From Oscillospiraceae bacterium (lineage in GTDB: Bacteria > Bacillota > Clostridia > Oscillospirales > Oscillospiraceae): a DNA stretch of 34,910 bases. Shown in pieces: positions 1 through 34,910 of the stretch (its first letter is position 1; the number at the start of each line of letters is the position of its first letter). Location: assembly GCA_017937195.1 (NCBI GenBank), contig JAGBEA010000001.1, positions 1 to 34,910 on the forward strand. Reading direction: 5' to 3'. Below the pieces are notes generated by a model. The model saw nothing but the letters and a program-made list of their open reading frames with translations, did no database searches and was not told where the DNA came from. The translations under genes were made by a program, and so were the position numbers.

Positions 1-1
1 C

Positions 2-457
2 GGCAACTGCCTGCCCATTTCCAACATCCCCGTTGGTACCATCATCCACAACGTGGAGATGCACCCCGGCAAGGGCGCCCAGCTGGTCCGCTCCGCCGGT
101 ACCTTCGCTCAGCTGATGGCTAAGGAGGGCACCGATGCCCAGATCCGTATGCCTTCCGGCGAAGTGCGCATCATCCGCACCAACTGCAAGGCCTGCATCG
201 GCCAGGTTGGTAACATCGAGCACGAGAACATCCAGATCGGTAAGGCCGGCCGTAAGCGCCACATGGGTTGGCGTCCCACCGTGCGCGGCTCCGTCATGAA
301 CCCCTGTGATCACCCCCACGGCGGTGGTGAGGGTAAGTCCCCCGTTGGCCGTCCCGGCCCTGTCACTCCTTGGGGCAAGCCCGCTCTGGGTTACAAGACT
401 CGCAAGAAGAAGAATCCGACTGACAAGTTCATTGTCAAGCGTCGCAACGAGAAGTAA
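2..457 (+). CDS. rplB: 50S ribosomal protein L2 (3' part)
   Basis: The reading frame is open from base 2, so this is the C-terminal ~151 codons of a gene that begins before the window. L2 is a primary 23S rRNA-binding protein beside the peptidyl-transferase centre. The visible part contains the typical SH3-like core ([12 protein letters not shown]), the segment [20 protein letters not shown] and the highly conserved loop [15 protein letters not shown], whose histidine is implicated in peptidyl transfer in the family. The C-terminus ([16 protein letters not shown]) is intact. It is followed 15 nt later by rpsS, the standard S10-operon order. The identification is certain; only the 5' end is missing. 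Confidence 0.98.
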
Positions 458-472
458 GGGAGGCAAATCAAT

Positions 473-736
473 ATGAGCAGATCTATTAAAAAAGGCCCGT
501 ATGTTGCCCCTGAGCTGCTGAAGCGGGTTGAAGAAATGAACAAGACCGGCGAGAAGAGCGTTCTGAAGACCTGGAGCCGCAGCTCCACCATCTTCCCCGC
601 CTTCGTTGGTCACACCATCGCAGTGCACGACGGTCGCCGTCATGTTCCTGTCTACGTGCAGGAAGACATGGTTGGTCACAAGCTGGGTGAGTTTGCTCCC
701 ACTCGTACCTTCCGCGGCCACGCTAAGTCTAAGTAA
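473..736 (+). CDS. rpsS: 30S ribosomal protein S19
   Basis: An 87-aa protein beginning [11 protein letters not shown], the family signature start. S19 binds the 16S rRNA 3' domain in the head of the small subunit with S13. The conserved C-terminal segment [19 protein letters not shown] is present and the length is a few residues under the usual 92. A GGGAGG site lies about 10 nt before the ATG. It sits between rplB and rplV with gaps of 15 and 20 nt. Confidence 0.98.
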
Positions 737-756
737 GAAGGAGGATGCAGATAACA

Positions 757-1092
757 ATGGAAGCTAAAGCTTATTTGAGATATGTCCGCATCTCTCCCCG
801 CAAGGTTCAGATCGTCTGCGATCTGATCCGCGGCAAGGATGTGAATACCGCTATGGCCATCCTGATGCAGACCCCCAAGGCTGCCTCTGAGCCCCTGATG
901 AAGCTGCTCAAGAGCGCCGTAGCCAATGCTGAGAACAACTTCAGCATGGATGTTGAGAAGCTGGTGGTCAGCCAGGTGTTTGCCACCCCCGGCCCCATTC
1001 TGAAGAGAATGATGCCCCGCGCACAGGGCCGCGCTTATCGTATCAACAAGAGAACCTCTCACGTGACCATCGCGGTCGCTGAGAAGAACTAA
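757..1092 (+). CDS. rplV: 50S ribosomal protein L22
   Basis: A 111-aa protein ([16 protein letters not shown]) with the L22 core and the C-terminal beta-hairpin [21 protein letters not shown] that lines the peptide exit tunnel; this loop is where macrolide-resistance changes occur in the family. An in-frame ATG at 745 would add four residues, but it directly abuts the AAGGAGG ribosome-binding site (738-744). The ATG at 757, 12 nt downstream of that site and matching usual L22 N-termini, is therefore preferred. Confidence 0.97.
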
Positions 1093-1108
1093 GGGAGGAG
1101 ACAGTTTT

Positions 1109-1942
1109 ATGGGACAGAAAGTTAATCCCCACGGCATGCGCGTGGGCGTCATCAAAGACTGGGATTCCCGTTGGTATGCCAGCAATGAGAAGGTTGGCGA
1201 TCTGCTGGTCGAGGATCACAAGATCCGCGTGTATCTGAAGAAGCTCCTGTTTGGTGCAGGCGTTTCCAAGATCGAGATCGAGCGCAGCAATGAGATCGTT
1301 ACCGTTTACCTGCATGTTGCCCGTCCCGGCGTCGTGATCGGCAAGGGCGGCACGCAGATCGAAGAGTACCGCAAGAGCGTTGAGAAGCTGATCGGCAAGA
1401 CTGTGAAGCTGAACATCGTTGAGGTCCGCAGCGCTGATATGGACGCTCAGCTGGTGGCCGAGAACATCGCCGCCCAGCTGGAGAAGCGTATCTCTCACCG
1501 CCGCGCTATGAAGAATGCCATGGGCCGCGCTATGCGCGCCGGCGCCAAGGGCATCAAGGTTTGCTGCTCCGGTCGTCTGGGCGGTCGTGAAATCGCCGGC
1601 TCCGAGCACTACCACGAGGGTACCATCCCCCTGCAGACCCTGCGTGCCGACATCAACTACGGCTTCGCTGAGGCTGCTACCACCTTCGGCCGCATCGGCG
1701 TGAAGGTTTGGATCTACAAGGGCGAGATCCTGAGCCAGGCCCTGCGCACCACCCCCCGCACCCTGGACACCAGCAAGCCCTATCAGGAGCGTCGTGAGCG
1801 TCGCGGCAACCGCCGTGATGGCGAGCGTCGCGGTGGCTTCCGTCGTGACGGCCAGAACAACGGCTTCCGTCGCGAGGGCGGCGCCCCCCGTCAGGGTGGC
1901 TTCCGTAAGCCCGCAGAAAAGAAAGAAGGAGGCGCTCAGTAA
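1109..1942 (+). CDS. rpsC: 30S ribosomal protein S3 with Arg/Gly-rich C-terminal tail
   Basis: A 277-aa S3. The type-2 KH domain is visible, with the GxxG loop (VIGKGG, about residues 76-81), followed by the S3 C-terminal domain up to about residue 220 ([11 protein letters not shown]). S3 forms part of the mRNA entry channel and helicase of the 30S subunit. Firmicute S3 proteins are usually about 218 residues. The extra ~57 residues (221-277) are low complexity, with repeated RR, GGFRR and RRDG-like units. The stop codon shares one base with the rplP start, and the AAGGAGG site for rplP (1926-1932) is encoded inside this tail. Confidence 0.97.
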
Positions 1943-2376
1943 TGCTTCTGCCTAAGAGAGTCAAGTACCGCAGAGTACACCGTGGCCGCCTCACCGGTAA
2001 GGCCATGAGAGGCAACACCGTTTCCTACGGTGAGTTCGGCCTCGTCGCTGTTGAGCCCGCATGGATCACCAGCAATCAGATCGAAGCAGCCCGTATCGCT
2101 ATGACCCGTCATACCAAGCGCGGCGGCCAGGTCTGGATCAAGATTTTCCCCGACAAGCCCATCACCGAGAAGCCCGCTGAGACCCGCATGTGTTCCGGTA
2201 AGGGTTCCCCCGAGTATTGGGTTGCAGTAGTTAAGCCCGGCCGTGTCATGTTTGAGATCGCCGGTGTTTCCGAAGAGGTCGCCCGTGAGGCTCTGCGTCT
2301 GGCCAGCCACAAGCTGCCCATCAAGACCAAGATCGTCAAGCGCGCTGATCTCGAAGCCCAGGAAGTAGGTGAATGA
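1942..2376 (+). CDS. rplP: 50S ribosomal protein L16
   Basis: A 144-aa protein ([25 protein letters not shown]). L16 organises the A-site region and the binding of late-assembling 50S proteins. The conserved segment [28 protein letters not shown] is present. Start and length match the family. It overlaps the rpsC stop by one base (TAATG), indicating translational coupling, and the next start (rpmC) is one base after its stop. Confidence 0.98.
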
Positions 2377-2377
2377 G

Positions 2378-2569
2378 ATGAAGGCAACTGAAGTACGTGC
2401 AATGAGCGTTGAGCAGCTCAACGAAAAGCTCGCCTCCCTGAAGAAGGATCTGTTCTTCCTGCGTATGCAGCACGCAACCAATCAGCTGGACAATCCTCTC
2501 AAGATCGCTGAAACCAAGCGCGATATTGCCCGCGTGAAGACCGTTATCCGTGAAAAGGAGGAGAACTAA
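2378..2569 (+). CDS. rpmC: 50S ribosomal protein L29
   Basis: A 63-aa two-helix protein beginning [18 protein letters not shown], the normal L29 start. An in-frame GTG at 2369 lies within the end of rplP and would add three residues; ATG 2378 sits about 5 nt after TAGGTGA and agrees with homologues. L29 binds 23S rRNA near the tunnel exit and contacts the nascent-chain factors docking there. The motif [22 protein letters not shown] is conserved. Confidence 0.97.
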
Positions 2570-2570
2570 A

Positions 2571-2834
2571 ATGGAAGAGAAGAGAATTTCCTCCCGCAAG
2601 ACCAGAGTGGGTAAGGTCATTTCCGACAAGATGGACAAGACCGTGGTCGTCGCTATCGAGGACCGTGTCGCCCATCCTCTGTACAAGAAGATCGTCGGCC
2701 GCACCTATAAGCTGAAGGCCCACGATGAGAACAATAGCTGCGGCGTCGGCGACGTCGTGAAGGTGATGGAGACCCGTCCTCTGTCCAAGGACAAGAGATG
2801 GCGCGTGGTCGAGATCATCGAGAAGGCCAAGTAA
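2571..2834 (+). CDS. rpsQ: 30S ribosomal protein S17
   Basis: An 87-aa OB-fold protein ([20 protein letters not shown]). S17 is a primary 16S rRNA binder in the 5' domain. The conserved [20 protein letters not shown] and [20 protein letters not shown] segments are present. The frame is open upstream through a GTG at 2550, but that extension would translate the AAAAGGAGG ribosome-binding site (2554-2562), so ATG 2571 is the start. It begins one base after the rpmC stop. Confidence 0.98.
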
Positions 2835-2849
2835 GGAGGTGCCGCAAGT

Positions 2850-3218
2850 ATGATTCAGCAAGAGTCCTATCTGAAGGTTGCCGATAATACCGGCGCCAAG
2901 GAAATCAAGTGCATCCGCGTTCTGGGCGGCTCCAAGCGCAAGTACGGCAACATCGGCGATGTGATCGTCGCTTCCGTGCGCAAGTCCGCTCCCGGCGGTC
3001 AGGTCAAGAAGGGCGAGGTCGTCAAGGCCGTTATCGTCCGCAGCGCCAAGGGTGTCCGTCGTGCTGACGGTACCTACGTTCGTTTCGACGACAACGCTGC
3101 CGTCCTGATCAAGGATGACCACAACCCCAGAGGTACCCGTATCTTTGGGCCCGTCGCTCGCGAGCTGCGTGACAAGGATTATATGAAGATCCTGTCCCTG
3201 GCTCCCGAAGTTATTTAA
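2850..3218 (+). CDS. rplN: 50S ribosomal protein L14
   Basis: A 122-aa protein, exactly the family length, starting [19 protein letters not shown]14 lies at the subunit interface, forms bridge B8 and is the docking site of the silencing factor RsfS in bacteria. Family blocks [13 protein letters not shown] and [30 protein letters not shown] are visible. It has an AAGGAGG site and 15-nt gaps on either side. Confidence 0.99.
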
Positions 3219-3233
3219 TGGAGGGCCGGAGAA

Positions 3234-3548
3234 ATGAATAATCTGAAGATCAAGAAGAACGACACCGTTGTCGTTCTGTCCGGCAAGGACAAGGGCAAGC
3301 AGGGCAAGGTGCTGGGCACCATCCCCAGCGAGTCCAAGGTCGTGGTCGAGGGCATCAACATGGTGACCTGCCACGTCAAGCCCCGCCGTCAGGGCGAAGA
3401 GGGTGGCATCGTCAAGCGCGAGGCTGCTATCTACGCCAGCAAGGTGCAGGTCGTTTGCCCCAAGTGCGGCAAGGCTACCCGCGTTGCTATGAAGGTTGAA
3501 GACGGCAAGAAGGCCCGCATCTGCAAGAAGTGCGGCGCTGAGCTGTAA
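3234..3548 (+). CDS. rplX: 50S ribosomal protein L24
   Basis: A 104-aa protein with an N-terminal KOW motif (VVVLSGKDKGKQGKVLGTIP, about residues 12-31) and a C-terminal Cys4 pair, CPKCGKATR and CKKCGAEL, that may hold zinc, as in other Firmicutes L24. L24 is an early 50S assembly initiator. The residues VEGINMVTCHVKP are the usual second conserved block. It is followed 18 nt later by rplE. Confidence 0.98.
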   Translation: MNNLKIKKNDTVVVLSGKDKGKQGKVLGTIPSESKVVVEGINMVTCHVKPRRQGEEGGIVKREAAIYASKVQVVCPKCGKATRVAMKVEDGKKARICKKCGAEL

Positions 3549-3566
3549 GAAAGGAGAGAGTAAGTA

Positions 3567-4106
3567 ATGGCACGTCTGAAAGTTAAGTATACCGAAGAAG
3601 TGGCTCCCGCTCTCTTCAAGAAGTTCGGTTATAAGTCCACCATGCAGATCCCCAAGATCGACAAGGTCGTCGTGAACGTCGGCTGCGGCGAGGCCCGCGA
3701 GAACGCCAAGGTTCTGGACGCCGTTGTGAAGGATCTGTCCGCTATCACCGGCCAGAAGGCCGTGATCACCATCGCCAAGAAGTCCGTCGCTAACTTCAAG
3801 CTGCGTGAAGGCATGCCCGTTGGCGCCAAGGTCACTCTGCGTGGCGATAAGATGTGGGAGTTTCTGGATCGTCTGTTCAACGTGGCTCTGCCCCGTGTTC
3901 GTGACTTCCGCGGCATCAGCGCCAACGCCTTCGACGGCCGCGGCAACTATGCTCTGGGCATCAAGGAGCAGCTGATCTTCCCCGAGATCGAGTACGACAA
4001 GATCGACAAGATCCGCGGCATGGACGTGGTCATCTGCACCACCGCCCAGACCGATGAAGAGGCTCGTGAGCTGCTGACCCTGGTCGGCGCCCCCTTTGAG
4101 CGCTAA
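3567..4106 (+). CDS. rplE: 50S ribosomal protein L5
   Basis: A 179-aa protein. L5 binds 5S rRNA in the central protuberance and contacts P-site tRNA. Family blocks visible are [53 protein letters not shown] and [35 protein letters not shown]. Start ([20 protein letters not shown]) and length are normal. It is preceded by a GAAAGGAGAG site. Confidence 0.99.
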
Positions 4107-4123
4107 GTAGGAGGAGAAGTAAC

Positions 4124-4309
4124 ATGGCAAAGAAGTCTATGATTCTGAAGCAGCAGGCTCCCGCTAAGTTCTCCACCCGTAAGTACAACCGCTGCAAGCT
4201 GTGCGGCCGCCCCCACGCTTATCTGCGTGACTACGGCGTGTGCCGTGTGTGCTTCCGCACTCTGGCTTACAAGGGCGAGATCCCCGGTGTCCGCAAGGCT
4301 TCCTGGTAA
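4124..4309 (+). CDS. rpsN: 30S ribosomal protein S14, zinc (type Z) form
   Basis: A 61-aa zinc-binding S14 with the ligand pattern [20 protein letters not shown] (C-x2-C-x12-C-x2-C). This is the short form typical of Gram-positive spc operons (often called rpsZ or rpsN1). S14 sits in the head of the 30S subunit with S3 and S10. The zinc-free paralogue is not in this window. It is followed by an unusually long 180-nt gap before rpsH. Confidence 0.98.
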
Positions 4310-4489
4310 ATCACCCAACCGCCCGTAAGGGCAACACACTCAATACCAAAGAGGGCGACCTCTGGTATATAAAAGGATGGCGAAAGGTCACCGGTAATTA
4401 ATCGTCTCATTGGTAGGGCGCCTAAATTTCCGGTGATACCTCGCTGCCTAAGCGGCAAGACCGCAACTCTAAATTAGGAGGATATAAAA
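4310..4489 (+). promoter_or_regulatory. structured 5' leader upstream of rpsH (candidate cis-regulatory RNA)
   Basis: The 180 nt between rpsN and rpsH hold several stems found by hand. These are (a) GCCC/GGGC at 4321-4324/4329-4332 closing a GTAA loop; (b) ATACC-AA-AGAGG (4343-4354) with CCTCT-GGTAT (4359-4368) closing a GCGA loop, so both loops are GNRA; (c) a long-range helix TCACCGG (4388-4394) with CCGGTGA (4430-4436), continued inward after a T-T mismatch by AATT (4396-4399) with AATT (4425-4428); (d) TAGG/CCTA (4414-4417/4421-4424) inside it; and (e) two mutually exclusive stems, CGCT/AGCG (4442-4445/4451-4454) or GCGG/CCGC (4452-4455/4461-4464), just before the AGGAGG site at 4476-4481. 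No credible ORF or promoter was seen. A role in autogenous control, for example by S8, is inference. Confidence 0.6.
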
Positions 4490-4888
4490 ATGCACATCAC
4501 TGATCCTGTTGCTGATATGCTGACTCGTATCCGCAACGCCAACAATGCCAAGCACGAGACCGTTGACGTCCCCGCTTCCAATATGAAGAAGAGCATCGCT
4601 CAGATCCTGCTGGATGAGGGCTACATCAAGTCCTTCCAGATCGTGGACGACGGTACGCAGGGCATTATCCGCATCACCCTGAAGTACAACGCCGGCAAGG
4701 AGAAGGTTATCTCCGGTCTGCGTCGTGTTTCCAAGCCCGGCCTGCGCGTGTATGTCGGTGCTGACGAGCTGCCCCGCGTGCTGCGTGGCCTCGGTATCGC
4801 AATCGTTTCCACTTCCAAGGGCGTCATGACCGATAAGGCTGCTCGCGCAGCTCATGTCGGCGGTGAGGTCCTGGCATTCGTATGGTAA
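4490..4888 (+). CDS. rpsH: 30S ribosomal protein S8
   Basis: A 132-aa protein ([30 protein letters not shown]). S8 is a primary binder of the 16S central domain, and in E. coli it is the translational repressor of the spc operon. The C-terminal signature ([24 protein letters not shown], then GGEVLAFVW) is complete. The ATG follows AGGAGG by about 8 nt. It is the first gene after the 180-nt structured gap. Confidence 0.99.
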
Positions 4889-4903
4889 GGAGGGTATTGA
4901 ACA

Positions 4904-5449
4904 ATGTCTAGAATTGGTAGAATGCCCATTACCGTCCCCGCCGGTGTTGAAGTTACTGTAGCTGCCGGCAATGTTGTCACCGCTAAGGGTCCCAAGGGCA
5001 CCCTGGTGAAGAACCTGTGCGCTGATATGATCATCGAGCAGGAGGGCAACATCATCACTGTTAAGCGTCCTTCCGACAGCAAGGAGCACACCGCCCTGCA
5101 TGGCATGACCCGCGCCCTGTTGAACAACATGGTCGTCGGTGTCAGCGAAGGCTTCAAGAAGGAGCTGGAGGTCAACGGTGTTGGTTACCGTGTGGCCAAG
5201 GAAGAGAACAAGCTGGTCATGAACATCGGCTATTCTCATCAGGTCATTATGCCTGAGATCGAGGGCATCACCATTGAGTGCCCCTCTCAGAACAAGATCG
5301 TGATTTCCGGTCCCGACAAGCAGGTCGTCGGCCAGTTCGCGGCTGAAGTCCGCGAGAAGCGTCCTCCCGAGCCTTACAAGGGCAAGGGCATCAAGTATGT
5401 TGATGAGGTCATCCGCCGCAAGGTTGGTAAGACCGGCGCTAAGAAGTAA
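4904..5449 (+). CDS. rplF: 50S ribosomal protein L6
   Basis: A 181-aa protein ([19 protein letters not shown]). L6 sits near the sarcin-ricin loop and the factor-binding site. It has the duplicated RNA-binding fold of the family; the second copy ends in the signature [20 protein letters not shown] followed by [20 protein letters not shown]. It lies 15 nt after rpsH and 14 nt before rplR. Confidence 0.99.
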
Positions 5450-5463
5450 GGAGGTGTGCCGTT

Positions 5464-5823
5464 ATGATTAAAAGACCTAATACGAACGCTCAGCGTCTGA
5501 AGCGTCATAAGAGAGTCCGCGCCAAGGTGTTCGGCACTCCCGAGCGTCCCCGTCTGAACGTGTTCCGCAGCGAAAAGAACATCTATGCCCAGGTGATCGA
5601 CGACGTCGCCGGTAACACCCTGGTTGCCGCTTCTTCTCTGGATAAGGAGATCGAGGGCAACGGCGGCAACAAGACCGCAGCCCGTGCTGTGGGCAAGCTG
5701 GTTGCCGAGCGCTGCAAGGCCAAGGGCATTGATCAGGTCGTGTTCGACCGCGGTGGTTATCTGTACCACGGCCGTGTGGCCGAACTGGCCGAAGGCGCCC
5801 GCGAGGGCGGCCTGGAATTCTAA
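5464..5823 (+). CDS. rplR: 50S ribosomal protein L18
   Basis: A 119-aa 5S rRNA-binding protein. The basic N-terminal tail ([21 protein letters not shown]) precedes the conserved [20 protein letters not shown] and [26 protein letters not shown] blocks. Start and length match the family. It is preceded by AAGGAGGTG and followed by rpsE after 19 nt. Confidence 0.99.
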
Positions 5824-5842
5824 GAGAGGAGGAACACTGACA

Positions 5843-6343
5843 ATGGCAAGATTCGAAAGAGAACCCAGCGAGTTCATCGAAAAAGTAGTATATACCAACC
5901 GCGTCTCCAAGACGGTCAAGGGCGGCCGCGTCATGAAGTTCTCCGCTCTGATGGTCGTCGGCGACGGCAAGGGTAAGGTTGGCTTCGGTATGGGTAAGGC
6001 TGCTGAAGTTCCCGAGGCAATCCGCAAGGGTATTGAGGATGCCAAGAAGAACATGATCAACGTCTCCCTGTCCGGCACCACCATCCCCCACGAGATCATC
6101 GGCGAGGCCGGTGCAGGCCGCGTGCTGCTCAAGCCCGCTGCTCCCGGTACCGGCGTGATCGCCGGCGGTCCCGTCCGTATCATTATGGAAGCTGCCGGTA
6201 TCAAGGATATCCGTACCAAGTGCATGCGTTCCAACACCCCCGTGAACGTTGTTGCTGCCACCTTCGAGGGCCTGAAGGCTCTGCGTACCCCTGAAGAGGT
6301 CGCCCGCATCCGCGGCAAGAACGTGGATGAGATCGTAGGTTAA
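5843..6343 (+). CDS. rpsE: 30S ribosomal protein S5
   Basis: A 166-aa protein starting [21 protein letters not shown]5 takes part in decoding fidelity and mRNA unwinding with S3 and S4. The N-terminal dsRBD-like signature [21 protein letters not shown] and the C-terminal [18 protein letters not shown] block are visible. The frame is open far upstream (to 5624), but only ATG 5843 has a GAGGAGG site (5826-5832) at a normal distance and the conserved N-terminus. Confidence 0.99.
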
Positions 6344-6357
6344 GGAGGGCAAGCGAA

Positions 6358-6540
6358 ATGGCTAATCTGAACATTAAGCTCGTCAAGAGCCTCAACGGCA
6401 GACTGGAAAAGCACATCGCTACTGCCAACTCTCTGGGCCTGCGCAAGATCGGTGATACCACCGTGCAGCCCGACAACGCTCAGACCAAGGGCAAGATCGC
6501 CAAAATCGGCTATCTGCTGCAGGTCACTGAAGTAGAATAA
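6358..6540 (+). CDS. rpmD: 50S ribosomal protein L30
   Basis: A 60-aa protein ([26 protein letters not shown]). L30 is a small 23S rRNA binder found between rpsE and rplO in most bacteria. The central [15 protein letters not shown] block is diagnostic. The C-terminus ([12 protein letters not shown]) is normal. It has an AAGGAGG site and 14-nt gaps on both sides. Confidence 0.98.
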
Positions 6541-6554
6541 GGAGGTGCGAGAGA

Positions 6555-6995
6555 ATGAAACTGAATGAACTGTCTCCCGCAATTGGCTCCACCAAGGAAG
6601 CCTACCGCAAGGGCCGTGGTCACGGCAGCGGCAACGGCAAGACCGCAGGTCGCGGCCATAAGGGCCAGCACGCCCGCTCCGGCGGCGGCACCCGCATCGG
6701 CTTCGAAGGCGGCCAGATGCCTCTGGCACGCCGCATCCCCAAGCGCGGTTTCAACAACATTTTTGCTAAGCCCCTGGAAATCATCAACCTGACTGCCCTC
6801 AATAAGTTTGAGGACGGCGAGATCGTCACTGCAGAGGCTCTGCTGGCTAAGGGTATCCTGAGCAAGTGCGAGTACGGCTACAAGGTTCTTGGTAACGGCA
6901 GCGTTACCAAGAAGGTGACCGTTCAGGCCGCTGCTTTCTCCCAGTCTGCTAAGGAAGCTATCGAGGCAGCTGGCGGAAAGGCAGAGGTGATCTAA
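6555..6995 (+). CDS. rplO: 50S ribosomal protein L15
   Basis: A 146-aa protein. The Gly/Arg/Lys-rich N-terminal extension that threads into 23S rRNA is evident ([19 protein letters not shown], then [18 protein letters not shown]). The globular C-terminal domain ends [15 protein letters not shown]15 is a late assembly protein. Its last codons contain the GAGGTGA site (6984-6990) used by secY, whose TTG start begins one base after the rplO stop. Confidence 0.98.
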
Positions 6996-6996
6996 G

Positions 6997-8283
6997 TTGA
7001 TCCAGACTATTCGTAAGGCGTGGGGTATCCCCGAACTTCGTAAAAAGATCGTCTTCACCGCACTGATGCTGCTCATCTTCCGCATCGGCAATGCCATCCC
7101 CGTTCCCTATGTGGATACGCAGGTGCTGGGCACTTACCTGGAGCAGATGAGCACCACCGTCCTGGGTCTGTACAATGTGATGTCCGGCGGCGCTTTCGCC
7201 TCCGCCACCATCTTCGCCCTGGGCGTGCAGCCCTACATCAACAGCTCCATCATTATTCAGCTGCTGACCATCGCCATCCCCGCACTGGAGCGTCTGGCTC
7301 GCGAGGGCGGCGAAGAGGGCAAGAAGAAGATCCAGAGCATTACCCGTTATACCACCGTTGGCATCGCAGTCCTGCAGGGTTGGGGCTATTACATGCTGAT
7401 GAAGAACAGCCTCGGTATTCTGACCAGCGAGTCCGTTTGGGCCGCTCTGGTGATTATCGTGTCCTTCATCGCCGGCTCCTGCTTTGTTATGTGGCTGGGT
7501 GAGCAGATCACCGAATTCGGTATCGGCAACGGTATCTCCATGATCCTGTTCGCAGGCATTATCTCCCGCGTTCCCTCCGTGGTCGGCACCACCTACACCT
7601 CTATCGTCTCCGGCGATATGAAGTGGTGGATGGCTCTGCTGATCGTGGCAGGCGTCCTGGGCCTGATCGTTCTGATCACTTTCGTGCAGAACGCAGAGCG
7701 CCGGATCCCCGTGCAGTATGCCAAGCGTCAGGTGGGCCGTAAGATGTACGGCGGTCAGTCCTCCACCCTGCCCATGAAGGTGAGCATGGCCGGTGTGCTG
7801 CCCGTGATCTTCGCCCAGTCTATCGCCATGATCCCCTCCACCATCGGCGCCTTTATGAAGGCTCCCGAGGAAGGCACTTTCTGGTACGGCTTCCTGCAGG
7901 CTATCGACACCAAGTCCGTGGTCTACATGATTGTCTACTTCCTGATGATCATCGGCTTTAGCTACTTCTACTCCACTATTCAGTTCAATCCTGTTGAGAT
8001 CTCCAACAACCTGAAGAAGAACGGCGGTTTCATTCCCGGCTTCCGTCCCGGCAAGCCCACCGCTGACTTCATCAAGAAGGTGCTCAACAAGGTGACGCTG
8101 TTCGGTGCTATTTACCTGGGTATCGTGGCAATCCTGCCTCTGCTCATTGGTAAGGTCATCGACAATCCGTCTCTGTCTATTGGCGGTACCTCCGTCATCA
8201 TCGTTGTTGGCGTGGCTCTGGAAACTGTCCAGGCTCTGGAATCCCAGATGCTGATGCGTCAGTATAAGGGCTTCCTGGAATAA
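6997..8283 (+). CDS. secY: preprotein translocase channel subunit SecY
   Basis: A 428-aa protein with the ten hydrophobic helices expected of the SecYEG channel in the cytoplasmic membrane. The N-terminus MIQTIRKAWGIPELRKKI and motifs GGAFASATIFALGVQPYINSS, AERRIPVQYAKRQVG and FIPGFRPGKPT are typical. The start is TTG at 6997, one base after the rplO stop and about 6 nt from GAGGTGA; no ATG fits the conserved N-terminus. Coupling to L15 is therefore likely. Partners SecG and SecA are encoded on the other strand at 14538 and 18127; SecE is not in the window. Confidence 0.97.
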   Translation: MIQTIRKAWGIPELRKKIVFTALMLLIFRIGNAIPVPYVDTQVLGTYLEQMSTTVLGLYNVMSGGAFASATIFALGVQPYINSSIIIQLLTIAIPALERLAREGGEEGKKKIQSITRYTTVGIAVLQGWGYYMLMKNSLGILTSESVWAALVIIVSFIAGSCFVMWLGEQITEFGIGNGISMILFAGIISRVPSVVGTTYTSIVSGDMKWWMALLIVAGVLGLIVLITFVQNAERRIPVQYAKRQVGRKMYGGQSSTLPMKVSMAGVLPVIFAQSIAMIPSTIGAFMKAPEEGTFWYGFLQAIDTKSVVYMIVYFLMIIGFSYFYSTIQFNPVEISNNLKKNGGFIPGFRPGKPTADFIKKVLNKVTLFGAIYLGIVAILPLLIGKVIDNPSLSIGGTSVIIVVGVALETVQALESQMLMRQYKGFLE

Positions 8284-8296
8284 GAGATGAATCAAC

Positions 8297-8329
8297 CCAG
8301 CGTGCTGCTGGTAAACGGCAGCACGCTGG
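8297..8329 (+). other. 12-bp perfect stem-loop between secY and adk
   Basis: CCAGCGTGCTGC (8297-8308) pairs perfectly with GCAGCACGCTGG (8318-8329) around a 9-nt loop. No T-run follows, so it does not look like a standard intrinsic terminator. A small second hairpin, AGGTC/GACCT, follows at about 8336-8352. The 95-nt gap is one of the few long gaps in this operon. It may mark mRNA processing, stability control or partial attenuation between the translocase and nucleotide-metabolism genes (inference). Confidence 0.6.
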
Positions 8330-8378
8330 CGATGAGGTCAAAACAAGACCTTGTCGTGCGTAAGCAAATGGAGGTATT

Positions 8379-9017
8379 ATGAAACTGATCCTTTTGGGTG
8401 CTCCTGGTGTCGGTAAAGGCACACAGGCAGATATCCTGACAAGAGAGCTCCACATTCCGGCCATCTCCACCGGCAATATGCTGCGTGCGGCCATGAAGGA
8501 TCACACCCCTCTGGGTGAAAAGGTCCGCGAGTACATGGACACCGGCAAGCTGGTTTCCGATGAGATCGTGATCGAGCTTCTCAGCAATCGTATTCAGGAC
8601 CCCGACTGTGCCAATGGTTTCATCCTCGACGGCGTGCCCCGCACGATCGGTCAGGCTGAGGCTCTGGAGCAGGCCGGTATCAGCTTCGACGCTGCTGTCG
8701 TCTTGGAAAACAGCGACGATGTGATCATCGAGCGCATCGGCGGCAGACGCGTCTGCGAGGTTTGCGGCGCCAGCTATCACCTCAAGCACAGCCCCGCGAA
8801 AGTGGATGGCGTGTGTGATAAGTGCGGCGGCAAGCTCGTGCAACGCAAGGATGATGCCCCCGAAACGGTGAAGAACCGTTTGGAGGTGTATCACAGCACG
8901 ACAGAGCCCCTGAAGGGTTTTTACGAGACCCGTGGGATTCTGAAGACCGTGTATGATCAGCCTACCATCGCTGAAACGACACGGGAACTCATGGCAGTGT
9001 TAGGAGAGATCAGATGA
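8379..9017 (+). CDS. adk: adenylate kinase (zinc-LID type)
   Basis: A 212-aa cytosolic enzyme that interconverts ATP + AMP and 2 ADP. The P-loop GAPGVGKGT is at residues 7-15. The AMP-binding motif reads DGVPRT (84-89), where the family usually has DGFPRT. The LID domain carries four cysteines, C126, C129, C146 and C149, the structural zinc site of Gram-positive Adk. A TGGAGG site precedes the ATG. The stop overlaps the map start (ATGA), so adk and map are coupled, as is common in Firmicutes spc operons. Confidence 0.98.
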   Translation: MKLILLGAPGVGKGTQADILTRELHIPAISTGNMLRAAMKDHTPLGEKVREYMDTGKLVSDEIVIELLSNRIQDPDCANGFILDGVPRTIGQAEALEQAGISFDAAVVLENSDDVIIERIGGRRVCEVCGASYHLKHSPAKVDGVCDKCGGKLVQRKDDAPETVKNRLEVYHSTTEPLKGFYETRGILKTVYDQPTIAETTRELMAVLGEIR

Positions 9018-9775
9018 TCACTCTGAAATCCAGCCACGAGATTGAAATGATGCGCCGGGCGGGAAAGATTACCGCGGCTGCCCGTGCAGTGGCACGGGAT
9101 ATGGTAAAACCCGGTGTAACAACCCAACAAATTGACCAGGCAGTGTATCAATTCATCACCTCTCAAGGTGCGACCCCGTCATTCCTGAACTACGGTGGCT
9201 TTCCCGCCAGCGCGTGTGTCAGCGTGAATGACGAGGTGATCCACGGCATTCCCGGCAACCGAGTGCTGCAGGAAGGTGACATCGTCAGTGTGGATGTGGG
9301 CGCCTATATTGGCGGCTTCCACGGTGACTGTGCAGGAACCTATCCCTGCGGCCAGGTGTCCGACGAGGCGATGCGGCTCATTCGTGTGACGCAGCAGAGC
9401 TTCTTCGAGGGCATGAAGTTTGCCAAGGAAGGTTACCGCCGCTCGGATATCTCCGCGGCGATTCAGAAGTATGTGGAAGAGAACGGCTTTTCCGTTGTCC
9501 GCGAGTTTGTGGGACACGGGATCGGCCGCCAGCTGCATGAAGATCCTCAGGTGCCCAACTATGGTGCTCCCGGCCACGGTCCTCGCTTGCTGCGGGGTAT
9601 GACGCTGGCAGTGGAACCTATGGTCAACGCAGGTACTGCGGCGATCCGGCAGCTGTCGGACGGTTGGACGGTGAAAACCGCCGATGGTAAGCTGTCCGCG
9701 CACTATGAGAACACCATCTTAATTACGGCCGGGGAGCCGGAGCTTCTGACGGACCCCGAGAATTCACTGGTGTAA
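9014..9775 (+). CDS. map: type I methionine aminopeptidase
   Basis: A 253-aa enzyme that removes the initiator methionine from nascent proteins. All catalytic and metal-binding residues are present: H77 (VIHGIP), D94 (SVDVGA), D105 (GDCAGT), H168 (GHGIG), E201 (VEPM) and E232 (YENT). There is no N-terminal zinc-finger extension, so it is the short bacterial class. It overlaps adk by 4 nt and is followed 5 nt later by the KOW gene. Confidence 0.97.
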   Translation: MITLKSSHEIEMMRRAGKITAAARAVARDMVKPGVTTQQIDQAVYQFITSQGATPSFLNYGGFPASACVSVNDEVIHGIPGNRVLQEGDIVSVDVGAYIGGFHGDCAGTYPCGQVSDEAMRLIRVTQQSFFEGMKFAKEGYRRSDISAAIQKYVEENGFSVVREFVGHGIGRQLHEDPQVPNYGAPGHGPRLLRGMTLAVEPMVNAGTAAIRQLSDGWTVKTADGKLSAHYENTILITAGEPELLTDPENSLV

Positions 9776-9780
9776 CAGTT

Positions 9781-10062
9781 ATGGACATTGCTAAATCAAA
9801 CATCGTAAAATCCATTGCCGGCAGGGATGCAGGAAGTCTGTTCTTTGTTCTGGGAACAGACGGAGATTTCCTCCTGCTGGCCGATGGCAAGCGGCGCAGG
9901 GTAGAAGACCCCAAGCGCAAGCGGCGCAAGCACGTGGTGCTGGTGTCCCAGAGCGATACGCCCCTTGCCATGAAAATCAGAAGCAGCGATAAAATCACGA
10001 ATAGTGAGCTTCGTAAAGCCATTGCCGCCATCGGCGGTGGTAATCAAGACCAGGAGGGATAA
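9781..10062 (+). CDS. KOW-domain RNA-binding protein (L14e/L6e/L27e-like)
   Basis: A 93-aa basic protein. Residues ~5-35 (SNIVKSIAGRDAGSLFFVLG) fit the KOW-type barrel, followed by a strongly basic stretch RRRVEDPKRKRRKH (about 38-51) suited to RNA binding. Small KOW proteins of this type are found between map and infA in many Clostridia and resemble archaeal/eukaryotic L14e. Their function on the ribosome is not established. The RBS is weak, and its position 5 nt after map suggests translational coupling. It is followed 3 nt later by infA. Confidence 0.85.
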   Translation: MDIAKSNIVKSIAGRDAGSLFFVLGTDGDFLLLADGKRRRVEDPKRKRRKHVVLVSQSDTPLAMKIRSSDKITNSELRKAIAAIGGGNQDQEG

Positions 10063-10065
10063 CAC

Positions 10066-10284
10066 TTGGCAAAATCCGATATGATCGAAGTTGAGGGCGT
10101 AGTGGTCGAGTCCCTGCCCAACACCACATTCCAAGTTGACATTGGAAATGGACATACAATTTTAGCGCATATTTCCGGAAAGCTCAGAATGAATTTCATC
10201 AGGATTCTGCCCGGTGACAAGGTGACTGTGGAAATGTCCCCTTATGACCTGACCCGTGGCCGGATTACCTGGCGTAGTAAGTAG
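10066..10284 (+). CDS. infA: translation initiation factor IF-1
   Basis: A 72-aa single S1/OB-fold protein, exactly the family length. IF-1 occupies the 30S A site during initiation. The start is TTG at 10066, about 8 nt after AGGAGGG; the encoded N-terminus [19 protein letters not shown] and the C-terminus [15 protein letters not shown] are canonical. The rare TTG codon and the short 3-nt gap to the KOW gene suggest coupled translation. Next is rpmJ. Confidence 0.98.
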
Positions 10285-10297
10285 GAGGTTTAAATCA

Positions 10298-10411
10298 ATG
10301 AAAGTAAGACCGTCCGTGAAGCCCATGTGCGAGAAGTGCAAGATTATTCGCCGTAAAGGTCGCGTTATGGTGATCTGCGAGAATCCCAAGCACAAGCAGC
10401 GTCAGGGCTAA
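10298..10411 (+). CDS. rpmJ: 50S ribosomal protein L36 (zinc form)
   Basis: A 37-aa gene read by eye: [20 protein letters not shown] at the start and [10 protein letters not shown] at the end. The zinc ligands C11, C14, C27 and H32 are all present, so this is the zinc-dependent form. L36 is the smallest 50S protein and bridges 23S rRNA helices near L6. The ATG is preceded by TAGGAGG (10282-10288). Its position between infA and rpsM is standard. Confidence 0.98.
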
Positions 10412-10436
10412 GTAGAAAGTGGAGGTGCTTTAAACT

Positions 10437-10805
10437 ATGGCACGTATTGCCGGTATTGACCTGCCCAAGGACAAGCGAATCGAAATCGGTTTGACTTATG
10501 TCTATGGTATTGGCAGAAAGAGCGCAACTGATATCCTGGCTAAGGCCGGTATCAACCCCGACACCCGCGTTAAGGATCTGACCGAGGCTGAGGAGGCTAA
10601 GCTCCGCGAAGTCATCGATCAGGACTACGTTGTGGAAGGCGACCTGCGTCGCCAGGTGGCGCTGGACATCAAGCGTCTGACCGAAATCGGCTGCTATCGC
10701 GGCATGCGTCATCGCCGCGGCCTGCCCGTTCGCGGCCAGCGCAGCAAGACCAACGCCCGTACCCGCAAGGGTCCCAAGAAGACCATTGCTAACAAGAAGA
10801 AGTAA
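10437..10805 (+). CDS. rpsM: 30S ribosomal protein S13
   Basis: A 122-aa protein ([27 protein letters not shown]). S13 lies in the 30S head and makes bridges to 23S rRNA and L5. The helix-two-turn-helix motif and the basic tail ([20 protein letters not shown]) that reaches toward P-site tRNA are intact. It has a GGAGGTG site and is followed by rpsK after 15 nt. Confidence 0.99.
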
Positions 10806-10820
10806 GGAGGGAAGTAGAAT

Positions 10821-11222
10821 ATGGCTAATGTGAAAAACGGCAAGAAGGTTATCCGCCGTCGCCGCGAAAAGAAGAATATCGAAAAGGGCCAGGTGCATAT
10901 TCGTTCTTCCTTCAACAACACCATGGTGACTGTCACCGACGCACAGGGCAACGCCCTGAGCTGGGCCTCCTCCGGTGGCCTGGGCTTCCGCGGCAGCAAG
11001 AAGTCTACCCCCTTCGCTGCCCAGAGTGCTGCTGAGACGGCTGCCAAGGCCGCTATGGAGCACGGCCTGAAGACCGTCGAGGTCTTCGTTAAGGGTCCCG
11101 GCCAGGGTCGCGAGGCTGCGATCCGCGCCCTGCAGGCTGTGGGTCTGGAAGTCACCATGATCAAGGACGTGACTCCCATTCCTCACAACGGCTGCCGTCC
11201 CCCCAAGCGTCGTCGCGTGTAA
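10821..11222 (+). CDS. rpsK: 30S ribosomal protein S11
   Basis: A 133-aa protein of the 30S platform, next to the Shine-Dalgarno helix. The family blocks [37 protein letters not shown] and [20 protein letters not shown] are complete, including the PHNGCRPPK signature. The N-terminal extension is basic ([18 protein letters not shown]), as in other Firmicutes. Confidence 0.99.
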
Positions 11223-11247
11223 TCGGAACAAGGAGGATAAGTAGAAT

Positions 11248-11850
11248 ATGGCTAAGAATATGCAGCCTATCGCCAAGCGTTGCAAGGCGCTGGGCATCTC
11301 TCCTGCCGTTATGGGTTACTCCAAGAAGGAGACCAAGCGCAACCCCGGCGGCCAGATGAGAAAGAAGAAGAGCGAGTACGCCATTCAGCTGAACGAGAAG
11401 CAGAAGGTTAAGTTCGTTTACGGCATCCTGGAGAAGCAGTTCCGTATGTACTACGAGAAGGCTTCCCGTATGCCCGGTAAGACCGGCGAGAACCTGCTGA
11501 GCCTGGTTGAGCGCCGTCTGGATAACGTGGTGTACCGTCTGGGCTTCGCCATGACCCGCCGTGAGGCCCGTCAGCTGGTGAACCATGCCCATTTCACCGT
11601 CAACGGCCAGAAGGTGGATATCCCCTCCTATCTGGTTCGCGTGGGCGATGTGATCGAGGTCAAGGAGAGCAGCCGCTCTTCCGTGGCTTTCAAGCGCCTG
11701 ACCGCCGAGGACGCACCCCTGGTGACCGTTCCCCAGTGGCTGGAGCGTGACAAGAACGCCCTCAAGGGCACCGTGGCTAAGATGCCCGCCCGTGAGGACA
11801 TTGATATGCCCATCGAGGAACACCTCATCGTCGAGTTGTACTCCAAGTAA
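11248..11850 (+). CDS. rpsD: 30S ribosomal protein S4
   Basis: A 200-aa S4, a primary binder of the 16S 5' domain and a fidelity protein at the mRNA entry. The S4 RNA-binding domain is clear ([20 protein letters not shown] and [21 protein letters not shown]). The N-terminus ([20 protein letters not shown]) lacks the zinc-ligand cysteines and departs from the usual RYxGPxxKxxRRxG start, so this is a zinc-independent variant. It ends ALIVEFYSR-like (HLIVELYSK). It lies between rpsK and rpoA, its normal clostridial place. Confidence 0.97.
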
Positions 11851-11888
11851 TAGGGTCGAAGCCCTCATACAGCAAAGGAACCAAATAA

Positions 11889-11908
11889 GGTGCAGAAGCG
11901 TCTGCACC
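11889..11908 (+). other. stem-loop between rpsD and rpoA
   Basis: GGTGCAGA (11889-11896) pairs with TCTGCACC (11901-11908) around a 4-nt AGCG loop in the 84-nt rpsD-rpoA gap. No T-run follows, so it is not an obvious terminator. It ends 15 nt before the GGAGGG site of rpoA and could influence rpoA mRNA stability or translation (inference). Confidence 0.5.
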
Positions 11909-11934
11909 CAAACGAGAATGAAGGAGGGTACTGC

Positions 11935-12888
11935 ATGATCGAAATTGAGAAGCCCCAGATCGAGTGTATCGAAACGCCCGGCGATGCTTCCTATGGAAAA
12001 TATGTGATCGAACCCCTGGAGCGCGGTTACGGAACGACCTTGGGTAATGCGCTGCGCCGCATTATGCTTTCGTCTCTTCCCGGCACGGCTGCCACCAGCA
12101 TCAAGATTGCCGGTGTCCAGCACGAGTTTTCCACCATTCCCGGTGTGAAGGAAGATGTGACGGAGATCGTTCTGAATGTGAAGAATCTGCTGACCAAGCT
12201 GCACTGTGATGGCCCCAAGACCGTCTATATTGAGGCGGCAGGCCCTTGTGAAGTGACGGCCGGCGATATCAAGAGCGACGGTGAAGTTGAGGTTCTCAAC
12301 CCCGAACTGCATCTGGCTACCCTGGATGTGGGTGCCACGCTGGATATGGAGATCACCTTGAGCCACGGCCGCGGCTATGTGCCTGCTGACCGTAACAAGG
12401 CGGTTCGCGCCGGTACCATCGGTGTGATCCCCATTGACTCCATTTACACGCCCGTGTACAAAGTCAACTACACGGTGGAGAACACCCGCGTGGGCAATAT
12501 GACTGACTTTGACAAGCTGACGCTGGAAGTCTGGACTGATTCCACCATCACCGCCAGAGACGCCGTGTCCCTGGGCGCCAAGATCCTGTGCGATCACTTC
12601 GCGCTGTTTACCGACCTGTCCGACACGCTGGGCGATCAGTCCATCGTGGTGGAGAAGGCTACCGATCAGCGCAACAAGGTGCTGGAGATGACCATCGAAG
12701 AGCTGGATCTGTCCGTCCGCAGCTTCAACTGCCTCAAACGCGCCAACATCAACACCGTCGAGGACTTGATCAGCAAGACCGAAGACGAGATGATGAAGGT
12801 CCGCAACCTGGGTCGCAAGTCCCTGGAGGAAGTTATCAACAAGCTGGCCATGATGGATCTGACTCTGGCCAACCAAGAAAACAACTGA
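11935..12888 (+). CDS. rpoA: RNA polymerase alpha subunit
   Basis: A 317-aa protein. The N-terminal assembly domain contains [20 protein letters not shown], the hallmark of alpha. The linker lies near residue 230, and the C-terminal domain has the helix-hairpin-helix part [20 protein letters not shown] and [12 protein letters not shown] that binds UP elements and activators. An open upstream frame from 11890 is not used: ATG 11935 follows AAGGAGGG (11921-11928) at a normal distance and gives the canonical start [10 protein letters not shown]. rplQ follows after 42 nt. Confidence 0.98.
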
Positions 12889-12930
12889 TTTCGCGCTCTG
12901 CGCGGATATCCTTACAAGGAGGAAACTGAA

Positions 12931-13275
12931 ATGCCCGGAACTCGTAAGCTCGGTAAGACTACCGATCAGCGTATGGCGATGCTCCGTCAGCAGGTCACCG
13001 ATTTCCTGGCCAACGGCAAGATGGAGACCACCATCACCCGCGCCAAGGAGATCAAGCCCCTGGCTGAAAAGATGATTACCCTGGGCAAGAAGGGTGATCT
13101 GGCAGCCTATCGTCAGGCTCTGAGCTTCATCACCAGAGAGGATGTTGCCAACAAGCTGTTCAAGGAGATCGCTCCTGAATATGCTGAGCGCAACGGTGGC
13201 TACACCCGCATCATCCGCACCGGCGTTCGCCGCGGCGATGCTGCTGAGACCGCCATCATCGAGCTGGTTAAGTAA
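12931..13275 (+). CDS. rplQ: 50S ribosomal protein L17
   Basis: A 114-aa protein ([25 protein letters not shown]). L17 lies near the tunnel exit. It has the family blocks [24 protein letters not shown] and [27 protein letters not shown]. The 42-nt spacer before it contains a small CGCGC/GCGCG hairpin (12892-12904). It is the last gene of the ribosomal operon, with a strong terminator starting 19 nt after the stop. Confidence 0.99.
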
Positions 13276-13293
13276 GCACAGTACGAACAAATG

Positions 13294-13340
13294 AAAAAGC
13301 CCTTTGCTATGGCTCAGCCGCCATAGCAAAGGGCTTTTTT
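13294..13340 (+). terminator. intrinsic terminator of the ribosomal operon
   Basis: A 20-bp stem: 13294-13313 pairs perfectly with 13320-13339 around the loop TCAGCC. It starts with AAAAA and ends in TTTTTT, so it can work in both directions. Bases 13308-13342 (loop, right arm and T-run included) are repeated exactly at 13501-13535. Confidence 0.93.
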
Positions 13341-13535
13341 GCGTGATACCGCACAAGAATGAAAGAGAAGAAAGAACAAGCGCTGCTGCGAAAGGAAAGG
13401 ATCTGTGAAGGGAAACCATCAGGGTGTCCCTTCACGTTTGATCTATGCCATTTGCCGCAGGCAAATGGAAAGGAACGGCAGAAGGATCTGCCGTTCCTTT
13501 TATGGCTCAGCCGCCATAGCAAAGGGCTTTTTTGC
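13308..13535. repeat. 35-bp exact direct repeat flanking a block of nested hairpins
   Basis: Bases 13308-13342 and 13501-13535 are identical over 35 nt. The 158 nt between them hold three further stem-loops: GTGAAGGGA/TCCCTTCAC (13405-13413/13427-13435), CCATTTGCC/GGCAAATGG (13448-13456/13460-13468) and a 13-bp stem AAAGGAACGGCAG/CTGCCGTTCCTTT (13469-13481/13488-13500). The second copy of the repeat keeps only a 6-bp stem (TATGGC/GCCATA). The whole 405-nt rplQ-to-13681 gap otherwise carries no convincing gene. A short + frame (13359 on) crosses the hairpins, but every stem is palindromic and no RBS precedes it. The block looks like a compound, possibly dispersed, intergenic repeat. Confidence 0.75.
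13469..13501 (+). terminator. second hairpin terminator-like element
   Basis: A 13-bp perfect stem with a 6-nt loop (AAGGAT), ending in a short T-run that continues directly into the second copy of the 35-bp repeat. That copy adds another TTTTTT at 13528-13533. Together they could act as a back-up terminator for the ribosomal operon. Confidence 0.55.
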
Positions 13536-13536
13536 A

Positions 13537-13565
13537 TTGTGCAGAGTGGTGCTTTGTGGTATACT
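13537..13565 (+). promoter_or_regulatory. sigma-A-type promoter for the zinc-ribbon membrane protein
   Basis: A -35 TTGTGC (13537-13542), 17-bp spacer and -10 TATACT (13560-13565) with an extended TGG before the -10. It begins just after the repeat block and lies about 115 nt before the start at 13681. A second TATAAT (13643-13648) closer to the gene has no good -35. The leader between them can form AAGTTGC/GCAACTT. Confidence 0.65.
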
Positions 13566-13680
13566 GTGACAAAGAAACCTCAAGTTGCTGTAAATAATAG
13601 GGAACGCAACTTCAAGTTGGTGGATTCAGATGCCATATTCCTTATAATGGGACATAGATATAGCATAGGAGGGTGGAGCG

Positions 13681-14487
13681 ATGCTGGCTGTCAAATGCAA
13701 AAACTGTGGAAAGCGATATGACTACCGGGAACACGGCTGCTGTCCGGAGTGCGGCGCGTATAACCGTCCGCCGCGGCGAAACTGCGTAGGCGTCGATGGC
13801 GTTGTGCACCGTATGACTGATGCGGATTTTCTGGAGAACAGCCATAAGCGCCGCCGCAGCCAAGGCGGCAAGGTCTGTTTTGAGCAGGATGTTTGCTATG
13901 AGGATCAGGCGCGCAAGGTGCGCCGCGGCAGCGAGGGAGTCCATATTGACCGTGTGGCAAAGCAGATCGAGCAGGCGGTGACCCGCCGCAGTACAAAGAA
14001 ACCGCCCAAGAAGGCAGGCGCACTGGCAGTCGTTGCCGTCATCGCGGCGATTCTGCCGGCATTGCTGACGACCTGCAGTACCATCGGCAGTGAGATCATC
14101 AGACCGGAACCTCCGGTGGATTATAACGACTTTGGAGAGACGGTCAACAATGTCTGTGCAATGAACGATCTGTTCACATGGTGGGGCGCGGATGCCATCA
14201 TCACAGACTTTGAGGTGCTGCATAACGGCAATCTGAAAGAAGCGGTGATCACCGCATACCGGCTGACTGACACCGACCAGCCGCTGCTGTACTACTCCCA
14301 GCGCAATGTGGAGTGGATGGATATGACGACCTATGACTATGTGACGGATCTGGGCAACGACTACTATAGCTACCACTATTTCCTGCCCGAGGATACCGTT
14401 GTTGGAGAAACAGACTTTATGGCGCTGTGCTGCGGCTATGAAGGGGATACCTACATAGAAACCGAGATCTGGCTGACACTGGAATAA
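13681..14487 (+). CDS. zinc-ribbon single-pass membrane protein of unknown function
   Basis: A 268-aa protein not recognised as a named family. Residues 6-24 carry a zinc-ribbon-like pattern (C6-x2-C9 ... C21-x2-C24; CKNCG and CPECG). Then comes a charged, basic segment (about 53-112, with RRSTKKPPKK), one hydrophobic helix at about 113-132 (ALAVVAVIAAILPALLTTC) and an acidic, Tyr-rich C-terminal domain of ~135 residues that by the positive-inside rule would face outward. The RBS AGGAGGG lies about 8 nt before the ATG. It has its own promoter and terminator, so it is monocistronic. A sensor or envelope role is possible but not shown. Confidence 0.85.
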   Translation: MLAVKCKNCGKRYDYREHGCCPECGAYNRPPRRNCVGVDGVVHRMTDADFLENSHKRRRSQGGKVCFEQDVCYEDQARKVRRGSEGVHIDRVAKQIEQAVTRRSTKKPPKKAGALAVVAVIAAILPALLTTCSTIGSEIIRPEPPVDYNDFGETVNNVCAMNDLFTWWGADAIITDFEVLHNGNLKEAVITAYRLTDTDQPLLYYSQRNVEWMDMTTYDYVTDLGNDYYSYHYFLPEDTVVGETDFMALCCGYEGDTYIETEIWLTLE

Positions 14488-14490
14488 GAG

Positions 14491-14524
14491 AAAAGACCCC
14501 GAACCGCAAGGTTCGGGGTCTTTT
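14491..14524. terminator. bidirectional terminator between 13681 gene and secG
   Basis: A 15-bp perfect stem AAAAGACCCCGAACC / GGTTCGGGGTCTTTT closing a GCAA tetraloop. It has A-run and T-run flanks, so it can serve the + gene ending at 14487 and the - strand secG ending at 14538. Confidence 0.92.
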
Positions 14525-14537
14525 GTGTGAGAAACGA

Positions 14538-14780
14538 TTACATACCGGCTGCCAGCATGCAGTTGATGACCAGAGTCAGCACCACGAAAGCAGCGCCCAC
14601 CCACTTGGTGGCGCGAGCCAGCTTGGCGTCCACGGACTTAGCCTTAGCCTTGGACATATAGGAATCAGCGATACCGCCGATAGTGCCGCTCAGGCCACGG
14701 CTCTTGCCGGACTGGAACAGGATCATGGTGGCCAGAGCCAGACCAACGATCAGCTGCAGGATCGTAACGAAAATCAACAT
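14538..14780 (-). CDS. secG: preprotein translocase subunit SecG
   Basis: An 80-aa protein with two hydrophobic helices (MLIFVTILQLIVGLALATMI and TKWVGAAFVVLTLVINCML) flanking the conserved FQSGKSRGLSGTIGG loop. This is the SecG pattern, though the last loop usually reads SGxGxA. SecG assists SecA cycling at the SecYE channel. The frame extends upstream to 14831, but that would translate the GGAGGG site; ATG at 14780 lies 10 nt after it and gives the family N-terminus. It has its own promoter and is divergent from lexA. Confidence 0.94.
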   Translation of the reverse strand: MLIFVTILQLIVGLALATMILFQSGKSRGLSGTIGGIADSYMSKAKAKSVDAKLARATKWVGAAFVVLTLVINCMLAAGM

Positions 14781-14841
14781 AGCGGATATACCCTCCAATA
14801 TTATTCCGTGCCACATAGGGCACTTTCTCACAGTACAAACT

Positions 14842-14870
14842 ATCTTAACACAGACAAACTATGATTTCAA
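14842..14870 (-). promoter_or_regulatory. secG promoter
   Basis: On the - strand: -35 TTGAAA (14870-14865), 17-bp spacer, -10 TAAGAT (14847-14842) with a TGT before the -10. It lies about 60 nt upstream of the secG start. Confidence 0.7.
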
Positions 14871-14924
14871 GAGGAAAACACGGTTTTTCCCCACAAAAAT
14901 CCGAAAGAAATCACAAAAAGTTAT

Positions 14925-14938
14925 CGAACAAATGTTGC
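14925..14938 (+). promoter_or_regulatory. LexA operator (SOS box)
   Basis: CGAACAAATGTTGC matches 12 of 14 positions of the Gram-positive LexA consensus CGAACRNRYGTTYG. Its right half overlaps the -35 of the lexA promoter (14935-14940), so bound LexA would block polymerase, which is classic autorepression. It is also within 90 nt of the divergent secG promoter. Confidence 0.85.
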
Positions 14939-14963
14939 AATTCTTGGGCGGCTGTGGTATGAT
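14935..14963 (+). promoter_or_regulatory. lexA promoter
   Basis: A -35 TTGCAA (14935-14940), 17-bp spacer and -10 TATGAT (14958-14963) with an extended TGG. It lies about 46 nt upstream of the lexA start and overlaps the SOS box. Confidence 0.75.
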
Positions 14964-15009
14964 GATTCTGTAAGAATAAGGCTGACCGCAGAGGGGAAGG
15001 GGAAAGAAT

Positions 15010-15597
15010 ATGGCACAGCTATCAAAAATGCAGCAGCGGATTTACGATTATATTGCCCAGACGATTCAGGAGCAGGGCTATCCGCCCTCGGTGCGTGAGA
15101 TCGGCGACGCGGTGGGGCTGAAATCCCCCTCCACGGTGCATTTCCATCTCAAGCATCTGGAGGAGCTGGGTGTCATCGGCAAGAGTGCCGGTAAGGGGCG
15201 CGCCATCACGCTGACCGAGGCGCCGCAGGAGGATCGCATCCCCATTGTGGGCACGGTGGCAGCCGGCACGCCTATTCTGGCGCAGGAGTGCATCGAGGAT
15301 TATCTGACCTTTGATACCGGCGGACGCAGTGATGAGTATTTTGCGCTGCGTGTGCGGGGCGAGTCCATGCTGAAGGCCGGCATCCTGCCGGACGATCTGG
15401 TGGTGGTGCGCCAGCAGCGCACGGCCAACAACGGCGAGATCGTGGTGGCGCTGCTGGGCGATGAGGCCACGGTGAAGCGCCTTTCCCGCCGCGGCGGTGA
15501 AGTATGGCTGCTGCCGGAGAACGACGATTATAGCCCCATTGACGGCCGCGAGGCGGAGATCCTCGGCCGCGTGACGGCTGTGATCCGCCAGTATTGA
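15010..15597 (+). CDS. lexA: SOS repressor LexA
   Basis: A 195-aa repressor and self-cleaving protease of the DNA-damage response. The N-terminal winged helix-turn-helix is at about residues 1-65 (GYPPSVREIGDAVGLKSPST). The cleavage site is A85-G86 (TVAAGTPI), and the catalytic dyad is S119 (RGESML) and K156 (EATVKRL). The length is slightly below the ~205 of B. subtilis DinR. The ATG is preceded by GGGGAAGGGGAAAG. The promoter carries its own operator. No other SOS gene is adjacent. Confidence 0.97.
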   Translation: MAQLSKMQQRIYDYIAQTIQEQGYPPSVREIGDAVGLKSPSTVHFHLKHLEELGVIGKSAGKGRAITLTEAPQEDRIPIVGTVAAGTPILAQECIEDYLTFDTGGRSDEYFALRVRGESMLKAGILPDDLVVVRQQRTANNGEIVVALLGDEATVKRLSRRGGEVWLLPENDDYSPIDGREAEILGRVTAVIRQY

Positions 15598-15611
15598 GAA
15601 AACAGCAAACA

Positions 15612-15645
15612 AAAAAATGAGAGAGCTTCGGCTCTCTCATTTTTT
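15612..15645. terminator. bidirectional terminator between lexA and the binding lipoprotein
   Basis: A 15-bp stem AAAAAATGAGAGAGC / GCTCTCTCATTTTTT closing a TTCG tetraloop. It is symmetric and serves both convergent genes. The stop codon of the - strand gene (15639-15637) lies inside the stem. Confidence 0.92.
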
Positions 15646-17187
15646 GTTCGTGATGGAGATCTTCCACTCAGGGAAATTATAGAAAGGATCGGCGGCGGTA
15701 GGGGTCACATTTTCCACCGTGCCGGAGGGCAGCAGAACGGAGCTGGACTTAAAGCACACCGGCAGGATGGGACATTCGCGGGCGAGGTGGGTGCATAGTG
15801 CCAAAAAGGCGGCGGCGCGGTCACTCTCGGAGGCGGACAAGGCGCGCTGCAGCAGTGCATCCGTTTCGCTGTTGCTGTAATAACCGTAGTTCAACCGGCC
15901 GTTGCTGCCAATCAGGCTGTACAGATCCCAGTCGGCGGTCAGCCGACATTCGCCGTAGTAGAGGTCAAACTCACCGTTCAGCAGCGCCGACAGATACTGC
16001 TCCCACGGCAGCGATTCTACGCGGATCTGCAGATCGTGGCGGGAGAGATCCGAGGCGATCTTTTGGGCGGCGCGGACCTTGAAGCTGTTCTCCGAGTTGA
16101 CGAGCATAGTCAGATAGACCGTGTCACCGGAGGAATAGCCTGCGTCGGCAATCGCGGTGTCAAAGTGGTCGGGGGAATAGGTGATGTCCAGATCGGTGGG
16201 ATACAGCGCGGAGACGGGGGACAGCGGAAACTGCGCCGGCATACCGTGTCCCAGCAGGAAAGCGCTGACACAGCTGCTGCGGTCGATGCCCCGGTGCAGT
16301 GCGCGGCGCACAGCCGCGTCGTCCAGCGGCTCACTGGCCATATTCATTCCCACATACTGCAATGTGGTGCCGGCAGCATCGATATAATCGCCGCTGCCAT
16401 AGACATTGGTGGTGGAGGTGGCGGTCAGATCGCACATCAAAAGCTGCACCTCGCGGGCATAGAAGGCGTAGGCAACCGTGTCGCTGTCCTTACAGCGGTA
16501 CAAGCCGATGCGGTCGAGAGGCAGCTTTTTCTGCTGCCACCAGCCGGAGTAGGGCAGCAGGCAGACGCCCTGCCCGTCGTTTCCGTAGTAGTAAGGACCG
16601 GTGCCCACGGGATAGGTACGGCTCTCGGTGCCGTATTTGACAATGGGCACATCCAGACGGGAGATAAAGGCGGCATTGTCACGGCTCAGCTCGATATAAA
16701 CCGTGTTGGCACTGCCGGAGATATAGATCACATCCTGCAGGCGGTTGGCATAGCGGTCGCTGTTGCAGGCGCGGCGCAGGGAATAGACCACATCCCACGC
16801 GGTCAGTGCAGTGCCGTCGGAGAAGGTGACGCCGCTGCGCAGGGTGATGGCGTAGGTGTATCTGGAAACATCGTAGGTGTAGCTCTCAGCCAACATAGGC
16901 TGGGGGTTAAAGCTGGGATCAAGGGCAAACAGCCCCTCATACAGCAGCAGCCCCAGTGTCTGCTGTGTGCCGTCGGTGCAGGTGATGGGATCGGCGGTTT
17001 CACCCACCAGATAGGGCAGGGAGAAGGAGGTCAGCGCCGGACTTTCGTCTTGCTTGTCCGTTTTGCCGTAGTATTCCGCCAGCGTTTCGTAAAGACCATC
17101 CTGAGCGGGGTCTTCCCATTCACCGCAGCCGGTCAGCGAAAGCAGGGACAGCATGGCCAGCAGCAGGGCCAATAAGCGTTTTTTCAT
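15637..17187 (-). CDS. ABC-transporter peptide-type substrate-binding lipoprotein (SBP_bac_5)
   Basis: A 516-aa protein with a lipoprotein signal (MKKRLLALLLAMLSLLSLTG then C21, lipobox LTGC), so it is anchored outside the membrane. The body matches family-5 extracellular binding proteins for oligopeptides, nickel and similar ligands: GLFALDPSFNPQPMLAESYT, the YTITLRSGVTFSDGTALTAWDV-type block (here YAITLRSGVTFSDG) and later WEQYLSALLNGEFDLYYG. The frame is open upstream to 17364, but ATG 17187 has GGAGGG 7 nt before it and starts the signal peptide. It overlaps the pgeF stop (ATGA). No permease or ATPase genes are adjacent, so its transporter partner is unknown. Its stop lies in the terminator. 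Confidence 0.9.
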   Translation of the reverse strand: MKKRLLALLLAMLSLLSLTGCGEWEDPAQDGLYETLAEYYGKTDKQDESPALTSFSLPYLVGETADPITCTDGTQQTLGLLLYEGLFALDPSFNPQPMLAESYTYDVSRYTYAITLRSGVTFSDGTALTAWDVVYSLRRACNSDRYANRLQDVIYISGSANTVYIELSRDNAAFISRLDVPIVKYGTESRTYPVGTGPYYYGNDGQGVCLLPYSGWWQQKKLPLDRIGLYRCKDSDTVAYAFYAREVQLLMCDLTATSTTNVYGSGDYIDAAGTTLQYVGMNMASEPLDDAAVRRALHRGIDRSSCVSAFLLGHGMPAQFPLSPVSALYPTDLDITYSPDHFDTAIADAGYSSGDTVYLTMLVNSENSFKVRAAQKIASDLSRHDLQIRVESLPWEQYLSALLNGEFDLYYGECRLTADWDLYSLIGSNGRLNYGYYSNSETDALLQRALSASESDRAAAFLALCTHLARECPILPVCFKSSSVLLPSGTVENVTPTAADPFYNFPEWKISITNKK

Positions 17188-17999
17188 AGCTTGCCCTCCT
17201 GCAGCGCGATCATGGCGATCTGTGCGCCGCGCGCATTGCCCATCTTGCGGTGGGACCAGTACAGCTGCGGCATACAAGCGGTGCAGTGATCGCAGATGTC
17301 GATTTGCTCCACACCCACGCTGCGCAGCCAGTGGGCATTGATGGATTTGAGGTCGATGTGCCATTTCGCGCCGCGGCGCACCATATAGGGCTCTGCAGCG
17401 TCGCCCAGCGCAGCACGCAGGGCGGCAGGCACATCGTCGTCCGTTTCAAAGCAGCACTGACCGATAGCAGGACCGATGGCACACACCAGATCCTGCGGCT
17501 TGGTGCCAAATTCCCGCACCATAGCCAGCACCGTTTTCTTCACAATGCCCTGCGCCACACCGCGCCAGCCGGCGTGTACCGCACCGATGGCACGGTTTAC
17601 CGGATCGTACAGCAGGATGATGCCGCAATCGGCAGAAAAGACCACGAGGGGAATGTTGGGCGTGCTGCAGATCATAGCATCCACGCTCTCATAGTCCCGC
17701 TCACGCCACAGACCTTTGCCGGCATCATCCTCGGTGACAAGAAGGATGTTGTCCTCGTGTACCTGACGGCTCAGCACCGTGCGGCATTCCTCTGTGCCGA
17801 TAGCAGCGCAGAACCGGCGGTAATTCTCCTGCACGCAGGCAGGATCATCGCCGCGGCCGATGCCCAGATTCAGGCTGTCCCACGGCGCGGTGCTGACACC
17901 GCCAAGCCGCGTGGAAAAACCGTGAGCAAGACCGGGCAGGGAAAGAGATTCACTTGTCAGCCAGCACAGTCCGTTGGCGCGGTTGGTCTGAAAGGGCAT
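17184..17999 (-). CDS. pgeF: PgeF/YfiH-family (DUF152, multicopper-polyphenol oxidoreductase-like) protein
   Basis: A 271-aa protein of the YfiH/LACC1 family, whose members act as purine nucleoside phosphorylase/adenosine deaminase, or in E. coli edit mis-incorporated L-Ser in peptidoglycan (PgeF). The zinc-site triad is visible: H81 (RQVHEDNI), C125 (FSADCG) and H142 (AVHAGWRG). The family GHGFSTRLGGVST-like start and DHCTACMPQLYWSHRK-like end are present. The RBS is AAAGGAG, 7 nt before the start. The last codons overlap the binding lipoprotein start by 4 nt, so the two are co-translated. Confidence 0.93.
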   Translation of the reverse strand: MPFQTNRANGLCWLTSESLSLPGLAHGFSTRLGGVSTAPWDSLNLGIGRGDDPACVQENYRRFCAAIGTEECRTVLSRQVHEDNILLVTEDDAGKGLWRERDYESVDAMICSTPNIPLVVFSADCGIILLYDPVNRAIGAVHAGWRGVAQGIVKKTVLAMVREFGTKPQDLVCAIGPAIGQCCFETDDDVPAALRAALGDAAEPYMVRRGAKWHIDLKSINAHWLRSVGVEQIDICDHCTACMPQLYWSHRKMGNARGAQIAMIALQEGKL

Positions 18000-18026
18000 A
18001 GAAAACTCCTTTACAAAAGTGGGAAA

Positions 18027-18041
18027 GCGCCGAAGCGGCGC
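18027..18041 (-). other. GC-rich stem-loop between secA and pgeF
   Basis: GCGCCG/CGGCGC with a 3-nt loop in the 127-nt gap. On the - strand it is followed by TTTCCCACTTTT, a poor T-tract, so it could be a weak terminator of secA or a processing signal. A second small stem, AGCAG/CTGCT, directly follows the secA stop. No separate promoter for pgeF was found here. Confidence 0.4.
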
Positions 18042-18126
18042 GATTGGCGGCCGCGTTCAGCGGACGGGAATCGCATTGCCGCGACGGTGGGAATGGGGTG
18101 GAAAACACGGTCAGCAGAAACTGCTA

Positions 18127-20865
<2,739 letters not shown>

Positions 20866-20918
20866 ATATCCGGTTCCTTTCTCGTTTGAAAGTATTTTTG
20901 ACATAATAATACCAATAT

Positions 20919-20947
20919 AGTATAGCACAAGGGTGTGTCATATGCAA
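20919..20947 (-). promoter_or_regulatory. secA promoter
   Basis: On the - strand: -35 TTGCAT (20947-20942), 17-bp spacer, -10 TATACT (20924-20919) with an extended TGC. It lies about 54 nt upstream of the secA start and downstream of the terminator of the 74-aa gene. Confidence 0.72.
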
Positions 20948-21001
20948 AGGAAAATGGACGATTCGCCGCTGTGTTTACAAAAAGTTTGCACACAAAAACG
21001 C

Positions 21002-21027
21002 AAAAAAGCCGGACGAAAGTCCGGCTT
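21002..21027 (-). terminator. intrinsic terminator after the 74-aa gene
   Basis: On the - strand, AAGCCGGAC (21027-21019) pairs with GTCCGGCTT (21014-21006) around TTTC, followed by a T6 run (complement of 21002-21007). It isolates the upstream pair of genes from secA. Confidence 0.9.
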
Positions 21028-21050
21028 GGAAAGATAGGGCTGCAATACGA

Positions 21051-21275
21051 TCAATCCTCGCCGATCAGCGCGAAGAGTCGATCTGCAAGATCACCGTATC
21101 GAAAGAACAGAGTTTCTTCATCACAGTTGTAGAACTGGGCGTAAGAATTCTCGGCGGCACGAACAGCGTCTAAAAGTGCAAGGGCTTCATCAGTGGAATA
21201 ATTGTGGGCAGGGTCAAATGAGATCCCTTTTTGCGCAAGAAGATGGTGCTCTTCATAAGTGAGCGGGAAAATCAT
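21051..21275 (-). CDS. 74-aa protein of unknown function
   Basis: A small acidic protein (MIFPLTYEEHHLLAQKGISF ... RYGDLADRLFALIGED), not recognised. It has no signal peptide or membrane helix; it is probably alpha-helical in the part EALALLDAVRAAENSYAQF. A GTG at 21281 is part of the GGAGGTG sequence, so ATG 21275, 7 nt after GGAGG, is the start. It lies 21 nt after the DapF-like gene and is followed by a strong terminator, so the two form an operon. The good RBS and terminator argue that it is real. Confidence 0.75.
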   Translation of the reverse strand: MIFPLTYEEHHLLAQKGISFDPAHNYSTDEALALLDAVRAAENSYAQFYNCDEETLFFRYGDLADRLFALIGED

Positions 21276-21296
21276 CTGCACACCTCCAAAAAATAC

Positions 21297-22106
21297 TCAA
21301 AACACCACATCCACCTTTTTATCCCTGCCCAGCGATACGGTGCCGGTGATGGTCAGCGCCGTGACGGCGTGTCCGTCCCACTCGGTGGTGACGGCGATGG
21401 TGCCGCCGGGCTGCTTGATGCTCAGGCACTGCCCTGCGCCGCGCTGCTGCGTCAACGCGCAGACAGCTGCCGCGCTGCCGCTGCCGCAGCCCCGTTCCCA
21501 TACAGCGGTGTCGGTGGGCTTGACATACACCAGAGGATCAATACGCATCCGCTGCTCGTCCAGCAGGATCAGCCCCACCGCCTCGCCGGGGAGAGAATCG
21601 CTCCAGCGGCGCAGCAGTGCCTCCGCCTGATAGGGCTGCACCGTGCCGACGGGGGCGATGATATGGCAGATGCCGGGCAGGAATACCACCGGTAAAGTGA
21701 TCTCGCCGCCATGGGTAGGGAAGGTGCGCTGTGTGATCTCCTGCGGAAGGGGCAGGGAGACGGTACCGATATAGCCGCCGCGCACCGCGGTGACGGAGCA
21801 GGGGATGAGCGCATCGGCGCCGGAGATATCCAGCCGGAACTCGCGGCTCTCGCCCACGCCCAGATGCTCCTTGCGGCACAGCCACGCACCCAGCGACATA
21901 GTGGCATTGCCGCAGAACTCGCCGCCCATCATCTGCAAGCGGGCAGGTGCGGCGTCGGACACTTCCAGAAAGCCCACCTGCTCGGCATCGTGCTCACGGC
22001 GCAGCAGCCACGCGGCGGTCTGCGCCTGCAGCGAGCGCTGCACCAGCGTGGTGACCAGCAATGTGATATTTTTTGTCGGGTCGATGACCGTGTAGTGCAA
22101 AATCAT
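21297..22106 (-). CDS. DapF/CntK-superfamily PLP-independent amino-acid epimerase
   Basis: A 269-aa protein with the two-cysteine racemase pattern of the diaminopimelate epimerase fold: C65 in GGEFCGNATMS and C207 in VWERGCGSGSAAAV. In true DapF the second motif reads GTGACAA after ERGAGET, so this is a divergent member closer in plan to CntK-type histidine racemases of opine metallophore pathways. The substrate cannot be told from sequence. No nicotianamine-synthase-like or opine dehydrogenase gene is adjacent. The frame extends to 22202, but ATG 22106 follows AAAGGACACCGCCCT and fits the promoter. It is co-transcribed with the 74-aa gene. Confidence 0.82.
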   Translation of the reverse strand: MILHYTVIDPTKNITLLVTTLVQRSLQAQTAAWLLRREHDAEQVGFLEVSDAAPARLQMMGGEFCGNATMSLGAWLCRKEHLGVGESREFRLDISGADALIPCSVTAVRGGYIGTVSLPLPQEITQRTFPTHGGEITLPVVFLPGICHIIAPVGTVQPYQAEALLRRWSDSLPGEAVGLILLDEQRMRIDPLVYVKPTDTAVWERGCGSGSAAAVCALTQQRGAGQCLSIKQPGGTIAVTTEWDGHAVTALTITGTVSLGRDKKVDVVF

Positions 22107-22139
22107 AGGGCGGTGTCCTTTCGGGAGATTGACAGAAAC

Positions 22140-22168
22140 ATTATACCGCGCCGCAGCACAAATTTCAA
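22140..22168 (-). promoter_or_regulatory. promoter of the DapF-like operon
   Basis: On the - strand: -35 TTGAAA (22168-22163), 17-bp spacer, perfect -10 TATAAT (22145-22140), about 34 nt upstream of the start. Its -35 is only 6 bp from the -35 of the divergent RNase promoter, so the two probably compete. Confidence 0.78.
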
Positions 22169-22174
22169 TTCCTG

Positions 22175-22203
22175 TTGCCCAAAAGGGAAAAAGGTGGTAC
22201 AAT
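22175..22203 (+). promoter_or_regulatory. promoter of the beta-CASP RNase gene
   Basis: A -35 TTGCCC (22175-22180), 17-bp spacer and -10 TACAAT (22198-22203) with an extended TGG. The leader of about 75 nt contains a bulged hairpin GTTTCCC/GGGAAC (about 22226-22246). Confidence 0.7.
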
Positions 22204-22285
22204 ATATGATGAAATGGAAGAATGTTTCCCTATATAGCGGGAACGAAATCTGAACTTTGCAATCATAAAAGAAAGGAAGACCACT

Positions 22286-23890
22286 ATGAAGCTGAGCTTT
22301 TTCGGAGCGGACCATTGCGTGACCGGCAGCTGCCACTGCCTTGAGGTGAACGGCAAAAAAATTCTGGTAGACTGCGGTCTGCAGCAGGGGCGTGACGAGA
22401 TCGACAATGCATCGCTGCCCTTTGCGCCCAACACCGTGGACTATGTGCTGGTGACCCACGCCCATATCGACCACTCCGGCCGCGTGCCGATGCTGATCAA
22501 GCACGGCTTCAACGGCCGCATCATCACCACCCGTCAGACCGCCAACCTGCTGGACATTATGCTGCAGGACTCCGGTCACATTCAGGAGAGCGACGCCGAG
22601 TATCAGAACAAGAAGAATAAGCGCGCCGGCCGCCCCGAGGTGGAGCCGCTGTACACCGTGGAGGACGCTATGCGTGTGCAGGAGTTTTTGCAGACCTGCG
22701 AGTACGGTGACATCGTTGAGCTGTGCGAGGGCGTGACGGCGGAGTTTATCGATGCCGGTCATCTGCTGGGCTCTGCCAGCATCCGCCTGAGCGCCACCGA
22801 GAACGGCGAGAAGCGCACCATCGTGTTCTCCGGCGATATCGGCAATGTGGATCAGCCTATCATCCGCGATCCCCAGACCTTCAGCGAGGCGGACTATGTG
22901 GTGATGGAGAGCACCTACGGCGACCGCAACCACACCGAGGTGTGGAGCTATACCGACGAGCTGGCGGCCATCATCGATGAAACACTGGGTCGCGGCGGCA
23001 ATGTGGTGATCCCCTCCTTCGCGGTGGGTCGTACGCAGGAGCTGCTGTACTTCATCCGTGAGATCAAGGATCAGAATCTGGTGAAGTCCGTGAAGGATTT
23101 CCCCGTGTATGTGGACAGCCCCCTTGCCAAGCGCGCCACCACCATCTTCTGCGGCGACCTGCACGGCTATCTGGATGAAGAGGCTATGGAACTGGTGCAG
23201 GACGGCACCCATATGTTCAACTTCCCCGGCCTGCATCTCACCGAGAGCACCGAGGAGTCCAAGCTGCTGAATCTGGATAAGACCCCCAAGGTCATCATCT
23301 CCGCCTCCGGTATGTGCGATGCAGGACGCATCCGCCATCACCTCAAGCACAATCTGTGGCGCAGCGAGAGCAGCGTAGTATTCGTGGGCTTCCAGTCCCC
23401 CGGCACGCTGGGCCGCCATCTGCTGGACGGTGCCGAGAGCGTGAAGATGTTCGGTGAAAAGATCGCCGTTCAGGCCAGGATCGTCAACTTCCAGGGACTT
23501 TCCTCCCACGCCGACCACGACCATCTGATCGGTTGGGCGGAGGCGTTCAAGGCCGATAAGCCCCAGCGGGTGTTTGTGGTACACGGCGACGCCGATGTGG
23601 TGCCCAAGTTCGTGGCGGATCTGGAGAATCTGGGCTACACCGCCCACGCGCCGCTGTACACCGAGGAGTATGACCTGATCGCAGACGCCAAGGTGAAGGA
23701 AGGCTACATCCCCGTCAAGCCCGAGAAGGAGTATACGCCTACCACCAAGGCCTCCGCCATCTATCAGAAGCTGCAGCAGGCAGGCGATGCGCTGATGTCT
23801 CTCATCCGCCGCAGCAAGGGTCGGGACAACAAGACCCTCACCGCGTTTGCCGATGCGGTCAACGAGCTGCTGAAGAAGTTCGAATTCTAA
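22286..23890 (+). CDS. beta-CASP metallo-beta-lactamase RNase (CPSF73/YSH1-like)
   Basis: A 534-aa putative RNA-processing nuclease. The metal motif HAHIDH is at residues 58-63, followed by DAGHLLGS, FSGDIGN and the C-terminal histidine in GLSSHADHDHL. The beta-CASP part contains IPSFAVGRTQELL and VIISASGMCDAGRIRHHL. The group is related to archaeal/eukaryotic CPSF73 rather than to RNase J. A helical C-terminal extension (about 490-534) is extra. The ATG follows AAAGGAAG. It has its own promoter and terminator. Role in RNA 3'-end processing is by family only. Confidence 0.93.
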   Translation: MKLSFFGADHCVTGSCHCLEVNGKKILVDCGLQQGRDEIDNASLPFAPNTVDYVLVTHAHIDHSGRVPMLIKHGFNGRIITTRQTANLLDIMLQDSGHIQESDAEYQNKKNKRAGRPEVEPLYTVEDAMRVQEFLQTCEYGDIVELCEGVTAEFIDAGHLLGSASIRLSATENGEKRTIVFSGDIGNVDQPIIRDPQTFSEADYVVMESTYGDRNHTEVWSYTDELAAIIDETLGRGGNVVIPSFAVGRTQELLYFIREIKDQNLVKSVKDFPVYVDSPLAKRATTIFCGDLHGYLDEEAMELVQDGTHMFNFPGLHLTESTEESKLLNLDKTPKVIISASGMCDAGRIRHHLKHNLWRSESSVVFVGFQSPGTLGRHLLDGAESVKMFGEKIAVQARIVNFQGLSSHADHDHLIGWAEAFKADKPQRVFVVHGDADVVPKFVADLENLGYTAHAPLYTEEYDLIADAKVKEGYIPVKPEKEYTPTTKASAIYQKLQQAGDALMSLIRRSKGRDNKTLTAFADAVNELLKKFEF

Positions 23891-23902
23891 GAATAACAGT
23901 TG

Positions 23903-23933
23903 AAAAGGGCAGGCACACCGCCTGCCCTTTTTT
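23903..23933 (+). terminator. intrinsic terminator after the RNase gene
   Basis: AAAAGGGCAGGC pairs with GCCTGCCCTTTT around ACACC, ending in T6. Only 17 nt separate it from the next start (23951) and no promoter fits there, so transcripts of the following genes must either read through or start upstream. Confidence 0.9.
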
Positions 23934-23950
23934 GCAGAAAGGCTTATGCT

Positions 23951-25306
23951 ATGGCACCTTTGCAGAAAAACAAAATCTATCGCGCCGTTATCGAGGGCTA
24001 CTCCTCCGAGGGTCTGGGTATCGCCCGCATCGACGGGCAGGTGGTGTTCGTCCACCGCGCCGTCCGCGGCGAGGTGTGTGACATCCTTGTGCTGAAAGTG
24101 CTGAAAAATGCGGCATTCGGCAAGGTGGTGGGCATCGAAACGCCCTCACAGCACCGCAAAGACCCCGATTGCCCCTACTATGGGCAGTGCGGCGGCTGCG
24201 ATTTCCGCCATATGGACTATGAAGAGGAGCTGTGCGCCAAGCGCCGGCGGGTGCAGGATGCGCTGCGCCGTCTGGGCGGCAGCGAGGTCGAGGTGGAGGA
24301 AATTTTGGGCGCGGCGGAGCAGCTGCGCTACCGCAACAAGAGCCAGTATCCCATCTCCGCTGACGGTAAGGTGGGCTTTTACCGCGCCCGTACCCATCAG
24401 GTGGTGGAGACGGAGCAGTGCCTGATTCAGAAGGCGGAGGCGGACAGCGCCGCGCAGGCGGTGCGGCAGTATATGCAGCGCTTCGGCGTCAGCGGCTACG
24501 ATGAGCATAGCGGCAAGGGGCTTTTGCGCCATCTCTATGTGCGTACCAACCGCAAGGGCGAGTCGCTGCTCTGTTTGCTGGTCAACGGGGAAAGGCTGCC
24601 CTACGAGGCGGAGCTGGTGACCATGCTGCGCGAGGCGGTGCCCAAGGCTGTGGGCATCGTGCTGGGCGTGAACCGCCGCCGCGGCAACACCATTCTGGGC
24701 GAGCGCTACCGCACACTGTGGGGGGAAGCTGTGCTGCTTGACACGCTGTGCGGCTTGACCTTCCGTCTGTCGGTGCCGTCGTTCTATCAGGTGAATGCAG
24801 AGCAGGCGGAGGTGCTTTACGGCAAGGCGGTGGAGTTTGCTGGGCTCACCGGTAGTGAGTTGGTGCTGGATCTCTACTGCGGCGCCGGCACCATCACGCA
24901 GGTGATGGCGCAAAAGGCGGGCAAGGTCATCGGCGCGGAGATCGTGCCGGAGGCCATCGCCGACGCCAAGGTGAATGCCGAAATGAACGGCGTAAATAAT
25001 GTGGAATTTTACTGCGGCGACGCATCCGATATTGCCGCGGAGCTGTCGCGGCGCGGTCTGCGCCCCGATGTGATCTGTGTCGATCCGCCCCGCAAGGGAC
25101 TTGCCCCCGAGGTAGTGGAGGCGGCGGCAGGTATGGCGCCGCAGCGCATCGTGTATGTGTCCTGCGACCCTGCCACCATGGGGCGCGATGTAAAGCGCTT
25201 TGCCGCGCTGGGCTACGAAGCCGTGCGCGCCGTCGCTGTGGATCTCTTCCCCGGCACGGCGAACATAGAATCCGTGGCGCTGCTTGTGCGCAGGGACGAA
25301 AATTGA
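23951..25306 (+). CDS. rlmD: 23S rRNA (uracil-5-)-methyltransferase, RlmD/RlmCD-type with Fe-S cluster
   Basis: A 451-aa SAM-dependent m5U methyltransferase of the RumA/TrmA family. It has an N-terminal TRAM domain (about residues 5-60, RAVIEGYSSEGLGIARIDG). The [4Fe-4S] ligands C74, C80, C83 (DCPYYGQCGGC) and C157 are present. The SAM motif is LDLYCGAGTITQVM, then DPPRKG, with catalytic C405 in YVSCDPATMGRD. In Firmicutes one enzyme often modifies both U747 and U1939 (RlmCD); the exact site is not decidable here. ATG 23951 is 8 nt after AGAAAGG; an earlier frame opening at 23900 crosses the terminator and is rejected. Confidence 0.93.
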   Translation: MAPLQKNKIYRAVIEGYSSEGLGIARIDGQVVFVHRAVRGEVCDILVLKVLKNAAFGKVVGIETPSQHRKDPDCPYYGQCGGCDFRHMDYEEELCAKRRRVQDALRRLGGSEVEVEEILGAAEQLRYRNKSQYPISADGKVGFYRARTHQVVETEQCLIQKAEADSAAQAVRQYMQRFGVSGYDEHSGKGLLRHLYVRTNRKGESLLCLLVNGERLPYEAELVTMLREAVPKAVGIVLGVNRRRGNTILGERYRTLWGEAVLLDTLCGLTFRLSVPSFYQVNAEQAEVLYGKAVEFAGLTGSELVLDLYCGAGTITQVMAQKAGKVIGAEIVPEAIADAKVNAEMNGVNNVEFYCGDASDIAAELSRRGLRPDVICVDPPRKGLAPEVVEAAAGMAPQRIVYVSCDPATMGRDVKRFAALGYEAVRAVAVDLFPGTANIESVALLVRRDEN

Positions 25307-25322
25307 CAGAGAGGTGACGGCG

Positions 25323-25988
25323 ATGAAGCTGTTTTTGCAGGCGATCGCAAAATTTACGCTGGGTGTTGTGCTGGTGGGCGTGCTGATCTTCCTGCCGGCG
25401 GGCACGCTGGCGTTTCATAACGGCTGGCTGCTGATGGGCATCTTGTTTGTGCCGATGTTTGCGGCAGGACTTGTAATGCTGGCAAAGAACCCTGCGCTGC
25501 TGCGCTCGCGGCTGGATGCCAAGGAGAAACAGCGGGAGCAAAGCATCGTGGTGAAGCTCAGTGGGCTGATGTTCATCGCAGGCTTCGTTGCGGCAGGACT
25601 TAACTACCGCTTCGGTTGGTATATGCTGCCCCGCTGGGCAGTGATCGCCGCGGCAGTTGTCTTTCTCTGTGCGCACCTCCTCTATGCCGAGGTGCTGCGG
25701 GAGAACGCCTATCTCAGCCGTACCATCAAGGTGCAGCAGGGGCAAAAGGTGATCGACACGGGGCTGTACGGCATCGTGCGCCACCCCATGTACAGCGCCA
25801 CGCTGCTGCTGTTCTTGTCTATGCCGCTGGTGTTGGGTTCGGTGTATGCGTTTTTGATCTTCTTGGTCTATCCCTTCATTATCGCGGCGCGTATCCGCGG
25901 TGAGGAAGCGTTTTTGGAGCAGGAGCTGGAGGGCTACAGCGCGTACAAGCAGAAGGTGAAATACCGCCTTGTGCCGTTTGTCTGGTGA
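25323..25988 (+). CDS. integral membrane methyltransferase, ICMT/PEMT-like
   Basis: A 221-aa protein with about five hydrophobic helices. The C-terminal signature of isoprenylcysteine-carboxyl-methyltransferase-like enzymes is present: TGLYGIVRHPMYSATLL (RHPMY 153-157), then RIRGEEAFLEQELEGYSAY (EE 194-195), which form the SAM pocket in the family. ATG 25323 is preceded by GAGAGGTGA. Bacterial members methylate varied small molecules, lipids or Cys; the substrate is unknown. It lies 16 nt after rlmD and 13 nt before the DUF5714-like gene, an arrangement suggesting shared function with the latter. Confidence 0.87.
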   Translation: MKLFLQAIAKFTLGVVLVGVLIFLPAGTLAFHNGWLLMGILFVPMFAAGLVMLAKNPALLRSRLDAKEKQREQSIVVKLSGLMFIAGFVAAGLNYRFGWYMLPRWAVIAAAVVFLCAHLLYAEVLRENAYLSRTIKVQQGQKVIDTGLYGIVRHPMYSATLLLFLSMPLVLGSVYAFLIFLVYPFIIAARIRGEEAFLEQELEGYSAYKQKVKYRLVPFVW

Positions 25989-26001
25989 GAGGAGCGCGGT
26001 T

Positions 26002-26706
26002 ATGCACGAAGAATGTTTGATCTGCAAAGCGCCGCTGGAGTATTTGGAAACAGACACGCAGATGGAGTGTGCCATCTGCCATAAAAAAGAGAACAGTAAG
26101 ACGCGCTGCGTAGGCGGTCACTATGTGTGCAGCGAGTGCCACACAAGCGGGATGGATGCCATCTTTGCCGTGTGCCTGCAGGCGGAATCGGACGACCCCG
26201 TCGAGATTCTGGAGCAGATGATGTCCATGGAGTTTTGCCATATGCACGGACCGGAGCACCACGTGATGGTGGGCGCGGCACTGCTGACGGCATACCGCAA
26301 CGCAAGCGGCGAGGTGGACTTGGACAGCGCCCTTGCCGAGATGTACAGCCGCGGACGGCAGGTGCCCGGCGGCGCCTGCGGTTTTTGGGGCGCCTGCGGA
26401 GCAGGTATCAGCACGGGGATGTATATGTCTATCGTCACCAAGGCGACGCCGCTGGCAAAGGAGGCGTGGAGCCTTTCCAACCGGATGACTGCCCGCGCAC
26501 TGGATGCCATCGGCGCCCACGGCGGTCCGCGCTGCTGCAAGCGGGATTCCTATCTGGCGCTGCAGGAGGCGGTGGCATTTACCGCAGAGGAGCTGGGCAT
26601 TAAAATGAAGCTGAAACCCATCGTCTGCACGCGCTGGGCGATGAACAACCAATGCCTTGCCGAGAACTGCCCGTTCCATCCGAAGGAGAGTGAGAAAGGT
26701 GAATAA
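26002..26706 (+). CDS. Cys/His-rich DUF5714-like protein
   Basis: A 234-aa soluble protein. The N-terminal part has a zinc-binding pattern (C5-x2-C8, C23-x2-C26, C36, C43-x2-C46). The core carries FCHMHGPEHH (79-87), GGACGFWGACGAGISTG (123-139), GPRCCKRDSY (175-184) and CTRWAMNNQCLAENCPFH (209-226). This dense set of Cys/His fits the DUF5714 family as I recall it; the function of that family is not known. ATG 26002 follows AGAGGAG. It ends in an 8-nt overlap with the nuclease-like gene and follows a membrane methyltransferase. Confidence 0.75.
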   Translation: MHEECLICKAPLEYLETDTQMECAICHKKENSKTRCVGGHYVCSECHTSGMDAIFAVCLQAESDDPVEILEQMMSMEFCHMHGPEHHVMVGAALLTAYRNASGEVDLDSALAEMYSRGRQVPGGACGFWGACGAGISTGMYMSIVTKATPLAKEAWSLSNRMTARALDAIGAHGGPRCCKRDSYLALQEAVAFTAEELGIKMKLKPIVCTRWAMNNQCLAENCPFHPKESEKGE

Positions 26707-27145
26707 AAACTGGACGCCGTTGTCTGCGTTGCAGATCGGCAGGATCGCCGAGCATCTGGCGCAGGCAGAGTTTATGTCATACGGCTTTGAGGTGTATGAC
26801 ACGGTTCTTGACGACAGAGGGATAGACTTTATTGCCAGAAAAGACGGCAGACTGTACGAGGTGCAGGTCAAAGCGGTGCGCAAGTACGGATACACATTTG
26901 TTGCCAAGAGCAAAATGGATATTTGTGCAGAAAACAGATTGGTTTGCTATATGAACTTTATGGATGGTGATATGCCGCCAATGTACATCATTCCTGCCGC
27001 GGCTTGGCGCGAACCTAACGCCGTGCTGACGGACAAGGAGTACAGAGAACAAAAGAGCGCACCTGAATGGGGCATTAATTTTTCGAAAAAGAACGAACAC
27101 ATGCTGCAACCATATCTGGCAGAGCGCGTGATGGAGAAGTTATAA
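26699..27145 (+). CDS. PD-(D/E)XK-like nuclease-fold protein
   Basis: A 148-aa protein starting at GTG 26699 (VNKNWTPLSALQIGRIAEHL). The frame is open upstream to 26657, but only this start has an AAGGAGAG site (26683-26690). Catalytic-type residues are E18 (GRIAEHL), D43 (RGIDFIAR) and E54-Q56-K58 (LYEVQVKAV), the E-D-QxK pattern of the PD-(D/E)XK superfamily. Homologues are often misannotated. It is visibly more AT-rich than its neighbours and overlaps the previous gene by 8 nt, so it may be a late arrival. The substrate (DNA or RNA) is unknown. Confidence 0.78.
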   Translation: MNKNWTPLSALQIGRIAEHLAQAEFMSYGFEVYDTVLDDRGIDFIARKDGRLYEVQVKAVRKYGYTFVAKSKMDICAENRLVCYMNFMDGDMPPMYIIPAAAWREPNAVLTDKEYREQKSAPEWGINFSKKNEHMLQPYLAERVMEKL

Positions 27146-27172
27146 ATACAACACAAGAGAGGATGTGAGCAT

Positions 27173-29335
27173 ATGCCGCCTATGGGTGGAAGAATGGGAG
27201 GAAAATTCCTCACAGAAGAAGAAAAAGCCAATATGCCGAAGATCACGCTGCCCCTTATTAAGCGAATCTGCGGCTACCTGACCCCCTACTGGAAACAGCT
27301 GATTTTGGTGGTGGGCTGCATTCTGCTGTCCTCGGTGATGGGACTGCTGCCCTCGATTTTGACGGGCAAAATCATCGATGAAGGTCTCTTGGGGCGCGAT
27401 CTGCGGATGCTGGTTATTCTGATCGTGGCATCTCTGGGCGTGACGCTGGGCGCAAACCTGATCCGCGTGGGTGAGAGCTATCTCAACAACTGGATCGCCC
27501 AGCACATCACCTTCGATATGCGCAATAAGATGTACGCCCATCTGCAGAAGATGTCCCAGGGCTTCTTCACCAGCAACAATCAAGGCGACATCATCACCCG
27601 TATGACCAGCGATATCTCGGGCGTGGAGCGTGTGATCACCAGCACCTTTACCTCCATCCTCACCAACACCATCACACTGGTGATGGCGGTGATCATCATG
27701 TTCCGTGAGAACTGGATCCTCGCCCTTGTGGGCGCACTGGTGATCCCCCTTTTCACCATCCCCACCCGCTGGGCGGGCAAGACGCGCTGGACACTGACGC
27801 AGGAGTCGCAGGAGTGCAACGACGAGATCAACGGCATCCTCAACGAAACACTGTCGGTCAGCGGTCAGCTGCTGGTGAAGCTGTTCGGGCAGGAGAAGAA
27901 GGAGTACGGCCGCTATGAGGGCGCCAACCGCCGTATGATCACGCTGAACATCCGCGAGAGTATGGCAGGCCGCTGGTTTATGGTGATCATCAACACCTTC
28001 TCCAACGTGGGACCGATGCTGCTCTATCTGGTAGGCGGCATTTTGATGATGCGCTACGACGCCGACCTCAGCGTGGGCGACATCACCGTGCTGGTGACGC
28101 TGCTGGGCAAGATGTACGGACCCGTCAACTCCCTTTTGAACATTCAGGTGGAGTGGATGCGCGCTATGGCGCTGTTCACCCGCATCTTTGAATATTTCGA
28201 TATGCCCGTGGACATCAAAAACGCACCCGATGCCAAGCATCCCGAAACGGCGGTGGGCGAGGTGGTCTTTGAGCACGTGGAGTTCTCCTATGACGGCGAG
28301 CGCAAGATCCTCAAGGACATCGACTTTACACTGCAAAGCGGCAAGAGTATCGCCATTGTGGGCCCGTCGGGCTCGGGCAAGAGCACCATCGTCAACCTGA
28401 TTCCCCGCCTATACGATGTGTGCGGCGGACGGGTCACCTTTGACGGCGTGGATGTGCGGGACTTGGAGCTGGAGTTCCTGCGTGAGCATGTGGGTATCGT
28501 CAGTCAGGAGACCTATCTTTTTAACGGCACCATCCGCGAGAATCTGCTGTATGCCCGTCCTGATGCCACAGAGGAGCAGCTGATCGAGGCGTGCAAGAAA
28601 GCCAACATCTACGATTTTATCCAGCGGCAGGAGCTGGGGCTGGACACCCCCGTGGGTAACCGCGGCTTGAAACTTTCGGGCGGCGAGAAGCAGCGCATCT
28701 CCATTGCCCGCGTGCTGCTGAAGGATCCCACCGTGTTCATCTTCGATGAGGCGACGGCATCGCTGGACTCCATCTCCGAGAGCAAGATTCAGGAGGCCAT
28801 CGACCCCATCATCCACTCCCGCACCAGTATTCTCATCGCACACCGCCTCTCCACCATTTTGGCGGCGGACGAGATTCTGGTCATCAAGGACGGCGTCATC
28901 GCCGAGCGCGGCGTCCACAAGGAGTTGGTGAAGCAGGGCGGCGTATATGCCGAGCTTTACAAGACCCAGTTCAGCCGTGCGTGGGAAAATGAGAACGGCG
29001 GCGACGAGACGGAAAAGGACGAGTGCGTCTGCGCCTGCGGCGTGGATATGGAGGAGGCGCTGCGCCGCGTGCGCTATATGGAGCGGCTTTTGGATGAGGT
29101 GCTGGCTGCTAAGGCGCAGGCTGAGCGCGAGTGGCCGTGGTATCGGCTGCGGCAGCTGCGGGTGCTGGAGGACTACTACGAAAACGGACTTTGGAAGCTG
29201 GACTACGAGTCCGATGAAAAGGGTCTGCTGCCCAAGAGTATGAAGCGGGGTGTGCTGGCGCAGGATACGCTGTACAACCTGCTGGACGAGGCGTGGCAGC
29301 AGCGCAAGGAAAACCCCTGCAAGGGGAAGAAATAA
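27173..29335 (+). CDS. ABC exporter (fused TMD-NBD) with C-terminal DUF4298-like domain
   Basis: A 720-aa protein. Residues ~30-340 form the type-IV exporter membrane domain (six helices), and ~363-600 the ATPase: Walker A GPSGSGKST (397-405), signature LSGGE (502-506), Walker B VFIFDE (521-526) and H-loop H557. Such proteins work as homo- or heterodimers for drugs, lipids or peptides. Unusually, a charged linker (601-624, with CVCACG) leads to an ~85-aa helical domain (626-710) with RVRYMERLLDEVL, LEDYYENGLWKLDY and KSMKRGVLAQDTLYNLLDE, which matches free-standing DUF4298 proteins. The frame is continuous. ATG 27173 follows AGAGAGGATGTG. Confidence 0.92.
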   Translation: MPPMGGRMGGKFLTEEEKANMPKITLPLIKRICGYLTPYWKQLILVVGCILLSSVMGLLPSILTGKIIDEGLLGRDLRMLVILIVASLGVTLGANLIRVGESYLNNWIAQHITFDMRNKMYAHLQKMSQGFFTSNNQGDIITRMTSDISGVERVITSTFTSILTNTITLVMAVIIMFRENWILALVGALVIPLFTIPTRWAGKTRWTLTQESQECNDEINGILNETLSVSGQLLVKLFGQEKKEYGRYEGANRRMITLNIRESMAGRWFMVIINTFSNVGPMLLYLVGGILMMRYDADLSVGDITVLVTLLGKMYGPVNSLLNIQVEWMRAMALFTRIFEYFDMPVDIKNAPDAKHPETAVGEVVFEHVEFSYDGERKILKDIDFTLQSGKSIAIVGPSGSGKSTIVNLIPRLYDVCGGRVTFDGVDVRDLELEFLREHVGIVSQETYLFNGTIRENLLYARPDATEEQLIEACKKANIYDFIQRQELGLDTPVGNRGLKLSGGEKQRISIARVLLKDPTVFIFDEATASLDSISESKIQEAIDPIIHSRTSILIAHRLSTILAADEILVIKDGVIAERGVHKELVKQGGVYAELYKTQFSRAWENENGGDETEKDECVCACGVDMEEALRRVRYMERLLDEVLAAKAQAEREWPWYRLRQLRVLEDYYENGLWKLDYESDEKGLLPKSMKRGVLAQDTLYNLLDEAWQQRKENPCKGKK

Positions 29336-29419
29336 ATTCGCGGCAAAAACAATCCTCATATTGAGGTGAAAGTTACACCCGACGAAATATCAACACTGAG
29401 TTTTAGGGGGAGAACAACT

Positions 29420-30154
29420 ATGGCAAAGAAAGAACTAAAGCTGACGCAGGAAGATATTATGAACCTGCTGGATAAACTCTACGAAAAATCTCTTGACGGA
29501 ATCCCAAAAGTAAGCGTGCCGATTACCAAAATGGCAGAGGACTATTTAAGCAAAGCAAAGGACAAGGAATCAGCGGCAAAAAGTTTTATTAACTACCAAA
29601 TTGCCAAGTGCACTACCTCAGGCTTTCTGACGGGGCTGGGTGGGCTGATTACGTTGCCTGTTACGTTGCCTGCCAATATCAGTAGTGTGCTATACGTGCA
29701 AATGCGAATGATTGCGTGTCTTGCCCATATGGGTGGGTATGACTTGGATAGCGATCAAGTGCAAACATTGGTATATGCGTGTTTGGCGGGAATTTCTGTT
29801 GACCAGATCGTGAAACAAGTAGGTATACAGGTGGGCGTAAAGACTGTAACGGCGATGGTCAAGAAGATTCCTGGCACGGTGCTGACAAAAATCAATCAAA
29901 AGGTGGGATTCCGTCTTTTGACAAAGTTTGGCACAAAGGGAGTAATCAACATCGGCAAGGCAATCCCTGTTGTGGGTGGAATTATCAGCGGCGGATTCGA
30001 CTTTGCGGAGACAAAGGTGATTGCAGACCGCGCATACAAAATGTTCATTTTGGGCGATTTCTCTGCGCCGAAAGATAAAAAAGCTGAAGATGTTATCGAG
30101 ATAACAGCAGAGGACTTTGAGGTAATCAGCGAAGCAGAAGAAACGGAAGTATAA
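29420..30154 (+). CDS. EcsC-family protein
   Basis: A 244-aa protein resembling the EcsC family: KSFINYQIAKCTTSGFLTGLGG, a hydrophobic stretch TLPVTLPANISSVLYVQMRMIACLAHMGGYD (long motif at about residues 75-110), and a glycine-rich segment KAIPVVGGIISGGFDFAETK. The family is membrane-associated and of unclear function. ATG 29420 is 8 nt after AGGGGGAG; an upstream ATG at 29366 lacks a site. The gene and its 84-nt leader are clearly AT-richer than the flanking genes. A CCTCA/TGAGG mini-hairpin (29354-29366) lies in the leader. It is followed 33 nt later by the PLD gene. Confidence 0.8.
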   Translation: MAKKELKLTQEDIMNLLDKLYEKSLDGIPKVSVPITKMAEDYLSKAKDKESAAKSFINYQIAKCTTSGFLTGLGGLITLPVTLPANISSVLYVQMRMIACLAHMGGYDLDSDQVQTLVYACLAGISVDQIVKQVGIQVGVKTVTAMVKKIPGTVLTKINQKVGFRLLTKFGTKGVINIGKAIPVVGGIISGGFDFAETKVIADRAYKMFILGDFSAPKDKKAEDVIEITAEDFEVISEAEETEV

Positions 30155-30187
30155 AGCAGATTGAAAGCAGGTGAAGTTGTGGCGCAT

Positions 30188-31327
30188 ATGATCGGAAAAG
30201 AGGATATGAGTCGCGATTTCACGCTGCTGATCGACGGCAAAAACGCCTTCCCCGAGATACTGCGGTGCATCGCCGCGGCACGCAGATCCATCTATATCAA
30301 TATGTTCATCTGGCGTGACGACGCTATCGGCAACGCCATCGCGCAGGCGGTGCTGGAGGCGGCGCAGCGGGGCGTGCAGGTGGAGCTTTCTGTGGATCGC
30401 TACGGCGTGGTGCTGGAAAAATCGGAGGAGAGCAAGCGCTCCTTCTTCCACAAGCGGCAATCGCTGGCGGAACGGGGGAAGATCACCGCGCTGGAGCTGC
30501 TGTACCCTATGGAGAACGCGCCGCGCAAAGCGCAGGATCGGGAGACGGAGCTGTACCGCGCCATTATGTCTCACCCCAACATCCGCGTGGAGCGGAACGA
30601 GTTTAAGGCCGATCACTCCAAGTATTACATCTTCGACGGCGAGGTGCTGATCTTGGGCGGCATCAATATCGAGGATAAAGAGAACGGGCAGGATCTGCAG
30701 GGACGCATCTATCAGGATTATATGGTCAAGCTGACGGGGCGGCAGTATGTGGACGCGCTGGTGACAAAGCTGCAGCGGACGGAGGTACATAGCAGCGGCT
30801 ATTTCTTCGGTGTGAATGTGAAAAAGCCGGAGCGGTACTTCGAGATGGAGACGCTGTATCTGTCTATGATCGAAAACGCACGGCAGGAGCTGACGGTCAC
30901 TATGGCGTATTTTTCGCCGCTGCCGCGGTTTGTGGATGCCCTTGTGGCGGCACACCGGCGTGGCGTGCGGGTGACAGTGCTGGTGCCGCAGCGCGCCAAC
31001 TATCAAAGTGACAGCAATCTTAAAGCGGTGCATCAGCTGCTGCGCAAGTCGGATGGCGGCATCGCGGTGTATCTTTCCCCCAAGATGGTGCACACCAAGC
31101 TGCTGGTCAACGACGGCTATATCACCTTCGGCTCGTGCAATATTACGAAGAAGGCGTTTCGCCAGCTTTCGGAGCTGAATCTGTTTGTGCGGCGCCGTGA
31201 TTCGGATTTTGAGCGCGCGCTGCTGGCGAGCGTGGCGGAGAATCAGGCGCTGTCCCACCGCGTCAGCGACTACCGCGAGATCACCTATCACCGCCTTCTG
31301 GCGTGGCTGGAAGGCTTTTTGGTATGA
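30188..31327 (+). CDS. phospholipase D/cardiolipin-synthase-like protein
   Basis: A 379-aa protein with both HKD motifs: H143-x-K-x4-D150 (HSKYYIFD) and H302-x-K-x4-D309 (HTKLLVND), each followed by the GG/GS-N triplet typical of phosphatidyltransferase members. It lacks the two N-terminal membrane helices of standard Cls, so it may be peripheral. The start is uncertain: a TTG at 30161 gives 388 aa; ATG 30188 has AGGTGA ~13 nt upstream and is preferred. Nuclease or lipid activity cannot be told apart. It is the last gene before the shared terminator. Confidence 0.88.
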   Translation: MIGKEDMSRDFTLLIDGKNAFPEILRCIAAARRSIYINMFIWRDDAIGNAIAQAVLEAAQRGVQVELSVDRYGVVLEKSEESKRSFFHKRQSLAERGKITALELLYPMENAPRKAQDRETELYRAIMSHPNIRVERNEFKADHSKYYIFDGEVLILGGINIEDKENGQDLQGRIYQDYMVKLTGRQYVDALVTKLQRTEVHSSGYFFGVNVKKPERYFEMETLYLSMIENARQELTVTMAYFSPLPRFVDALVAAHRRGVRVTVLVPQRANYQSDSNLKAVHQLLRKSDGGIAVYLSPKMVHTKLLVNDGYITFGSCNITKKAFRQLSELNLFVRRRDSDFERALLASVAENQALSHRVSDYREITYHRLLAWLEGFLV

Positions 31328-31362
31328 AAAAACCTCCCGACCGTGATGGTCGGGAGGTTTTT
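31328..31362. terminator. bidirectional terminator between PLD-like and panE-like genes
   Basis: A 15-bp perfect stem AAAAACCTCCCGACC / GGTCGGGAGGTTTTT with loop GTGAT. It starts directly after the stop codon of the + gene and lies 4 nt from the - strand panE stop. Confidence 0.93.
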
Positions 31363-31366
31363 ACTG

Positions 31367-32281
31367 TTAATATTGGGCTTCGATCTCATACACGCGGCGG
31401 TAGAGAAAATCGTTGGCGGGGACGAGGATGCCCTTTTCCCGCGCCAGATGGCGCACCGTGCCGGCAAACATCTCCACCTCCGAGGGGCGGCGGTTGATGC
31501 GGTCCTGCCCCATAGACGGGGTGGCGTCGGCGGGGAAGGCGGAGAAGATGGTCATATACTCCTGCATATCGCCGTCATTGAGATCCACGCCGTGGGCATT
31601 GGCCAGCAGAATCACCTCGCGCATAGCGCCGATGAGGGTCATCCGCGCCTCACTGCCTGCGCGCATCGCGCCGCCGTAGCCGGTGCCGTACACCATACAG
31701 ACCTGATTGATGCCCACGTTGACCATAAACTTGCTCCACATCCGGCGGCGGATGTCCTCCAGCACGTAGTCCACGCCCGCCCGGTCGAAGAAAATGGTGA
31801 GGCGATCCAGATGGGGCTGCACCGCGCTGTCCAGCACGCCCAAGCACAGATGGCCTGCCTTGGTGTAGGTCAGATCACCGCCGAAGTTCATAGCGTCCAT
31901 AGCGATGGCCACGGCGTGGACGATCTGGTTTGCGCCGTAGCGGGCGGCAATGATCTCCTCGCTGGAGATGCCGTTGAGCACGGAGATGATGGTGGTGTTT
32001 TCATCAATGGAGGTGGACATCGTATCCAGTGCGGCGGTGAGACCGGTGCCCTTTACCGCCACGATCAGCAGATCGCAGGGCTTGGCATCGGAGGCGCGCA
32101 GCACGGGGAACTCCATCTCTGTGCCGTTGATGAGGTGGCGCTTGCCCTGATGGCGCTGATAGCGCGCATCGTCCATCACATAGCTGACAGCGCCGCCGCC
32201 CAGCGTTTGGGTGATCAGGCTGCCGTACAGCAGACCCAGCGCGCCCATACCCACAATATGGACAGATTCGATCGGTTTCAT
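31367..32281 (-). CDS. ketopantoate reductase-like (ApbA/PanE) protein
   Basis: A 304-aa NADPH-dependent reductase of the ApbA/PanE family. It has a Rossmann motif GMGALG (residues 11-16), SVLNGISSEE, the catalytic lysine K184 in RRMWSKFMVNVGINQV, and the C-terminal segment (RRPSEVEMFAGTVRHLAREKG) typical of the family. Members include 2-dehydropantoate 2-reductase (coenzyme A synthesis) and paralogues of unknown substrate, so a symbol is not given. The start follows GGAGG by 7 nt. It lies 16 nt after the TraX-like gene and is co-transcribed with it. Confidence 0.88.
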   Translation of the reverse strand: MKPIESVHIVGMGALGLLYGSLITQTLGGGAVSYVMDDARYQRHQGKRHLINGTEMEFPVLRASDAKPCDLLIVAVKGTGLTAALDTMSTSIDENTTIISVLNGISSEEIIAARYGANQIVHAVAIAMDAMNFGGDLTYTKAGHLCLGVLDSAVQPHLDRLTIFFDRAGVDYVLEDIRRRMWSKFMVNVGINQVCMVYGTGYGGAMRAGSEARMTLIGAMREVILLANAHGVDLNDGDMQEYMTIFSAFPADATPSMGQDRINRRPSEVEMFAGTVRHLAREKGILVPANDFLYRRVYEIEAQY

Positions 32282-32297
32282 ACGGTGTCCTCCGTCA

Positions 32298-33053
32298 TCA
32301 CAGACGCACGCCCAGCAGCTGCAATGCTACCAGCAGCAGAATGTGGGCGGGATAGAAGAAGTAGCAGGCGAAGCGGAACAGAACGGATTCGTTGCCCTTG
32401 CGTCCGCGATAGAGCCAGATGGGGATCAATGCCAGCAGTGCCGTCAGCTGCTGATGCAGCTCGAAGCTGTAGCCAAACAGCTCCACAGGGACAGTCAGGC
32501 CGCCCAGCATCTCCGTATTGATGTAGTAGAGGCAGGCCGCCTGCAGCAGGAAGCACCACCATTTGCGCTCGCCGATGAAGTAGAACACCAGCACGGTGAC
32601 CACGCCGGCGCCATAGTAATCCACAAACAGAAAGTTGCCCAACAGCATACCAACCAGCAGCAGCGCACCGGAGAAGAACATAGTCAGCGCCATCTTGCCC
32701 TTGTCCCGCGCCTTGTCCACGCAGCGCATCATCACCAGCGCAATGACGAAGGTGAACAGCACATTTTGGTGCAGGGGATAGAAGATGCCGGAGCCGCCGG
32801 TGCACATCAGGTTGAAGGGGATCTCCGCCAGCACGGCAAACAGCAGCATACGCCCCACATAGCCCTTGAAATTCTTGGTGCGGCGATAGCCCTCGGCGGT
32901 AAGGAAGGCGAAGATGGGGAAGGCGATACGCCCCACCCAGGTCAGCCAGTCGTGGCCGGTGGCGATGGTGACATAGGCGTGATCCATCAGCATAATGACC
33001 ATACCGATGATATGCAGCGCCGAGGAGGAAAGATCAAAACGGGATTTTTTCAT
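32298..33053 (-). CDS. TraX-family integral membrane protein
   Basis: A 251-aa protein with about eight hydrophobic helices and the TraX signature (IIGMVIMLMDHAYV, RIAFPIFAFLTAEGYRRTKN, LFAVLAEIPFNL and FFYPAHILLLVALQLL at the C-terminus). TraX of the F plasmid N-acetylates pilin; chromosomal homologues in Clostridia have no proven role. ATG 33053 follows GAAAGGACACTGTT. It has its own promoter. Nothing conjugative is adjacent, so the name does not imply transfer here. Confidence 0.88.
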   Translation of the reverse strand: MKKSRFDLSSSALHIIGMVIMLMDHAYVTIATGHDWLTWVGRIAFPIFAFLTAEGYRRTKNFKGYVGRMLLFAVLAEIPFNLMCTGGSGIFYPLHQNVLFTFVIALVMMRCVDKARDKGKMALTMFFSGALLLVGMLLGNFLFVDYYGAGVVTVLVFYFIGERKWWCFLLQAACLYYINTEMLGGLTVPVELFGYSFELHQQLTALLALIPIWLYRGRKGNESVLFRFACYFFYPAHILLLVALQLLGVRL

Positions 33054-33094
33054 AACAGTGTCCTTTCTGCGGGGAAATAGAGGAAATTGCTTTC

Positions 33095-33123
33095 ATTGTA
33101 GCGCAAAACAGAAAAAAATACAA
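33095..33123 (-). promoter_or_regulatory. promoter of the traX-panE pair
   Basis: On the - strand: -35 TTGTAT (33123-33118), 17-bp spacer, -10 TACAAT (33100-33095), about 42 nt before the start codon. Confidence 0.68.
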
Positions 33124-33201
33124 CATCTTAACACGCGCGCAGCAGCTTTCCGCGAAAAAGAAAAAAGACCCGAAAAATTTCGGATCTGCGGCAAATAGGC
33201 C

Positions 33202-33230
33202 TTGACTTTTGCCCAAAACTTTGGTAAAAT
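33202..33230 (+). promoter_or_regulatory. rpoB promoter
   Basis: A -35 TTGACT (33202-33207), 17-bp spacer, -10 TAAAAT (33225-33230) with an extended TGG; one of the strongest promoter-like sequences in the window. The octamer ATAGGCCT occurs at 33195-33202, touching the -35, and again at 33251-33258 just downstream. The second lies within the 12-bp palindrome GATAGGCCTATC (33250-33261). Confidence 0.8.
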
Positions 33231-33426
33231 AAGGCGCTTATATTCGGGGGATAGGCCTATCAGCCCATTTAACCCTGTATCACTACTATAACAGCTTTCT
33301 CCCCAAAGTGCAAGAGGGTGCGTGTGAAAATAAACAACAAGCCCGCGTGTGTCAAACGGAGAAACACCGACATTTGTTTACAAAAAAGTTGTGGAAATAG
33401 CAAAAAGAAAGGCGTGAGTATTGAAA
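33231..33426 (+). promoter_or_regulatory. ~185-nt untranslated leader of rpoB
   Basis: Part of the 373-nt gap 33054-33426 between the divergent traX-like and rpoB genes. Beyond the two promoters it holds the palindrome at 33250-33261, a possible bulged stem CAAACGG/CCG-ACA-TTTG at about 33354-33377, and an A-rich stretch before the AGAAAGG site (33406-33412). No ORF with an RBS and no terminator was seen. I could not identify a known leader class. Confidence 0.45.
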
Positions 33427-34910
33427 ATGGCCAAGGACAAGTACTACGGCAAAACACTGCGCAAGAACTTTGCCAGACACGAAGAGGTCATGGCAATGCC
33501 GAACCTGCTGGAGATCCAGAAGAAATCCTACCGCTGGTTTCTGGAGACCGGTCTGCGTGAGGTATTCGCTGATGTGGCTTCCATTACCGACTACGCCGGT
33601 AATCTGGAACTGAGCTTCATCGACTACAGCATGGACGAACAGCCCAAATACGACGTGGAGGAGTGCAAGGCCCGTGACGCCACGTATGCCGCCCCCATGA
33701 AGGTGAGCGTGCGTCTGCACAACAAGGAGACCGGCGAGATCAAGGAGCAGGAGATCTTCATGGGCGACTTCCCCCTGATGACCCAGTCCGGCACCTTCGT
33801 CATCAACGGCGCAGAGCGCGTTGTGGTCAGCCAGATCGTCCGTTCCCCCGGCATCTACTACGGCAAGGAGATCGACCTGAAGACCGACCTGCCTCTGATG
33901 ACCAGCACCGTCATTCCTTACCGCGGCGCTTGGCTGGAGTATGAGACCGACACCTCCGAGGTGTTCTGGGTCCGTATCGACAAGAACCGCAAGCTGCCCG
34001 TCACCTGCCTGATCCGTGCGCTGGGTCTGAAGACCGACGCAGAGATCCTGGAGCGCTTCGGTGACGACAGCCGCATCGTGGCTACGCTGGAGAAGGACTC
34101 CTGCAAGACCTATGAAGAGGCTCTGCTGGAGATCTACCGCAAGCTGCGTCCCGGTGAGCCCCCCACGGTGGACAGCGCCGAGACTCTGCTGCAGAATCTG
34201 TTCTTCGATCCCCATCGCTACGATCTGAGCATCGTGGGTCGCTATAAGTTCAATAAGAAGCTGACCTTCTGGGCCCGCGCAAGAGACCAGAAGCTGGCTA
34301 TGCCCGTTGCCGATCCCGCCACCGGCGAGATCCTGTTCGACGAGGGACATGTGCTGTCCTCCGAGGACTGCCGCGAGATGGACGCCATCGGCGTCAGCGA
34401 GATCGTGGTTGCACTGGACGGCGGCCAGACCATGAAGATGTTCACCAACAAGATGTGCGATATGTCCCGCTACGTGGACTTCGATCCTCTGGCTGAGTGC
34501 GGCATCAAGGAGCGCGTCCGCTTCGAGGTACTGCAGGAACTGCTTGCCCAGTACGAGGGTGAGGAGCTGATCGAGCAGTGCTGCCTGCACGCCGACCAGC
34601 TGGTGCCCAAGCACATCATCATCGACGATATCTTCGCCTCCATCAACTATATGAACGCACTGGCTGCCGGTATGGTCACCAAGGATGACATCGACCATCT
34701 GGGCAACCGCCGTCTGCGCTGCGTGGGCGAGCTGCTGCAGAACCAGTTCCGCATCGGCTTTTCCCGTATGGAGCGCGTGATCCGCGAGCGTATGACCATT
34801 CAGGATCTGGACATCGTTACCCCCCAGAGCCTGATCAACATCCGCCCCGTCACCGCCGCCATCAAGGAGTTCTTCGGCTCCAGCCCCCTGAGCCAGTTCA
34901 TGGATCAGAC
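33427..34910 (+). CDS. rpoB: RNA polymerase beta subunit (5' part)
   Basis: About 494 codons to the window end. The N-terminus [20 protein letters not shown] precedes canonical beta blocks: [53 protein letters not shown], and later [17 protein letters not shown]. The sequence stops inside rifampicin cluster I ([13 protein letters not shown]), where proline stands at the position of E. coli Gln510; the main contacts Ser512, Gln513, Phe514 and Asp516 are unchanged. ATG 33427 is used here, but an in-frame TTG at 33421 has better spacing (8 nt) from AGAAAGG. It is not preceded by rplJ-rplL, unlike in most bacteria. Confidence 0.97.

Follow-up and report, generated by a model that had tools for sequence, protein, structure and literature searches.

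The region between the genes rpsN and rpsH of an Oscillospiraceae bacterium encodes a conserved, covarying structured RNA upstream of rpsH. We consider it highly probable that this RNA is an autogenous leader of ribosomal protein S8, the rpsH product, through which S8 represses rpsH and, by coupling, later genes; S8 binding, repression at translation initiation and coupling are the parts of this model that we infer. The data suggest that S8 restricts its own synthesis in gut bacteria of the family Oscillospiraceae, a lineage without known control of this kind. The spc operon is the longest r-protein operon of Escherichia coli, and its regulation in Bacillus subtilis and other species is described as unknown in excerpts of a 2024 review (PMC10931766). 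For one large gut-bacterial family, the proposed leader would offer a concrete, testable answer on spc regulation.

The DNA studied, referred to here as the window, is a stretch of 34,910 nt (assembly GCA_017937195.1, contig JAGBEA010000001.1, positions 1-34,910, forward strand). It contains a long gene cluster, within which an intergenic gap of 180 nt lies between the last nucleotide of rpsN (4309) and the first of rpsH (4490). A previous inspection of the letters, the sequence-only reading, had pointed to this gap as unusual among short ones, and five others in the cluster (rplN/rplX, rplX/rplE, rplE/rpsN, rpsH/rplF, and rplF/rplR) indeed measure 14-18 nt. That the gap is structured, as had also been proposed, is borne out by folding: region 4290-4500 has a folding energy of -67.6 kcal/mol (z -3.73), and none of 200 shuffles folded equally well. 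The parts of the RNA and its neighboring genes are as follows.

4124-4309, + strand: rpsN (S14), the upstream gene, from the ORF list
4343-4348 with 4363-4368 and 4351-4354 with 4359-4362, + strand: P0, an upstream hairpin with a GCGA loop, from folding
4376-4384 with 4441-4448, + strand: P1, a long-range stem, from covariation
4385-4389, + strand: 5' strand of the S8 box, A-G-G-U-C, equivalent to 16S 595-599, from the alignment, the descriptor and excerpts of PMC4176348
4390-4434, + strand: P2, a variable upper stem-loop
4435-4440, + strand: 3' strand of the S8 box, G-A-U-A-C-C, equivalent to 16S 639-644, with A4438 as A642
4452-4455 with 4461-4464, + strand: P3, a short hairpin
4467-4480, + strand: Shine-Dalgarno hairpin, CUCU 4467-4470 with 4477-4480
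4476-4481, + strand: Shine-Dalgarno sequence of rpsH, AGGAGG
4490-4888, + strand: rpsH (S8), the predicted ligand and first target

The two GNRA-capped hairpins noticed in the sequence-only reading are present (GCCC-GUAA-GGGC at 4321-4332 and GAGG-GCGA-CCUC at 4351-4362), and its long-range helix corresponds to P1 plus P2 (4376-4448). The conserved unit, approximately 4343-4489, is narrower than the gap, and the first GNRA hairpin falls outside the family-wide core. Two mutually exclusive stems had also been placed close to the rpsH ribosome-binding site; a weak Shine-Dalgarno hairpin is predicted there, but mutual exclusion was not confirmed, because this hairpin and P3 form together in the predicted folds. 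Within the genus, a six-codon frame (ATG GCG AAA GGT CAC NNN TAA) overlaps the 5' strand of P1. We take this frame to be a by-product, since AGG abuts its ATG and, judged by eye, the frame is not maintained in other genera (e.g., that of L047).

A DNA search of the genus detected the gap in 17 of 31 genomes besides its own, and a parallel S8 search found rpsH in 19 of 32, own included. The motif GATGGCGAAAGGTCAC occurs in all 18 genus loci examined, the window's among them, and whole blocks of the genus alignment (A1) are invariant. Beyond the genus, 24 further family loci (L047-L070) share, by eye, a common plan written in differing letters: a P1 stem, A-R-G-U-C, a variable stem-loop, G-A-U-A-C-Y, and the rest of P1, followed by a short hairpin, a pyrimidine run and AGGAGG.

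Covariation was assessed in two alignments. A2, a sequence-only alignment of 26 sequences, has 91.3% standard cells. Of its 25 pairs, 14 show both-side changes, and its covariation score of 0.386 exceeds those of shuffled (0.215) and slid (at most 0.164) controls. RNAalifold applied to A2 independently recovered P1, P2, P3 and the Shine-Dalgarno hairpin, but it paired 597 with 641. The larger alignment, A4, was obtained with model R1 from 96 chosen loci, of which 94 matched (L103 and L104 were missed) and gave 89 distinct rows; L102, L106 and L117 were left out of the R1 run and are likewise absent from A4. This model-fitted set shows both-side changes at 18 of 21 pairs and a score of 0.458 (0.178 shuffled, at most 0.112 slid). 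Because A4 was fitted to the structure, A2 is the cleaner test. The compensatory changes for which the sequence-only reading had proposed a covariance search are thus abundant in both alignments.

Individual parts of the RNA vary to different degrees. Folding of 17 sequences, 15 from the genus and 2 from other genera, gave P0 as a hairpin of changing sequence in 16, the exception being L034, which adopts a different fold at this place. At the A-C mismatch of P1 (4377/4447), 34 of the 89 distinct leaders have a standard pair; P1 pair 5-83 and that of A4 columns 10/257 are nonstandard in 55 and 29 of the 89 rows, respectively. P3 has both-side changes at four of its five model pairs. P2 of the relative L049 carries a large insertion, and in L049, L154, L205 and L244 big insertions enlarge the loop of P2 or P3 while the stems are kept. 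Amid varying neighboring pairs, P2 of one clade keeps AAUU opposite AAAUU or a close approximation of it (4391-4430 in the window; also L047, L048, L051, L065 and L066); we know of no helix 21 counterpart for this element.

Comparison with 16S helix 21, which had been proposed as a check, revealed the match to the S8 box. As described in the available part of PMC4176348, the core recognized by S8 comprises A595-(A596-U644), a (G597-C643)-U641 triple, and an invariant A642. In the window, A4385-G-G-U-C4389 lies opposite G4435-A-U-A-C-C4440, such that 4387-4439 corresponds to G597-C643 and 4438 to A642. All 89 rows of A4 have the equivalents of G597, C643 and A642, an invariance that is conditional in that these rows are loci that matched R1; the box is absent, as far as readable, in L102 and L106, both outside A4. 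The residue 595 column, which precedes pair 596-644, is A in 86 of 89 leaders, and pair 599-639 is C-G in 88 and gapped in one. Two further pairs are maintained via compensatory change: 598-640 is U-A in 82 leaders and C-G in 5 (of the other two, one is unpaired and one gapped), and 596-644 is kept in 87 (84 G-C and 3 A-U) and unpaired in 2. These data show which parts of the S8 box are kept by nature. Only 6 of the 89 minimum-energy folds contain the 597-643 pair, a point against the S8 interpretation. The S8 encoded by rpsH in the window retains the STSKGVMTD segment of E. coli S8.

The leader and helix 21 share the box A-R-G-U-C/G-A-W-A-C-Y, its strand order, and the equivalents of A642 and G597-C643. 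No 16S match was found in the window's own assembly; three relatives from the genus have AAGUC/GAAACU as their helix 21 box, and the leader, which differs from it at 641 and 596/644, is therefore not a letter copy of their rRNA. Pair 596-644 is mostly G-C in the leaders instead of A-U, and 641, an A in the 16S of these three relatives, is U in 83 of 89 leaders and A in 6. P0, P3 and the Shine-Dalgarno hairpin are extra in the leader. Four loci (L107, L119, L120 and L121) have AGGCC facing GGAACC, with C-G rather than U-A at 598-640 and A at 641, and L243, a locus missed by the model, has AAGUC facing GAAACC, close to helix 21 of the three relatives.

We also searched with a box descriptor in rRNA order (RGUC, three further pairs, GAWACY, and paired 596-644). 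With a G-C option at 596-644 that was added after leaders had been seen, it matches 64 of 89 leaders, as against 15 of 17,800 shuffled ones. A search of the complete 35-kb window, both strands included, gave 4386-4440 as its single site, and it recovers helix 21 in the three genus 16S loci tested (3/3). Among 80 named relatives, 72 loci were matched within 500 nt upstream of rpsH; elsewhere in these relatives there were two matches, both on the other strand. A match in the E. coli stretch lies on the strand opposite to the genes and was taken as chance.

The RNA is distributed throughout the family. A broader model, R2, detected the core at E 1e-4 in 177 of 200 family genomes and 68 of 72 genera, a result that argues against the gap of unrelated sequence which the sequence-only reading had named as one refuting outcome. 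Two genomes (G098 and G197) have two R2 matches and two S8 matches each. Among the 23 genomes without an R2 match, no S8 gene was found in 7 of the 20 negatives listed. Seven negative loci were read directly: the box is legible in L103, L104, L243, L244 and L245, and not in L102 and L106. The latter two, from one genus, have gaps of 417 and 579 nt before rpsH with no readable S8 box, and a loss or replacement of the leader is possible there.

Named relatives, all Oscillospiraceae, include Flavonifractor, Intestinimonas, Pseudoflavonifractor, Oscillibacter, Lawsonibacter, Dysosmobacter and Flintibacter, together with uncultured Oscillospiraceae and others. R1 matched 79 of 80 named loci at E <1e-8, and 78 of these matches end at the rpsH start codon; the strong match in L154 stops short because of an insertion, and for the same reason L205 is matched only partially. 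These loci yielded 19 additional R1 matches (E 0.01 to 0.98), one of which, in L154, ends at the rpsH start.

Over 395 genomes of the order, R1 matched 52, all in the window's own family (52 of 60 drawn, 0 of 335 others), and R2 matched 55 of the 60 family genomes; its 11 matches in the 335 others were weak (E 2.9e-4 to 8.3e-3). Among 393 genomes of the class, R2 matched three family members strongly and had nine weak matches outside the family. A search for S8, S14 and L5 around 18 weak matches (11 of the order and 7 of the 9 of the class; sites G623 and G586 were left out) found none of these genes nearby, and the 18 were consequently counted as chance. One R1 match in another family (L138 in genome G055, E 8.4e-4) does lie beside rpsH; this stretch consists of hairpins and a Shine-Dalgarno sequence, no S8 box was seen in this gap, and the match was rejected. 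In 22 loci from other families of the order, the rpsN-rpsH gap is at most 71 nt in 18 and longer in L123, L132 and L138, and in L143 rpsN could not be placed. Since the model searches were strictly filtered, these counts may miss diverged forms.

The conserved 3' part terminates on the Shine-Dalgarno sequence of rpsH, which in the window has an unpaired probability of 0.03, the lowest of the 18 window genes measured (the next is 0.26). Over the 89 leaders, the unpaired probability of GGAG has a median of 0.09 and ranges from 0.01 to 0.62. The Shine-Dalgarno sequence is thus predicted to be closed in the free RNA, i.e., without S8 too. Together with the S8 box, a 3' part ending in this manner points to feedback at the initiation of rpsH translation. 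In the model we favor, P1 and P2 would recreate the S8 box of 16S helix 21. When S8 synthesis outpaces that of new 16S rRNA, free S8 would bind the box in its own mRNA and stabilize a fold that extends via P3 to the hairpin covering the Shine-Dalgarno sequence of rpsH. The stabilized fold would lower translation of rpsH and, through translational coupling over the short gaps, that of rplF, rplR and later genes.

An S8 site could also act on mRNA stability or transcription, e.g., through cleavage or a halt of the polymerase between rpsN and rpsH. The position of the leader within a long gene cluster fits such a role, as does the retroregulation of upstream genes by E. coli S8 through mRNA destabilization, described in the excerpted text of PMC10931766. 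We regard it as unlikely, given the closing hairpin on the Shine-Dalgarno sequence at the end of the conserved 3' part and the lack of a terminator-like site on the + strand. In the search for such sites (a G+C stem plus a U run), none was found on the + strand and both sites found were on the - strand; an intrinsic terminator or attenuator was rejected for this reason. A fold without any ligand, insulating rpsH or setting its basal translation, would explain why the free RNA is already predicted to close the Shine-Dalgarno sequence, but it leaves unexplained an invariant unpaired A642 and internal-loop residues amid changing flanking pairs, and we give it very little weight.

The ligand itself may be questioned, since the gene that follows a leader frequently does not encode its ligand, as noted in the available part of Eckert and Weinberg (PMC7247131); the RNA might then be a structured leader for another operon protein (S14, L6, L18 or S5) or for a complex, merely resembling an S8 box. 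P3, P0 and the clade-specific P2 element, all absent from helix 21, would suit another ligand. The invariant A642 and G597-C643, however, are residues described for S8 recognition (PMC4176348, in part), and the descriptor's preference for leaders over shuffles likewise makes such a ligand improbable. Chance folding of a gap of unrelated sequence is opposed by covariation, by the descriptor counts and by the family-wide distribution, and its probability is close to nil. An autogenous S8 leader remains the explanation we prefer.

The surroundings of the core differ among relatives. Of 122 loci scanned, 75 distinct ones were recognized by the core pattern, and by raw pattern count 10 of these have a promoter-like hexamer pair no more than 70 nt upstream of the core; nine of the pairs lie 9-12 nt before it. 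The promoter-like TTTTCA-17-TATAAT precedes the S8 leader by 11-12 nt in L050, L053, L054, L055, L061 and L067, and a weaker pair lies 9 nt before it in L058, L059 and L062. In L053, three promoter-like sites compare with 0.1 in shuffles; no promoter-like site was found in the window's own gap. In promoter-bearing loci, the RNA may form the 5' end of its own transcript. A long inverted repeat (GCGCC...GGCGC...TTGCGT), recognized by eye directly 3' of rpsN in L050, L053-L056, L058, L059, L061, L062 and L067, perhaps marks a transcript end. A related element of 66 bases occupies the upstream part of the gap in L022, L032, L033 and L060; a search of five genomes found five copies in G012, one each in G008, G019 and G139, and none in the window's own.

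A broader scenario, to which we assign even chances, combines an independent origin of a helix 21 copy, in rRNA order, before rpsH in Oscillospiraceae with a split of the operon and a promoter in one clade. If it is true, S8 would directly control only rpsH and later genes, rplN, rplX, rplE and rpsN would escape the direct S8 block, and the promoter of one clade would make the leader the 5' end of a new transcript.

Rfam 15 gave no match in the window at the curated (gathering) threshold, and a permissive scan of the gap yielded two matches with E values of 1.4 and 5.4; we accordingly rejected membership in a known Rfam family, and the Rfam check suggested by the sequence-only reading brought up no known element. 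The same reading knew of no described leader at this place in Clostridia, and we found no report of this RNA, or of an S8 leader before rpsH, in the open-access literature, a body of text from which most subscription papers are missing. The 20 new leaders in Table 1 of Eckert and Weinberg 2020 (PMC7247131) do not include one for S8, as far as the available portion of that paper extends. The rRNA-mimicking leaders of S15, L20 and S4 treated there, as far as the same portion goes, are also covarying RNAs that precede r-protein genes and resemble rRNA sites, but their ligands are other than S8. A Clostridia S4 leader before rpsM, listed in the part of Table 1 at hand, is likewise a predicted r-protein leader among neighboring genes, but it differs in ligand and place, and the window's gap before rpsM is short.

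One of the closest known systems is the spc operator of E. coli, which likewise reproduces the S8 box in mRNA of this gene cluster, with feedback by S8 as is presumed here. The E. coli K-12 rplE sequence has GAAACU in positions +6 to +11 and AAGUC in +80 to +84, which agree with the A80-(A81-U11) triple of the E. coli S8 site given in excerpts of PMC4176348. The E. coli operator therefore has its strands in opposite order (639-644 before 595-599) and lies within the coding sequence of rplE, whereas the window box is noncoding, upstream of rpsH and in rRNA strand order. A descriptor in E. coli order, applied to 8 kb of E. coli, had the known rplE site as its sole match on the gene strand; it had no match on the + strand of the window, and a single - strand match, not near rplE, was taken as chance. 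At the window's rplE, which is preceded by a gap of 18 nt, no S8 site was found in either strand order. The sequence-only reading had contrasted the two systems by place, correctly, and understated the difference: with the E. coli site in the start of rplE and its strand order reversed, the contrast is sharper. Because these two defining features fail, we do not file the RNA as a homologue of the E. coli operator. It looks like an element that works as that operator does but is independent of it, and would be a second mRNA version of the S8 site, apparently of independent origin.
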